Assembly (NCBI GenBank): GCA_015075175.1
Contig: JABTUV010000004.1
Span: 310,001 to 374,000 of the forward strand
Length of the DNA stretch: 64,000 nt
Reading direction: 5' to 3'
DNA from: a bacterium
GTDB taxonomy: Bacteria > Hinthialibacterota > Hinthialibacteria > H5-UNCL2
Part shown: in pieces, positions 1 to 64,000 of the stretch
Position numbering within the stretch: position 1 is the first letter of the stretch
Layout of the letters: each line of letters starts with the position of its first letter
Program-made: the position numbers and the translations under genes
Notes under the pieces: model-generated
The model's input: only the letters and a program-made list of their open reading frames with translations
The model's database searches: none
Told to the model about the DNA's origin: nothing

Positions 1-890
1 AGGAGGCATCTCATCGACCAGGCTACCATGGGTTGGATATGCACAAGAAGAGCGTGAGTTTTTGCGTGATGGAGCCGGATGGGACGGAGGGTGAAGGAGG
101 GCCGGGCAGCGACGCGAGGGCATTCGGCCTGGGTGAAGCCTGCCGGGGCGGTGGTATGAAGGGATGAAGCCACCCTCTTCGCTGGCTGCCAGCCGCGGGG
201 TATGCGCTGCACGGCCTGGCGGTGGGCGATCCAGGGCGGTTGAGGCGATCACGGCGGCCAAGAAGAAGAGCGACGCGCTGGCCGCGCGGATGCTGGCCAA
301 TCTGCTGCGCTGCCATCTGATCCCAGAGGCATGGCGCCCAGCGCACCGTGCGGGAAGCTGCGCCGCGGTTGATCAGAATGGTGCGTGACGCACGCGAAGA
401 ACCGGCCGGGGAATGGGCTGGATCCATGGATCGGCTAAACAGAACGCGGTGGCGCTTCTTGGCCAGTTGCTGGGAACGCAACTGGAATGCCGCCGCGGTG
501 GCGATCTTTGGATCAGGGCGGACTGGATTTCATTTGATCGCGCTGGAAATAGAAGAGCGGCGCTGGCGGGGCCTGCAGGAACGCTGGAACGGCTGGGGAA
601 CGCGGCCAGGTGACAGCGTTGAGATGCTGGGATCTGGGATCCGAACCGCTACCAATCAGGCCAGGCGGTCCGCACTGGGACTGTGCATGGCGCGCAGCGC
701 TCCATGTCGCCGGGCAGGGTGTCGGCAGGCCGCTCACCGAAGCGCGAGGGCATCTGCAGACCATTTTGATCAGGCGGGCAACTGTTGGCGCGCAGAATGT
801 TGCACGCTGGCGCGTGTAACATGGGCCACTTGCGTCCTCCGGCGGCAGAATCTGGCGACGCTGGCGGTCGGCGCGCAACGGTAAGGGACC
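1..890 (+). pseudogene. IS110-family transposase relic
   Basis: Decayed DEDD transposase of the IS110/IS1111 group, scattered over all three plus frames. The N-terminal block GLDMHKKSVSFCVMEPDG (from base 30) holds the first catalytic Asp. It is followed by EAITAAKKKSD and DALAARMLANLLRCHLIP near 240-325, the canonical end of the RuvC-like domain. Near 750-775 GHLQTILI, and near 855-880 ATLAVGAQR, match the transposase_20 C-terminal half. At least five frameshifts separate these blocks, many more than in neighbouring genes, so I read this as genuine decay rather than sequencing error alone. The 5' end may lie just outside the window. No terminal repeats are seen, as usual for this family. The family call comes from motif order that I recognise, not from a search. 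Confidence 0.8.
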
Positions 891-1868
891 CATCTGCTGG
901 CGTGGATCGGCGCGCGGATTGAAGGAAACTGGCATGATTAAGGCCAACGCCGACCCAGGAACGCGGGGGCCCTCAGGCCGGATCCCGTGTTGGGGACTGC
1001 CAAGCGGCCCCTGCGCTCGTAAGGCGACATCGGCACCTTTCGAAGAACTGGCTGGTGGACCACACTCATAATTTGGCAGGTATCTCAGGGGCCATGACCC
1101 AGGCCATCCATGGATGTCTGGTCGTGGCAACGCCGGCCAAACAAGGAACTCTATCCCTGAGAAGGTTCGTGGTGGTGGCTCGCGCTTTTCAGGTTGCCGG
1201 AGGAGTACGCCATAAAGAAGGCGGAAAGAATCATCTCTCCGCCCTCCTCCGTATAACCACCGGTCGCGGCGCTCAGGTCGCTCGCCAGCGTTGCCCTATC
1301 TCCTCGGACCGGCACGCAAAGCGTATCAAACGAGGCATTCGGACAAGTGCCGAAAGCTCGTGGGAGACTCTTCTCCCCTTGACAGGTACCTATCATGGAT
1401 GCCCCTATCCTCCGGACCGGCACGCAAAGCGTATCAGAAACAGGATTCGGACAAGTGCCGAAAGCTCGTGGGAGACTCTTTCTCCCCTTGACAGGTACCT
1501 ATCATGGATGTCCCTGCGTGCGTCGCATGGAACGCCGCCGCTTCGCCAGGCTCGAGCAGCGACAGTAACCAATACCGACAGGCCTGAGCAGCGGCCCGAT
1601 TGCATCCCGCCATCCTGCGGCAACCTGCGTCTTCGGGCCGCGTGTCGAAGGCCAACCGGATGCTTCAGGGTGGCTTCATGCGCCCATCCGCCCCCTAACA
1701 AGGGGGCCGAGAGGATAATCCAAGCAGTACAGCGCGCCGATTTTCCGCGTGGGTCCTCGCCTTATTGTGGGATTCACATGGAAAACCGGCGACCGTCCCA
1801 AGGCCGTCCCGAGACTGCCGCTTGCCTTGCGGGAGGCGCCGCACGTATAGTGGCGCGCATCGCCCCAG
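891..1868. other. Gene-free stretch after the IS relic
   Basis: No frame here gives a convincing protein. It holds the 108-bp duplication at 1294-1510, an R4-like tract near 1540-1600 (AACCAATACCGACAGGC), and a short inverted pair TTTTCC/GGAAAA near 1740-1785 that ends in GCGACCGTCCC, resembling the right end of the R2 copy at 61.7 kb. Confidence 0.6.
1294..1510. repeat. Tandem duplication, two units of about 108 bp
   Basis: Two near-identical units, about 1294-1401 and 1402-1510. Each contains GGACCGGCACGCAAAGCGTA, then ATTCGGACAAGTGCCGAA (5-bp inverted repeat), then CTCGTGGGAGACTC and CTTGACAGGTACCTATCATG. They differ by a few substitutions and single-base indels. The duplication lies 400 bp beyond the transposase relic; whether it marks an insertion target is unknown. 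Confidence 0.85.
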
Positions 1869-2889
1869 ATGCCGCGTCCCTCGAGGTTCTCATGTCATCG
1901 CACCAACGCAGCCACGGCTCAAGGCCGCATTCCCACCCTGCACATCGTCGCCGGGCTCCATTCCCCTGGCCTACTATCGCGCCATGAAGGCGGTCTGGCA
2001 GGAGGGACTGACCATTCGCACCGAGTACGACCGCAGGACCGCGCCAGCGCCTACCTGGACCCCCAGCCGTGACGCGCGCGTGCTCTTCGAAGTGACCGAT
2101 CCCTTCCGCCAGCCGCGCTTTCCCCCCGTCTCTTTTTGTGAGATAGGCGCCTACATCGCCGAAATCATGGTCGCCAAGGAGCACTACGTCCTTCCCCTCG
2201 AAGAGCTGCGCAAGGGCATCCACGGCGAACTCTCCGCCCACCAGTGGCCCTACACCTACCATCAGCGCCTCTTCGCCCACCCGGACTGCGACGGTTCCAC
2301 CGTGGATCAGGTGAGATTGGCGGTGGAACGCATTGCGCGGACGCCCTACAGCCGCCGGGCGGTTGCAACCACGGCCGTGCCTGCGGTGGACCCCTTTCTC
2401 TCCGAGGACGTTCCCTGCCTGCGCGAACTGCAACTGCGCTGTCCCATCGACGCCGAGGGCGCCCTGGTACTCAATCTCAACACCGCCTGGCGCTCGCGGG
2501 ACCTCTACAAGGCGTGGCCGGACAACGTCATCGCCCTCACCTTCCTGCAAAGCGTGCTGGCCCGCGAGATCGCGGCGCAGTCCGGCCGGCCGACGCGGGT
2601 CGGCAGCTACGCCGACTACAGCTTCAGCCTGCACATCTACGGCCAGGATTTCGCCGCGGTCGGGGGGGACGCCCAGCGCGGCCTGTGCAGCTTCTTCGAC
2701 AACTTCGACGAAGACGCCATCCTGGCCCGGTCTTTGTCCAGCGAGGATGCGCGCGACCTGCTCATCATCCCCCAGCTGGAGGAACTCCTCACTGAAACCA
2801 AAATCCGCGAGTGGAAATTCGGACCGGCCTCCATCGCCCTGCTAGAACGTCTCTTGGACGACTTCAAAGCAGGACGCATTCTGCCCTGA
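1869..2889 (+). CDS. Divergent thymidylate synthase (ThyA family)
   Basis: Predicted dTMP synthase-type enzyme, methylating dUMP with methylene-tetrahydrofolate. Family landmarks in order: SRRAV (phosphate-binding arginine pair), PCLRELQLRC around the catalytic cysteine, NTAWRSRDLYKAWPDN (the R-S-x-D and Asn dUMP-binding region) and YADYSFSLHIY (the counterpart of the D-x-H-x-Y segment). The Asp/His before the final Tyr are not the textbook residues, so it belongs to a divergent branch; the catalytic position still needs an alignment. The clean frame begins at ATG 1984, but the natural-looking segment IPTLHIVAG lies just upstream in another frame and joins SIPLAYYRA if one extra base near 1957 is removed, so I place the start upstream. 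It stands alone, with no folate or dfrA neighbour. Confidence 0.72.
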
Positions 2890-3493
2890 CCGGCGGCTCC
2901 GCCCTTCTCTCTCGCGCCGACCGGGCTGATCCGAATACGGGTCGGCGGCGTCGCGGAGCGCGTCACCCAGGGGATTGTACGCGATCACTACCACGAGTAC
3001 CGGCACGGCGGGGATGAGTGGCCAGGGATAATGCAGGAGTACCGTGACACGCTGGGATTCCTCGAGAGCACCCCAGCTGATCAGCGGAAGCGCCGGTCGC
3101 GGATCAACTCGCGTAGTACCGGGTCGGGATCGGACCAGTTCACGTCAAGTACTCCCATGGAACAGCCGGTGCGCCACAGGCGGACCTCGTAGCCGTCGCT
3201 CTCCTGTCCCTTCAGATACAGATGGAGTAGCCGGTGTTGCTCATGCCCCAACCGGATTCGCCCACAGGCCCGGCGGTCTTGCCGTGAGGGATGCTGAAGC
3301 GCAAGTCGCTGACTGCACCCAGAACGGCGTCGGCGGTGGGAAACCGAACCCTCGAGTTGCAGATATCCAGCAAGCATACGGTTTCCACGTGCGGACCCAC
3401 TGAAGAAGTGCACGGGGATACCACAGAAGAGGGGGCTTCGGAAGCGCCGAGACCCGGGTCGGTGCAGCCGCAGAATTTTGCGAGTGCGGAGTT
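2890..3493. other. Unassigned coding remnants
   Basis: On the plus strand 2935-3115 is open and reads protein-like (GIVRDHYHEYRHGGDEWPGI). On the minus strand about 3410-3081 reads protein-like across two frames, including VCLLDICNSRVRFPTADAV and GQESDGYEVRLWRTGCSM, ending at 3081. I recognise neither. They look like two broken gene fragments rather than intact genes. Confidence 0.35.
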
Positions 3494-3645
3494 CCTCACC
3501 TCTCAGAGGGAGAGGTCGGCGAGAAGCGCCGGGTGAGGGCGGGCGGGGCAGCGCACGGGTACTGGTAGATCGCGGCCGTGGTGGCGTTCCCCTCAACCGT
3601 TCGTCCGCCGCGCCGGACGAACGACCTCTCCCTCAAGAGAGGTGA
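3494..3645. repeat. Inverted repeat, CTCACCTCTC type
   Basis: Arms CTCACCTCTCAGAGGGAGAG (about 3495-3517) and CTCTCCCTCAAGAGAGGTGA (about 3625-3645) are near-perfect reverse complements flanking GC-rich DNA. It is an interspersed palindromic repeat, not a gene. Confidence 0.75.
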
Positions 3646-3769
3646 AGGTCCGCCTCTTGCCACTGCCGCTTGGCCGTTTCGGCCGGAAGGAAAACCACTG
3701 CACCCCCGCACTGCGCACAAAGTAGTTTATTAGATAGAATAAATTAAGTGACGGGAAATTAGAATGTTA

Positions 3770-3846
3770 TGGTCGGGGCGACTGGATTTGAACCAGGGAC
3801 CACCTGAACCCCATTCAGGTACGCTACCAGGCTGCGCCACGCCCCG
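3770..3846 (-). tRNA. tRNA-Pro(GGG)
   Basis: Read on the minus strand it folds into a full cloverleaf: 7-bp acceptor CGGGGCG/CGCCCCG, anticodon stem CCTGA/TCAGG with loop ATGGGGT giving anticodon GGG, and T arm with GGTTCAAATCC. Discriminator A and CCA are encoded. Confidence 0.96.
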
Positions 3847-3862
3847 ACGCGAACAAAGTGAA

Positions 3863-3891
3863 CTTATAATCCCAAGCGGCTAGCCAAGCAA
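3863..3891 (-). promoter_or_regulatory. Sigma-70-type promoter of tRNA-Pro
   Basis: On the minus strand TTGCTT (3891-3886), 17-bp spacer, TATAAG (3868-3863), about 16 bases before the tRNA 5' end. The -35 hexamer lies inside the last codons of the upstream MerR gene (Leu-Leu), so the two transcription units are tightly packed. Confidence 0.75.
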
Positions 3892-4329
3892 GGCCAAAAT
3901 CTGCTTCAGCTCGTCTTTGATGGCCGCCAACTCGTCCAGCATGCGCCGGTTTTCCGCCGCCAACGCCTCCTGGTTAGCCGTGGTGTGAATCTGGGCGACC
4001 TTTGCGGGCTAACCGTCCCGCCGGCCGGCCGGCCGGCCCGGCTCCTCGCCGGCCGAACCCGAGCGCAACTTGCGCTCCGCCCCGTCCAGCGTGAATCCCT
4101 CTTCGTACAACAGGTGGATGATCTCGAAGATCAGCTTCAGATCGTTGCGCGTGTACTTTCTCTGGTTGCCGCCCACGCGCTTCGGGTTCAGCTTGGCGAA
4201 CTTGGTCTCCCAGTAGCGGAGCACGTGCGGCTCCACCCCGGTGTACTCGCTCACCTCGCTGATCGAGTAGTAAATCTTCTCGGGGATGTTCTGCTCGCTC
4301 AAGCTGGCGGCCATGCGACGATTGGGCAT
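3880..4329 (-). CDS. MerR-family transcriptional regulator (frameshifted)
   Basis: DNA-binding regulator. The N-terminal winged HTH reads YYSISEVSEYTGVEPHVLRY then WETKFAKLNPKR, the MerR signature with the conserved R-Y-W-E. This is followed by NQRKYTRNDLKLI and a helical dimerisation segment. The first frame stops at 4009 within a GGCC-rich run. The alternative frame continues as AKVAQIHTTANQEALAAENR to DELKQILALLG and a TAG at 3880, a typical coiled-coil tail, so I join the two frames and infer a 1-2 base error around 4010-4035. It starts 4 nt after gpsA ends and is probably co-transcribed with it. A short MerR-type regulator directly after gpsA is a known bacterial arrangement. Its ligand is unknown. 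Confidence 0.85.
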
Positions 4330-4333
4330 CGGT

Positions 4334-5353
4334 TTACGTCCTCTCCCTCTCAGGTTTGGCTTCGCGCATCATCAGGTCCGAAACCGCCCGGCGCGGGGGT
4401 TTCCCGTCAAAAAGCACGGACGCGATCTCGGTACTGATAGGCATCTCCACTCCATAATCGCGGGACAGGCCCGCGATCGACTCGGCGGTGGATACCCCTT
4501 CCACCACCATCCCGATGAAATCCAACGCCGCCGGCAGCGACTTCCCCTCGGCCAACAGTCGCCCCAGACGGTAGTTTCGACTATGTACGCTGCAGCACGT
4601 GACGACCAGATCGCCAAGGCCGGAAAGCCCGGCAAACGTCTCCGGCCGAGCCCCCATGGCCGTCCCGAGTCGCATGATCTCGGCCAGGCCCCGCGTCACC
4701 AGCGCCGCCTTGGTATTGTCGCCGAACCCCAAGCCGTCGGAAATCCCGGCGGCAATCGCGATCACGTTCTTGATCGCCCCGCCGATCTCCGCGCCCAGGA
4801 CATCGTCGGACGTATAAACGCGCAGGCTCGGCGTCATAAACACGCGTTGCACCGCGCGAGCGACCTCAGGCCGGAAGGCGGCGCTGACGACCGTCGTGGG
4901 TACGTCGCGCCCCACTTCCTCCGCATGAGACGGCCCGGATAGAACCGCCCAGCGATCCAATGCCTCCTCGCCCAGCTCCTCGCCAGCGACCTGGCTCATG
5001 CGCTTCCGGGTCCCCTTCTCCAGACCCTTGGCCGCCGACACGAGCAGGGCCGATTCCGGCAGACAACCGCGTAAGCTGCGGCACGTCGAGCGCATGAACC
5101 CGGCAGGTACGGCCAGTACTACGACTTCGGTACCCGCCACGCTCACCGCAAGGTCGCTGGAAATCCCGACTGACTCATCAAGCAACACACCTGGAAGCTT
5201 GAACTTAAGCTGCCTGTCTTGAATCAAAACATCAGCAGCTTCGGGATTGAACTCCCACACCCTGGTCGGATGTCCCTTGCGACTCAGGAGGCGAGCCAAG
5301 GCCACGCCCCAACTGCCTCCACCCAATACTGCGATGCGCCTGACTTCACTCAA
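4334..5353 (-). CDS. gpsA: NAD(P)H-dependent glycerol-3-phosphate dehydrogenase
   Basis: Cytoplasmic enzyme reducing dihydroxyacetone phosphate to sn-glycerol 3-phosphate, the backbone for phospholipids. 339 aa, normal length. The Rossmann motif AVLGGGSWGVALA is at residues 8-20, the cofactor motif VSAAKGLEKGT is central, and the catalytic-lysine region is EIGGAIKNVIAIAAGISDG. C-terminal SGLGDLVVTCCSVHSRN is diagnostic. The start is a TTG at 5353; no ATG or GTG fits, and the promoter at 5365-5393 would leave only about a 6-10 nt leader. Downstream plsY uses its product, so the tpiA-plsY-gpsA cluster supplies and consumes glycerol 3-phosphate. Confidence 0.96.
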   Translation of the reverse strand: MSEVRRIAVLGGGSWGVALARLLSRKGHPTRVWEFNPEAADVLIQDRQLKFKLPGVLLDESVGISSDLAVSVAGTEVVVLAVPAGFMRSTCRSLRGCLPESALLVSAAKGLEKGTRKRMSQVAGEELGEEALDRWAVLSGPSHAEEVGRDVPTTVVSAAFRPEVARAVQRVFMTPSLRVYTSDDVLGAEIGGAIKNVIAIAAGISDGLGFGDNTKAALVTRGLAEIMRLGTAMGARPETFAGLSGLGDLVVTCCSVHSRNYRLGRLLAEGKSLPAALDFIGMVVEGVSTAESIAGLSRDYGVEMPISTEIASVLFDGKPPRRAVSDLMMREAKPERERT

Positions 5354-5364
5354 TTACTCAATCC

Positions 5365-5393
5365 AATGTACGAAACTCGTTCAACCTTTTCAA
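5365..5393 (-). promoter_or_regulatory. Promoter of gpsA-merR
   Basis: Minus strand TTGAAA (5393-5388), 17-bp spacer, TACATT (5370-5365). It lies in an AT-rich gap and predicts a very short leader before the TTG start at 5353. Confidence 0.6.
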
Positions 5394-5474
5394 GCTATTT
5401 CTCACTATCACTAGTAAAATAAGCCGGATGTCCGAACGGGAGCCGACTACCCTACGCTATTATTAGCGCAAGCC

Positions 5475-6092
5475 TCATGATTTGTCCTGCGAAAAGACGA
5501 TCTTTTTCTCCTGGCCTCTGCGGAGCCGGCCGATGTTGGCGCCATGGCGCAGGATGACGAGCACCCCCGCCAGGACGGCCAGAGCAAGTCGCGCCGGCGT
5601 GAGCGGGTCGATGGCCGTGGTCAGGAGTTGAGCCGCCGCCGCCAAGGGCAAGATGCCGGCCGCCACGATGCTGGCCAGCGAGACATAGCTCCATTTCCAG
5701 AGAACGAGACCGAAAGCGACCAGCGCGCAAAGGCTGGAGACGGGCAGGAGCGACAAGAAGACACCGGCCGACGTGGCTACCCCCTTGCCTCCACGAAAGC
5801 GCAAGTACACGGGCCAGTTATGCCCCACGATGGCCGCCAAACCCGCCACCAGGGGCAATTCCGCAGGGCCGCTCGCCCAGCTCCCCAACCCGACGGCCAG
5901 AACGCCCTTGCCGATATCGACCACGAGTGTGGCTGCACCCAGGCGCGCCCCCATCACGCGGAAAGCGTTGGTCGCCCCCAGATTCCCGCTTCCGTGCTCC
6001 CGCAGGTCGATGCCCCGGAAGACGCGCCCGATCACGTAGGCCGTGGGAACGGCCCCAATCAGGTATGAAATCATAATCACTATTATGCTCAT
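5475..6092 (-). CDS. plsY: Glycerol-3-phosphate acyltransferase PlsY
   Basis: Integral membrane acyltransferase that uses acyl-phosphate to acylate glycerol 3-phosphate, the first step of phosphatidic acid synthesis. 205 aa. Family motifs are SGNLGATNAFRVMG (residues about 35-48, active loop), GHNWPVYLRFRGGKGVAT (about 90-107) and a C-terminal VILRHGANIGRLRRGQEKK. Four to five hydrophobic segments alternate with these loops, as in the family. It follows tpiA by 91 bp and precedes gpsA by 121 bp on the same strand. Confidence 0.96.
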   Translation of the reverse strand: MSIIVIMISYLIGAVPTAYVIGRVFRGIDLREHGSGNLGATNAFRVMGARLGAATLVVDIGKGVLAVGLGSWASGPAELPLVAGLAAIVGHNWPVYLRFRGGKGVATSAGVFLSLLPVSSLCALVAFGLVLWKWSYVSLASIVAAGILPLAAAAQLLTTAIDPLTPARLALAVLAGVLVILRHGANIGRLRRGQEKKIVFSQDKS

Positions 6093-6183
6093 AAAAATAA
6101 CTTTACAGTTAATTACTTAACATCAATTCTGAGATATCAGAATGACTTTTATTAATCACCGTTGAACGGTTTACGTATAACTT
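6093..6183 (-). promoter_or_regulatory. tpiA-plsY gap with stacked small dyads
   Basis: This AT-rich gap holds three short dyads: ACCGTT-G-AACGGT, ATTCTGA-GATA-TCAGAAT and GTTAA-TTAC-TTAAC. They may form hairpins or operator sites in front of plsY. I see no convincing -35/-10 pair. Confidence 0.4.
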
Positions 6184-6936
6184 TCAGTACATAACGATTC
6201 CCGCAAATGAATCGACCTTCAAACTGGCCCCTCCCACCAACGCCCCGTCGATGTCCGGTCGGGTCAGGAGGTCGCGGGCGTTGTCGGGCTTAACGCTGCC
6301 ACCGTATTGAATGCGAAACCGGGCCGCGGTCTCCGCGTCAAACATTTTGGCCAGCAAGTCCCGGATGAAGGCATGGACTTCCTGGGCTTGGTCGGGCGTC
6401 GCCGTCCTGCCCGTACCGATGGCCCACACCGGCTCGTAAGCCAGCACGACTTTGACGGCCAAGTCGCCGTGAATCCCGGAAAGGCCGCCGGTCACGTGCC
6501 GCAGCACAATCTCTTCCGTCCGGCCTTCCTCGCGTTCGGCCTCGGTTTCTCCACAGCACATGATTGGGATAAGGCCCAATTCCAGGGCCAGTTTCACCTT
6601 CCGGTTGATGAATTCGTCCGTCTCGCCGAAGTACTGCCGGCGCTCCGAATGGCCGACGATGACGTACTTGCAGCCGATGTCGCGGATGAACTGAGGGGAA
6701 ATTTCGCCCGTGTAGGCGCCGCTGACTTCCGGGTACAGGTTCTGAGCGCCCACGGCAATCCGGCTCTCGGCGACTTCATCCACCACCGCCGGCAAGGCGG
6801 TAAATGGCGGGCAGAGCACGACATCGGCGTCCTTGTAAGTTCCCAGTTTCTCGACCAGGCCCCAAGCCAGCTCCTTGGCGGCCTGCGGGGTACCCAGGTT
6901 CATTTTCCAGTTGCCGGCGATGATCTTTCGACGCAT
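6184..6936 (-). CDS. tpiA: Triosephosphate isomerase
   Basis: Glycolytic and gluconeogenic enzyme interconverting dihydroxyacetone phosphate and glyceraldehyde 3-phosphate. 250 aa TIM barrel of standard length. Catalytic residues are visible: Lys in AGNWKMN (residues 7-13), His in VIVGHSERR and Glu in LAYEPVWAIGTG; the phosphate loop IQYGGSVKPDN and the final GGASLK are present. The ATG at 6936 follows AGGACCTCC. It is first of three same-strand genes leading from triose phosphate to phospholipid, consistent with lipid-precursor supply, though tpiA also serves central carbon flow. Confidence 0.97.
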   Translation of the reverse strand: MRRKIIAGNWKMNLGTPQAAKELAWGLVEKLGTYKDADVVLCPPFTALPAVVDEVAESRIAVGAQNLYPEVSGAYTGEISPQFIRDIGCKYVIVGHSERRQYFGETDEFINRKVKLALELGLIPIMCCGETEAEREEGRTEEIVLRHVTGGLSGIHGDLAVKVVLAYEPVWAIGTGRTATPDQAQEVHAFIRDLLAKMFDAETAARFRIQYGGSVKPDNARDLLTRPDIDGALVGGASLKVDSFAGIVMY

Positions 6937-7142
6937 GAATGGAGGTCCTCCAAGGGAAAGTTAGTAAGGAAAAGCGACTGTAGAGGGCGGGGTGGCCGGT
7001 GTCAAAGCGTAGTTGCGCGCGAGACAGCTGGGACTTATGGGACCGGTGGGAGCTATGAACGCTCGTTGTGCGCCCCAGCGGCAATCTTGTCCCATAGGTC
7101 CCATGGGGCCCATTCCCTCCCCCCGTGCAGCACGCTGCGCAA
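6937..7142. repeat. Intergenic repeat block (R7 and R3)
   Basis: Two diverged R7-like stretches (GGGACTTATGGGACC near 7028, CCCATAGGTCCCATGGGGCC at 7091-7110) and an R3 copy (7127-7146). No coding potential. R3 runs into the cupin gene and supplies its stop codon. Confidence 0.75.
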
Positions 7143-7517
7143 CTACAGGTAGTCCTCGCGGGGAGGGGCGAAGGCGTCGATGCATTCGCAGTCGGACAGG
7201 ACCCGAATATGGTGCTTGACGTTGGGGGCGACCAGGTAACCACCGCCGGGCCGGCAGAGCCGGGTCTTGCCGCCGATGGTCGCCTCCAGCTCTCCGGAGA
7301 CGATATAGGAGACCTGCTCGTGCGGATGGCAGTGCTCGGGGTCGGTCAGGAGGCCCCCGGGCAGGCGGAACCAGACCAGCATAACCCGGCCGAGCGTCAC
7401 CTCCTTGCGCAGGATGCCGCCCGGCAGCTCGGTCGCGGGCAGGTCGTCAAAACGATAAAAGGCCCGGCTCGCCCAATGGTCGGCGGCGTGGGACAGCGGG
7501 GACGTGGGCGTGTGCAT
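7143..7517 (-). CDS. Small cupin-domain protein
   Basis: Single-domain cupin, 124 aa, function unassigned; such proteins bind a metal and act as sugar isomerases, dioxygenases or sensors. Cupin motif 1 reads PEHCHPHEQVSYIVSGELE with the two His and Glu metal ligands; motif 2 is APNVKHHIRVLSDCE with the last His. I start at ATG 7517; the frame stays open further upstream, but that part overlaps the divergent promoter region and reads as random. The TAG stop falls inside an R3 repeat, so the present C-terminus (REDYL) may have been set by repeat insertion. Divergent to the RNA methyltransferase gene, 151 bp away. Confidence 0.85.
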   Translation of the reverse strand: MHTPTSPLSHAADHWASRAFYRFDDLPATELPGGILRKEVTLGRVMLVWFRLPGGLLTDPEHCHPHEQVSYIVSGELEATIGGKTRLCRPGGGYLVAPNVKHHIRVLSDCECIDAFAPPREDYL

Positions 7518-7668
7518 GATAATACCCTCGAAAGGCCAGACGGTTCCAAGCAAGCAATATAAGGATACGGGGGCGCGACTGCAACGAGACAATGCAGCCC
7601 GCGTGTCGGCACGGACGCCGGCGGCATGGGAGGTAGCCACACGCACGGGAGCGTGGCATAGTGCGGCT

Positions 7669-8466
7669 ATGAAAACGCCGGAGAACCTTATCACCAGCAC
7701 GCAGAATCCACGGGTGAAAGAGCTGGTCGCCCTGCGCAAGGAGCGGGGAACGCTGGCCCTTGTAGAAGGAGCGCGCGAAATCGAGGCGGCGTTGCAGGCG
7801 CGCGCCCTGATTCGTTCCGTCTGGCTCTGCCCTGCCCGACTCTCGGAGCCTGAGCGCGCCCTCCTGCCGCAATTGTCGGCGGCCTGTCCGGAGCCTACCG
7901 AAGTGGCGCCGCATGTGTTCGAGAAAATCGCCTACCGCGAACATCCCGGCGGACTCCTGGTCGTGGTCCAGCCCCAGCGGCGCGCCCTGTCGCAACTGGC
8001 GCTCTCCCAGCGCCCGCTGCTTCTGCTCGTGGAGGGCGTGGAGAAGCCCGGCAACGCCGGCGCCATGCTGCGTACCGCGGACGCGGCCGGCGTGGACGCC
8101 GTTCTCTTCTGCGACTGCCCGCTGGACCTCTACAACCCCAACCTGATCCGCGCCAGTCTGGGGACCGTCTTCACGCTGCCTGCCGTGGCCACCACCGGCG
8201 AGGAGGCGTGCGCCTTCCTGGCCCGACAGGGCATCCGGCCCATTCTGGCCGCGCCGCAGGCGGAACGGGACTACTTCGACGCCGACTTGTCCGGGCCGTG
8301 CGCCATCGTGGTCGGCAGCGAAAGCGCAGGGTTGTCTCGCACCTGGGAAAAGCTCAACGCGCTGCGCGTGCGCATCCCCATGCAGGGATCGTCCGACAGC
8401 CTGAACGTCTCGGTCGCCGCCGCCATCCTGCTCTTTGAAGCGTTGCGCCAACGCCGGGAAAATTAG
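7669..8466 (+). CDS. TrmH/SpoU-family RNA 2'-O-methyltransferase
   Basis: SAM-dependent knotted-fold methyltransferase acting on rRNA or tRNA ribose; the target cannot be named from sequence. 265 aa. An N-terminal SpoU substrate-binding-like domain (residues 1-100: STQNPRVKELVALRKERGTL) precedes the catalytic knot. Motif 1 is EKPGNAGAMLRTADAAG, motif 2 is IVVGSESAGLS and motif 3 is IPMQGSSDSLNVSVAAAI. I start at ATG 7669 because the homologous-looking protein begins there; the upstream open frame covers the promoter gap. Its TAG stop is contributed by the R2 repeat at 8459-8544. Confidence 0.9.
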   Translation: MKTPENLITSTQNPRVKELVALRKERGTLALVEGAREIEAALQARALIRSVWLCPARLSEPERALLPQLSAACPEPTEVAPHVFEKIAYREHPGGLLVVVQPQRRALSQLALSQRPLLLLVEGVEKPGNAGAMLRTADAAGVDAVLFCDCPLDLYNPNLIRASLGTVFTLPAVATTGEEACAFLARQGIRPILAAPQAERDYFDADLSGPCAIVVGSESAGLSRTWEKLNALRVRIPMQGSSDSLNVSVAAAILLFEALRQRREN

Positions 8467-8544
8467 GGTCAGCGCCTATTTTCGCGGCAAGTTCCACCCG
8501 TCACAAGGGTTTGCGCGGCAAAAATAGGCGCTGACCCTAATTTT
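8459..8544. repeat. R2 inverted repeat between convergent genes
   Basis: Arms TAGGGTCAGCGCCTATTTT and AAAATAGGCGCTGACCCTA are perfect complements around a 46-bp centre with GCGGCAA on either side. It contains the stop codons of both flanking convergent genes and may act as a bidirectional terminator. Confidence 0.9.
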
Positions 8545-9596
8545 CCGAGGATATCCCGCGCGCCATCCAGGTCGGCACCTGGCGGCGGCAGCGGCGCCCG
8601 TAAAATCGCTTCCAGCGCCTCCAACCAGCGGCCGGAGAGAAAGTCCTCCTCCGACAAGGGCAGAATCGGCAGGCGCGCCGGCAGTTCAGCCACGAACACG
8701 TCATGCTCGGCAAAGCCCGTCCGCGGCACATATACGATGGGGCGCCGCGACGACAGACACTCCGCGACCAGCCCGTAACCCAGTTTTCCCAGGACCACGT
8801 CGCACGCTTGGACGAGATCGGGATGATACACCGTGCCGTTGGGATAGACCGAGAGGTTGGGCGGCGTCGGCTCGTCCATGTCCTGGAGGAGATGAAACTG
8901 ATAGCCGCCCATTTTGGACATGGCGTCGAAGGGCAGTCGCTTTTCACCCAGGCCCCCGAATGAGATCAGCACGTGCACGCGCGCGGGGTCGAAGTGCAAG
9001 CGATCGCGCGTCGCCTGGCGCGACGCGCGCGGCGGGCGGAAGAGATGGCCGACGGGAACGATGCGCCGGAAACCTCGCATTTCCCCATGTAACGGCAGGC
9101 GAAACAGCGCCTCCACGCGACCGTGCGCGGCGCGAATCTCGTCCAGGAGACGGCGATAGTGCGGACGCGACGCCACAAAGGGTTCATAAATCCAATCCCA
9201 GGTGAAGTTGCTGATGGCAACGGCGGGCACGTTGGCGACGAAGCACGCCTCCATCGCCAGCGGCGCAATGTCGATGAGCGCGCCGCTTACGCCGTGTTCA
9301 CGCAAATCGTCGGCCAGCTCCACCACGCGCGCGTGGCGGCTCTCCCACAGGGCGGCAAACGCCGACAAGGTCGCATCCGCATCGGGATGGAAGCAGTCGC
9401 GTTGCACCGTGCCCACGTCCAGGTCGACGGAGACGAAGCGAAACGGCCGCGCCAGGTTCTGGCGAAAGAGCCACTCCGGCGCCGAGGTGTAAATCGAGAG
9501 ATCGACGCTTTCCGGCAGGCGCTCCATCAATGCCATCATGCGGGTACTGTGCCCGAAGCCGTGGCCGGAAATGAAACAGGTGAGAGATGGGTTCAC
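8469..9596 (-). CDS. Glycosyltransferase, MurG/GT28-like
   Basis: Putative GT-B glycosyltransferase, 375 aa, resembling the glycosyltransferase-like N-terminal half of L-arabinokinases. N-terminal ISGHGFGHSTRMMALMERL is the glycine-rich acceptor loop. The C-terminal half has YHPDLVQACDVVLGKLGYGL then VAECLSSRRPIVYVPR, the nucleotide-sugar binding helix-loop. It begins with GTG at 9596, overlapping the recJ stop (GTGA), so it is the last gene of the fadD-recJ operon. The final 25 residues, from GKLGSAPIFAAQ onward, are translated R2 repeat and the TGA lies in the repeat arm, so the native C-terminus was probably lost. Donor and acceptor unknown. Confidence 0.8.
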   Translation of the reverse strand: MNPSLTCFISGHGFGHSTRMMALMERLPESVDLSIYTSAPEWLFRQNLARPFRFVSVDLDVGTVQRDCFHPDADATLSAFAALWESRHARVVELADDLREHGVSGALIDIAPLAMEACFVANVPAVAISNFTWDWIYEPFVASRPHYRRLLDEIRAAHGRVEALFRLPLHGEMRGFRRIVPVGHLFRPPRASRQATRDRLHFDPARVHVLISFGGLGEKRLPFDAMSKMGGYQFHLLQDMDEPTPPNLSVYPNGTVYHPDLVQACDVVLGKLGYGLVAECLSSRRPIVYVPRTGFAEHDVFVAELPARLPILPLSEEDFLSGRWLEALEAILRAPLPPPGADLDGARDILGKLGSAPIFAAQTLVTGGTCRENRR

Positions 9597-12035
9597 TGGG
9601 GGCAGGCGAGGAGGTCGATCAGCTCGTCCGTGGTCATGTGGCGCAACCGCTCCAGCCAGGCCATTCCGGCCGCCTGGCGTTCCGACAGCGCGCGATAGGA
9701 GGGCGATTGCGAGAGATCGCGTCGGGCGGGCGCGTGGTTGAGAGCATAAACGCCCGACGCGCGCGGTAGGAGCAGTTCCAGTTCCGCGAAGGCCGCCACG
9801 GCCGCCTCGGCATGGTCGGCGCTGTTGCCTTCAGCTACCAGCAGCGCCTGCCAATCGGACAGCGACAGCGTGCGACCCGCGTTGCGGGCCAGTACTCGAT
9901 ACATGCCCGCCATCTCCTGCCGCCCGGGACAGAGCGACGCCAGCATGGCGTCACAGGCGTCCAACACGGACCGGGTCCAGAAAAGATGCACCTCCGCACC
10001 GGGACCCAGACAGGCGCCCAGACGGCGATAAAGCTCTTCCGTCTCGGGAGGCGCGATGACGGCCAACCGCCCGGCAAGCTGCGTCGGGACGCCGCCGCCG
10101 ATGGAGTCCCAGGTCATCGCGCCGGGCGCCGCGGGCAGGTGCGAGTTCTACTGAGACAGCCAGCGCGAGGCCCGCCCCTGCGTGACCAGGGTGCCCGCGC
10201 CGTCCGCAAGCAGAAACCGGCACAAAGCTCCGGCGCACGCGCGGAAGACTGCGATAGTCCAAGAGTCGCACCTCGCCCCGCCGGGCCTCCGTCGGATGGG
10301 AGTTCGCATCGACCTCCACCCGCTCGTGGTCGCGCACGTCCACCAGCTTGAGCTGCACGGTGGTCTCGCCGCGAAACTGGTTCCAACCCAACTCGAACGC
10401 CACGTCCACGCTCTCCCAGTCCAACCGTTCCAGCAGCGTACCCTTGCCGAAGCCGATCATGTCCAGTTTCTCCGCTTGACCGGGGAAGGTCCCCATCGGC
10501 GCGTAAACCTTCAGGTGGCCGTTGCCGACCGTCTGGGCGCGACTGCGGAGGTCCACATCGCGCAGGGCGAAGATGGGACGCGGATGGCCGCAGCCGTAAG
10601 GCTCCAGGAGGCTCAAGTCGGTGACGAGCCGGCGCGTGATCTGCGCCGGCTCCAGGGTGCGGGTGATGGTGAGGCCGGCCATCGGTTCGATCTCGACGCC
10701 CGAGCGGACCACGGCCATCTCAAAGGCGTCCCGGAAGGCGGGTAGGTTGGCGACCGGCAACTGAAAGCCGGCGGCGGCCTCGTGGCCGCCGTAGCGATCC
10801 AGCAGCCCTTGGCACTGCGCCAGCGCGGCCGTCACGTCCACCTTGCCCGCGGCGCGCGCCGAGCCGCAGGCCGTCTCGCCCTCGATGGCCAGCACCGCCA
10901 CGGGACGGTGCAGCGACTCCGCCAGCCTTGCCGCCACCAGCCCCACCACCCCGCGATGCCAGTCGCGATGCGCCAAGACCACCGTCTCCCGGTGCGCTAA
11001 CTCCGGGTCTTCCTCCAACATCTGGTATGCCTGCTTCTGAATGGCCTGCTCGCGGGCTTTCCGGTCGGCGTTGAGGTGTTCCACCTCACTTACGAGATCG
11101 ACCGCCTCCTCGCCGGAGGTGCTGGTGAGGAGGTCGAGAGCCAAGCGGGGGTCGGCCAGCCGGCCCGCCGCGTTCAGGCGCGGCGCCAGGAAAAAGGCGA
11201 TGTCGTCGGTGGAGATTGAGTCCAGCTTAACCCGGCAGGATTCCGCCAGCGCGGCCAGGCCCGGCCGGTGCTTGCCGCTGAAGGCCCGCAGGCCCGCGCG
11301 CACCAGGTCGCGGTTCTCGCCGAAAAGGGGCATCATGTCGGCGACCGTACCCAGGGCGACCAGGTCCAGATGCCGCTCGGCTTCCTCGCGCGGCACGACG
11401 CCCGCTTCCGCCAGCGCAACCGCCAGCTTGTAGGCCACCCCCGTGCCGGAGAGGTGCGGGTTGGGGTAGGCGCTGTCGGTCCGCTGCGGATTGACGTGCG
11501 CCAGCGCCGCCGGCAGGCGCTCGGGGGGACGGTGATGGTCGGTGATAATCACGTCCATACCGTGCCCGCGCGCCGCCTCCACCTCCTCCACAGCGGAGGT
11601 TCCGCAATCGACGGTAAGAACCAGCGTCACCCCTTCCAACGCGGCCTCCTGCAACCGGGCGGAGGAGACCCCGTAGCCCTCGTCGGTGCGATGCGGCACG
11701 TGGGCTGCCGCGCACCAGCCGTTGCGCCGCAGGAGGTCATAGAGCAGCGTGGTCCCCGCCACGCCGTCCACGTCGTAATCGCCGTGCACGAGGATGCGCT
11801 CGCGCCGCTCTCGCGCCTGCCGGAGGCGTTCCACGGCCACCACGATGTCGGGAAGCAGTGAAGGTGAATGGAGTTCGGGCGTTTTGCCGAAGACGAACCG
11901 CTCGGCGGATGGGGCGTCCCGCAGGCCCCGCAACCACAAGACTCCCGCCACGATGGGATGGACGCCGAGCGCCGCCGCCAGCGAGTCGACCGCCGGCTGG
12001 TCCCAGCTCTCCTCTCTCCATTGGCGGCGTTTCAT
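9593..12035 (-). CDS. recJ: Single-strand DNA 5'-3' exonuclease RecJ (frameshifted C-terminus)
   Basis: Exonuclease of RecF-pathway recombination and mismatch repair. From ATG 12035, DHH-domain motifs are HGDYDVDG (residues 85-91), TVDCGTSA (141-148) and the DHH triad in IITDHHRPPERLP (163-175). DHHA1 follows with HRDWHRGVVGLVAARLAESL and RYGGHEAAAGFQ, then an OB-type domain. The long frame derails near 10230. The natural-looking continuation RFLLADGAGTLVTQGRASRW lies in another frame, meets a TAG near 10150, then runs on through VIAPPETEELYRRLGA to 9593. I treat these as one gene with two sequence errors or lesions. It starts inside the fadD stop (ATGA) and overlaps the glycosyltransferase start, so the three genes form one operon. 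Confidence 0.88.
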
Positions 12036-13543
12036 GCCTCGTCTTTCAGTCTTTCCAGTTCCCGCCTGCGAAGCAGGACCTTCTGCACCTTGCCGGTCGC
12101 CGTCTTGGGCAACTGAGCGATGCTCTCCCAGTGCACGGGAATCTTGTAGCGGCCCAATCGCTCCTTGCACCAGCCGGCCAGTTCGTGGAAGTCCAGGCGC
12201 GTCTCCTCGGACGCCGGGACCACGAACGCCTTCGGCACTTCGGTCTTCAGGGCGTCGGGAACTCCCACGACCGCCGCCTCAAGCACCGCCGGATGTTCGA
12301 CCAGAACGTCCTCGATCTCGCGGGGATAGATGTTCTCCCCGGCGCACACGATAACATCTTTTTTGCGTCCGACAATAGAGACGTAGCCGGCCTCGTCGAT
12401 GCGGGCCAGATCGCCGGTCCGCAGCCAGCCGTCGGGCGTGAGGGCGGCGGCGGTCGCTTGGGGATTCTTGAAGTAACCCTTCATGATGTTGGGGCCGCGC
12501 GCCCACAGTTCCCCCTCACGGCCCGCGGGTACCGGCCGACCCTCCTCGTCGCGCACCGACAGCTCGGTTCCCGGAAAACCCCGACCCACGGTACCCTTCT
12601 TGTTGTCGCCTGGCACGTTGCTCGTCAACACGGGTGCGGCTTCGGTCAGCCCGTAGCCCTCGCAGACATGGCAGCCCACGCGGCTCTCGAAGGCCCGCTG
12701 GATTTCCGGCGGCATCGGTCCGCCCCCGGACACGCAGACCCGCAACTTGTGCATGCCAGGCATCCCCTCCGGCGCGTAACGGGCCAGAAGCCCGTACATC
12801 GGCGGCACGGCGATGAACACGCCCGACGGATACTCCGTGAATTGCTTGAGCAGGACTTTCGGGTTGAAGGACTCGTGTACCAGGAGCGTCGCGCCGGTGA
12901 AAAAGCCGGACAGTAGCTCGGTCGTCACGGCGAAGATGTGGAACATGGGCAGGACAAGATAGAAGTGGTCGTTGGGCGTGAATCCATAGCCGTCGGCGTA
13001 TTGCCGTTCGTTGGCGAGGAAGTTGGCGTGGGTGAGCATGACGCCCTTGGGATCGCCGGTCGTGCCCGAGGTGTAGAGGATCATGGCCAGGTCGTCGGGG
13101 CGGGTGTGAGGTTCGGCGACGGCGGCGGACGTTGCGGGAAGCTCTTCCAGGTTGACAAGCTGCAAGGAATGAGATGCTTGCGAGAGGATGTCGGCGACGG
13201 CGGCGGCGAGGGGGGCGGTCTTGTGCGTGTGCATGAGCGCGCGTTGTTCGGAGTGTTCAGCCAACCGGGCCAGTTCGGCGGGCGCCTGCAGCGGGTTCAT
13301 GGGCACGAGCGAGCGCCCTGCCCGCAACGCCCCAAAGAACCCCGCCACGTAACTCGGATGGTTCTGGCCCAACAGCCCGACGTGGGGCGAGTCGATGCCT
13401 GCCAGCGCCGCTCCCACCTGCTCGATGCGCCGCTCCAGCGCAGCGTAACTCCACACCTGGTCCTCGAAAATGACGGCCGCCTTGTCCGGCCAGGTGCGAC
13501 AACTCTGGACGAGCTGTCGGTCCAGGGTCGTATTGAGGTTCAT
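12032..13543 (-). CDS. Long-chain fatty acid--CoA ligase (AMP-binding)
   Basis: Adenylate-forming enzyme, 503 aa, activating a fatty acid with ATP and CoA. P-loop LYTSGTTGDPKGVMLTHANF (about residues 160-179), A5 motif GYGLTEAAPVLTSN, A7 GWLRTGDLARIDEAGY, A8 IVGRKKDVI and the catalytic lysine at KTATGKVQK near the C-terminus are all present. No membrane segment. The start is ATG 13543, preceded by GGAGG with 9-nt spacing; longer reading upstream lacks a site. It overlaps recJ by 4 nt. Acyl chain length cannot be told from sequence, and medium-chain or aryl acids remain possible. Confidence 0.92.
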   Translation of the reverse strand: MNLNTTLDRQLVQSCRTWPDKAAVIFEDQVWSYAALERRIEQVGAALAGIDSPHVGLLGQNHPSYVAGFFGALRAGRSLVPMNPLQAPAELARLAEHSEQRALMHTHKTAPLAAAVADILSQASHSLQLVNLEELPATSAAVAEPHTRPDDLAMILYTSGTTGDPKGVMLTHANFLANERQYADGYGFTPNDHFYLVLPMFHIFAVTTELLSGFFTGATLLVHESFNPKVLLKQFTEYPSGVFIAVPPMYGLLARYAPEGMPGMHKLRVCVSGGGPMPPEIQRAFESRVGCHVCEGYGLTEAAPVLTSNVPGDNKKGTVGRGFPGTELSVRDEEGRPVPAGREGELWARGPNIMKGYFKNPQATAAALTPDGWLRTGDLARIDEAGYVSIVGRKKDVIVCAGENIYPREIEDVLVEHPAVLEAAVVGVPDALKTEVPKAFVVPASEETRLDFHELAGWCKERLGRYKIPVHWESIAQLPKTATGKVQKVLLRRRELERLKDEA

Positions 13544-13762
13544 TCTCTCTTGCCTCCGTGCCCGTTTCAAAAACTCACTCGCAGCTTCCGGGCCGAACTT
13601 AAGTGTAGTAAAATAAGACAGATCAGTTTCAGGCGCCGGGTAAGGCGCGGCACAGCGGAGACCCCCGCCGCCACTCTCGCGTCCCACCGCGTGGAGGTTA
13701 TCCTAAACGATTGCAGCGGACTTGGCCAGACCGAAACCACTGCGCCCGAAACCACCGCCCCC

Positions 13763-13828
13763 TGTCATTTCGACCGAAACCATCTGTCACTTCGACCGAA
13801 ACCATCTGTCATTTCGACCGAAACCATC
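13763..13828. repeat. Three 22-bp tandem units budding from R1
   Basis: Units start at 13763, 13785 and 13807. Each begins TGTCA(T/C)TTCGACCGAAA and ends CCATC; the next 'unit' is the left arm of the R1 palindrome itself. Degenerate copies (GACCGAAACCACTG, CCCGAAACCACCG) precede them from about 13728. Confidence 0.9.
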
Positions 13829-13914
13829 TGTCATTTCGACCGCAGGGAGAAATCTTCGGCCTTGCGCCGGGCCAGCCGGGTGGGCCAGGATTTCTCCCTG
13901 CGGTCGAAATGACA
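13829..13914. repeat. R1 palindromic element
   Basis: Arms TGTCATTTCGACCGCAGGG + AGAAATC and GATTTCTCCCTGCGG + TCGAAATGACA are perfect complements around a GC-rich 34-bp core. Degenerate echoes follow to about 13965 (GGGGCGAAATGACAGTAATG). It fills the gap between the divergent acyl-CoA ligase and glycoside hydrolase genes. Confidence 0.95.
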
Positions 13915-14028
13915 GCAACGTCACAATGGCAGCAGGGGCGAAATGACAGTAATGGTCGAAAAGCCTCTGGCGGTCTAGACCACTTCGTGCCATGAATAGC
14001 GCCATTCCGTACGTGGGAGGTTTTCATC

Positions 14029-16933
14029 ATGCCGTTGCGCCTTGGGGCTATCGCCATGCTTGTCGGATTGACCACTTGGGCCTACGCTGAGCACCCCGTG
14101 GACCGTTACAACCTGACGTGGACTTCCCCCAGCCCGGACTCGCAAGGGTCCATGCCGCTCGGGAATGGCGACATCGGGATCAACGTCTGGGTCGAGCCGG
14201 ACGGCGACCTGCGGTTTCTCATCGGCAAGACGGACGCCTGGTCGGAGGATACGCGCCTCTCCAAGGTCGGCAAGGTGCGCGTCCATTTGGACCCCAACCC
14301 CTTTATCGCGGGACAGCCGTTCATGCAGACGCTCAAACTTTCCGATGGGGAAATCGAGATCGTGGCCGGCGATCCGGCGACGCGTATCGTCGTCTGGGTG
14401 GATGCCAACCATCCCGTCATTCACGTCGAGGTCGCGGGCGAGCAACCGCTGCGCATGAGCGCCACCTCGGAAATCTGGCGCACCTACGCCCGCACCATCA
14501 AGAAGGGCGACCGCGAGGAGTTCGCCTTTCTAGGCCTTGAGAATGGGCCGGACCCCATCGTGGTCTATCCCGACGACGTGGTCGAGAATCAGAAGGATCG
14601 TGTGATCTGGTACCACCGCAACAAGACCTCGCCCTGGAAGTTCAACATGCAACTGCAAGGGCTTGGCGACTTGACCCAGACTTACAAAGACCCGCTGCTC
14701 AACTTGACGTTCGGCGCCATGCTGGTCTGCGACGGACTCGTGTCCGATACGTCCACTTCACTGGTGTCCAGGGAACCTCGAACGGGCTTTCATCTCACGG
14801 TCCATCCCTTCACGAATCAGACGGAGACGGTGGAGGCCTGGCTGTCGGAGCTGGAGGCGCAGGTCAAGGCGTCCCAAAGCCTCGACCTTGAGCGGTGCCG
14901 GACGGCGCATCGCGCCTGGTGGAAGGCGTACTTCGACCGCAGCTGGATTCGCGCGAGCAATGCGTCGCTGCAGGAAAAAACACTGACGGTACCGCTGGAT
15001 CCGCTGACCACGCCGCGCACGCCCTTGCGCCTGGGAGCCGATCCCAACGGCGAGAATCGGTTCACCGGCGGCTTGGACGAGGTGGTCATTCTCACGACCG
15101 CCCTGTCCGCGGGAGAAATCGAGGACCTGGCGACAGGCCGGGCCGCTCCCAAGACGGGGGTGGGCGCATGGAGCTTCGAGGGCAAGGCCGGGTTATTTCA
15201 GAACCAGGCCGCCGATTGGAGCCTGGCGCCGTCGGGCGCGGTCAGGCGCCGCCGCCGGGCGCGTCAGGCAGGCGATCGAACTGACGGGCGGCTGGCTGCA
15301 GGCGCCGGAGCGCGGAGAGTTGCGCCTGCGTGAGGCCTTCACGCTGGCCGCCTGGGTCAAGCCGGACGCCGCCTTTTCGGGCGACGGCCGCATCATCGAC
15401 AAGGCCCTTCCCGGAACCGACAACGGCTATCTGTTGGACATCCACCAGGGCAGGCCGCGCGTGATCGTGAAGAGCGCCGCCCTTTCCGGCCCGACCAAGG
15501 TGCCCGCCGGCGAGTGGAGCCACATGGCGGCGACCTTTGACGTGACGAAGGGACTGGTTCTCTATCTGAACGGCAAAGCCGTGGCGGAAAAGCGACCGAT
15601 TGAGCTGCCCATCGATCCCGAGTGGCTCTCCCAGGCGCACGCCATGCTGCGCTTCGTTTATGCCGCGGCGGGGCGCGGCGCCTATCCCCTCAAGTTCAAC
15701 GGTTCCATCTTCACCGTGGCCGGCGGCGGCTACGATGACGACTATCGCGCCTGGGGCGGCGGCTACTGGTTCCAGAACACCCGCCTGCCCTACTGGCCCA
15801 TGCTCGTGTCCGGCGATTTCGACCTCATGCAGCCCTTCTTTAAACTCTACATGGACATCCTGCCCCTCTCGAAGGAGCGCTGCCGGCGCTATTTCAATCA
15901 CGACGGCGCGCTCATCCCCGAGATGATCTGGTTCTGGGGGACCTATCCCAATCGCGTCTATGGCTGGAACCGAGAGGGCCGCAGCGTGGACTGGGTCGAG
16001 GCCGGCCGCATCATCCATCATTATAACAACATGCTGGAACTATTGGCGATCATGCTCGACTACCATGCCTTTACGAAAGATGAGACGTTCCTGAAAGAGA
16101 AGCTGGTCCCGATGGCCAGGGAACTTTTGACCTTCTTCGACGAGCACTATCCGCGCGATCCCGACGGAAAGTTCGTGATCCCGAGGGGCATGGCTCTGGA
16201 GAGCTGGGACGACGTGAGGAATCCCGCGCAGGACATCGCCGGCCTGCACTGGGTTCTGGAGGGACTCCTGCGACTCCCGGAATCCGCGTATTCGTCCGAG
16301 TTGCGGGCGCGCTGGAAGAACCTGCGCGAGGCCCTGCCGCCCTTGGCGACAACAACTACGCCGGAGGGGAAAAAGAAGCTGGCGGTCGGCGACGTCAATC
16401 CCGGCCCGCGCCGCAACGTCGAGGTTCCCGAACTCTACTCGGTCTTCCCCTTCCGCATTTACGGCGTCGGCAAACCCGATCTGGAGTTGGCCCGCACCAC
16501 CTGGCGCGAGCGCGACCTCCGCTACTACTGGGGCTGGCATCAGGACGACATCTGGGCGGCCATGCTGGGCATGACCGAGGAGGCCAGGAGCTACCTGGTC
16601 CAGCGCATGTTGCCGTCCAACAACACGATCCGTCAGGGGCGCTCGGACAGCGGCCAGCGTTTCCCCGTCTTCTGGGGGCCGGGCCACGACTGGACACCCG
16701 ACGGCGACCACCAAGGGGTCGCCATCACGACGTTACAAGCCATGCTCCTGCAATACAACGGCGACATCAAGCTCTTCCCCGCCTGGCCCCGCGACTGGGA
16801 CGTCGACTTCAAACTGCGTGCGCCTGATCGCACCGCGGTCGAGGGAACCTACCGGGCGGGCAAACTGATCCGTCTCGTCGTCACGCCCAAGGAACGCGAA
16901 AAGGACATTGTGTTGCCGGAGTGGCTGAAGTAA
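14029..16933 (+). CDS. Secreted glycoside hydrolase (DUF5703/GH95-like) with inserted LamG domain
   Basis: Exported carbohydrate-active protein. The signal peptide (MPLRLGAIAMLVGLTTWAYA) is cut before EHPV. The N-terminal beta domain has MPLGNGDIGINVWVEPDGD and IGKTDAWSEDTRL, the DUF5703 signature, related to alpha-L-fucosidase-type (alpha/alpha)6 enzymes. The catalytic-barrel text GRGAYPLKFNGSIFTV, RAWGGGYWFQNTRLPYWPML and PGHDWTPDGDHQGVAI follows. Between them sits a LamG/concanavalin-like domain (WVKPDAAFSGDGRIIDK ... GEWSHMAATFDVTKGLVLYL). The domain is thus nested, splitting the hydrolase. One base too many near 15242 breaks the frame; reading AAAGRVRQAIELTGGWLQAP restores it. GGGAGG lies 8-9 nt before ATG 14029. 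Substrate unknown; the sialate esterase downstream suggests decorated glycans. Confidence 0.85.
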
Positions 16934-17119
16934 CCTCGCACGATTGGGATTACCAAGGCGGCCGGCAAACGGCTGGCCTGGAAAGTCGGGCGCCGGCGCA
17001 GTGCGCTGCGCAACTACGGCGTCTGGACGCCCGGTATAATGTGGCCGATGTCGTGACAATACGATTAAGATTACGACTGCGAATTACGATTACCAACCGT
17101 AATCACGGAGGATGATGTG
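16934..17119. repeat. Intergenic R3 and R8 repeats
   Basis: R3 copy at 16998-17017 (GCAGTGCGCTGCGCAACTAC) and an R8 stretch at 17053-17105 made of short ATTACGATT / GATTACC words. No gene. Confidence 0.7.
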
Positions 17120-18637
17120 ATGATCCGCCTATGCTTGCCCGCACTTCTTCTTTCCATCCTGTCCATCATGCTTGCCCTGCCGGCCGAGGCGCTGGCTGTG
17201 GATGCCGGCGGTCTTTTCAGACCACATGGTGCTGCAACAGAGGCAGCGCCTCACGATATGGGGCTGGGCCGATCCGGGCGAGAAAGTGGAAGTGCGGATC
17301 GCGGGCCGCAAGGCCACCGCCCAAGCCGACGCGGCGGGCCGCTGGGCGGTTCGCCTGGCGCCGCTCCGGGCGGGCGGACCCTACGAAATGGTCGTAGAAG
17401 GTCGAGTCGCCAGCCTCACGCTTTCCGACGTGCTGGTCGGCGAAGTCTGATATGCTCGGGCCAGTCCAACATGGAGTGGCTGCTCTCGCACGCGTAACGC
17501 CGAGGAGGAAGTGCGGGCGGCCGATCATCCGCGCCTGCGGCTTCGACCGTCGCCCGAAAACCGCCGACGCGCCCCAGGAGGATTTCGAAGGGCGCTGGAG
17601 CGTCTGTACGCCCGAGACTGCGCCGAAGTTCTCGGCCGTCGGATACTTCTTCGGACGGGCTTTGCTCACCGAATTGGACGTGCCGGTGGGACTCATCAAC
17701 AGTTCCTGGGGCGGGACGGTCGCGGAGGCCTGGGTCAGCGCAGAGGCGCTGGCGGCCGAGCCGAAACGCGCCCGATTCTGGACGCCTGGCAGAAGCGTAT
17801 CCGCGAATATCCGGCGGCGGTCGAGAAATACCAAGAGGAGCGGGCGGCTGGCAGGCGGCGGGCAGCCCCGCGGGCAAGGAGCCGCGCCGCCCCAGCCTGG
17901 CGATGCAGAATGCGCCCGCCCGCCTCTACAACGGCATGATCGCCCCGCTGCTTCCCTTCCCCGTGCGCGGCGCCATCTGGTACCAGGGTGAGTCCAACGC
18001 GGGCCGCGCCCACCAGTACCGGAAGCTCCTGCCGCTCCTGATCCGCGACTGGCGCGCCGCCTGGAGCCAGCCTTCCCTCGCATTCGGGATCGTGCAACTG
18101 GCCAACTTCTACGCCCGGAAACCGCAGCCGGCCGAGAGTTCCTGGGCGGAGCTGCGGGAAGCGCAGAACATGGCGCTACGCCTGCCCCACACCGGCCTGG
18201 CGGTCGCCATCGACATCGGTGACGCCAGCGACATCCATCCCAGAAACAAACAGGACGTGGGCGCTCGGCTGGCCGCCTGGGCGCTGGCGCGCGTCTACCG
18301 AGTCAAGATGGAATACTCCGGCCCGAGTTATCGAGGGATGAAGATCGACGACGGCAGCATCCTGCTCCACTTCGCACACGTCGGTGGTGGGCTGGTCCTC
18401 AAAGAGGGTCAGGCTTTCGCCATCGCGGGCGAAGATCGGAGATTCGTCTGGGCTAATGCGCGAGTCGAGGGTGAGCGCGTGCGCGTCTGGAGTCCCGCCG
18501 TTCCCCGCCCCGTGGCGGTGCGATACGCCTGGGCCGACAATCCCGACGCCGTGCTTTTCAACGCCGCGGGGTTTCCAGCGTCGCCCTTCCGTACCGACGA
18601 CTGGCCGGGCCTGACGGTCGGAAACCTGACGCCGTAG
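17120..18637 (+). CDS. Sialate O-acetylesterase, SGNH/SASA family (several frameshifts)
   Basis: Secreted esterase removing O-acetyl groups from sialic acids or other glycans. A signal peptide ([20 protein letters not shown]) starts at ATG 17120, eight bases after GGAGG. Family blocks follow in several frames: [20 protein letters not shown] with an Ig-like N-domain, CSGQSNMEW with the nucleophile Ser (about 17455-17480), [18 protein letters not shown] (oxyanion Gly/Asn), [13 protein letters not shown], and a C-terminal beta domain ending GNLTP. The catalytic-Asp/His region ([11 protein letters not shown]) is intact. At least four frameshifts are needed between 17200 and 17900, after which the frame is clean for 240 codons, so this is sequencing error or a young pseudogene. 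Same strand as the hydrolase, so probably the same polysaccharide-use unit. Confidence 0.82.
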
Positions 18638-18844
18638 CGGTGGAATATGGAGTGCGGCAGCTTGCTGCCGCGCCTCGCGCTTTATCCCCCCCAGCCCTCC
18701 TTGTTAAGGGGGGAGTAAGCTCCTGCCTCGGACTTGACTTGCTTTGACCCCTTTGATAGTTTCCAGACTCCAATCCAGGCGACGCTTCAGTTGTGCGGCA
18801 ACTGAAGTCCCCCTCGGTAGAATCCCCCTAGTGGAGAGGGTTTG
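18638..18844 (+). promoter_or_regulatory. R5 hairpin and candidate promoter before the EF-G paralogue
   Basis: R5 hairpin GCGGCAGC-TT-GCTGCCGC at 18654-18671, then a CCCCCCAGCC/GTTAAGGGGGGAG inverted tract (18688-18716). A weak TTGACT...TAGTTT pair (17-bp gap) lies near 18734-18762. No gene. Confidence 0.4.
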
Positions 18845-20923
18845 ATGGAACTCAAAGACAAGTTCACCGTTGCGCTTACCGCCCATCACGCGGCCGGCAA
18901 AACCTCGCTGGTGGAAGCCATGCTCTACAGCCTGGGCAACCTGGACCGCATGGGCCGCGTGGAGGACGGCAATACCTTCGGCGACTACACCGACGAAGAG
19001 AAAAACCGGCGCATGACCCTCTACTCCAAGATGATCGTCCTGCGCCCCAAGGGCCGCCAGATCAACCTGATCGACACGCCGGGATTCTCCGATTTCATCG
19101 GCGACCTCGCAGCCGCCATCCGCGTGGCCGACGGCATGCTCCTGGTCCTCAACGCCAACAACAACGTGGAAGTGGAAACCGAACGCATCTGGGAGTACGC
19201 CGACGAGTACAAGCTGCCGCGCATGGTCGTCGTCAATCAGCTGGACAAGGAACGCACCAGCCTGGAGCGCTCGCTGGAGGCGCTGTCGCAGGCGTTCCAG
19301 ATTCCGTTCGTGCCTTTGCAGCTTCCCATCGGGACCCAGGGGAATCTCTCGGGCATCATCGACCTGGTGAAGATGAAGGCATTCTACTTCGACGCCAGGG
19401 GCAAGGCGGGAAAGGCGGAGGAGGTTCCCGCCGAGTATGCCGAAGCCGCCGCCGCGGCGCGCGAGACGCTGGTGGACCGCGCCGCCGAGTTCGATGAGAG
19501 CGTGATGGAAAAGTTCCTGGAGGGCCAGGAGCTTTCGCGCGAGGAGATCATCGCCGGCCTGCGCGGCGGTATCGCTGCGAGAACCTTCGTTCCCGTGGTC
19601 TGCGCCTCCGTCGCCAAGATGGTCGGCATCTCGACTTTGATCGACGCCATCGGCGACTTCCTTCCCAGTCCGGCGGACACGCGCGGGGCCGTCGGGGTCA
19701 AGCCTGGAACCGAGGACGAAGTCGTCCTGCCCCCGACCAGCGACGCCCTGTGCGCTTATGTCTTCAAGGCGACCGTCGATCCCTTCGCCGGAAAGCTCGC
19801 CTATCTGCGCGTGTACAGCGGCGCCCTCCTGCCCGAGCACACCTATCTCAACACGCGCAAAGGCTCCAGCACCCGCATCCACGCGATTCTGGAGGTCAAC
19901 GGCAGGAACACCAAGTCCGTCCAGTCGGCAGGCCCCGGCGACGTGGTCGCCCTGGCTAAACTGGACGATTTGGTCGCCGGCGACACCCTCTGCGACGACA
20001 AGAACCCCATCGCCATTCCGCCGACGCGCTATCCCAACCCTGTCATTCAGATGGCCGTGCACTCCAAGAACAAGGACGACGAGGACAAGATCAGCCAGGC
20101 TTTGACTCGAATCATCGAGGGCGATCCCACCCTCAACATCCGCCGGGACCCCGAAACCAAGGAGATGGTGCTCGTCGGAATGGGCGAGCTTCAGATCAAC
20201 GTCGCGCAGGAACGCCTCAAGAACGAGTTCAAGCTGGACGCGGAGTTCACCATTCCCCGCGTTCCCTATCGCGAGACCATCACCGTCAGTTCCGAGGGCA
20301 GCTACCGGCACAAGAAACAGACCGGCGGTCGCGGGCAGTTCGCCGAAGTGCATCTGCGCCTGGCCCCCAAGGCTCGCGGCGAGGGCAACGAGTTCCTGAA
20401 CGAAGTGGTCGGCGGCTCGGTTCCCACGCGTTTCATCCCCGCCGTGGAAAAGGGCGTCCATGAGGCTCAATCGCGCGGATTTCTGGCCGGCTATCCGGTC
20501 GTGGACGTGGCCTGCACCGTCTTTGACGGCAAGGACCATCCCGTCGATTCGTCCGAAATGGCCTTCAAGCTGGCGACCATCAATTGCTTTAAAGAAGTGG
20601 CCTCCAAGTGCCGGCCGGTACTGCTTGAGCCGATCATGAACGTGGAGATTCGCGTGCCCGACGAGTACATGGGCGACATCATGGGCGACCTGAACACCAA
20701 GCGGGGCCGGGTGATGGGGATGGACTCGCAAGGACGCACGCAGATCATCCGCGCGCAAGTGCCGCTGGCGGAGATGTATCGCTACAGCGTGGACCTGCGC
20801 AGCATCGCCCGCGGCCGCGGTTCCTACGATATGACCTTCTCGCACTACGACGTGGTTCCGCCCGACGTGACGCAGAAAGTCGTCGAGCAGTACAAGCAGG
20901 TTGGCGTGACGGAAGAGGAGTAG
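18845..20923 (+). CDS. Elongation factor G paralogue (EF-G-like GTPase)
   Basis: Cytosolic translational GTPase-like protein, 692 aa, all five EF-G domains. The P-loop is AHHAAGKTS (residues 13-21, canonical AHIDAGKTT) and switch II is DTPGFSDF (77-84). Phe replaces the catalytic His of DTPGHVDF. The guanine motif is NQLD (131-134) instead of NKxD. Domain IV has GGRGQFAEVHLRLAP. C-terminal domain V reads EPIMNVEIRVPDEYMGDIMG with LNTKRGRVMGM. These changes mark the secondary EF-G class (FusA2-like), not the housekeeping factor; a role in recycling, stress or as a slow GTPase is inference. The ATG at 18845 follows GGAGAGGGTTTG. It stands alone between repeats. Confidence 0.9.
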   Translation: MELKDKFTVALTAHHAAGKTSLVEAMLYSLGNLDRMGRVEDGNTFGDYTDEEKNRRMTLYSKMIVLRPKGRQINLIDTPGFSDFIGDLAAAIRVADGMLLVLNANNNVEVETERIWEYADEYKLPRMVVVNQLDKERTSLERSLEALSQAFQIPFVPLQLPIGTQGNLSGIIDLVKMKAFYFDARGKAGKAEEVPAEYAEAAAAARETLVDRAAEFDESVMEKFLEGQELSREEIIAGLRGGIAARTFVPVVCASVAKMVGISTLIDAIGDFLPSPADTRGAVGVKPGTEDEVVLPPTSDALCAYVFKATVDPFAGKLAYLRVYSGALLPEHTYLNTRKGSSTRIHAILEVNGRNTKSVQSAGPGDVVALAKLDDLVAGDTLCDDKNPIAIPPTRYPNPVIQMAVHSKNKDDEDKISQALTRIIEGDPTLNIRRDPETKEMVLVGMGELQINVAQERLKNEFKLDAEFTIPRVPYRETITVSSEGSYRHKKQTGGRGQFAEVHLRLAPKARGEGNEFLNEVVGGSVPTRFIPAVEKGVHEAQSRGFLAGYPVVDVACTVFDGKDHPVDSSEMAFKLATINCFKEVASKCRPVLLEPIMNVEIRVPDEYMGDIMGDLNTKRGRVMGMDSQGRTQIIRAQVPLAEMYRYSVDLRSIARGRGSYDMTFSHYDVVPPDVTQKVVEQYKQVGVTEEE

Positions 20924-21058
20924 CTGTACCGCCGGCATCCTGCCGACGTGCAGGAGGCCCATGCCACGGTCCTGGGTAGGAACGCTCACAGGCGGTTTTC
21001 GCAACATCCGCGCGAAAAAATGCTAGACTTCGCCCATCCTCGCGTGATGGAGGTATCG
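20924..21058 (+). promoter_or_regulatory. Gap with R6 fragment and extended -10
   Basis: A partial R6 (CCGGCATCCTGCCGAC, 20933-20948), then a dyad TTTTCGC...GCGAAAA (20997-21018) directly before TGCTAGACT, an extended -10 candidate with no clear -35, for the esterase gene. Confidence 0.35.
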
Positions 21059-24000
21059 ATGCGCAGTCTGTTGAGTGTCATCCTGGCGGGCCTGAGCCTT
21101 CTCGCCGCCCATGCCGCCACCACCCCCCTCGTCTCCTGGAACTTCGACGGCAACACCACCTCGACCAACGGCCAGTTCACCGGCCAGAATACGAACATCC
21201 AGTACGCCGCCGGTCATACCGGCGCCGCGACCGACCAGTCGGTTCGGTTCAACGGGACCAACTCGCAGGTACGTTACGCGGCCAACGGTCTCTGGACCTT
21301 CAACGAGAACCAGAGCTTCACGGTCGAGTTCCACATCAGGAGCACGCAGTTCCCTTCGCCCATCTCGACGCCGGTGATGTGCCGCCCCAGCGGCGGCAAT
21401 CCCACCTGGAGCTTCGTAATGGGCGGCGATTACGTCGGCTACGACCGGCAGATGGGCCATCTCTGCTTTGAAATGTGGAACTGGGCCGGCGACCGGGTAC
21501 AAACCAAGCGGCCCATCAACGACGGCGCCTGGCATCGCATCCTGGCGGCCTATTACGCGCCGCAGAATCTGGCGGTGATGTTCCTGGACGGGGAACTGCA
21601 GGGGACCATGACGGTCACCGGCGGTTACACCGGCGGCGCGGCCATCTTCAACCTGGGCAACAACGTGGGCGCCAACCAGCCTTTTGGCGGAGACATCGAC
21701 CAGTTCACCATCTCCAGCGGCGTGCCGGACAATCTCCTGACGCTGATCAACTTCGATGACCGCACGCGCACCATCCCCAAGACCACGGTCGAGTCCAATT
21801 ACGACCAGTGGTTGCAGCGATTGGTCGCCATCCAGCCCTGGACTCCCACCAATCTGACCAACTGGGAAGCGCGGCGAGCCGCGGTGCGAGAGCAGATTCT
21901 TACCGGCCTGGGCCTGCTGCCGTTCCCCTACACGCAAGATACGCCCGGCGATCTGCTGCCGCTGGACGTGCGCTACGGCACGCTCGTGGACTATCCCGAC
22001 TACACCCTGCAAGGACTGCGCATTCAGACGTGGGAGAACGTGTATGCCTATGGTTTCCTGTACATGCCCAAGGGCGGTTCGCCGCCCTATCCGGCCATCC
22101 TGAATCCCAACGGCCATTTTCAGTACGAATCGCGCGACCCGGTGATCCAGAGCCGCTGCATCGGACTGGCGCGCAAGGGTTTCATCGCCCTCTCCATCAA
22201 CAGCGTGCATCCGTTCGACGACCGCGTCAACCTGTGGCCGCAGTCGGGCATGATCTGGGACAACATGCGCGCGCTGGACTATCTCCACTCGCGGCCCGAC
22301 GTGGATCCCGACCGCATCGGCAGTACCGGCGCCTCGGGCGGCAGCCAGCAGACCTTCTACCTGATGGCGACCGACGACCGCCTGGACGCCGCCGTGCCCG
22401 TGGTCATGCCCAGCTATTTCAAAGAGATCATGACCACGCGCTCCGGCCTGCATCACTTCTGCAACTGGGTGCCCTACCTGATGCGACTGACCGACACGCC
22501 GGAAATTTGCGCCACCTTCGCGCCCAAGCCGGCCTTTTACATATCCACCAGCCAGGATTGGACCTACCGCTGGCCCGTGGAAGGATGCCCGAGGTGCGCG
22601 CGACCTATGCGCTCTACGGCGCGACCGACGCGGTCGGCCACTTCCACGACAACCTGCCGCATGATTACATGCGCTCGCGGCGCGAAAAAATGTACGCCTT
22701 CTTCCTCCGGGAGTTCATGGGCATCACCGAGGCCACGGCGGCGGTGGAACCGGACGACCTGGCGATCCTCAGCGACGCGCAGATGCTGGCGCTGCTGCCC
22801 AGCGTGCCCACGGCGGAGGAGATGAACAGCAAGCTGCCGATCGAGTTCGCCCAGCGATTGCGGCCGCCCGATCCGGTAGTGGCGACCGCCGGCGAGGCGC
22901 TGGCCTTTCAGAACCAATTGCGCGACAAGCTGCGCGGGATGATCGACGCGCCCATGCCGGAGGGTTTCTCACCTTCCGTCACGACCGCGACGCAGTTCGT
23001 CGAGGGCGACATCGACGTGTCGATCCTGCATTTCAAGACCGAAGTCGAGATCGTCGTGCCGGCGCTCTACCTGACGCGGCGGGCGCGAGCGGCCCGCGCC
23101 CGCTGGTCGTGTTGGCCGGACCGCAGAGCAAGGGCGTGATCTTCCTGCAAGAAACGGCCTTGTGCCAATCGCTCCTGTCGCTCAACTGCGCGCTGCTTCT
23201 GCCCGACATCCGCTACACCGGAGAGATGTCCAGCAACAGCGACTGGTACAAGAATTACGGCGCGCACCTGGGGCGCTTCGAGTCCAGCCTGGGCGCCCAG
23301 GACCTCATGCAGATGCTGAAGGTACTCAAGGACGATCCGCGATTCCTGCCCGGGCGGACGGTCGTGATCGGCTTCGGCAACGCCGCCATTCCCGCGCTTC
23401 TGGCCTCGATTCTGGACGGCGACGTGGCGGCCTCTGCGGGCACGGACGTGGGTCAGACCTACGGGGAGGGCCGCACGCGGCCGTACTTCAACGGAGTGAT
23501 CACCATCGGCGATTTGCCCCATATCGCCTTGCTGATGGCCGGGCGTCCGTTCCTGTGGCGGGGGGTCTCGGATGCCGGCAAGTACGCCTTGGTCGAGCAG
23601 TTCGCCGGGCTTCTCGACTCGCCGCTGGAATTGTCGGCGGAATCCGACACCTTGGGCCGCGCCGAAATCCTCGCATGGTACGGCGGCCTTTTCGAGCCGC
23701 CGCTGCCCGGCGAAGGCAAGGCGCTCTCCATCGGCGACGCCACGGCGGCTCAGGGCGCCGCCTTCTCGTTGTCCGTGTATCTTGACGGCGCGCGCGATGA
23801 AACCCAGTTCGGATTCTCGGTCAACTTCGATCCCGGCCGGCTGCGTTTCGTCGGGGCGGACTCGACCGGAACCCTGACGGAAGATTGGGAGGAAGTCTCC
23901 TCGCAACCCGTGGCGGCGGGCGTGGCGCGGATCGAAGCGACCGCGGGCGCCGGAACGCCGGCGACGGGCGAAAGCGCGCTGCTCAATCTTCTCTTCACGG

Positions 24001-24358
24001 TCGAGGCCGCCGCGCCGCTCGGCGACTCACAGGTCGAGCCGGACGCGGCGACGTTTTCCGGCGGCATTGCGGGAGCGACCGGCGTGGCCGGCACGGTCCA
24101 CGTTCTACCTGCGCCCACGCCTACTCCGACTTTCACTCCCACACCGACGCCCACGCGCACGCCGCTGCCGCTGTCCAGCTATGATTTAAACCAGAACGGC
24201 TCGATCGAGGGGGGAGACTTGCTCTTGCTGATCGAGAACTATGGTACCTCCGGTCCCTTGGGGGACTTCAACGGCGATGGCAGGGTTGACGAAACGGACC
24301 TGCTCTGGCGTTCTCGCTGCAATGGGGAAACCGTAAGTTCGCATTGACGCAAAAGTAA
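21059..24358 (+). CDS. Secreted LamG-esterase-cohesin-dockerin protein, copy 1 (frameshifted)
   Basis: Large exported modular esterase, about 1,100 aa. ATG 21059 follows GGAGG by 5 nt; signal peptide MRSLLSVILAGLSLLAAHA. Modules in order: LamG-like domain (residues about 20-230, ending DIDQFTISSGVPDN); alpha/beta hydrolase of the acetyl-xylan-esterase/dienelactone type with PYPAILNPNGHFQYESRDP and nucleophile motif GSTGASGGSQQ; a second conserved half (LLPDIRYTGEMSS); a cohesin-like beta domain (ALSIGDATAAQGAAF ... QFGFSVNFDPGRLRFVGAD); a Pro/Thr linker; and a dockerin-like pair DLNQNGSIEGGD and DFNGDGRVDETD. Frame changes near 22583, 23090 and 24305; the last restores LAFSLQWGNRKFALTQK and a TAA at 24356-24358, inside the first base pairs of the 40-bp array. 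Its close paralogue starts at 25190. Confidence 0.85.
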
Positions 24359-24893
24359 GCCGTGTCCTCAATCAGGGCCGGTATTGCACAAAACCTCAGC
24401 CGTGTCCTCGAGTAGGCCGGCTATGGTTGATAATCCAAGCCGTGTCCTCGAGTAGGCCGACTATGGTTGATAATCCAAGCCGTGTCCTCGAGTAGGTCGG
24501 CTATGGTTGATAATCCAAGCCGTGTCCTCGAGTAGGCTGACCATGGTTGATAATCCGGGAAGCCACAGGCCGGCTATGGTTGATAATCCAAGCCGTGTCC
24601 TCGAGTAGGCCGGCTATGGTTGATAATCCAAGCCGTGTCCTCGAGAGGGCCGGCCATGGTTGATAATCAAGCCGTGTCCTCGAGAGGCTGGCTATGGTTG
24701 ATAATCCAAGCCGTGTCCTCGAGTAGGCTGGCTATGGTTGATAATCCAAGCCGTGTCCTCGAGTAGGCCGGCTATGGTTGATAATCCAAGCCGTGTCCTC
24801 GAGTAGGCCGGCTATGGTTGATAATCCAAGCCGTGTCCTCGAGTAGGCCGGCTATGGTTGATAATCCAAGCCGTGTCCTCGAGTAGGCCGTCT
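24357..24893. repeat. 40-bp tandem repeat array, about 12 full copies
   Basis: Unit begins AAGCCGTGTCCTCGAGTAGG and ends CCGGCTATGGTTGATAATCC. Starts at 24357 (diverged), 24397, 24437, 24477, 24517, 24557 (truncated 33 bp), 24590, 24630, 24669, 24708, 24748, 24788, 24828 and 24868 (partial). Two copies are 39 bp. Copies are nearly identical, so there are no spacers and it is not CRISPR. Each holds the palindrome CTCGAG and most hold GCCGGC. The array starts in the stop codon of the preceding gene. Confidence 0.97.
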
Positions 24894-24898
24894 GCGGC

Positions 24899-25180
24899 CG
24901 TATCGAGAGGCACGGCGGCTTGAAAGCGCCAAGGCCGCGGCTATGCCGTTCTCTCGATACGTCCGCTGGCGCGGACTACTCGAGAACTCGGTTTCCAGCT
25001 TTCAGGCGGACTACTCGAGAACTCGGTTTCCAGCTTTCAGGCGGACCACTTGAGAACTCGGTCTTAGTGCCGTTTCTCAAAAAGTAGTTGCGGGAAACGA
25101 GAAACCGAGTCCGGCAGTAGCGGTACTCCGCGTATCGAGAGGACGACCGGGGCGCTACAACTTTTCTTGAAACGGCATTG
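24899..25180. repeat. Inverted and direct repeats flanking the 40-bp array
   Basis: GTATCGAGAG (24900-24909) pairs with CTCTCGATAC (24951-24960), and GTATCGAGAGG recurs at 25132. Two 35-bp direct units start at 24971 and 25006 (GCGGACTACTCGAGAACTCG...), with a third partial at 25041. They carry the array core CTCGAGTAG in inverse orientation. Outermost, TGCCGTTTCTCAAAAAGTAG (25068) is the near-complement of CTACAACTTTTCTTGAAACG (25155-25174), forming a stem of about 25 bp. Confidence 0.85.
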
Positions 25181-25189
25181 GGGAAGGTG

Positions 25190-28100
25190 ATGACAACACT
25201 CGCGGCTCGCACACTCGGCTTGCTCCTCTTCCTGGCTCCGCTGGTTTCCGCGGCGACGACGCCCGTCGCATTGGAGCTTTTCGAGGGCACGGTCGAATCC
25301 TCGTCCGGCCACGCGGGGACGGCGCAGAACGTCACCTTCGTGCCCGGCCATCGGGACGCCGGCGACCAGGCCGCCTACTTCAACGGGACCAACGCCAAGG
25401 TCCAATATGCCGCCAGCTCGCTTTGGACCTTCAACCACAACCAGAGTTTCACGCTGGACTTTATTTCAAGACCAGCCAGCAGCCGGCCGTGATTGCGACC
25501 ATGGTAATGACGCGCAGTCCGGGCGCCCCGACTGGATGTTCGTTCTGGCCGGCGACGCCCCCGCTTACAACCGGCGCCCCGGCCACCTCTCGTTCGAGCT
25601 CTGGAATTGGAACCAGGACCGCATCAACTCCAGCCGTCCCCTCAATGACGGGCTGTGGCATCACGTCGTGGCCGCCTACTATCGCCAACCGCACCGCGGT
25701 CATGTACGTGGACGGCGTCCTGCAAGGCGCCATGTACGTTCCCGCTGACTACACCGGCACGACCAACCAGCTCTGCTTCGGCAACAACATCGGCGCGGAC
25801 CAACCCTATGCCGGCGCTCTGGATGAGTTTCACGTCCTCTCGGGCGTCCCCGACGCGGTGAAGGAGATTTTCGCCTTCGACGCCTCGCTGCGCACGCTAC
25901 GAGTACCGAAGTGGAAGCGGGCTACGACGCCTGGATGGAACGCCTGTACGCCATCCGGCCCATTCCGGCGACCACGCTCGCCGAGTGGGAGGTGCGACGG
26001 CGGTTCGTGCGCCAACACACGCTGGAGAGCCTGGGGCTATCGCCCTTCCCCTATACGCAGCAGACGCGCGGCGATCCTGCCCCTGGATGCGCGCCTCGGC
26101 TCGGCCAGCGACTCTGGCGACTTCACCGTGCAGGGCATCCGCATTCAGACCTGGCAAGGCATCTACGCCTTCGGATATCTCTATCTTCCCAAGACCGGCA
26201 GCCCGCCCTATCCGGCGATTCTCAATCCCAACGGCCACTTCGCCTATGAATCGCGCGATCCGGTCGTGCAGAGCCGTTGCATCGGTCTGGCGAAAAAGGG
26301 TTCATCGCCCTCTCCATCAACAGCGTCCATCCCGAGGTGCTGTCGTACAACATCACGCCGCTCTCGGCCATGGTCTGGAACATGATGCGCGCGCTGGACT
26401 ACCTGGAGAGCCGGCCGGATGTGGACAGAACGCGCCTCGGTGCACCGGCGCCTCGGGCGGCGGGCAGCAGACGTTCTACCTTATGGGCGTCGACGACCGG
26501 CTCGCCGCCGCCGTGCCGGTGGTCTTGAATGGCTATTTCAAAGAGATCATGAGCACGGCCGACGGCAAACCCTGGCGCACCGGCTCCCACCACCACTGCA
26601 ACTGGTCACGCGCCTCCTGGCGGAGACGGACTGCCCTGAAATCTGCGCCGTGTTTGCGCCCAAGCCCTGCCTGTACATCTCGACGACCCAGGATTGGACG
26701 CGCAAGTGGCCGCAGGAGGAATGCCCGAAGTCCAGGCCGTTTACGCGCTCTATGGAGCGACCGACGAGGCGCGAAACCTCCACGACACCTGCCCCACGAT
26801 TACATGCGGGCGCGGCGCGAACCCATGTACGCCTTCTTCCTCAAGGGTTCATGGGCATCACGGACGCGACCGCGGCCGTCGAACCGGACAACCTGCCGAT
26901 CCTGACGCCGCAGGAAATGGAGGAAATGCCTCCACCGGCGCCCAAGATTCCCTCCGCCGCGGACTGGAATGCGGCCATGACGCCGGAGTTCCTGGCGCGC
27001 CGCGCCCCGTCGAGCTGCCATCGCCCACAGATTCCGCGCAGACTCGGGGTGCTGCTGGAAGTGGAACGCGCGCGCGTCGCGCGCTTCATCGACGTGCCCA
27101 GCTCGCGTGGATTCGCTCCCCAGATTGCGACCGCCAGCGACTTTCTCCATGAGGGCGCCCGGATACGCATCTTCCACGTGCGTACCGAGCCGGAAATCGT
27201 GGCGCCGGTCGTCTGCCCGACGCGCCCGGCCGGCCCCGAGCCGCGACGCCCCGTCATCCTGGTCGGCCCCTCAAAGGCAAGAGCGACCTGGCGATTCAGG
27301 AAGCCGAGCTTGGCGCGCGCTGGTCGACTCCGGCGCGGCGGTGTTTCTCCCCGACCTGCGCTACAACGGCGAATTGAAGACCATTTCCGGCTGGTATCGA
27401 CCCTACGGCACGCTGTTTGGGCGCTACGAGGCAACCGTGGCCGCCCACGACCTGCGGCAGATCGCGGCCGCCATCGCCGCCGCAAGCGGCGAGTTTCGCG
27501 CCGACGAGCTGGTCGTCATCGGCTTCGGCCACGGAGTCGTTCCAGCGTTGATCGCCGGCGCTTTGGAGCCGGCCGTGCGCGCCTGCGCCGCCGCTGAAAT
27601 CGGCCCCACCTATCGGGAGGGACGCACGACCCCGCTCTTCGACAACGCCATCGGCCTCGGCGATCTGCCCCGCCTGGCGGTGCTTGTCGCCGGACGTCCG
27701 CTCTACCTGGACGGCATGTCCGACCCGGACCTGTACGACGGTGCGAAGGAATACAGCCGGGTACTGGGCCCCGCAGCCGTCATCGCTTCGACCCCGGATG
27801 CGCCCGGCCATGCGCGGCTTCTGGAGTGGTACACCGGCCTCTTCCAGACTCCCCTCCCGCCGGGAACCGGCAAGACGCTCTCCATCGGCGACGCCACGTC
27901 CGTGCAAGGGGCGAGTTTCACGCTCTCCACCTACTTGTCGGGAGCGAGGGACGAGACTCAGTTCGGCTTTTCCGCGACGTTTGACGCCGGCCGCCTGACC
28001 TTCCTCCACGTATCCGCGCCGGACACGGCGGTCCAAGACTGGGACCAGGTGAGTTCCACGCCGGAGGGCGCCGGGACCGTTCGTATAGAGGCCGCGGCCG

Positions 28101-28504
28101 GAAGCGGCACGCCGGCGACGGGCGAGGTCCGTCTTATCGACCTCGTCTTCACGGCAATGGCCGACGCACCCCTGGGCGACACGGTGGTCCAACCGGTTTC
28201 AGCCGGCTTTTCCGGCGGCATTGCAGGAGCGACCGGCGTTCCGGGCATCGTGCACATCCTGCCCGCGCCCACTCCCACGTCAACCCCGACGGCTACGCCG
28301 ACTCCGTCGCGCACGCCTACCCCAACCCCGTTGCCGCCGGCCGGCTTCGACCTGAACCAGAACGGCCCGGTCGAAGCCGGCGACCTGTTGATTCTAATCG
28401 AGAACTACGGTACGTCCGGCCCCTTGGGAGACTTCAACGGCGACGGGCGGGTCGACGAAATGGACGTGCTCCTGTTTTCGGTCCACTGGGACCTCTCCGC
28501 CTGA
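25190..28504 (+). CDS. Secreted LamG-esterase-cohesin-dockerin protein, copy 2 (many frameshifts)
   Basis: Paralogue of the 21059 gene with the same module order. ATG 25190 follows GGGGAAGG; signal peptide MTTLAARTLGLLLFLAPLVSA. LamG domain to about 25850; hydrolase with PYPAILNPNGHFAYESRDP; nucleophile region split by a frameshift (GASGGGQQTFYLMGVDD in one frame); RYNGELKTISGWYRPYG; cohesin-like ALSIGDATSVQGASF-type domain (here TLSIGDATSVQGASFTLSTY) with QFGFSATFDAGRLTFLHV; Pro/Thr linker; dockerin DLNQNGPVEAGD and DFNGDGRVDEMD, ending FSVHWDLSA. Alignment to copy 1 shows most frame changes are single-base losses in homopolymers (TTT to TT near 26305, GGG to GG near 26605). From 27350 to the end the frame is clean. 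Probably functional in the organism. Confidence 0.82.
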
Positions 28505-28522
28505 TCCGACCTGAATTCACTC

Positions 28523-28576
28523 TTGACAAGGGCCAAACCCCATGGTTAGACTACCCCAACATATTGGGTATTAGTC
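28523..28576 (+). promoter_or_regulatory. lexA promoter with overlapping operator-like dyad
   Basis: TTGACA (28523-28528), 18-bp spacer, TAGACT (28547-28552). A dyad overlaps the -10 and likely start point: GACTA (28549-28553) pairs with TAGTC (28572-28576), and inside it CCCAA (28555-28559) pairs with TTGGG (28564-28568). The position fits an autoregulatory LexA box; the sequence is not the Escherichia or Bacillus consensus. R7 follows at 28577-28607. Confidence 0.6.
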
Positions 28577-28624
28577 TTATAGGTCCTATGCGTCCCATGG
28601 GTCCTATTCTGAAAGGGGAAACCC

Positions 28625-29455
28625 ATGAAATCCCTGACGCGCCGCCAGCGGGAAATTCTGGAGTACGTGGTCGCTTTCCGCGAGCGCATGGGGCGGACGC
28701 CGACCGGCACGGAAATCGCCCGGCACTTCGGGTTCCAGGACCATTCCAGCGCCTACCAGCACCTGCGGGCGATTGAGCAGAAGGGGTACCTGGAGATCGT
28801 GCAGCCCAGCCGGCGGGGGGTGGTGGCATTGCGCCTCAGCGAGGCGGCCAAGCGGCTCCTGCGGCCCGCCTGGCCGCTTCTGGGACGCATCCCCGCCGGT
28901 CCGCTCTCGGAGACCGACGAATCGCGGCAGGAGATCGAGCGCCTGGAGGACCTCCTGCCCGGCCTGCGGCCCGGAGATTACTTCCTGGTCGTAGAGGGCG
29001 ATTCCATGATCGAAGCGGGGCTTCTGCCCGGCCAGTACGTAGTCGTCCGGCCCGAGTTGCCGCCCCAGGAGGGGGACATCTGCGCCGTCTGGATCGAGGG
29101 CGAGGGCGGCACGCTCAAGCGGATCGCCTGGGAGAGCGACACGGTGCGATTGATCCCCGCCAACCCCGCATACAGCGAGCAGCGCTATCCCGCCGAGCGC
29201 GTGCGTGTACAGGGGGTAGTCATCGCCGCCGTGGCCACGCAGATCTTCAAGCGCACTGCTGTCACTGCAAATTCTTCTGTCACTGCAAATTTCCCTGTCA
29301 CTGCAAATTCCCCTGTCATTGCAAATTCCTCTGTCACTGCAAATTCCTCTGTCACTGCAAATTCCTCTGTCATTTCGACCGAAGGGAGAAATCTTTCCCA
29401 ACGGGCGCCGGAGGCCGGGTGCAAGTCGGAAGATTTCTCCCTTCGGTCGAAATGA
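28625..29455 (+). CDS. lexA: LexA-type SOS repressor with repeat-derived C-terminal tail
   Basis: SOS regulator that self-cleaves when RecA is active. Winged HTH at residues 1-65 (RRQREILEYVVAFRERMG ... GTEIARHFGFQDHSSAYQHL). Cleavage site Ala-Gly at 91-92 (GRIPAGPL). Catalytic Ser127 is in VVEGDSMIEAGLLPGQYVVV and Lys165 in GGTLKRIAWESDTVRLIPAN. The S24 peptidase domain ends near residue 210 (IAAVATQIFKR). The remaining 66 residues are not LexA: six S-S-V-T-A-N-type hexapeptides encoded by 18-bp tandem units, then translated R1 palindrome, whose GAAATGACA gives the TGA stop. ATG 28625 follows GAAAGGGGAAACCC. It precedes imuB by 27 nt, so this is a lexA-imuB cassette. Housekeeping versus cassette-specific LexA cannot be decided. 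Confidence 0.92.
   Translation: MKSLTRRQREILEYVVAFRERMGRTPTGTEIARHFGFQDHSSAYQHLRAIEQKGYLEIVQPSRRGVVALRLSEAAKRLLRPAWPLLGRIPAGPLSETDESRQEIERLEDLLPGLRPGDYFLVVEGDSMIEAGLLPGQYVVVRPELPPQEGDICAVWIEGEGGTLKRIAWESDTVRLIPANPAYSEQRYPAERVRVQGVVIAAVATQIFKRTAVTANSSVTANFPVTANSPVIANSSVTANSSVTANSSVISTEGRNLSQRAPEAGCKSEDFSLRSK
29259..29366 (+). repeat. Six 18-bp tandem units in the lexA 3' end
   Basis: Units start at 29259, 29277, 29295, 29313, 29331 and 29349, of form CTGTCA(C/T)TGCAAATT plus 3 variable bases. The length is divisible by three, so each adds six residues (x-x-V-T/I-A-N). The seventh CTGTCA starts the R1 arm. Confidence 0.95.
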
Positions 29456-29457
29456 CA
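29368..29457. repeat. R1 palindromic element at the lexA/imuB junction
   Basis: Arms TGTCATTTCGACCGAAGGG + AGAAATCTT and the complementary right arm ending TTCGGTCGAAATGACA, with a GC-rich centre. It carries the lexA stop codon and ends 25 bp before the imuB start. Confidence 0.95.
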
Positions 29458-29482
29458 GGGGCGAATGAGAGAAGGTGAGAAC

Positions 29483-30646
29483 ATGGCGGTCGCCTGTTTT
29501 CTGATCCCTGGTTTCGCCGCTTGGGCGCGGCAGCGATTGGCCTCGGCCTGGCCGCAGCTGGGAGTCTATGATGGAGAGCAGCGGATCACAGCGGCCAGTG
29601 CGGCGTTGCAGGAGGCGGGGCTGGCGACGGGCGAGAGCCTGGCACGCGCCCGGATGCTTTTCCCCAAGGCGAACTTTTACCCCGCCGATCCCGCTTTGGA
29701 GTCGGCGACGTGGGAAGAAGTGGAGGCGCGGCTGTTCGGGCTGACTCCACGCCTCTGGGCGTGGAGGCCCGGCTGGGCGTTTTTGGAAATCGACGATCCG
29801 GAGCCGCTGCATCGCCTCGCGGCGACCCTGGGCGCCCAAGCGGGCTTGGCGAGCCGCCGCCTCTGGGCGGCGCTGGCCGCTCTTTCGACGCCCGCCGGCA
29901 CGCTCCGGCAGCTGTCCGACTCCGCCGCCCGCCGGCTTTTCGCCGAGACTTCCTGCCGCAGCCTGGCCCACTTCGACGTGGAGGAAGAGCTCATCCAGCG
30001 GCTGCAACTCTTCGGCCTCTCCACGCTGGGGAAAGTAAACAAGCTGACGCGCCGGCATCTCTCGGCCCAGTTTGGAGCGCGGGGGGAGGCGCTGTATGCG
30101 CTTCTGCATCCGGCGCAGCCGGAGCCTCGTCTGCCGCTGTTTCAGCCGCCGCCGACGGTGGAAGTGAGTTGCGACTTCGAGTCGCCCGCCCTGGAGCCGG
30201 CGGAAGTGGAGCCGGCGCTCCTGGCCCTCTTGCAGCGAGCGGTGGGAGAGTTGGACGAGCGGCAGGCGCAGCGTGTCACGCTACGCCTGGAAGGGCGGCG
30301 CGGCAGCCGGGCGGGTGTCGCTCGACGCGTCCTGCGCGCGCCCACGGCGCGCGTGTCCGTCCTCTGGACGGCCGCCCGCGCCCTGCTCTATTCGCTTCTA
30401 TCGGGAGAGACGCCGCTGGAACGCATGACGCTGGAACTGGGCGGACTCTCCTCGCCCAGGGTGCAACAGGGCCGGTTCACCTTCACCCGCCCCGCCGTCC
30501 GCGAAGCGCTGCGTGGCGTCCAGGAGCGCTTTCCCGGCGCCTTGCGCCGCGCCCGCCTCGCCTCTCCCCACGCCCTCTTCCCCGAGGACCAGGTCGCCTG
30601 GGAACCCTATCCTCTGGCCGTGCCCGATGAGTGGAGCCCGCGCTGA
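29483..30646 (+). CDS. ImuB-like inactive Y-family polymerase protein
   Basis: Y-family polymerase-like hub of the translesion mutasome, 387 aa. The fold is traceable: palm start AVACFLIPGFAAWARQRL, ASAALQEAGLATGESLARAR (the x-x-x-G-V-x-x-G-M-x-x-x-x-A region), little-finger tail QRLQLFGLSTLGKVNKLTRR (helix-hairpin-helix), then a C-terminal domain. The catalytic acids of active Y polymerases are missing: the first D-x-x-x-F-F is L-I-P-G-F-A-A-W, and the S-x-D-E site is absent, with only EIDDPE nearby. ImuB proteins have this loss and bind the beta clamp and DnaE2. I start at ATG 29483 behind AGAAGGTGA; ATG 29465 is possible. No imuA or dnaE2 follows, so a partner polymerase must be elsewhere, or the protein acts otherwise. 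Confidence 0.75.
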   Translation: MAVACFLIPGFAAWARQRLASAWPQLGVYDGEQRITAASAALQEAGLATGESLARARMLFPKANFYPADPALESATWEEVEARLFGLTPRLWAWRPGWAFLEIDDPEPLHRLAATLGAQAGLASRRLWAALAALSTPAGTLRQLSDSAARRLFAETSCRSLAHFDVEEELIQRLQLFGLSTLGKVNKLTRRHLSAQFGARGEALYALLHPAQPEPRLPLFQPPPTVEVSCDFESPALEPAEVEPALLALLQRAVGELDERQAQRVTLRLEGRRGSRAGVARRVLRAPTARVSVLWTAARALLYSLLSGETPLERMTLELGGLSSPRVQQGRFTFTRPAVREALRGVQERFPGALRRARLASPHALFPEDQVAWEPYPLAVPDEWSPR

Positions 30647-31144
30647 CCCCGAACCGCATTCCCGACCCTGACCCAGCCCGACTGAGCAGCCACAACAACC
30701 CGAGCCGACCGGGCTGAGCGGCAGCGAATACCAGAAACCGAAGGCCCCGAGCGAAGGCCGAAGTCGAAGGGCCGGCTTGGATGCTGAGGACTATCTCAAC
30801 GCGGCCGTCAACGCCCCCCTTGACAAGAGGGTTGGGGGGGATCATGCGCGGCGCGAAGCAAGCCACTCTCACCAGGAAAACCTCATAGCACGCCATCAGC
30901 CTTTGGCTGACCAAGTCAATGCATTATCGAACGTGTCAAGCAGAACCTTCGCGATGATCAACAACGGCAATGACAGACGCCCTGCCCCCAACACCACCAC
31001 CCGGGGTGGAAAAGTGGCGTTTCTCATTCGGAGAACATCTCAGAAAGCACACTCAAGACCTGGAACGAAATGGCAAGCGAGTCGCTTGACGGCGCGATAA
31101 TGACTATCGCCGGCTCCTGCATCATCCGCCGCGCCCTGCGCACC
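30647..31144. repeat. R4 composite repeat, no gene
   Basis: R4 words (ACCAGAAACCGAAGGCCCCG, GGGCCGGCTTGGATGCTGAG) at 30660-30800, then CCCCCCTTGACAAGAGGG/TTGGGGGG at 30818-30838. From 30860 to 31144 I see no coding potential; a CCACCCGGGGTGG palindrome lies near 31002. Confidence 0.65.
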
Positions 31145-32244
31145 CTACCGAATCAAAATATCCGGCCGGAGATACTCTTTCCCCCCCGCTTCCACGCAGA
31201 GCATCGGCCAGTCGCGGGCGGCGGTGAGAAAGACGTTGCCGCCGGTTTGCACCAGCATGGTGTCCTCGCACTTGGTCCCCGTGATGGAGGGGTTCCACGC
31301 TGCCGGCTGGTTTTCCACTACGCGGCGCGTCTCGGCGGGCGTGACCTTGAACTCGCGCGGCTGGTAGCCCGCCGGGCCGCCCTGATGGTGCAACTTCCAT
31401 TCGTCGGGCAAGCCCTCGCGCGCGTAGGCCGCCATGCCTTCACGAAACACATCGCCCCACGTCCGCCCCCCCACCGTGCCGTGATTGAATGCCGCATCCA
31501 CGCGGCAGACGGCCAGATGCCTGGCCTTGAGTTCGCCCGAAAGCGGTCCAAACGACACCAGGCGCGAGAGGGAGACGTAAAGCCCATGCCGCTCCGCGCC
31601 CAGTACCAGCATGGCTATGCGCTCGATGCGCCGGTCCGTCGGCAGGGGATGGCGATAGAGCGCGATGCGCTCGTCGGCGGCGACGAGGCAGACGACCACC
31701 CACAGTCCGCGTTCCTGGGCGGCCGCCATGAGAGCCTGGGCGACCTGGTTTTCAGATTGTCCGCGTGAAACGGTCAAGGCCACGGACCGCACGGCCTCCT
31801 CCGCGTCGCGGCCGGCGGACTGGTAGCGCTCCACTTCCGACGGCAAAAGACTGTAGCGCAGGGGCGCAATCTCCGCGGCCATCAAGGGGCCGCCCGCGAC
31901 CGGCGCATCCGCCGCCCACCGGCCCTGGGGGAGAAACTCCGCCACGACTCTCCGGCGTCTCTTCGTGCCACGGATACTCCGCGCGCCTCCAGCGGCAGGT
32001 CCGCCAACTCCTCCGTCAACCACCGCCGGCGTTCGATGTTGTTGGACATGAACACGACGCGGTCGTGCGTGACCAGGAAATATCCGTTGGCCAGCTCGCC
32101 GACCGACGAGACAAAGCTGCGGGCGCCGCAGCTGAGCCAACTGAAATTGGGCCGCCGGCACAGGAGCACTCCGTCCAGCTCCTGCTCGGTTAGAAAAGTG
32201 CGCACCCGCGCCAGCTTGAGTTTAAATTCACCACGTCGATTCAC
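31145..32244 (-). CDS. M24-family (Xaa-Pro peptidase-like) protein, frameshifted
   Basis: Pita-bread-fold protein related to creatinase and Xaa-Pro aminopeptidase. GTG 32244 follows AGGAGGGGAG. The creatinase N-domain reads KLARVRTFLTEQELDGVLLC then RRPNFSWLSCGARSF and VGELANGYFLVTHDRVVFMS. After a frame change near 32000 the C-domain continues with SEVERYQSAGRDAEEAVRSV, SENQVAQALMAAAQERGL, KLHHQGGPAGYQPRE and CEDTMLVQTGGN. The usual metal Asp pair of M24 is not evident in CRVDAAFNHGTVGG, and only the last Glu (CEDTMLV) and a His-rich loop persist, so hydrolase activity is doubtful. It lies 200 bp after larA on the same strand. Confidence 0.75.
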
Positions 32245-32448
32245 GGGACGACTCCCCTCCTCCTGCCGGCATGTGGGGTCATGCCTGGGGTGGCCCAGGC
32301 CCTTCGACAAGCTCCGGACTCGCATTCCTGCCCGTGGCTCGGGTACGAATAGCCGACCCACCCAGGGCGGAGGTTAAGAGCAAGATTAAACGCGATAGAC
32401 CGTAGTCGCCCGGCGTGTCGGGCCCTCCGGCAAGATTACGATTGTGAG
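32245..32448. repeat. Intergenic repeat remnant
   Basis: R4-type text (CCCTTCGACAAGCTCCGGAC near 32300) and a short R8 word (GATTACGATTGTGAG, 32435-32449). No gene or terminator seen. Confidence 0.5.
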
Positions 32449-33765
32449 TCAGGCCGCATGAAACCAGTCGTACAATTCTCCTACCGGCTCGCGGCAAAAC
32501 GGAATCAGGTACGGCCCGTCGGGCAGGACCAGCACTCGGGGACGGCCGCCGGCGCGCGCCAGCGCACGCGCCAGGCCTTCCTCCGGCGAGGCGACCGGCG
32601 AAACGAAATAACGCCGCAGCTCCTCCGGCGCGATGCCCCGGCAATAATAGTACACTTCCGCCCGCAGCGCCGCGTTGCAGACTTCCTGCGCCATCCATTG
32701 ATCGATCTTGAACCGCCTTGCGTCCGAGTACAGCCGGAAGAAATCGCGCGGATCGGTCAGATCGTCAAAGCAGCTTCGGAAATCCGCGCTGCCCGCGCCT
32801 TCACTGTTCTCCGCCAGGATCACGATGCTCCCGCCCTTGTGCACCGCCCCCAGCACGCCGACCACGCCCTTCCAGGACTGATAGAGCGTGCGATCCAGGG
32901 GCGCGCCGCCGCCCGTGGTAACGACCACGTCGTAAACATCGTCCACCGGCGTGAAGTGGCGCTCGCGCACGTATCCCACGCCGACTCGATGGGCTTCGTC
33001 CAACTCCCCCGCAAACACCGCGGTAATCTCGTGCTCGGCGTTGATGGCCACGTTGACGATGAAATCCGCCCCCGCCTTGCGCGCGACCATGAGCGAGGCG
33101 TGATGAAACGGATTGTCGTCCAAATAGCCGTAACCCGAGCGGTCCTGCTGAATCATGGCAAAGCCATGCATGTAGCGCATGGTCTCGACCGAGGCCAGGC
33201 CCGGTAGAATGGCCTTGCGCCCGCCCGAGAATCCCGCCATCAGGTGCGGCTCGATCAGTCCCGTCAGGACCTTCAGGTCGGCTTCAACGTAACGCCGGTC
33301 GATTTGAAGGGGAATGCCGTCCGGGGTCGTGGCGATCGTGACTTGTTCGTCCACGTCGCGGGCGACGTGGTTCTCGATGCGATAATCCCGCGCGATCTCG
33401 GCTCCCACCAGGTGCACCAACTCCTCCCCCAGATTGGGACGATGCAGGCCCGTGGCAATCAGGATGAGAATATCCCGGCGCGCAATACCCGCCGCCTCCA
33501 GAGTCGCCAGGATGGGCGGCAGGACGACGTCGTTGGGCACGGGGCGCGTGATGTCGGAGATGACCACGCAGGCGTTCCTGCGGCCCCGTGCGACCTCGGA
33601 CAGGGGACGGCTCCCGATCGGGGCCTCCAAAGCCCGCGCGACGGCTGCGGCGGGAGCAGGCAAACCCGGATCGGCCAGAAGCGGGCGCACGTCGGTTTGG
33701 GCGCCCTCCGGCAGCGTCAAGCCTAGGACGCCCTCCCCGAACTTCATATCCACCCGCGCAACCAT
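32449..33765 (-). CDS. LarA-family nickel-dependent racemase/epimerase (DUF2088)
   Basis: Member of the lactate racemase family, which uses a nickel-pincer nucleotide covalently held on a lysine. 438 aa, normal length. N-terminal DUF2088 has VISDITRPVPNDVVLPPIL and ILIATGLHRPNLGEEL (catalytic His). The central EPHLMAGFSGGRKAILPG carries the cofactor Lys and second His. C-terminal DVYDVVVTTGGGAPLDRTLY then YQSWKGVVG matches the family. No larB, larC or larE is in the window, so cofactor synthesis is elsewhere, and the substrate may be a 2-hydroxy acid other than lactate. Its start at 33765 lies 97 nt downstream of an intrinsic terminator on the same strand, suggesting leader attenuation. The M24-like gene follows. 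Confidence 0.9.
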   Translation of the reverse strand: MVARVDMKFGEGVLGLTLPEGAQTDVRPLLADPGLPAPAAAVARALEAPIGSRPLSEVARGRRNACVVISDITRPVPNDVVLPPILATLEAAGIARRDILILIATGLHRPNLGEELVHLVGAEIARDYRIENHVARDVDEQVTIATTPDGIPLQIDRRYVEADLKVLTGLIEPHLMAGFSGGRKAILPGLASVETMRYMHGFAMIQQDRSGYGYLDDNPFHHASLMVARKAGADFIVNVAINAEHEITAVFAGELDEAHRVGVGYVRERHFTPVDDVYDVVVTTGGGAPLDRTLYQSWKGVVGVLGAVHKGGSIVILAENSEGAGSADFRSCFDDLTDPRDFFRLYSDARRFKIDQWMAQEVCNAALRAEVYYYCRGIAPEELRRYFVSPVASPEEGLARALARAGGRPRVLVLPDGPYLIPFCREPVGELYDWFHAA

Positions 33766-33861
33766 GCCCGCCTCCGCCTGAATAATTGTGTCAAGATAGA
33801 ATCACGCCGGTTTCCCGCTGTCAAGGCGCGTCAACGCAGCCCTTTGCGGTAAATTCACCAC

Positions 33862-33893
33862 AAAAAAAAGTGGCAGAGCGGTTGCTCTGCCAC
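33862..33893 (-). terminator. Intrinsic terminator in the larA leader
   Basis: On the minus strand GTGGCAGAGC-AACC-GCTCTGCCAC followed at once by eight T (33869-33862): a perfect 10-bp stem and tetraloop. It lies between the only minus-strand promoters seen to its right and the larA start. Confidence 0.9.
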
Positions 33894-34075
33894 ATAACGA
33901 CGATGTGCTCGCTCTGGTTGCCTGCGGAAATTGGGGCTGTTTTCCCGCTTTCCGCGCCCCATGCCTGGGGATTTTGACCACATCAGTCGCTTCGCAACTT
34001 GACTCCTAGCAATCATGATGCCAAGAAATCAATATGGGAAGGCTCACACCGAAGTCGAATTATTTTAATATCCTG
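33894..34075 (-). ncRNA. Structured leader or small RNA upstream of larA
   Basis: The minus-strand RNA would contain hairpins CCCC-AGGCAT-GGGG, GCGGAAA...TTTCCGC and CACAT-CGTCGTT-ATGTG before the terminator. The last shares its GTG with the terminator's left arm, and a second CAGAGC copy upstream could pair with the right arm, so alternative folds exist. Either a riboswitch or attenuator for larA, or a free small RNA of about 110-210 nt. It matches no family I know. Confidence 0.45.
34006..34024 (-). promoter_or_regulatory. Sigma-54-type -24/-12 element
   Basis: Minus strand TTGGCATCATGATTGCTAG: GG (34022-34021) and GC (34010-34009) are separated by exactly 10 bases, matching TGGCAC-N5-TTGCA spacing. 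It predicts transcription from about 33997 toward larA. The window also encodes a GAFTGA-bearing activator at 55-56 kb. A sigma-70 -10 (TATAAT, 34087-34082) lies further upstream. Confidence 0.5.
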
Positions 34076-34152
34076 ATATTTATTATATTATGAACACCAT
34101 GCTCATAACGTACATCAAGTCTGTATCCTGTCCCGCGGGATGCTTAATTGTG

Positions 34153-34182
34153 TTGACAGTCCCCGCCGAAATGGTGTAGCGT
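34153..34182 (+). promoter_or_regulatory. Candidate promoter of the corrinoid protein gene
   Basis: TTGACA (34153-34158), 18-bp spacer, TAGCGT (34177-34182). Good -35, weak -10. No cobalamin riboswitch box is visible in the leader. Confidence 0.45.
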
Positions 34183-34241
34183 CCCGCGTATATGACTGCA
34201 TTCCTTGTTTTTCGCTACAGACAACACGAGGGAGGAAGCGA

Positions 34242-34881
34242 TGGCTGATCTCGACGCATTGGCCCAGTACTTGATCAAGGGCAATGCCAAGAAATGCGAC
34301 GAAATGACGCGGGCGGCAGTCGAGGAAGGATTGGACCCGGCTGATTCTGGACGATGGGCTGATTCGCGGAATGAGCGTCATCGGCGTAAGGTTCAAGAAC
34401 AATGAGATTTATGTGCCCGAGGTGCTGATCGCGGCGGGCCATGAAGGCCGGCATGGCGGTGCTGAAACCGTTGTTGACCGAAACCGGCGCCGAGCCAATC
34501 GGCAAGCTGGTGATCGGGACGGTCAAGGGCGACCTGCACGACATCGGCAAGAACCTGGTCGCCATGATGATGGAAGGCGCGGGCTTTCAGGTCGTGGACC
34601 TGGGCCTCGACACGCAGCCGGAGAAGTTCGTCAATGCCGTACGCGAGCTGAATCCCGATCTTCTGGGCATGTCGGCGCTCCTGACCACCACCATGCCGGC
34701 GATGGGCGACACCATCAACGCGCTGATCGAAGCGGGACTGCGAGACCGGGTGAAAGTCATGGTCGGCGGCGCGCCGGTGACACAGGGCTTCTGCGACGAG
34801 ATCGGCGCCGACGCCTATTCGCCCGACGCCGCCTCCGCCGTGGATACCGCCCTGGAACTGGTGGGCGCGCCCAAGAAGTAA
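34242..34881 (+). CDS. Corrinoid (B12-binding) methyl-carrier protein (frameshifted)
   Basis: Cobalamin-binding carrier of the MtaC/MtbC/MttC type that shuttles a methyl group between a substrate methyltransferase and a corrinoid:acceptor enzyme. ATG 34242 follows GGGAGGAAGC. An N-terminal helical cap (QYLIKGNAKKCDEMTRAAVE ... GLIRGMSVIGVRFKNNEIYV) precedes the Rossmann B12 domain with GDLHDIGKNLVAMM (the D-x-H-x-x-G cobalt-ligand motif) and SALLTTTMPAMGDTI. Two single-base losses, near 34341 and 34437, split the frame; restoring them gives one protein of about 213 aa. No methyltransferase partner (MttB, MtaB) lies within the window, so the methyl donor is unknown. Confidence 0.88.
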
Positions 34882-34989
34882 TGCGGGCATTCCCTGCCCC
34901 AGCCGTATAGCCCCAAGGCCTCCCTGCCGATAACTGGGCCGGGAGGTCTTGTCATGTTTACCGCCTTGGTGGGAACGCCGCAGCACGCG
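34882..34989 (+). terminator. Possible terminator hairpin after the corrinoid gene
   Basis: GGCCTCCC (34918-34925) pairs with GGGAGGTC (34940-34947) followed by TTGTC, not a real T-tract. A stem-loop is certain, termination only likely. Confidence 0.4.
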
Positions 34990-35337
34990 ATGGCATCGGC
35001 CACGCCCTTGACGGTGCGACCGGAGAACAGTCACGCGGCGGCGGCCACGCCGTCCAGGGTCGATTCACCCTTCGCCGTGATCGACGACGTGTTCAATCTC
35101 TCCAGTCGGTTTTCGAGCAGGCTTTTCGGGCTTGAGCAGCGGGCCGACCCGGTTATACTGGGGCAAACACTCACGCGTATCGGCGAACTCTTGCAGCAGG
35201 GCGTTGTAGGCTACGAGGTGCGAAGGCTCCGCAATGGGCAGCGTCACGTGTCTTTCCTGTCGGTCCAGATGGCCCCGGGCGGGCCGCGCGGTCGTCCCTA
35301 TCCCGCCGGCGATCCGCGCGCGCGGCTGTCTCCCTGA
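34990..35337 (+). CDS. Small hypothetical protein
   Basis: About 115 aa from ATG 34990; the frame is open slightly further upstream. I do not recognise a family. The middle (FAVIDDVFNLSSRFSSRLFG and PVILGQTLTRIGELLQQGVV then GYEVRRLRNGQR) reads like a real soluble protein with amphipathic helices, while the C-terminal 25 residues are low-complexity Gly/Pro/Arg and may be repeat-derived. Precedes the DUF2062 gene by 34 bp on the same strand. Confidence 0.45.
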   Translation: MASATPLTVRPENSHAAAATPSRVDSPFAVIDDVFNLSSRFSSRLFGLEQRADPVILGQTLTRIGELLQQGVVGYEVRRLRNGQRHVSFLSVQMAPGGPRGRPYPAGDPRARLSP

Positions 35338-35371
35338 GCGGGCCGCGCGGCTGTCCTGACCCGCCGCCGCC

Positions 35372-35863
35372 ATGCCCTACTTCTCCAAGCGTCGCATCCT
35401 TCGCGTACTCGTGCGCACCTTGCAGTTGCGCGACCGCTCCGACTCGGTGGGTCGTGGTTTGGCCCTGGGCATCTTCGTCGGCATCACCGTCCCCTGGGGC
35501 GGGCAGATGATGGTCGCCTTCTTTCTGGCCTGGCTGTTCGGCTTCAATCGCCTGGTCGCGGTGGTAGCGACCAACGTCACCAACTTCGTAACGACCGTTC
35601 CTCTCTACATCCTCAGCTATTACCTGGGACTCCTGCTCCTGGGCCAGCGCGCGACGATTCCACCCGCCTCCGAGTTCGCCCGCGCGACTACCAGTCCGCA
35701 CGCATTGGTCGAGCTGGTCAAACGCCTGGGACCGCCCTTTCTCCTGGGGAACTTCGTACTGGGAGTCGTCCTGGCGGCCATCGGCTACTGGCTCTTCACG
35801 CGGCTGGTGCGCCACTACCATCGCCGCCATCGGGTGCGGCGGACACCACCCCCGCCTGCGTAG
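35372..35863 (+). CDS. DUF2062 membrane protein
   Basis: 163-aa inner-membrane protein of the DUF2062 family, function unknown. Basic N-terminus SKRRILRVLVRTLQLRDRSD, then the family core GRGLALGIFVGITVPWGGQM and NRLVAVVATNVTNFVTTVPL with an amphipathic dip between two helices, and a last helix FLLGNFVLGVVLAAIGYWLF before an Arg/His-rich cytosolic tail. The ATG at 35372 directly follows repeat-like GCCGCCGCC. No neighbour suggests its role. Confidence 0.88.
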   Translation: MPYFSKRRILRVLVRTLQLRDRSDSVGRGLALGIFVGITVPWGGQMMVAFFLAWLFGFNRLVAVVATNVTNFVTTVPLYILSYYLGLLLLGQRATIPPASEFARATTSPHALVELVKRLGPPFLLGNFVLGVVLAAIGYWLFTRLVRHYHRRHRVRRTPPPPA

Positions 35864-36320
35864 CGCCTGCCCGGCCCGGAGGGATGTCGGCCCGACGGTT
35901 TGTGGGAGCCGTACAGCAACGTGAACCAGAAACCGACAAGGTTGAGCAGCGGCAATAACCAGAACCGACAGCGTTGAGCAGTGGCGAAAATCAGAAACCG
36001 AAGGCCCTGAGCGAAGGCCGCAGGCCGAAGTCGAAGGGCCGGCTTGATGCTGAGAACTACCTTAACGACTCCCCTTGATAGGGGCTGGAGGATAATGCGC
36101 GCACGCAGGCTTGTCGCATTGCAGGCCGCCCTTCGACACGGATGGCCTGTAGCGCCGGTAGACTCCTGCATTATTGCAAATCCTGCGCCCGCTTCAGGCC
36201 ATCCTGCTCAGGGCTGTCGGGGTGGTTTATCGGGATTAGGGACAGTCACCCATTCTCGCGGAAGTCTTCGCTTCATGCGCAAGCATCACCGGGAGGGTGG
36301 TGACTGTCCCTGACTCCGCC
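35864..36320. repeat. R4 composite and R2 inverted repeat, no gene
   Basis: R4 text from 35920 (GAACCAGAAACCGACAAGG) to 36190 including TTCGACACGGATGGCCTG. R2 at 36237-36314: GGGACAGTCACCCA...GGTGACTGTCCCTGA, ending 7 bp before the rimI stop codon. Confidence 0.8.
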
Positions 36321-36860
36321 CTACGCGCGGTAAATGCGCCGCAGCGCGGTTTGGACGCGGTCCAGCACGCGCGGATTGAAAAAGAGGTCCTCCCCGGCCG
36401 GCTCCATCACCGGCTCCTGCATCATCAGGTAGGCGTCCTCGTTGTTGTCGCTGTAGTAACGGGGCCGCACCACCACGGTGCGAAACTGGTATTTCTCGTA
36501 CAGGCGGATAGCGACCTGGTTGGAGACGCGCACCTCCAGGACGATGCGTTCCGCCTCCAGCTTGCGGCCCAGATGCATGACCGCCCGCAACAAGAGGTCG
36601 CCGTAACCCCTCTGCCGATGCCGGGGCGACACCGCGATGTTCATCAGGTGGATTTCATCCACCGCCAGCCAGAAGATGGCGTATCCCAGCACTTCCTCCT
36701 CGGCGGTCTCGCGCAGGCACAAGCACCAGGAATGCTGTTTCATACGAATCTGATCGGAGAACACGGCGGGGGACCAGGGCAGCGAGAAGCTGGCCTCTTC
36801 GATTTCCAGCACGCGCGCCAGGTCGGCGTCGGAAAGGAAATCGAGGACGAGGCCGTTCAT
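36321..36860 (-). CDS. GNAT N-acetyltransferase RimI-like
   Basis: Acetyl-CoA-dependent N-acetyltransferase, 179 aa, likely acetylating ribosomal protein S18 or other N-termini. Motif A is IAVSPRHRQRGYGDLLLRAV (the R/Q-x-x-G-x-G/A acetyl-CoA loop); motif B is VLEVRVSNQVAIRLYEKYQF with the E-V-R-x-S-N and Y-x-x-x-G/Q-F pattern. The ATG overlaps the tsaB stop (ATGA). The tsaE-tsaB-rimI order is a widespread bacterial arrangement, which supports the RimI identity. About 30 residues of C-terminal extension beyond the usual RimI end are unexplained. Confidence 0.92.
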   Translation of the reverse strand: MNGLVLDFLSDADLARVLEIEEASFSLPWSPAVFSDQIRMKQHSWCLCLRETAEEEVLGYAIFWLAVDEIHLMNIAVSPRHRQRGYGDLLLRAVMHLGRKLEAERIVLEVRVSNQVAIRLYEKYQFRTVVVRPRYYSDNNEDAYLMMQEPVMEPAGEDLFFNPRVLDRVQTALRRIYRA

Positions 36861-37540
36861 ATCGCTTCCCCACGCGCCCGACGCACGGGCGTCGCATCGG
36901 AGACGTAGAGCGGCACGGCCTCGGGGACAGGAAGCGTTTCGCCGCGCCGCAACATTTCGCAGGCCAGCCGGCAAAGCGCCGGGCTGTCCGGACGCAAGTG
37001 ATCATACACGAACACGGACGCGCCGTAAACGCGGGAAATTTCCCCGGCGTGGGGCGGCAGAAGCGGTCCCGCCACGACCGCCGGCGCCGGCAAACAGCCG
37101 AGAAAATGGGCCACGGGCGCCAACTCCGCCGCGCCCTCGGCGCGCCACGCTCCACTCTCGGTGCGATAACGCGACAGGTAGACCTCGCGCGGGTTGAAGG
37201 GGACGACCACGAACAGCGGCGTATCGTGAACCGGCGTCTCTTGGGCGATCAGGTCGGCGGTGGGAACTCCCAGCAGGGGAAGGTCGCGGGCCAGGCAGAG
37301 GCCCTTGGCGGCGGCCAGGCCGACGCGCAATCCTGTAAAACTCCCCGGTCCCAGCGCCACGGCGATGCCGGCCGGCGGTTCGCCGTCATCCGCCGCCCGC
37401 AGGGCCGACACGAGCGCGGGCGTCAACCATGTGGCGAAGTCCCGGCCGGCCTCCGGCGCAAGGCGCAGCTCGATCCCATTCTCGTCGCCCAGCGCCACGG
37501 AACCCGGCGCCAGGCTGGTTTCAATCGCCAGTATCCGCAC
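36857..37540 (-). CDS. tsaB: tRNA t6A biosynthesis protein TsaB
   Basis: ASKHA-fold partner of TsaD in threonylcarbamoylation of tRNA A37. From GTG 37540 (behind GGGAGG, 6-nt spacing) it is 227 aa. N-terminal ILAIETSLAPGSVALGD and the signature VALGPGSFTGLRVGLAAAKG are diagnostic. It starts 11 nt after tsaE and overlaps rimI by 4 nt. Upstream extension of the frame reads through tsaE in another phase and is rejected. Confidence 0.94.
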   Translation of the reverse strand: MRILAIETSLAPGSVALGDENGIELRLAPEAGRDFATWLTPALVSALRAADDGEPPAGIAVALGPGSFTGLRVGLAAAKGLCLARDLPLLGVPTADLIAQETPVHDTPLFVVVPFNPREVYLSRYRTESGAWRAEGAAELAPVAHFLGCLPAPAVVAGPLLPPHAGEISRVYGASVFVYDHLRPDSPALCRLACEMLRRGETLPVPEAVPLYVSDATPVRRARGEAI

Positions 37541-37551
37541 CGCGCGCCTCC

Positions 37552-37978
37552 CTAGGCGATCTTCTCCAACCAGCGCGCTTCCAGCCGCCGCGCGCCGTCG
37601 TGTAAGACGGCGAAATCGACCCATACCGTCTCGCGCGGGAGCGCCGCCGGCAGCACGTCAGCCCACTCGACCACGTGGCGGCCGGGTCCGGCCAGGATCT
37701 CCGGCGAAAGCCGGGAAAGCGTCCACCGCCGGTTCCGCCCCTCCCAGTCGTACAGGTCGATGTGCGCCAGCGCCATGGTCTCCGGCGTAAACGTTCAGCA
37801 ACGCGTAACTGGGGCTGGCCAGTTCGCCTGCCTCTCGCATGTGGAGCAAAACCGCGCGTCCACTCGGTCTTGCCCCGCGCCCAAAGGCCGCACAGCCCAA
37901 TCCACGGCGTCCGCGGGCACGAGCGCGTCCAGCTCCCGCGCCGCGGCGTGCGTGTCGCCGACGCTCGGACAGGTCCAC
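37552..37978 (-). CDS. tsaE: tRNA t6A biosynthesis ATPase TsaE (frameshifted)
   Basis: P-loop ATPase that drives the TsaBD cycle. Pieces in three frames combine to SVGDTHAAARELDALVPAD, a broken P-loop (L-G-A-G-K-T expected; GGGG in place of GGG near 37880 gives LGAGQD in one frame and GKTEWTRGF in another), ELASPSYALLNVYAGD (T/S-S-P-S/T-x-A-L motif), AHIDLYDWEGRN (H-x-D-L-Y) and the C-terminal VEWADVLPAALP and LEKIA. Frame changes occur near 37880 and 37790. The 5-FTHF cyclo-ligase frame runs into its N-terminus without a stop, so the exact start is uncertain. Followed by tsaB 11 nt later. Confidence 0.85.
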
Positions 37979-38625
37979 TCCTTGCGGCGTACGCGAAACA
38001 GCCCCGCCTCCGTCGCAAAACCGTGCATGGGTACGTCCTCGGGAAACTGGGGAATGCGCGACAAAACCTGAAAATCAAAGGCCACAGCCAGGAGCTCCGG
38101 CATGGGACAGAGCGTCGCAAGAAAGCGATCGAAGTATCCGGCGCCGTAGCCGATGCGCCCGCCGCGCGCGTCGAAAACAAGTCCGGGCATGAGCACGAGG
38201 TCGATGGTTACGTGCTCGGCGCGGCGGCAGCGCGTGGGCAGGGGTTCCAGGATGCCGAGTTTACCCTGGCGGGCCAGGTCATGCTCCAGGATGCGTACCT
38301 CGTAGATCTCCAGGTACGCGCGCGAGGGCGAGACGCGCGGCAAGACCAACCGTTTGCCCAGCGCCAAAATGCGCGCCAGGATGGGCATGGTATCGACTTC
38401 GCCCAGAAGCGAGGCGAACGCCATCACGCATCCGGCCTCTTGAAATCGGGGCCAGCGCTCCACGTTTCCCAGGACCGCGGAGGCGGCGTAGGCGCGGAAG
38501 TCGGGCGAGAGTCCGGCGCGACGCTGCTTGACCCAGGCCCGCAGGCGCACCTTCCCGGCCCGGATCGCCTCCGGAGAAGCGGGCCAGGCTACCTTTGCGC
38601 CAGCGCCGGTTGAGCTTTCAACCAT
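37979..38625 (-). CDS. 5-formyltetrahydrofolate cyclo-ligase
   Basis: ATP-dependent conversion of 5-formyl-THF to 5,10-methenyl-THF, about 215 aa. N-terminal KVRLRAWVKQRRAGLSPDFR is the folate/ATP-binding start; MAFASLLGEVDTMPILARIL is central; the family signature is MPGLVFDARGGRIGYGAGYF then DRFLATL. ATG 38625 overlaps the preceding TPR gene by 37 nt. After FATEAGLFRVRRKE the frame continues into TsaE text (WTCPSVGDTH) with no stop: a natural fusion or, more likely, one missing base at the junction. Confidence 0.9.
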
Positions 38626-39272
38626 AGCAGACGCCGATCCGCCTCGTCGCGAAACGAAGACTCTCTATCAATGGCCTCGTAGGCGGCGATGGCTTCGTCC
38701 GTCCGGCCCTCATGCTCCAGGCAACGGGCCAGGCGCAGTCGCCACATTTCTGACAGAGGCCCGCCGGGATTCCGCTCCAGCTCCTGGCGATAGTGCTCGG
38801 CGGCCTCGGTGTACTTCTGTTGCGCCTCCAGCACCAACCCGATGCCCGCGACGCCCTGGGCGGCCACGCCGGCGTCGCGTCGGCTCGCCAAACGGGTGAA
38901 ACGCTCCAAGGCGTTGTCGTAGTCGCCGGCCTGGAAATACGCTTGCGCCGCGGCGGCTTCCGCCCGCACCGCCGCACCCGTGCCCCCGAAGTCCCGCACC
39001 ACGCTGTCAAACGTCGCCGCCGCCTCCTGATAATTCTTCTGCGCCAGGTGCTGGACCGCGCGGCCGTACAGGTCCCCCGCCTGCTCCAGGCGGCTATGCT
39101 GGTAGTTGGCATAAATCAGGTACACCACGCCCGCCGCGACCACGATCAACCCCGCCAGCGTCAGGTGCTTCTGATAACGCCGAAACCACGAGGTGGAACG
39201 CTCCAGGAGCTCCTCCAACTCGTCTTCCTTCATGGCCTGGCGCAGTTCTTTGCTGCTATAGTGCTTCTTCAT
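38589..39272 (-). CDS. Membrane-anchored TPR protein
   Basis: 227 aa. A charged N-terminus (KKHYSSKELRQAMKEDELEE) precedes one transmembrane helix (HLTLAGLIVVAAGVVYLIYA, about residues 37-56), then four TPR-like helix pairs (AGDLYGRAVQHLAQKNYQEA; AEAAAAQAYFQAGDYDNALE; AGIGLVLEAQQKYTEAAEHY; RLARCLEHEGRTDEAIAAYE) facing the periplasm. It resembles YfgM/BamD-type tetratricopeptide proteins of envelope quality control; the exact partner is unknown. I choose ATG 39272, preceded by AGGAGT. The upstream extension is low-complexity and lacks a site. Confidence 0.85.
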   Translation of the reverse strand: MKKHYSSKELRQAMKEDELEELLERSTSWFRRYQKHLTLAGLIVVAAGVVYLIYANYQHSRLEQAGDLYGRAVQHLAQKNYQEAAATFDSVVRDFGGTGAAVRAEAAAAQAYFQAGDYDNALERFTRLASRRDAGVAAQGVAGIGLVLEAQQKYTEAAEHYRQELERNPGGPLSEMWRLRLARCLEHEGRTDEAIAAYEAIDRESSFRDEADRRLLWLKAQPALAQR

Positions 39273-39339
39273 AACCGACCACTCCTGTCCTTGCCCATAC
39301 TTGAAAGAGACGCCGGGCGCCACCGCGCGGCCGGCTGCG

Positions 39340-40772
39340 TCAGACCCTGCGCACGTGCACGTCATGCGTCTCCAGCCTGACGACCTTGAGCCGGCTGCCG
39401 GATTCGATGAAGCTGTCATCGGCGGTCACGGAGACGCGACGGTTCTTAAATAACGCAATCCCGGCGGGACGTAAATCGGAAATCGCCACCCCCTCGTCGC
39501 CGACCGAAAGTCCGGTCAAGCTGCCGGTAGTGGGAGAGTCGGGCGGATTGGCCGCGGCAGGTTGCGGCGCCAGCGACAGCCAGTTCCAGAGGGAAGTCGT
39601 CGGCAGAAGAAATACGACCATGGCCAGCAGCGCAAATGAGACGATCACCGCCGAACCCACCATCAGCCCCGGCCGCACCAGCACGGTCGGGTCGGCGCTG
39701 ATCTCCGGCAGGGGCACGCGCGCCAGGCCCAGCGTGAGTCCGATGATGATCAGCGCCATGCCCGCCAATCCCACCAAACCAAACCCGGGGATGGCAAAGA
39801 TCTCCAGGCCTATCAGGATGAAGCCGACCACGACCATGACAAAAAGAAAGAAGGCTTCGGTTCCGGCCAGGCCGGCGAAGCTGCTGCCCCAGAAATAGAG
39901 GGCGAAGCAGACGGCCGAGCCGATGCCGAAGGCACCGAAGCCGGGCGTCTTGAATTCCAGATAGGCCAGAATCAACGCCGCCACCATGAGCAGATAGCTG
40001 ACGCTGGTACTACTGAGAAAGCGCGCCACGCGCTCGAAGAAGGTCTCCGAATAACGATAGATGCCCGGTTGGGAGACGCCCAGATGCTCTTTGAGAACGT
40101 CGTCCAGGCTGTCCACGACGGCGGTCGCCACGCCGTACTGCACCGCCTGGTCGGCGGTGAGTGAGAGCGGGAATCCGCGCTTGACCGGCGGGTCGGCCAG
40201 GTCGGTGGCCGCCGATACGAAAGCCTCCGCGATCTCGACCGGGTAGCCGTTGGCTTCGGCGGCGGCGCGCGCCGCCGAGCGCACGTAGCCGGTGATCTTC
40301 TCGCGCGTGATCTCGTCCAGTTGGCCCATGTCGCCGCCAAAAGCATGGGCGCGGCCGAGCCGATGGTCCCGCCCGCTTCATCGAAAATCTGCCGCGTCGA
40401 GAGCGCCAACAGCGACCCCGCCGACGTCGCGTCCACGTCCACGTAAGTGATCGTATGGATCTTCGCCCGCAAGAGGAGTTCGATCATCTTGCGCATCGAG
40501 GTCACCGTCCCGCCCGGCGTATTCATATCGAGAATGAACACGTGATAGCCGCCCGACTCCGCCAGGCCCAGCGCCCGCTTCAAAACATAAAACAACCCCT
40601 CCTCGATTTCGCCTTGGACCGGCAGCACGAACACCTTGGCATCCGATGGCAACGGCGGAGCCTGTCGTGGGCCGGCCTCCTCGGACCACGCCCAAAAGGA
40701 GCAAATCAGGACGGCCGCCAAGCCCAGGCTGAGGCCTAATCGGGTGTTTAACTTCAATCGTAACAAGCCCAT
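39340..40772 (-). CDS. NfeD-type membrane serine protease (frameshifted)
   Basis: ClpP-fold membrane protease of the long NfeD class. ATG 40772 begins a signal anchor (LGLSLGLAAVLICSFWAWS). The protease domain has VFVLPVQGEIEEGLFYVLKR, LDMNTPGGTVTSMRKMI, nucleophile Ser in VDATSAGSLLALS and catalytic Lys in REKITGYVRSAARAAAEANG. It continues with four transmembrane helices (YLLMVAALILAYLEFKTPGF ... GMALIIIGLTLGLARV) and a C-terminal OB fold (VGDEGVAISDLRPAGIALF). A GGG to GG loss near 40338 splits the frame; restoring it gives MLLGGDMGQLDEI. Usually paired with a stomatin, but no SPFH gene is in the window. Confidence 0.9.
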
Positions 40773-40885
40773 ATCTGCACTTCCCGACTTTCGGGACGTT
40801 TTCGACACTTGTGCATACTATAAATTATGAAAAGCCTGATCGCAAGTACGATTGATGGATTCGGTGGTCGTGATGAAAAAAGGGC

Positions 40886-40941
40886 TTGACAGGGAGATAA
40901 AATAGCATATAAACATGTTATTAAAGGAGAACAAGGCATTG
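40886..40941 (+). promoter_or_regulatory. rrf2 promoter and start-deciding ribosome site
   Basis: TTGACA (40886-40891), 16-bp spacer, TATAAA (40908-40913). The ATG at 40915 touches the -10, so it cannot be the start. AAAGGAG (40923-40929) sits 9 nt before TTG 40939, which gives the typical Rrf2 N-terminus. Confidence 0.8.
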
Positions 40942-41373
40942 ATATCCAAAACGGGACTCCACGCAGTCATGGCCTTGACCGAGATGGCGAAGTCCACGCC
41001 GGAGGCTTACGTGGGCGCCGGGGCCATCGCCCGGAAGATCGGCGCTCCGCAGAATTATCTGGGCAAGCTGCTGCAATCCCTCGCCTCTCACGGCTTGGTG
41101 GAGTCGCAGAAGGGCCTCCACGGCGGCTTTCGCCTCAAGCGCGCGCCGGAAGAATTGACGCTCTTCGACGTGGTGGAACCCATCGACCACGTGAGCCGCT
41201 GGTCGGGGTGTTTTCTTGGAGGCGGCATCTGTTCAGAGGAGCATCCCTGCGCCGTGCACGTCCGCTGGCAGGAAGTTCGCACGGTCTACCTGCGCTTTCT
41301 ATCCGAGACGACCATCGCCGACCTGGCGCAGCGGGACGCGCGCGAGGTTGGAGCCATGCTGGGAGCCGGTTGA
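40939..41373 (+). CDS. Rrf2-family iron-sulfur regulator (NsrR/IscR type)
   Basis: Winged-helix regulator, 144 aa from TTG 40939. N-terminal ISKTGLHAVMALTEMAKS and HTH AGAIARKIGAPQNYLGKLLQ fit Rrf2, and KGLHGGFRLKRAPEELTLFD is the wing. Cluster cysteines are Cys91, Cys98 and Cys104 (C-x6-C-x5-C) in SGCFLGGGICSEEHPC; NsrR has C-x8-C-x5-C and IscR C-x5-C-x5-C, so this is intermediate. It leads an apparent operon with nnrS and a hemerythrin, both typical of NO defence, so an NO- or redox-sensing repressor is the best guess. Confidence 0.92.
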   Translation: MISKTGLHAVMALTEMAKSTPEAYVGAGAIARKIGAPQNYLGKLLQSLASHGLVESQKGLHGGFRLKRAPEELTLFDVVEPIDHVSRWSGCFLGGGICSEEHPCAVHVRWQEVRTVYLRFLSETTIADLAQRDAREVGAMLGAG

Positions 41374-41403
41374 TTGTCGGCCAAGAAAGGGAGACGAGAA
41401 TCC

Positions 41404-42858
41404 ATGGGAACCGTCGGCAACGTTGGATCCGTGCGCGAGGCGTCGCTGGATCGGCTCTTCTTTCGCGGCGGGATTATCACCGTTCTGACCGTGGGAGCGG
41501 TCTGGGGCGCGGTCATTCTCGCGCGCATCGCCATGAACCAGTCGTTCACCGCGGTGGGACTGCACGAGATCAACGCGCATGGGCACGCGCAAATTTTCGG
41601 TTGGGTCGGCCTCTTCATCATGGGCTTCGGCTACCAGGTGTTTCCGCGCTGGTTCAAGGCGCAGCCGAAGCATCCCAGGCGGGCGGCGGCCGCCTTCTGG
41701 ATGATGCTCTCCGGCATCCTCCTGCGCTCGGGCATGGAGGCGGCGCTGCCGTACGCGCCGGGAGTCGCGGGGTTCGCCTTGCTGGGGGCGGGGCTGGAGA
41801 TCGTCGCCATCACGCTGTTCGTCCACGCCGCGGCGGCGACGCTCCTGGCCGTCCCATGCCCCCCGGCCCCCCTTGTAAAAGGGGGAGACACGGGCGCAGC
41901 ACGCTGCGCAACTACGGGCGGGGGAGCGGCGAGGCCCGCGTATATCGCCTACGTCCTGTGCGCGCTGGGGTGGTTCCTCGTGCAGGCGGTCTATGACGCG
42001 GTCTACTTTGCCGCCACAGCGTTTGCGCCCGGCCGCGAGGCGCTGCTATCGCTGGCCGCCAACTACCAGGCGCCGCTGCGCGAACTGCAAATCTACGGGC
42101 TGGCCATGCTGATGATCCTGGGCGTTTCCCAGCGCATCCTGCCGCACCATTACGGCATGGCGACGGTCCCGCGGCGCTTCTCACTGGCCGTGCTCGCCGG
42201 CCTGAACGCGGGATTGGTTCTGACCGTGGTCGGATACGTGTTGATGCGCCAGGCGGGCCACGCCTGGGCAGGTCTCTGGTACGGCGGCATCTTGCTTCTG
42301 GCCGGCGGCTCGCTGGCGCTTGCGTGGCGCATGGGGATCTTCGCCCGCGCCGACGAGACGGACCGCAGCCTCAAATTCTTCCGCACCGCCTACGGCTGGC
42401 TGGCCCTGTCCATGCTCATGCTGGTGCTCTTGCCGGTCCACCAGTTCGCCATCCTCTCGACGTGGGCGCCGGAGAGCGAGGCGGCCCGCATCGGGTTCTC
42501 GCACGCCTATTACGGCGCCATTCGGCACGCGGTGACGGTGGGCTTCATCTCGCTGATGATCATGGGCGTAGCCGCGCGGGTCGTTCCCGTCCTGCGCGAG
42601 ATTCCCGCGACCGGGCTGTCCAACCTGTGGCTGCCGTTCGTCCTCATCAACCTGGGCTGCGCCATGCGCGTGGGCTTCCAGACGCTGTCGGACTTCTCGC
42701 CGGCGTTCTTCCCCTTCGCGGGAGTGAGCGGAGTCCTGGAAGTCGCCGCGCTGGCCCTGTGGGGCGCGCACCTGTGGCGGCTCATGGGCCGCCCGGCCCG
42801 GATCCCCTTCCCCGCACAAGCGAGTGACCGCGACGGGCGTCCCGCGCGGCTTGGATGA
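41404..42858 (+). CDS. NnrS-family membrane protein with in-frame repeat insertion
   Basis: Polytopic haem- and copper-associated protein of nitric-oxide tolerance, 484 aa, about twelve transmembrane helices. Family landmarks are LHEINAHGHAQIFGWVGLF (His-rich first helices), MGFGYQVFPRWF, LMILGVSQRILPHHYG, VHQFAILSTW and HAYYGAIRHAVTVGFISLMI. ATG 41404 follows AAGGGAGACG. Codons at about 41852-41925 are R3 plus a CCCCCC/GGGGG repeat, translated as APLVKGGDTGAARCATTGGG between two helices, and the frame is preserved on both sides. Downstream the hemerythrin gene starts 28 nt later. Confidence 0.9.
   Translation: MGTVGNVGSVREASLDRLFFRGGIITVLTVGAVWGAVILARIAMNQSFTAVGLHEINAHGHAQIFGWVGLFIMGFGYQVFPRWFKAQPKHPRRAAAAFWMMLSGILLRSGMEAALPYAPGVAGFALLGAGLEIVAITLFVHAAAATLLAVPCPPAPLVKGGDTGAARCATTGGGAARPAYIAYVLCALGWFLVQAVYDAVYFAATAFAPGREALLSLAANYQAPLRELQIYGLAMLMILGVSQRILPHHYGMATVPRRFSLAVLAGLNAGLVLTVVGYVLMRQAGHAWAGLWYGGILLLAGGSLALAWRMGIFARADETDRSLKFFRTAYGWLALSMLMLVLLPVHQFAILSTWAPESEAARIGFSHAYYGAIRHAVTVGFISLMIMGVAARVVPVLREIPATGLSNLWLPFVLINLGCAMRVGFQTLSDFSPAFFPFAGVSGVLEVAALALWGAHLWRLMGRPARIPFPAQASDRDGRPARLG
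41852..41925 (+). repeat. R3-containing repeat inside nnrS
   Basis: CCCCCCGGCCCCCCTTGTAA then AAGGGGGAGA and R3 (GCAGCACGCTGCGCAACTAC, 41896-41915). The same CCCCTT...AAGGGGG plus R3 combination occurs in intergenic DNA at 43630-43730. Confidence 0.85.
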
Positions 42859-42886
42859 AAACCATCATCCGACAAGGAGACAGACG

Positions 42887-43489
42887 ATGAGTGCATTTCT
42901 GGTACTGAAAAACGAGCATCGCGTGATCGAGCAGGTCCTCAACTGCCTGGAGAAAATCGCCGAGGAAGGCGTGAAGGGCGACAAGTTGAACGGCGAGGCG
43001 GCGGGACAGGCGCTGGAGTTCTTCAAGTACTTCGCCGACCGCTGCCATCACGGCAAGGAGGAGGACCATCTCTTCCCCATGATGGAGGCGAACGGCTTTC
43101 CGCGCGAGGGGGGGCCGACAGGGGTGATGCTCTATGAGCACGACCTGGGCCGCAAACACATCCAGGGGATGCGGACGCAGCTGGCGGCGGCTTCGGCGGG
43201 CAACACCGAAGCCGTGCTGCAGTTCGCCGGCCACGCGCGCGATTACGTGCGGCTCCTGCGCGACCATATCAACAAAGAGGACCATTGCCTTTTTGCCATG
43301 GCCGAACGCGCCCTGTCGCCCGATAAGCAGGCCGAGCTTTACGCCGCCTTTGAGCGGGTCGAGACCGAGCACATGGGCGAGGGCACGCACGAGCGCTGGC
43401 TGGCGGTCGCCAACGCGCTGGCGGAGCAGTACGACGTGCCCAGGGCGACCGAAACTGCGAATCACAGCGGCTGCTGCGGGCATCACTGA
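42887..43489 (+). CDS. Hemerythrin HHE-domain protein with Cys/His tail
   Basis: Four-helix di-iron protein, 200 aa, resembling the HHE domain of RIC/YtfE-type and stand-alone hemerythrins. Iron ligands are visible at NEHRVIEQVLNCLE, CHHGKEEDHLFPMME (H-x-x-x-E), MLYEHDLGRKHIQGM and LRDHINKEDHCLF. It ends in HSGCCGHH, a possible additional metal site. ATG 42887 follows AAGGAGA. Third gene after rrf2 and nnrS; likely NO or O2 handling in the cytoplasm. Confidence 0.93.
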   Translation: MSAFLVLKNEHRVIEQVLNCLEKIAEEGVKGDKLNGEAAGQALEFFKYFADRCHHGKEEDHLFPMMEANGFPREGGPTGVMLYEHDLGRKHIQGMRTQLAAASAGNTEAVLQFAGHARDYVRLLRDHINKEDHCLFAMAERALSPDKQAELYAAFERVETEHMGEGTHERWLAVANALAEQYDVPRATETANHSGCCGHH

Positions 43490-44030
43490 GAACCACTTCC
43501 AGCAGGAGACAGAGAGACGCCTGGGCAGCGAAGTAGACCGAAACCGACAGGGCTGAGTCGCTGTGAAGCAACGTGTCGACGCCCGGCTTTAATCCCGAGG
43601 ACTGCCTTACTACGCTGGCATCGAGACGCCGTAGTTGCGCAGCGTACTGCGCCTGCGCCCGACTTCCCTAGCCAGGTATTTCCTGGCCGCCGCAGTAATG
43701 CGGCATCGCCTTCCCCCTTAATAAGGGGGGATTGAACCCGCACGCAGGCTGCCCGCTCGCAAGCCCGCCCTTCGACACGGATGGCCTGAAGCGAAGGAAC
43801 TTTGCGGCATGAATGTTAGTCCTGCGCACGCTTCACGCCATCCTGCTCAGGGCTGTCGGGGAGAAGGCAAGGCCTTCGCCCACAGCTGTCGGGGTGGTTA
43901 CTGCATGGGCCTGCCCGTCGTCGTGGTTCGCGGATCGTGCTCAATCCCTTGGTGAAGTCCTCGCATTCGGCAGTACGCGCCGGTCGGATTCTTCTGCGCC
44001 AGGGCGGGTCCGGGGACTGCGGATCGATCC
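43490..44030. repeat. R4/R3 composite repeat block, no gene
   Basis: R4 (GTAGACCGAAACCGACAGGG, 43533), inverted R3 (43631-43650), GGTATTTCCTGGCCGCCGCA and CCCCCTTAATAAGGGGGG (43712-43729), then R4 right half with TTCGACACGGATGGCCTGAA (43773). From 43870 a further 150 bp show nothing recognisable. Confidence 0.7.
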
Positions 44031-45118
44031 CTACGTCTTCAGCCGCACGTCGATGGCGTCGCGCAGGCCCTCGCCGATCAGGTTGTAAACCGTGATCGAA
44101 AAGAAGATGGCCAGGCCGGGAAACAGCGCCAACCACCAGGCGTAGTCGATGTAGGAGCGGGCGGAAGAGAGCATGGCGCCCCAACTGGGCTGCGGCGGCG
44201 GCACCCCGAAGCCCAAAAAGCTGAGGCCCGATTCCACCAGGCTGGCCGCGGCATTGCCGAAGCTGGCCGCCACCCGCACCGGCGCGACCGCGTTGGGCAG
44301 CACGTGCCGGAAGATGATGCGCCGCGTGGGCACCCCATCACGCGCGCCGCCGCCACGTAGTCGTTGGCCCGGCAACGCAGAAACTCCCCCCGCGCCAGGC
44401 GCGCGATCCCCGGCCACGCCGTCAGCCCGATGGCGATCATGATGTTGTAGATCGACGGCTCCAGCACCGCGACCAGCGTGATGATGAGAAAGAAACTGGG
44501 AAAGCAGATCATCACTTCGATCAGGCGGGCGATGGCGATGTCCCACCAGCCGCCGAAGTATCCGGCGATGGCGCCCAAGAAAAGCCCGATGGCCACGTAG
44601 ATGCTCACCGCCACGAATCCCACCGAGAGCGAGATGCGCGAGCCGTGGATGATGCGGGCCAGGACGTCGCGTCCCACCGGGTCCGTACCCATGGGATGCG
44701 CCCAGCTGGGCGGCAGCAGCCGCTCTTCAAAACGCAACTGGTTGGGATGATACGGAACCGGCGGCATGATCGTCCAGTCGCCCGCCTCGCGGTTCAGGTA
44801 CTTGTCCAGAAAATCGAAGTCCACGTCCCCCGGCATGTTGGACAGCTTGAGCGCGGGAATGGCCAGCCGCGGCCTCAAATTGGTACCCGGAATCCGCTGA
44901 TAGTAAGGGATGAGATGCAGCACGACGGGATTCTCCGTGATCTCCAGATGAAAATGGAGCTTGCCGCCGCGCTTCATGAGAAGCGGCTTGTTGTTGGCCA
45001 AGACGGGCGCAAGTATCGCCATCAGGATCAACCCGATGACCAGATAGAGGCACACCATGGAAAGCTTGCGCTTCTTGAACTGGAGCCAGATCAGTTGGCG
45101 ATAACTGCGAGAAGCCAT
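44031..45118 (-). CDS. oppC: Oligopeptide ABC transporter permease OppC (frameshifted)
   Basis: Second membrane subunit of a peptide/nickel-class importer. N-terminal cytoplasmic start and helix KLSMVCLYLVIGLILMAILA, a long periplasmic insert (residues about 40-160), PMGTDPVGRDVLARIIHGSR and the EAA-loop coupling helix AARVMGVPTRRIIFRHVLPN, ending RDAIDVRLKT. A G5 to G4 loss near 44333 breaks the frame between MG and VPTRR. ATG 45118 uses a Shine-Dalgarno (TAGGGA) that is part of a half R1 repeat. It follows oppB by 33 bp. No OppD/OppF ATPase is within the window. Confidence 0.92.
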
Positions 45119-45119
45119 G

Positions 45120-45145
45120 GATTTTTCCCTACGGTCGAAATGACA
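45120..45145 (-). repeat. Half R1 element supplying the oppC ribosome site
   Basis: Minus strand TGTCATTTCGACCGTAGGGA then AAAATC ends one base before the ATG context. It is a solo R1 left arm; the AGGGA lies 7 nt before ATG 45118. Confidence 0.8.
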
Positions 45146-45151
45146 ACATAG

Positions 45152-46282
45152 TTAGCCCACCTGCTTCTCGAAGGTAACGCGCGGATCGACGATGGTGTAG
45201 AGGATGTCGCTCATCAGGATGCCGAGAAGCACCAGGATCGAGGCCATCACGTTGATGGCCATGAGCGTGGTGTAATCCCGCGCCAGGACGGAGGTGAAAC
45301 CCAGCCGGCCCATGCCGGGGATGTTGAAAATATACTCGATGATGATGCTGCCGCCGATCAGCGCGGGCAGAAGCGAGGCCATCAGGGTGACGATGGGGAT
45401 CAGCGAGTTGCGCAGGGCGTGTTTGCCGATCACCAGGCTCTCAGGCAGGCCCTTGGCGCGCGCGGTGGTAATATAGTCCTGCCGCAGCACCTCCAACATG
45501 CCGGCGCGGGTCTGGCGCGAGAGATAGGCGAAGGAACCCAGCGTCATGCAGATGATGGGCAGGACCAGGTGCTGGGCGAAGTCCTTGGCGTAGGCCCAGT
45601 AATTGCCGGCGGACAGGAAGGCGTCGGCCTCCTCGCCGTGCAGGCCGGCGATGGGCAGAAGCTCGAGTTTTCCGCTGCCCTGCCCCACGTAGAGAATCAG
45701 CATGTAAGCGACCCAGAAACTGGGCAGGGAGTAGAGGATGAAGAGCAGCACAGTGATGACGCGCTCCTGCAGCGTGTCGCGCTTGACGGCGCTGAAGATG
45801 CCCAGCGGAATGGCCACGGAATAGGTGATGACCAGCGAGATGATGTTGAGAACGATGGAAATGGAAATGGCCTTGATGAGCGTCTGGAGCACGGGACGGC
45901 GGTCCTTCAGCGAGCGCTGGAAATTGAAGAGATTGAGATGCAGCTTGCCCACGTGCACCTCGACGGCTTCGTAGATGCGCACGTGGTCGTTCAGGAGCGA
46001 CCAGGCGTCCTCGGGAGGCGGTTCGTGTTCCTTCCACTCCCAGCTGAAGAGCAGGGTCAGCCACTTCCAGTAGCGCTTGGCGATTTCAACCGGGTCTTTG
46101 GAGTAGGTCTCGCCCATTTGTGCGCCGCGCATGGCCTCCTTGGTCAGGCCACGCTCGGCTTCGCCCGCCGAAAGCGCCAGCGGGTCGCCCGGCGCGATCG
46201 AGATCATCCCGTAGACGATCACCGTCACGCCCAGCAGCGTGGGAATCATCAGCAGCAGTCGTTTGACAATGTAGGTCCACAT
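45152..46282 (-). CDS. oppB: Oligopeptide ABC transporter permease OppB
   Basis: First membrane subunit, 376 aa. Start helix YIVKRLLLMIPTLLGVTVIV, then ISIAPGDPLALSAGEAERG (the family's A-P-G-D-P), a periplasmic insert of about 110 residues larger than usual, and helices NIISLVITYSVAIPLGIFSA and VITVLLFILYSLPSFWVAYM. EAA loop: YITTARAKGLPESLVIGKHA then LRNSLIPIVT, and IIEYIFNIPGMGRLG near the end. Starts 3 nt after the binding-protein gene stops; clearly one operon. Confidence 0.95.
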   Translation of the reverse strand: MWTYIVKRLLLMIPTLLGVTVIVYGMISIAPGDPLALSAGEAERGLTKEAMRGAQMGETYSKDPVEIAKRYWKWLTLLFSWEWKEHEPPPEDAWSLLNDHVRIYEAVEVHVGKLHLNLFNFQRSLKDRRPVLQTLIKAISISIVLNIISLVITYSVAIPLGIFSAVKRDTLQERVITVLLFILYSLPSFWVAYMLILYVGQGSGKLELLPIAGLHGEEADAFLSAGNYWAYAKDFAQHLVLPIICMTLGSFAYLSRQTRAGMLEVLRQDYITTARAKGLPESLVIGKHALRNSLIPIVTLMASLLPALIGGSIIIEYIFNIPGMGRLGFTSVLARDYTTLMAINVMASILVLLGILMSDILYTIVDPRVTFEKQVG

Positions 46283-46285
46283 GCC

Positions 46286-48614
46286 TCAGGTTCCGCTTTC
46301 GTGCCCCGCCAGCTCCCACTCCAGGAAATCGAGGCCCAGGTCGTACAGGCGCACGTTCTTGACCCGCTTGTTTAACACCCAGCGCCAGTTATGTCCAATC
46401 AGAAATGTATACGGCTGCTCCTCCCAGAGGATGCGGTGGAGCTGGCGGAAGAGCCGGGTGCGTTGCTCCTTGTCCAGTTCCTGGCGTGCCGCTTCCATCA
46501 TGCGGTCGGCGCGGGGGCTGGCGTAGCCGCCGAAGTTGAAGCCGTCCGCGCCCTGTGAGCTATGGAAAAACGTGTACGGGTCCGACTCCATGCCCACCAC
46601 CCAGCCGCCGCCCCCCGCGTCCCACTTCTTGTCGCGCAGCCACTCCAGCTTGAGCGCGCCCTCCACGCTTCGCGCCCGGCATACCACGCCTACCTTGGGG
46701 CCGTTGCGCAAAAACGAGAGCATCACCCAGCTGTTCTGCGCGTCGGGATCCGAGGTCAGGTACTCGAACACGAACTTCTCGCGCTGGTTGCCGTCCCGGT
46801 CCAGCGGTTCATCCGAGATGATCCCGTCGCCGTTCAGGTCCTTGTCACGGACGCCGTCGCCGTCGCTGTCCTTCCAGCCCGCCTCGTCCAGAAGCGCCTT
46901 GGCCTTCTCGACGTTGTACTCGTATCGCGGCAGCTCGGCGTCGTATCCCGGCTCCTTGTAAAAGTAAGGCCCGGTCACGATGGGAAAAAGCCCCAGGAGA
47001 ATGTTGTCCACGGCTGCCCGCGTGTCGATCAGGTGCGACATGGCCTGACGGCAACGCGGGTCGGAGAAGAAGGAACGCCGGCAGTTGTAGCCCACGTATT
47101 CGTAACCCGGCCGATCGTAGGAGAGCTTGTAGAAATGCCGGTCGAACTGCTCGCCGACCGATTTTTGTGTATACGTCCACACGCCCACCGAGCCCATCGC
47201 GTCGATGTCGCCCTTGCGAAACACCTGGTAGGCGACCACCACGTCGGAGATGATCTTGAAGTCCACCCGCTGGATGCTGGGAGCGAGCTCGCCCCAGTAG
47301 TCCTCCCAGCGTTCCACCACGATGGAGGTGTTGCGGTCCCACTTGACGAACTTGTAGGGCCCCACCCCCAGCGGCACGTCGCGCTTGGGATGCTCGGTCA
47401 GCTTCCTGCCCGTGTCGTAATAATGCTCGGCTACCAGGCGCAGGTAGCCGGCGTTTTCCAGGTTGGCGTAGTTCTTGCGCGGGAAGTGAAACTTGACGGT
47501 GAAGGCGTCCAGTTTCTCGACCTGCACGTCGTCCAGGATCGCCAGCGCGAGGTACAGCGACTCGGGCAGGGGCTGGGAAGGTGAGAGGGCGAACAGCTCG
47601 CGCAGGTTGATCATCGCCTCGGCGCAGGGGGTCGCGGGGGGAAGATTTCTCCCTTGGGTAGAATTGACAAACGACGGCGTCGAAATGACAGACGACGGCG
47701 TCGAAATGACAGACGAGGGCGTCGAAATGACAGAGGAGGGCGGCGCATTGACAAGGGAAGGGGCGAAATGCCAGGAGCGACGGCGAAGGTGGCCGACTTG
47801 ATCCAGGCTTCCCCGGTTGCGTGCCAGCCGGTGGAGCGGGATAGAGATTGCCGTCGTCCACGAGAAAGTAGGCGTCCCACTGCGCGACGAGAGGTCAAGG
47901 GCCATAGGCGACCGAGTCGCCCGGCTGGCGGGCGACAAAGACGGCCAGGTCGTGCCGGGCCGATTGCAGGCCCCAGAGGTAAAGGAAATCCCCCCAGACC
48001 GCCGCGCCCAGGGCGGTCTGCGTGCCCGAAAGCAGGACCGCCGCTTCCGGCTCGGGCGCGCCGTCCAGAACTGGCGCCGACGAGAGCGAGGGCAGGCCCG
48101 ACAGTTCCAACCGCAGATACTCGTGAGCCTCCAGTTTGCCGTCGCCGTCGTCCGCCGGCAGGCTCTCGGTCAGCGCGAACTCCATGTAGTCCGAGCGCGC
48201 ATGGCCCGCCGGCACTTCGGGATTCATGCAGGTTGCGAACGAGTAGAGCACGTCGTCCGCATCGAAGCGCTCGCCGTCGTGCCACCGCACGTCCGTACGT
48301 AGGGGAAACGTGTAGTCCAGCCCGTCTTCCGAAATCGTCCAGCCCTTCACCAGCCGGGGAATGTTCTCGTTCTTCTCCATGTCCCAGTCGAGAAGATAGT
48401 GGTGCACGTACTCCAGCACATAAGCGGCATTGACGCTGGTGCGCAGGATGGGGTTGAGATAATCGGGATCGGCGGCAAGCCAGCGGCGCAGGGTGTTGTC
48501 GTTTCGGGGCACGAAGGGGTCGAGATCCCGGTTCTTCACCCAGTGCGCCAAGAGCGCCGCGAACGCCGCCAGGACGGTCAGGGGAAGCAGGTAGGGAATG
48601 GAGTGTAGCCGCAT
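46286..48614 (-). CDS. Membrane-anchored peptide-binding protein, family 5, copy 1 (repeat insertion, frameshifts)
   Basis: Periplasmic substrate-binding subunit for the Opp importer. ATG 48614; N-terminal helix PYLLPLTVLAAFAALLAHWV without a lipobox, so it is held by a transmembrane anchor. SBP_bac_5 text: NTLRRWLAADPDYLNPILRT, VKGWTISEDGLDYTFPLRTD + VRWHDGERFDADDV, KFHFPRKNYANLENAGYLRL, GVGPYKFVKWDRNTSIVVER + W, and SDPRCRQAMSHLIDT. An Asp-rich loop DSDGDGVRDKDLNGDGIISD resembles calcium-binding repeats. Between KSATFAVA and INLRELFAL, seven residues apart in the copy-2 paralogue, lies about 150 bp of R1 and 21-bp tandem DNA translated as S-S-V-I-S-T-P repeats. Frame changes occur near 47895 and 47780. 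Confidence 0.88.
47641..47775. repeat. R1 arm with 21-bp tandem units inside the binding-protein gene
   Basis: GATTTCTCCCTTGGGTAGAA + TTGACA (one R1 arm, 47645-47668), then about three units built on CGACGGCGTCGAAATGACAG (from 47672, 21-bp period), then degenerate units to 47775 (GGCGGCGCATTGACAAGGGA). On the minus strand each unit adds seven codons. Confidence 0.85.
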
Positions 48615-48794
48615 CGTCACCACGCGCGCCGGGGCATGTACTTCAAGCAGGGCAATCTAGTGGCGGCGGCGGGAAGCGTCAAGCCCAACCGGACACGCCG
48701 CCCCTCCCAACGAGCGTGCGCTCGTCCAATGTCCTATAGGGTCGTATTGGTCGTAATCGTCTTATCCGTCCGAGCTATCCCCCCAGCCCGCTGG
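48615..48794. repeat. Intergenic gap with R7/R8 words
   Basis: GTCCTATAGGGTCGTATTGG and TCGTAATCGTCTTATCC (48730-48768), then CCCCCCAGCCCGCTGGTC. No gene. It separates the two peptide-binding protein genes. Confidence 0.5.
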
Positions 48795-50991
48795 TCAAGG
48801 CGCGAGTTGCTCGTGCCCCTCCAACTCCCACTCGAGGAAGTCGAATCCCAGGTTGTAAACGTTTACGTTCTTGACCCGGCGGTTGAGGACCCACGGGTTG
48901 CTGTTACCGATCATGAACGTGTAGGGTTGCAGCCGGTAAAGGGTGCGGTGGATTTCCTGGAACATCTCCGTGCGCTTGGGCTTGTCCAGCTCGCGTCGCG
49001 CCTCCTCGATCATCTTGTCCACGGACGGATCGCTGAAGCCGATGCGGTTGAAGCCGTCGGCGATCTGCGAAGAGTGAAAAAGGTCATAGGGATCGGCCTC
49101 GAAGCCGAAAACCCATCCCGAGTAGGAGGCGTCGAAGTTGGACTCGCGCGTCCATTGCAGGAACAGCGCCCACTCGATCATGCGCGCGTTGCAGATGATG
49201 CCCACCTTGGGGCAGTTCTGGAGGAGCGAGAGCATGACGGGACTGTTGGGCGTGTCGGGATTGGCCGTGATGATGAAGTCAAAAATGAACTTCTCGCGCA
49301 GGTTGGGATCACCGCCGAGCGGTCCGTCGCTGATGATCCCATCGCCGTCCAGATCCTTTTCGCGCACGCCGTCGCCGTCGCGATCCAGCCAACCGGCTTC
49401 GCCCAGAAGCCGGCTGGCTTCCTCGATGTTGTACTCGTAAACCGGCAGGGACGAGTCGTAGGCCGGCTCCTTGTAATAGAACGGCCCGGTCACCGGCTTC
49501 AGAATGCCCATGCCCACGTGCGCGCAGATGGCGGACGCATCTACCAGGTGCGACATGGCCTGGCGGCAGCGATAATCGGAGAAGAACGAGCGGCGGCAGT
49601 TCCAGCCGATGTAGCCGTAGCCCGGCCGGTCAAATACCAGTTTGTAAAAGTGCTGGTCGAAATTCTCGCCGCGCGACTTCATGGCGTAGGTCCACGTGCC
49701 CACGTCCATGGCGTCGATGTCGCCCTTCTTGAACACCTGGTAGGCGACGACCGCGTCGGAGATGATCTTGAACTCGACGCGCTGAATGGCGGGTCCGCCG
49801 CCCCAGTAGTCGTTCCAGCGTTCCACCACGATCTGGGAGTTGCGATCCCGCCTTGACGAACTTGTACGGCCCCCACGCCGACGAGAGATCGTCGCGGCGC
49901 GGATGCACGTCCAGCTTGACGCCGTCGTCATAAATGTGTTTGGGGATCAAGCGCAGGCTCCCCGCCGCGTCCAGGTTGACGTAGACCTTCTGCGGAAAGT
50001 GAAACCTGACCGTGTACTGATCCAATTTTTCCAGCTGCGCGTCGTCCACGATGGCGGCGATCACGGCGACGGTCGCAGGTGCGACCTCGCCGGCGTCCAG
50101 CGCAAACAGTTGGCGCAGATCGACGATACACTCCACTTCGGAAGCGGAGGCGGCGAAGGTCGCGGACTTGACCCGATCGGGGGAGGCGGCCAGCCAGCCG
50201 GAGCGGGCGGGAAAGGTGTTGCCGTCGTCCAGAAGAAACAGCGCGTCCCAACCTGCCACGAAGGTGGAAGGCCCGTAGCGTCGGGGCTCGCCGGGCCGGC
50301 GCGCGACGAAGATGGCGGTATCGTGCCGGGCCACGACCGGCGCGGAAAGGTAGAGCCGGTCGCCCAGCCGCGCGGCGCGGAGGGCGCCGCGCGTCGTCTC
50401 CGCAACCGTCGCCGCCGCGCTCTCGCCCACGCCGTCCCAGCCGGGTTCGCCCGGCAGACTCGGCAGCTCCGCCAGCGTCACGACCTGGTACTCCTCGGCG
50501 GCGATGTCGCCCTCCGCGCTGCCGGCGGGAATCGTGTCCCGCACCACCATGTCCATGTAGCCGGAGCGCGCGTGCCCCACCCGCAGGTCGGGATTCATGC
50601 TGGTCTGGAAGGAGAACATCACGTCGTCGGCGTTGAAGGGCACGCCGTCGTGCCAGCGCACGTCCCGCCGCAGGTGCAGCGTGTAGTCCAGCCCATCTTC
50701 GGAAATCTCCCAGCGGCTGGCCAGGAGCGGTTTGTAGTCGTCCTTGGCCATGTCCCATTCGATCAGGTAGTGGTGCGTATACTCCAGCACCCAGGAGGCG
50801 TAAACATCCGTCCGCAGGATGGGATTCAGATAATCGGAATCGTTGGCCAGCCAGCGCCGCAGCGTGTTGTCGGTACGAACGTGAAACTCGCTGCTGCGAC
50901 TTCGATAGACCCAATAGCCGACGCCGCCCGTCAGTGCCAGGAGCGCCAGGAGCGAGAGGATGGAACCCAGGTAGCGTTGAACGAATCTCAC
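48795..50991 (-). CDS. Membrane-anchored peptide-binding protein, family 5, copy 2 (frameshifted)
   Basis: Paralogue of the 46-48.6 kb gene and first gene of the Opp cluster. GTG 50991 gives RFVQRYLGSILSLLALLALT, which aligns with the start of copy 1; the open frame upstream to 51063 is ignored. Blocks: NTLRRWLANDSDYLNPILRT, VRWHDGVPFNADDVMFSFQT, KSATFAASASEVECIVDLRQ (the uninterrupted version of the copy-1 insertion site), GYGYIGWNCRRSFFSDYRCR, an Asp-rich DRDGDGVREKDLDGDGIISD loop, and FDFLEWELEGHEQLAP. One base error near 49851 changes frame between YKFVK and DRNSQIVVERW. No lipobox. Confidence 0.9.
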
Positions 50992-51105
50992 GCGGGCAGT
51001 TAGCTCCTCAAAGGGATGGACAACGTGAGCGGTCAATGTAGGGGCAGTGAGGAAAGGCGTCAAGTGTGGGGTGGGTTCCGCGCCTGACGATCACGCGGGC
51101 GCGTC

Positions 51106-51181
51106 TGGTGGAGCAAGGGGGGATCGAACCCCCGACCTACGGCTTGCAAAGCCGTCGCTCTCCCAGCTGAGCTATTGCCCC
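51106..51181 (-). tRNA. tRNA-Ala(TGC)
   Basis: Minus-strand cloverleaf: acceptor GGGGCAA/TTGCTCC (one G-U), D arm AGCTCAGCTGGGAGAGC, anticodon loop CTTTGCAAG giving TGC, T arm GGGGGTTCGATCCCCC, discriminator A and encoded CCA. Confidence 0.98.
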
Positions 51182-51192
51182 ACGATTCTCGC

Positions 51193-51222
51193 ACTATAAG
51201 CCAGGAGCCGCGTCCAAAGCAA
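51193..51222 (-). promoter_or_regulatory. Promoter of tRNA-Ala
   Basis: Minus strand TTGCTT (51222-51217), 18-bp spacer, TATAGT (51198-51193), 11 bases before the tRNA. Same TTGCTT -35 as the tRNA-Pro promoter. Confidence 0.7.
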
Positions 51223-51237
51223 GTCCTTTGAGAACGG

Positions 51238-51265
51238 CGTCCCATAGGTCCCATGGGTCCTATTC
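51238..51265. repeat. R7 copy containing the CoA-disulfide reductase stop
   Basis: CCCATAGGTCCCATGGGTCC then TATTC. The TAG stop of the minus-strand gene (51262-51260) is the complement of its CTA. Confidence 0.7.
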
Positions 51266-52930
51266 ATTCCGGAGCGGCAGCATCAGGTAGCTGGCAAACC
51301 CGCCGGAGAGGTTGCGCGCGGACAGTCCCGCCTCGCGCAAGAGGCGGGTAGCCAGGTGCGAGCGCGCGCCCACCCCGCAGTGCACGCGGATGTCGCGCCC
51401 GCGCGGCAGCTCGGACAGCCGCTCGGCCAGCTCATCCAGCGGAATGTTGACCGAACCCGGGACATGCCCCCGCTCGACTTCGCCGGGCGTGCGCACGTCC
51501 AGGATCAGCGCACCGTCGCGCGGTTCGTCCCAATGCGCCAGCGGCGCCAATCCGCGCAGATGGTTGACGGCGATGAATCCCGCGATATTCACCGGGTCCT
51601 TGGCCGAGCCGTACTGCGGCGCGTAACACAGCTCGGCTTCTTCCAGATCGTACACCGTGGCGCGTTTCTGCAGCGCCAGCGCGATTACGTCGATGCGCTT
51701 CTCCACCCCCACGTGTCCCACCGCCTGCGCGCCCAGGATGGTTCCGTCGGAGGGATCGAACAAGAGCTTGAGATGGATCGTGCGGGCGCCGGGATAGTAA
51801 CCCGCATGGTGCGCCTGATGCACGTACACTTTCTCGTACTTGCGACCCAGCCGGGCCAGCGTCTTCTCGCCGGCGCCCGTCGACGCAATTGTTAGTTCGA
51901 AACAGCCGACTACCGCCGTGCCCTGGCTGCCGCGATAGGTTCGAGTATTCCCGAAGACGATGTTATCGGCTACCAGCCGTCCCTGACGATTGGCGGGACC
52001 CGCCAACGGACACAGCGTCCACTCGCCCGTCACCCAGTCGCGCACTTCGACCGCGTCCCCCACCGCATAGATGCCCGGCGCCGCTTGCATGTACTCGTCC
52101 ACGCGGATGCCGCCGCGTTCGCCGAGTGAAAGCCCGGCCGCCCGCGCCAGCGCCGTCTCGGGACGCACGCCGATGGACAGGATCACAAGCTCTGCGGGCA
52201 GCTCCTCGCCCTTTTCCGTGCACACCACGAGACCGCCATGCTCGCCGGCGCGAAAACCGCCGACCCCGTCGCCCAGCCGCAGGTCTACTCCCTTCTCAAA
52301 CAGGTGGTGGTGGACGGGGGTCATCATCTCGGGGTCCATCGGCGGCATGACCTGGGGAAGTTTCTCGACCAGCGCGACAGAGAGGCCGCGATGGCGGAGG
52401 TTTTCCACCATCTCCAGGCCGATGAAGCCTCCCCCCACGACCACGGCGCGACGGGCATGGCGCTGCTTGATCCAGGCGGTAATGGCGTCCACGTCGGGGA
52501 TGGTGCGCACGCTGAAGATGCCGGGCAGGTCGATGCCGGGCAGGGGTGGACGAATCGGCGCCGCACCGGGAGAAAGCACCAGCGCGTCGTAGCGTTCTTC
52601 GTAACACTCGCCGGACTCCAGATTGCGTATGGCGACGACCCGCCGCTCGCGGTCGATCCCGACGGCCTCGTGGCGCGTGCGCAGGTCGATGCGAAAGCGC
52701 TCACGCAACACTTCAGGCGGGGTCACGAGCAGGCGGTCGCGTTCGGCGATCACCCCTCCGACGTAATAGGGCAGCCCGCAGTTGGCAAACGACGCATACG
52801 GGCCGCGCTCCAAGAGGATGATTTCGGTACTGGGCGAAAGCCGCCGCAGGCGCGCCGCGCACGACGCGCCGCCCGCCACGCCGCCCACGATGACGACTCG
52901 CTGGTTCGTGCGAAAGTGTTTGGGGTTCAT
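51260..52930 (-). CDS. CoA-disulfide reductase with C-terminal rhodanese domain
   Basis: FAD/NAD(P)H flavoprotein of the CoADR-RHD class, reducing CoA disulfide, per- and polysulfides, 556 aa. VVIVGGVAGGASCAARLRR (FAD), ERGPYASFANCGLPYYVGG with single redox Cys51, ARRAVVVGGGFIGLEMVENL (NAD(P)), GIYAVGDAVEVRDWVTGEW (second FAD site), dimerisation domain to about 455, then rhodanese with ILDVRTPGEVERGHVPGSVN and loop HCGVGARS (Cys518, C-x-x-G-x-R). ATG 52930 overlaps the DUF6132 stop (ATGA). Linked sulfur chemistry is likely; nitrite- or NADH-oxidase activity is possible but less so because of the rhodanese fusion. Confidence 0.95.
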   Translation of the reverse strand: MNPKHFRTNQRVVIVGGVAGGASCAARLRRLSPSTEIILLERGPYASFANCGLPYYVGGVIAERDRLLVTPPEVLRERFRIDLRTRHEAVGIDRERRVVAIRNLESGECYEERYDALVLSPGAAPIRPPLPGIDLPGIFSVRTIPDVDAITAWIKQRHARRAVVVGGGFIGLEMVENLRHRGLSVALVEKLPQVMPPMDPEMMTPVHHHLFEKGVDLRLGDGVGGFRAGEHGGLVVCTEKGEELPAELVILSIGVRPETALARAAGLSLGERGGIRVDEYMQAAPGIYAVGDAVEVRDWVTGEWTLCPLAGPANRQGRLVADNIVFGNTRTYRGSQGTAVVGCFELTIASTGAGEKTLARLGRKYEKVYVHQAHHAGYYPGARTIHLKLLFDPSDGTILGAQAVGHVGVEKRIDVIALALQKRATVYDLEEAELCYAPQYGSAKDPVNIAGFIAVNHLRGLAPLAHWDEPRDGALILDVRTPGEVERGHVPGSVNIPLDELAERLSELPRGRDIRVHCGVGARSHLATRLLREAGLSARNLSGGFASYLMLPLRNE

Positions 52931-53091
52931 ATCGTTGAAGCGATCAGACCCCCAATGAACGCCCCGTACACGCCGCCGATCCACGGGTTGGAGGTCAGCG
53001 GGCACGCACCGGTCGTGCACGATCCGGCATAACCCATCACCGCCCCGGCCAACCCACCAATGATGACTCCAATAATCACCTTAATAAACAT
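52927..53091 (-). CDS. DUF6132-type small membrane protein
   Basis: 54-aa protein, too short for most gene callers. It reads MFIKVIIGVIIGGLAGAVMG, then YAGSCTTGACPLTSNPWIGG, then VYGAFIGGLIASTI: two glycine-rich transmembrane helices around a Cys-(x4)-Cys-P-x-T-S-N-P-W loop, the DUF6132 signature. ATG 53091 follows GGAGGAAGAAGTC. It overlaps the CoA-disulfide reductase start, so the pair is translationally coupled. The two loop cysteines facing one side suggest sulfur or redox chemistry together with that enzyme (inference). Confidence 0.85.
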   Translation of the reverse strand: MFIKVIIGVIIGGLAGAVMGYAGSCTTGACPLTSNPWIGGVYGAFIGGLIASTI

Positions 53092-53221
53092 GACTTCTTC
53101 CTCCGCTCCGTTACTTCCTTGGGCGCCACCCTTTTATACTCAAAAGGGTGCGTGCCACGCAGCCGCCCAACTTCTGCATCGGCGGCAGGATGCCGCCGAG
53201 ACCGGCGACCCCTGGTCGCCG
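53092..53221 (-). promoter_or_regulatory. Hairpin over a -10 upstream of the DUF6132 operon
   Basis: Perfect 9-bp inverted repeat CACCCTTTT (53127-53135) / AAAAGGGTG (53142-53150). On the minus strand it encloses TATAAA, a -10 candidate. An R6-like word (CGGCGGCAGGATGCCGCCGA) follows at 53174-53193. Confidence 0.5.
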
Positions 53222-53680
53222 TTACGGACGCGACAGCCGCTTCTCAAGTAACGCAATTTCCATGGGAAGCGTCTTGAGCATTTGCTGGGCGCGGCGGCGC
53301 ACGTCCTCGTAGGCGTAGCGGCCGCGGCCCAGCATGATCGCCAACCGCTCGCGTTCCAATTGTTCCAGCACCCGGCGGCGGTTCGCCAGCCGCTCCTCCA
53401 GCGTCCCCCGCGCCTCCTCTGTCATTTCCAGCGGCGGCTCCTGCGCCTTGCGCGCCTCTATCGCGCCCGCAATCACCATCGCCCGCGCCAGGTGGTAGCT
53501 GAATTCGAAGTCTTTGGTCGTGGGTCTTGGCGGCAGGACCGCCTCGACGCCGTCGGCCTTGACCCGCTCGCGCAACTTGTCCAGGGCGTCCATCTCCCCC
53601 ACGCGCGACAGAAGGCGCGGCGTCTCGTGCCCGATGGCGCGCGCCAGGTCGTCGATGAGTTGCCGGCGGCTCTTTTTCAT
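53222..53680 (-). CDS. Charged helical hypothetical protein
   Basis: 152 aa, soluble, very rich in Arg, Glu and Leu; I do not recognise a family. N-terminal KKSRRQLIDDLARAIGHETP, a middle FEFSYHLARAMVIAGAIEAR, and a C-terminal long amphipathic stretch (TLEERLANRRRVLEQLERER ... QQMLKTLPMEIALLEKRL) likely to form a coiled coil. The start at 53680 overlaps the end of the upstream membrane-protein gene by 4 nt, so they are co-transcribed. Could be a cytosolic partner of that protein. Confidence 0.7.
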   Translation of the reverse strand: MKKSRRQLIDDLARAIGHETPRLLSRVGEMDALDKLRERVKADGVEAVLPPRPTTKDFEFSYHLARAMVIAGAIEARKAQEPPLEMTEEARGTLEERLANRRRVLEQLERERLAIMLGRGRYAYEDVRRRAQQMLKTLPMEIALLEKRLSRP

Positions 53681-55126
53681 GTCGCCTGATTATCCCCCGA
53701 AGCGGACGGCGGATCAATCCTCCATCGCGCCTTCCAGCCCCACAGCGCCAGCACCGCCAGGCAGGTCGCCAGCGACACCCCCAGCGACACGCGCACCACG
53801 GCGACGTAAAGCGGGTCCGGTCGCACCACGATCCAGTTCTGCAGGTCCACCCCGTTCTTTCGGATGTATTCATCGATGATGTTGATCGGGCGCCACAGGT
53901 TCGTGTGGTCCCAGAGCGTGGTGGTGGTCTGGACTACCGCCGCCCAGAGAAAGACTTTCGCCATGAGCGGCAGCCGCCGCGTGTACCAGCTGCGCTCCAG
54001 ACCGACGGCGGCGTAAAGTATCGTGAACAAGAACGGAAGCAGAAAGAAGCGAGTGGCGACGCGCTCCGTGCCGGCGAACGGAATCGGCAGGAACCGCGTG
54101 ACAGCCAGAAAGTAGTCAAACGACAGGACGGCCATGATCGCCAGCGGAATATCCAGCGCGGCGAGGCGCCAGCCGCCCCGCTCCGCCTCGGGCGAGAGCC
54201 GTCGGATGATCCCGAAATACAAGAGAAAGGCGAAGCCGACGCCGCCCACGTAATGGTTGAACTCCGCCCACGGCTGCTTGCCGAAAATCCCACCCACGTA
54301 GGGATGCGTGTAGTCATAGGGGACCACCATCCCCTCCAGCCACTCCCAGACCGTGGTGAAGCCGGTGATGTAGTCGTGCTCTTTCCTGTAGAGCGTCACG
54401 AGGGTCGGCCAGAAGCGGCAGGCGCACATGACGAAACTCGTGGGAATCGCCAGCGCCGCCGTGCGCCGGAAGGGCGGGTTCCAGACGGCGGCCAGCGCCA
54501 AAAGGATGACGCACAGAATGTAGCCGTGGAAAAAACCCTGCAAGTCGATAAGAAAGAGAAGGAGCGACAAGGGCATCCAGAGATGGCGGAGACTCGGCTC
54601 CTCCAGCGCCTTCAGGACGAACCACATGAAGAGCGGCAGGAAGAAATAGCCCGTCCAGATGGCGTGCCCGATGCCCAGGTGTGCGGCGATGTGCCCGTTG
54701 AAGTTGAAGAGCACGAAAAACATGGTGAAGGGCAAGAGTGACAGCCGGTAGCGTTCTCGCAAGGCCTGACAGCCCAGAAACCCCACGCTGTAGGCCAGGA
54801 GCGTGTTGATGAGCACGAAGGTGGGCAGCTCGACCCAGCGCATGACGAGAATCTGCGGCGACAGGATCACCTCGGGATTGGCCAGCAGCCGGTCGGTGTT
54901 GTGAATCTCTTTGGCGCTGTGATACGGAATGCGGCCTTCGCGCAGTCCCTGCTGGAGCGGTGAGTAATAACGAAACCCTTGCCCCAGTCGTACATGGTGC
55001 AAAACGAATCGGCGCTGCCCAAATTGAAAAACAGCGCCCAGTGGACGTAACCCAGGCAATAGAGGGCGATGAGAAAGAGGTAGACGGACCAGCGGCGCGG
55101 GAGGGCGCGCAGCTCGCGTCCGTCAT
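53677..55126 (-). CDS. Polytopic membrane protein (GT-C-like), frameshifted N-terminus
   Basis: About 480 aa with ten or more transmembrane helices (WSVYLFLIALYCLGYVHWAL, WVELPTFVLINTLLAYSVGF, LLLFLIDLQGFFHGYILCVI, FLLPFLFTILYAAVGLERSW). An early extracytoplasmic loop YSPLQQGLREGRIPYHSAKE resembles GT-C mannosyltransferase/YfhO-type proteins, but no catalytic D-E pair is obvious. ATG 55126 overlaps the response-regulator stop (ATGA), fixing the start. The frame changes near 55095 and 54975 must be repaired to reach the long frame. No lipid-sugar neighbour supports a specific role. Confidence 0.72.
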
Positions 55127-56532
55127 GGTTTCTCCTCCGGCGGGCGGAGATGGCCGCGCAGGGTGTTGCGGGAGATGCCCAGAATCTGCGCGGCCTTGAC
55201 CTGGTTGCCCTTGACGCGCTCCAGGATGCGGGGGATGAGCCGGCGCTGCAGGTCGGGCAGGAGCGCGACCGGACCGACCTGCCCGGACCGGCGCACGGCC
55301 AGCTCGAAACCAGGCGGTCCAGGAGCGCCTCCAGCTGTTCGGTAGGAGCCGGCCGAGACGGATGGCGCGACCGCAGCGGGACGCCGCACCTCCTCGGGCA
55401 GGTCATCGACCGTGATGACGCCGCCGCGGCAGGTCGCCGCCGCCTTGCGCAGCGCGTTTCCATCTGCCGCACGTTGCCCGGCCAGGGATGCCGCCGCAAC
55501 AACTCCATCGCCCCGCCTGCAGTTGCAGCCGCCCCTCGTACCGACGTAGCGACAACTTGGAGAGAAAATGGTCCACCAACAAGGCGATGTCCTCGCGCCG
55601 CTCGCGCAGAGCCGGCAGATGGACGTTGACCACGTTCAGTCGGTAGAAGAGATCGGCGCGTAGGGCGCCGCGCTCCACCTCGGACGAGGTCGCGATTGGT
55701 GGCCGCGATCACGCGCGCATCGCTCCTGACTTCCTCCGTGCCGCCCACGCGCTGAAACGTCCTCCTCCAGGAGCCGCAACAGCTTGCCTTGCACCGAGGG
55801 GGCCAGCTCGCCCACTTCGTCCAGAAAAATGGTCCCGCCGTGGCACTGTTCGAACTTGCCCACGCGCCGGCCCAGCGCCCCCGTGAAGGCGCCCTTCTCG
55901 TGGCCGAAAAACTCGCTCTCCAGGAGCGTCTCGGGGATGGCGGCGCAGTTGACGGGAAGAAATATCTGCTCGGCGCGCCGGCTGTGCCGATGGATGGCCC
56001 GAGCCACCAGCTCCTTGCCCGTGCCGCTCTCCCCGGTAATCAGCACCGGCACATCCTGGCTGGCCACGCGGCCGATGAGTTTGTAAACCTCCTGCATGGA
56101 GGCGGCGCGGCCCACGATCTCGTCGCTGACGTCGGCGGCGGGAGCGGCCTGCCGGCCCTCTCTCCAGGCGCGTCGCGTCTCCAGCGCCCGGCTGATCAGC
56201 CCCCGCATCTCCGGCACTTCAAACGGCTTGAGAATGTAATCGAAAGCGCCCAGCTTGATCCCCTCGATGGTGGTCTCCGTCGTCGCGTAAGCCGTCATCA
56301 GGATCACAAAAGGCCGCGGTTCCAATCGGCTGATTGCGCGCAGCGTCTCCAGTCCCGACATGCCGCCCATGCGGATGTCCATCACCACCAGGTCGTAGTC
56401 GTCGCGCTCCAGAAGCCCCAGCGCCTCCTCGCCGGACCGGCAGGTCTCGACCGCGTGCGGATCGTCGCGCAGCATCCGCCGGAAGCTGTGCAACACGTCC
56501 GGATCATCGTCCACGATGAGAATGCGGGCCAT
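55123..56532 (-). CDS. NtrC-type sigma-54 response regulator (several frameshifts)
   Basis: Two-component activator of RpoN promoters, about 470 aa. Receiver: [20 protein letters not shown], phospho-Asp in [13 protein letters not shown], Lys in [14 protein letters not shown]+ domain: [20 protein letters not shown] (Walker A), [20 protein letters not shown] with intact [26 protein letters not shown] (Walker B), [20 protein letters not shown] and [10 protein letters not shown]-terminal Fis [23 protein letters not shown]. From about 55770 to 55330 at least four frame changes split the AAA+ and linker region. ATG 56532 is clear. No sensor kinase is adjacent; the following membrane protein is translationally coupled. 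Confidence 0.9.
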
Positions 56533-56604
56533 GTCTCTTCCCCGCCCCAACGGTTCGCCGCCCCGCGATGTCTCGCCGGTCCGACGATTTTGGGGATTGT
56601 CCAA

Positions 56605-56633
56605 TTGACAGCGTCGGATGCCTCGTCTAGCAT
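56605..56633 (+). promoter_or_regulatory. Candidate carA promoter and leader
   Basis: TTGACA (56605-56610), 17-bp spacer, TAGCAT (56628-56633). It leaves a leader of about 140 nt with an R5 hairpin (56715-56732) before the GTG start. Confidence 0.55.
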
Positions 56634-56778
56634 CATCCGATTTTGCCCAGGCTCTTGGGAAGTCACTCTATTCGGAGCGCCGGAAGACTGTCAACGGCTT
56701 TCCCGGTATGGAGTGCGGCAGCTTGCTGCCGCAATGGCGCGCCCGAGAAGGCGGCGTAGAGAAAGGCGAGGAGTTTCG

Positions 56779-57979
56779 GTGGAGGGTAGGGTCGCCCGGC
56801 TGGCGCTTGAGGACGGCAGGATTTTCGTGGGTCGCGGCTTCGGCGGCGCCCGCGAGAGCGAGGGGGAAGTCGTTTTTAACACCAGCATGACCGGCTACCA
56901 GGAAATCTGCGCCGACCCCTCCTATAAAGGCCAGATCATGGTCTTCACGTATCCCCTGATCGGCAACGTGGGGACCAATGCGCTGGACCAGGAATCCGAA
57001 TCGATCTACGTGTCCGGCGTGGTGTGCCGGGAATTGTCCCCTCTCGCCTCGAATTGGCGCAGCCGCGAGACCTTTCCTGATTACCTGGCGCGGCACAACG
57101 TGCCGGGCGTCGCCGGCGTGGACACGCGCGCTCTGGTCCGGCATCTCCGCGCGACGGCGGGGTCCTGCGCGGCGTCATCTCGCTGGACGAGACGGCCGAC
57201 AACGCCGCCGCGCTGGTAGAACGGGCGCAGCGGGTCCCTCCATGGCCGGCTGCGACCTGGCCAGCGTGGTCACCGATCCCCACTCGTACGTCTGGCAGAC
57301 GCAGCCGCTGAACCTGCCCGCCATCACCAAGGCCGACGATGCCCACCGGCTCTACCTGGATTACGAAGAACAATACGGGCGAATCGACCAGGCGATCTAT
57401 GCGGGCGACTACGGCGGGGCGGGCGAGCCGTTGGTCGTGGCCTACGGTTTCGGCATCAAGCGCAACATCCTGAGATTACTCCGGGCGCAGGGCATGCGCG
57501 TGCGTGTCGTGCCCGCCCAGACCTCGGCCGCCGACGTGCTGGCGATGAACCCGGCGGGGGTTTTCCTCTCCAACGGTCCCGGCGATCCCGAGCCGGTGGA
57601 TTACGCGATCAGGAACATCCGAGAACTCATGGGCAGGCGGCCCATCTTCGCCATCTGCCTGGGCCATCAGCTGCTGGCGTTGGCGGCGGGCGCCCGCACC
57701 TACAAACTCAAGTTCGGCCATCGCGGCGCCAACCAGCCGGTCAAGGACCTGACGACCGGCCGCGTCTGGATCACCAGCCAGAATCACGGCTTCTGCGTGG
57801 ATCGCGACAGCCTGGCCGGAAGCGGGCTGGAGGTGACGCAGATCAATCTCAACGACCAGACGGTCGAGGCGCTGGCGGACGAAAAGCGGCGGATTCTGAC
57901 CGTGCAGTATCATCCCGAGGCCTCGCCCGGCCCGCACGATACGGCGGAGCTGTTCCGGCGGTTTCGAGAGCGACTTTAG
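56779..57979 (+). CDS. carA: Carbamoyl-phosphate synthase small subunit (frameshifted)
   Basis: Glutaminase subunit feeding ammonia to CarB for arginine and pyrimidine synthesis. GTG 56779 follows GAGGAG. N-domain: [50 protein letters not shown]-type [15 protein letters not shown]. The class I amidotransferase has [20 protein letters not shown] (nucleophile Cys), SQNHGFCVD and [20 protein letters not shown] (His, Glu). Frame changes near 57160 and 57232 interrupt the junction; restoring them gives [20 protein letters not shown] and [12 protein letters not shown]. CarB follows after 253 bp of repeat DNA. Confidence 0.93.
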
Positions 57980-58232
57980 CGGCGGCGAGCTGCCGCCTCG
58001 CAATCGTAATCGATTGCGGTTCGTAATCTTGCTCCTGCTCGTGCTCGTCGTCGCAACTGTCATTTCGACCGAAGGGAGAAATCTTCCGCATCGCACCCGT
58101 GCCGCGGCAACAGCGGGAAGGATTTCTCCCTTCGGTCGAAATGACAACTCTATCCGCAGCGGTAAGAGTTACGATTGCGAGCACGAGCAAGATGGTGCTT
58201 GCGAATTGTAATTACTCCATACGAGGACGCGC
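57980..58232. repeat. R8-nested R1 element between carA and carB
   Basis: R1 palindrome at 58058-58146 (TGTCATTTCGACCGAAGGG...CCCTTCGGTCGAAATGACA). Outside it, CTTGCTCCTGCTCGTGCTCG (58028-58047) pairs with CGAGCACGAGCAAG (58180-58193), and CGTAATC/GATTACG words flank that: an R1 inside an R8 palindrome. No gene. Confidence 0.9.
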
Positions 58233-61574
<3,342 letters not shown>

Positions 61575-61702
61575 CAGCTGGGGACAGTCACCGATTTCCG
61601 CCGTGAGGCCCCGCGAAAAAAGCAAGTTCTCCCTGCGGAAATCGGTGACTTTCACGCCCATGCCGGTCGTCCGGCGGAAATGGGCGACCGTCCCGGGCTG
61701 GG
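61575..61702. repeat. R2 inverted repeat between carB and xylA
   Basis: GGGGACAGTCACCGATTTCC (61580) pairs with GGAAATCGGTGACTTTC (61637), and a further half CGGCGGAAATGGGCGACCGT (61671) follows. It separates two convergent genes and may terminate both. Confidence 0.85.
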
Positions 61703-63016
61703 CTAGCCGAAGATGGCGGCGTTGAGCAGGTTCTCCAGCATCTCCTGGCGCCCGCTCTCGACCTTGGGTTCGCCGTGCGCCAGCGTATAGGCCTCCAACT
61801 CGCGAAAGCCCAGCCGGTTCTTCTCGATTTCCTGGCCCAGCCCCTTGTCCCAACCGATGTAGCGCGCCTTCTTGAATTTCTCGAACTTGCCCTCCTTCAA
61901 CAGGCGCGCGGCGGCTTTCAGCCCCAACGCGAAGGCGTCCATGCCGCCGATGTGCGCGTGAAAGAGATCGACCGGCTCAATCGACTGCCGCCGCACCTTG
62001 GCGTCGAAGTTCAACCCGCCCGTCGTGAAGCCGCCCGCGCGCAGGATGGTGTACATCGCCAGCGTGGTGTCGTATACGTCGGTAGGAAACTGATCCGTGT
62101 CCCAACCCAATAGGAGATCGCCGCGGTTGGCATCGACCGAGCCTAAGAGTCCCACCGCGGCGGCATACTCCAGTTCATGCTGGAAGCTGTGCCCCGCCAA
62201 AGTGCCGTGATTGGCCTCCAGGTTGAACTTGAAGTGGTCGACCAGGTCGTTTTGCAGGAGAAATGCGTGGCAAGCGGCCGCGTCGAAGTCGTATTGATGC
62301 TTGGTCGGCTCCTTGGGCTTGGGCTCGATGTACAACTGGCCCGCAAAACCGATCGATTTTTTATAGTCCACGGCCATGTGGAGAAAGCGCGCCAGATGGT
62401 CCAGCTCGCGCTTCATGTCGGTGTTCAGGAGCGTCTCGTAGCCCTCGCGGCCACCCCAGAAGACGTAACCGCCGCCGCCCAGCTCGTGCGTGATTTCCAT
62501 CGCCTTCTTGACCTGGCTGGCGGCGTAGGCGAACACCTCGGGCCAGGGACTGGTCGCCGCGCCCGCCATGAAGCGGCGATGGGAAAAGAGGTTGGACGTA
62601 CCCCAGAGCAGCGACACGTCGTGGTCCTTCTGCAGCTGCCTGGCCAGCTTCACCATCTTGTCCAGGCGCCGGTTGGTCTCGGCCAGCGTCTCGGCCTCGG
62701 GCGCGATGTCCCGGTCGTGAAAACACCAGAAGGAAACGCCCAGCTTGGAGAAGAACTCGAAGGCCGCGCGCAGCGTCATTTGACCGCCGCCTGCATGGGA
62801 TCGCTGGAAGCATGGTAGGCGCGGATCATCGTCCGGCCAGAGGGATCGGCACCCAACCCCTTGAAGGTGTGCCAATAGCAACGGCGAAACGAAAATGGTC
62901 GGCCATTTTCTTGCCCAGCACCTTCCTTGGGATTATAATGCGGCTTGAAGGCGAGCGGATTCCGGCTGTCGGCCCCTCGTAGCGGATGGGTTTGACCTCG
63001 GGAAGAAAGCGCGCAT
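61703..63016 (-). CDS. xylA: Xylose isomerase (frameshifted N-terminus)
   Basis: D-xylose to D-xylulose isomerase, about 437 aa when repaired. ATG 63016 follows AAGGAGG. N-terminal text is spread over frames: [49 protein letters not shown] and [18 protein letters not shown]. The clean frame from 62780 has [20 protein letters not shown] (catalytic His and Asp), [19 protein letters not shown] (metal Glu), [20 protein letters not shown] and [20 protein letters not shown]. At least four one-base errors, e.g. CCC for CCCC near 63005. It lies downstream of the fucose-isomerase-like gene on the same strand; together they suggest pentose or deoxysugar use. No xylulokinase seen. Confidence 0.93.
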
Positions 63017-63045
63017 GGTTGCAGTGCCTCCTTGTCGCAAAGCAC

Positions 63046-63168
63046 GTAGCGCCGGCATCATGCCGGCTTGCGGGTCGGCATCCTGCCGACGCGCTTGGCG
63101 ACTCTCGCGCGTACGCACAAAGCGTGGGGCGGACGCCCGCCACGCGCCGGCATGATGCCGGCGCTACC
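63046..63168. repeat. R6 inverted repeat upstream of xylA
   Basis: GTAGCGCCGGCATCATGCCG (63046) pairs with CGGCATGATGCCGGCGCTAC (63148-63167), with an inner CGGGTCGGCATCCTGCCGAC. It overlaps the probable C-terminal end of the upstream isomerase-like gene. Confidence 0.9.
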
Positions 63169-64000
63169 GTCTCAGCCCACCTCGGCTCTCGGCGCGGCGT
63201 GTGTCCGGCGAATGCACCGGCGTGATCCCAGAACATCTGGCAGAACTCAGCAGATCGCGCCGATGATCGCCGTAAAAGACCACCTGGTGGAAGCCCAGCA
63301 CGTCGCGGCAGTCCTCGATCCGGTCCATGGCGATCTCGAAGCTGGTGCGACATCCACCCGCCGGCGGGGTCGCCACGTTCCCTACAACCGTGCCGGTGTC
63401 GATGATAAGCTTCTCCGGCCCGTCAAACAACGCCAGCGTCACCTTCTGCCCCTCTTTCCAGAGTACCTGCATGGAGACGCCGATGTCGGACTCCGAGTGC
63501 GAGCGCAGGATGTAAGGCTCCTGCTTCACGTCAAACCCATTGAGCCGTGTGCCGCAGGTGCAATGGGCGGCGATGAGAAGGTTCTTGACCGTCTCGGGCA
63601 CGGGATCGTTCATGAAGCCGGGCTTGTCGAAGAGATAGCTGACGAGCAGAAGCGAGAGGGCGGCGTTGCGGTCGGCCTCGCAGCCGTAGGTGACGCCATG
63701 ATCCTGAAAGATGCTGGCGGCCATGCAGGGCGGCGTGGGCACGACCTTGGTCGACACCATCCCCAGGCAATCGGTCGTGAGCGCATGGCACTGCTCGCGC
63801 GCCAGCAGCCGCTTGGCGGTCACGTAGGACCGGGCCGCGTTCAACAGATCGTCGCGGCTCGGTTCCACCACTTTTTTCGCCCGACGGCGCATGTGCGAGG
63901 CGATCTCCTTCATCTCGTCCGTGACCGGCGCCTGGGCGAAGAGTTCGTGCAATTCGTTGCGAGGAATGTACTGAAGGGTCGTGCCGATGCCCTCCCACTT
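63164..64000 (-). CDS. L-fucose isomerase-like protein (partial, 5' end outside)
   Basis: C-terminal 260-280 residues of an L-fucose/L-arabinose isomerase-fold protein (COG2407 type). Blocks: LAREQCHALTTDCLGMVSTK, TPPCMAASIFQDHGVTYGCE + ADRNAALSLLLV (the substrate-pocket region with C-M-A and C-E-x-D), LIAAHCTCGTRLNGF, EPYILRSHSESDIGVSMQVL + W, VTLALFDGPEKLIIDTGTVV and CRTSFEIAMDR. A frame change near 63245 leads either to a stop at 63164 or, more naturally, to SSAEFCQMFWDHAGAFAGHT and then into the R6 repeat. The gene enters from beyond 64000. Substrate not assignable. Confidence 0.82.
   Translation of the reverse strand, partial: KWEGIGTTLQYIPRNELHELFAQAPVTDEMKEIASHMRRRAKKVVEPSRDDLLNAARSYVTAKRLLAREQCHALTTDCLGMVSTKVVPTPPCMAASIFQDHGVTYGCEADRNAALSLLLVSYLFDKPGFMNDPVPETVKNLLIAAHCTCGTRLNGFDVKQEPYILRSHSESDIGVSMQVLWKEGQKVTLALFDGPEKLIIDTGTVVGNVATPPAGGCRTSFEIAMDRIEDCRDVLGFHQVVFYGDHRRDLLSSARCSGITPVHSPDTRRAESRGGLRR

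Follow-up and report, generated by a model that had tools for sequence, protein, structure and literature searches.

The block situated between the twin esterase-like genes is a REP/BIME-like cluster, a known kind of repeat assembly and, taking our explanation as a whole, it is likely to be a local cluster of dispersed palindromes and not a device of the two genes that it separates. It also contains tandem arrays built from only one half of a palindrome, the half bearing its tag; this variant is apparently undescribed, a provisional assessment that covers the open-access literature.

Organization of the block between the paralogous genes

The features of the block are listed in Table 1; the window is the whole 64,000 nt stretch of DNA analyzed. 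Each unit of the long array consists of the tag-side half of a hairpin (GCCGTGTCCTCGAGTAGG) plus a locus-specific spacer. The sequence GTGTCCTC starts at position 24362 and recurs downstream at ca. 40 bp intervals, with one damaged unit near 24557–24577. Hairpin 1 can be written as GCCGTGTCCTCGA-GTA-GGCCG TCTG CGGCC-GTA-TCGAGAGGCACGGC, and its predicted DNA fold has a z value of −4.4; hairpin 2 is TCGA-GTA-GTCCGC GCCA GCGGAC-GTA-TCGA. Two matches to the intact hairpin pattern CTCGAGTAG-N-CGTATCGAGAG were found in the window, against none in 100 shuffles.

Table 1. Features of the block and its two flanking genes (positions within the window).
Feature	Coordinates	Strand	Remarks
Copy 1	21059–24347	+	Signal peptide, LamG domain, probable alpha/beta-hydrolase, cohesin, dockerin; frameshifted as assembled
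Degenerate first array unit (GTAAGCCGTGTCCTC...)	24357–24397	+	Overlaps the probable stop of copy 1; from sequence
40-bp tandem array, 12.6 copies	24398–24890	+	TRF, 90 % matches; unit listing
Intact REP-like hairpin 1	24870–24916	+	Core 24878–24909; forms the end of the left array
Spacer separating hairpins 1 and 2 (head-to-head dimer)	24917–24950		Homologous dimers at ca. 20 other loci
Intact REP-like hairpin 2	24951–24984	−	Opposite orientation to hairpin 1
35-bp tandem array, 2.6 copies	24971–25063	−	Tag-side half-units of hairpin 2, on its tag side
MITE-like element C, 118 bp	25064–25181	+	Ca. 30 genome copies, 83–98 %, unrelated flanks
Copy 2	25190–28504	+	Paralogue of copy 1; frameshifted as assembled

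The preliminary description of the block, made without database searches, had reported about 12 nearly identical 40-bp units, which agrees with the TRF result. The inverted pair GTATCGAGAG/CTCTCGATAC that it noted is present at 24900–24909 and 24951–24960, and the core said to run in the opposite direction in the 35-bp units was found as CTCGAGTAG on the minus strand, TRF delimiting this second array at 24971–25062 with 96 % matches. It was also right in considering the block too structured for a random VNTR and in setting it apart from a CRISPR, which combines direct repeats with unique spacers: here, spacers are identical within arrays. The placement of the array start in the stop codon of copy 1 holds for a TAA at 24356–24358, provided that the frame of copy 2 is used for the dockerin end; as assembled, the gene ends in a TGA at 24345–24347. 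Likewise, the 25-bp stem exists (25068–25092/25153–25177), but its distance to the ATG of copy 2 (25190) is 12 bp, not 10, and it is not an outer stem of the block, its arms being instead the termini of a separate dispersed element, element C.

A search of the genome of origin (4.98 Mb in 49 contigs, 84 % complete) revealed that the block, previously taken as one unit, is a composite of independently recurring dispersed repeats. Region 25065–25177 (query positions 709–821) and the middle part, 24889–25064, recur separately, and the latter contains an inverted hairpin dimer found at ca. 20 loci in this genome. There are 97 exact hairpins (38 and 59 on the two strands; none with the reversed-pattern control) and ca. 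30 copies of element C genome-wide, a dispersal that does not support any special tie between the position of the block and the twin genes. The block is thus largely what the preliminary description had set against its own reading, that is, a common repeat whose position is unconnected with these genes.

Element C has 28-bp terminal inverted repeats with consensus ends CTAG...CTAG, changed by mutation to TTAG/TTGG in this copy, and an inner GTAG hairpin; the CTAG at both ends could be target or terminus. It is short and dispersed in unrelated flanks (mean flank identity, 27 %), as are MITEs. Every terminal repeat of element C was found paired with another ca. 90 bp away, so the 84 %-complete assembly contains no autonomous element with these termini.

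The GTAG hairpin is dispersed, intergenic and structurally conserved

All copies of the hairpin have the form ...TCGA-GTA-[variable inner stem, loop]-GTA-TCGA..., in which GTA forms a 3 × 3 internal loop that separates the short inner stem from the outer TCGA one, and the final G of GTAG is paired. The inner arms vary and stay complementary (CCGG TACT CCGG, GGCCG TCTG CGGCC, TCCGC GCCA GCGGA, CGTCC GTAA GGACG, and others). The mean inner stem was 4.2, falling to 0.9 after swapping halves between copies, and 23 aligned variants showed 24 double-change cells, compared to 8.0 in shuffles. Since pattern searches fix the collar of the hairpin by construction, we also made a pattern-free scan for hairpins with an outer stem of 4, a 3 × 3 loop and an inner stem of at least 4. 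A GTA/GTA loop was present in 43 of the 82 hairpins from one Microbacteriaceae genome, with TCGA outside in all 43, and GTA/GTA/TCGA was also the top class in the genome of origin, where n = 3.

A crude codon-usage gene model, applied to clusters partly chosen by their similarity to the block and hence descriptive of those loci, placed 41 of 44 repeat clusters outside predicted genes, with ca. 74 % of the sequence being coding (p about 4e-21). Under the same model, convergent gene pairs made up 18 of 43 with repeats, versus 5 of 42 without repeats.

Half-palindrome arrays extend only on the tag side

A second family of palindromes, CTGTCATTTCGACCG...GGGAGAAATC, carries a TGTC tag and is unrelated to the GTAG family. 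We counted arrays of at least three units in a 1.62 Mb sample comprising 1.2 Mb of contig C1, the whole of contig C45 and the window. The GTAG family showed nine arrays of the left, tag-side half and none of the right half. In the TGTC family there were 42 arrays of the tag half, a few of them runs of whole or mixed units, and none of the 3′ half, two whole-unit arrays aside. Outside the window, the count was 44 tag-side arrays versus 0. Adjacent half-site pairs at array spacing followed the same polarity, with 108 versus 2 for TGTC and 32 versus 4 for GTAG. The periods of the TGTC arrays were chiefly 22, 18, and 17 bp, and the GTAG left-half arrays found elsewhere had other spacers and periods of 33–41 bp. 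Nearly all arrays ended in an intact palindrome, the array being situated on the tag side of that palindrome. A mini-hairpin following GTAG and kept in each array unit was considered as a further component and rejected, because it did not exceed the shuffled control.

The spacers point to where the units came from. The TGTC spacer beside the intact palindrome matched the 8 nt upstream of its own array at 3.85 of 8 positions, compared to a permuted mean of 2.51; the maximum in 1000 permutations was 3.26, so the observed value was never reached. Because spacers resemble the local upstream flank, arrays are made in place, with each unit formed from flank joined to the palindrome's first half. On contig C1, 15 TGTC arrays lie on the plus strand and 14 on the minus strand; arrays pointing both ways on a single contig indicate that polarity is set by the tag, not by one direction of the replication fork.

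Among Microbacteriaceae, a sample contained 48 partnerless left halves versus 12 right halves and one left array, arrays being rare. Relatives of the same class (ca. 300 kb) had neither half-unit arrays nor intact TGTC copies, and the repeats are seemingly absent from them. Since arrays are rare in the former and were not found in the latter, the array rule is documented in one genome and is so far essentially a property of it alone.

Contig C45 has a GC skew of 0.11, and its GTAG palindromes are unevenly oriented (4 plus versus 19 minus; 9 versus 56 for the cores). This bias may reflect single-strand or replication-linked insertion; a link between tag orientation and GC skew is suggestive, coming from one contig and being absent for the TGTC family, and we do not claim it.

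Hairpin presence does not track Y1 transposase genes

A shorter pattern found 109 copies of the hairpin in the genome of origin. Searches of 60 further genomes, 13 of them from the same class, found no exact hairpin; the shorter pattern was found in 30 of 121 Sphingomonas genomes and in 71 of the 249 genomes in the family to which Naasia belongs, with up to 1174 copies per genome and a control near 0. We take this family to be Microbacteriaceae. Isolated matches appeared in other phyla, some of which may be due to chance. Viral contigs yielded 0 hairpin matches, and hence no sign of a viral origin. An Rfam search returned no family, its one hit, to a microRNA family, being below threshold and due to chance, and primers were the sole matches when the literature was searched by repeat sequence.

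The genome of origin contains two genes with the Y1_Tnp domain (PF01797, the RAYT/IS200 domain). Both are flanked by other palindromes, and no copy of the GTAG hairpin was found beside either. One of them, a RAYT-like transposase gene at about 1200–1890 of locus L044, is flanked by the palindrome GAAAATTAGGGTCAGCGCCTAATTTT; the second, at about 2000–2210 of locus L058 (minus strand), lies among GGAGT-tagged palindromes (GGAGTTCAAACTTCAGTTTG...) that are unrelated to the GTAG hairpin. Y1_Tnp was detected in 2 of 249 Microbacteriaceae genomes and in none of the 71 that bear the hairpin; for Sphingomonas, the figures were 12 of 121 and 2 of 30, respectively. The presence of the hairpin does not, then, track Y1/RAYT genes, and a RAYT was rejected as its mobilizer, with no association at either Y1 gene of this genome or across the two clades. 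The occurrence of one hairpin family in Actinobacteria, Sphingomonas and the lineage studied here, at up to ca. 1170 copies per genome and without Y1 transposases, argues for another mobilizer or route. The genome with the maximum of 1174 hairpins, designated G231, gave no Y1 transposase match. At positions 87118–87789 of its contig C1 (locus L175), an alternating plus/minus hairpin pair is repeated four times with constant spacing, forming a textbook BIME array.

Relationship to known palindromic repeats

According to the accessible text of their survey, GTAG REPs are stem-loops with GTAG at the foot and compensatory stem changes, present in many intergenic copies that favor convergent genes (PMC3733652; Di Nocera et al., 2013). 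The hairpin agrees with this in having its tag 0–2 nt from a stem-loop with compensatory changes, in its many dispersed palindromic copies per genome and, by the crude gene model, in its extragenic location with a preference for unidirectional or convergent pairs. The same text describes head-to-head dimers and clusters, and REP termini that can supply stop codons (PMC3733652), as seen here. However, the hairpin departs from the canonical GTAG REP, in which an unpaired terminal tag precedes a basal stem of ca. 6–13 bp: its tag is enclosed in a larger hairpin whose collar, composed of the outer TCGA/TCGA stem and the 3′ side (GTATCGA), is conserved, its inner stems are short, and no RAYT association was found. 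The head-to-tail half-unit arrays are a further difference, since head-to-tail dimers of GTAG REPs are absent or rare in what is accessible of the survey (PMC3733652), which makes no mention there of tag-side half-arrays for GTAG or CGTC REPs. Among the hosts of GTAG REPs, the text names Proteobacteria, Cyanobacteria, Chloroflexi, and PVC, with Actinobacteria unlisted (PMC3733652).

The block shares with REPINs and REPtrons the inverted REP doublets and the GTAG tag, as well as CT dinucleotides near the tag, where TnpA-REP cleaves (PMC3116915, PMC8266576). Nevertheless, REPtrons include a cognate RAYT gene flanked by the repeat, and no such gene was found in this genome (84 % complete), nor does the hairpin follow Y1_Tnp in two lineages; for lack of the cognate RAYT, we do not classify the block as a RAYT-REPIN. 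The similarity to Escherichia coli BIMEs lies in the mosaic palindrome clusters of alternating orientation, exemplified by the inverted dimer here and at ca. 20 loci and by the alternating arrays in G231, although the clusters described here also bear polar half-palindrome arrays. As for the second family, its TGTC tag is a stated variant of that of the CGTC REPs, a likeness by tag only; the CGTC superfamily has no known transposase in the accessible survey text (PMC3733652).

Possible origin of the arrays

REP palindromes are among the commonest bacterial repeats, and their spread and clustering are unsettled. Each tag-side half-array is a natural record of something directional happening at a REP, and one genome has dozens of them; this one-sided growth is the surprising part of our results. 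As to mechanism, we infer that the palindromes may spread as single-stranded hairpins. Arrays would gain one unit per event in situ: DNA synthesis would run through the flank and on into the hairpin as far as its apex, copying its first half, and would then restart, or be rejoined, at the flank; element C would have landed beside the hairpin dimer. Direction would be set by something that reads the tag, either a tag-strand-specific nuclease or transposase or an asymmetric hairpin. A tag-strand-specific nick-and-rejoin enzyme, the candidate being hypothetical, would be the most direct account of polarity, since the activity of TnpA-REP enzymes is confined to the strand that bears GTAG, which they cut at a CT near the tag (PMC8266576); polarity could derive from hairpin asymmetry instead. 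It is rather unlikely that a single tag-reading enzyme serves two unrelated REP superfamilies, adding tag-side units of flank plus first half, and that TCGA-GTA/GTA-TCGA defines a superfamily that extends across phyla and is mobilized by an activity other than RAYT. If such an enzyme exists, array building would be directional and sequence-addressed, distinct from both slippage and RAYT transposition.

The main rival is slippage on an asymmetric hairpin. An ordinary VNTR, created by symmetric replication slippage at a hairpin-prone site without any tag-specific step, deserves serious attention even if we do not expect it to be the answer: each locus has homogeneous units, with spacers derived from the flank nearby, and at several junctions the eye picks out apparent microhomology. 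If slippage occurred on either nascent strand, however, either half of the palindrome should become duplicated, and 51 arrays were tag-side versus 0 for the other half, in both orientations on one contig. Slippage and HUH nicking-and-rejoining differ in what they predict for junctions and polarity, and these predictions can be tested. The GTAG next to a stem-loop, the head-to-head dimers, and the convergent intergenic placement, as in the accessible description of GTAG REPs (PMC3733652), together with the presence of two Y1_Tnp genes and the orientation bias on the GC-skewed contig C45 expected of single-strand targeting, are what a classic RAYT/REPIN system would show, with the GTAG hairpins mobilized by the Y1 (HUH) REP transposase of the genome itself. 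We consider this unlikely, because the hairpin flanks neither Y1 gene and the domain is so scarce among hairpin-bearing Microbacteriaceae and Sphingomonas, even if the partner in this genome could be missing from an 84 %-complete assembly.

The remaining explanations concern the block itself. As a structured 3′ UTR or transcription-termination element for copy 1, it would begin appropriately at a stop codon, the dimer folds strongly as RNA (z of −4.7), and clusters are over-represented between convergent genes; yet dispersed copies follow unrelated genes, covariation is equally expected of DNA hairpins, and a T-run terminator was not found downstream of hairpin 1, which makes this role quite improbable. 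An assembly artefact or collapse would fit the frameshifts in nearby genes, suggestive of indel errors, and the one-base indels in other arrays, but is very improbable given that the same architecture, with different spacers, recurs at dozens of loci in unique flanks. Hardly more credible is the recombination site that was earlier suggested as a possible origin of the esterase-like gene duplication: in spite of its position exactly between the paralogues, these are 53 % identical over their C-terminal part compared to the nearly identical array units, no copy was found at the outer flanks of the twin genes, and the block has no match elsewhere in the window. The regular repeat length recalls a CRISPR-like array, a possibility that is practically negligible since the supposed spacers are locus-specific and flank-derived as well as identical within the array. 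The preferred reading of a local cluster of dispersed palindromes implies that any effect on neighboring genes would be generic, in the form of a hairpin at the 3′ end of an mRNA.

Other observations in the window

The EF-G gene next to the paralogues is intact, and both paralogues are frameshifted; their frameshifts are either long-read indel errors or a sign of decaying genes. A 97-nt tRNA-Gly predicted at 57236–57332 has an atypical look and may be a false call. Arrays of the TGTC family, likewise restricted to the tag side, are situated in the window at 13762–13842, 29259–29372, and 47661–47785, and at about 13916–13960 on the minus strand.
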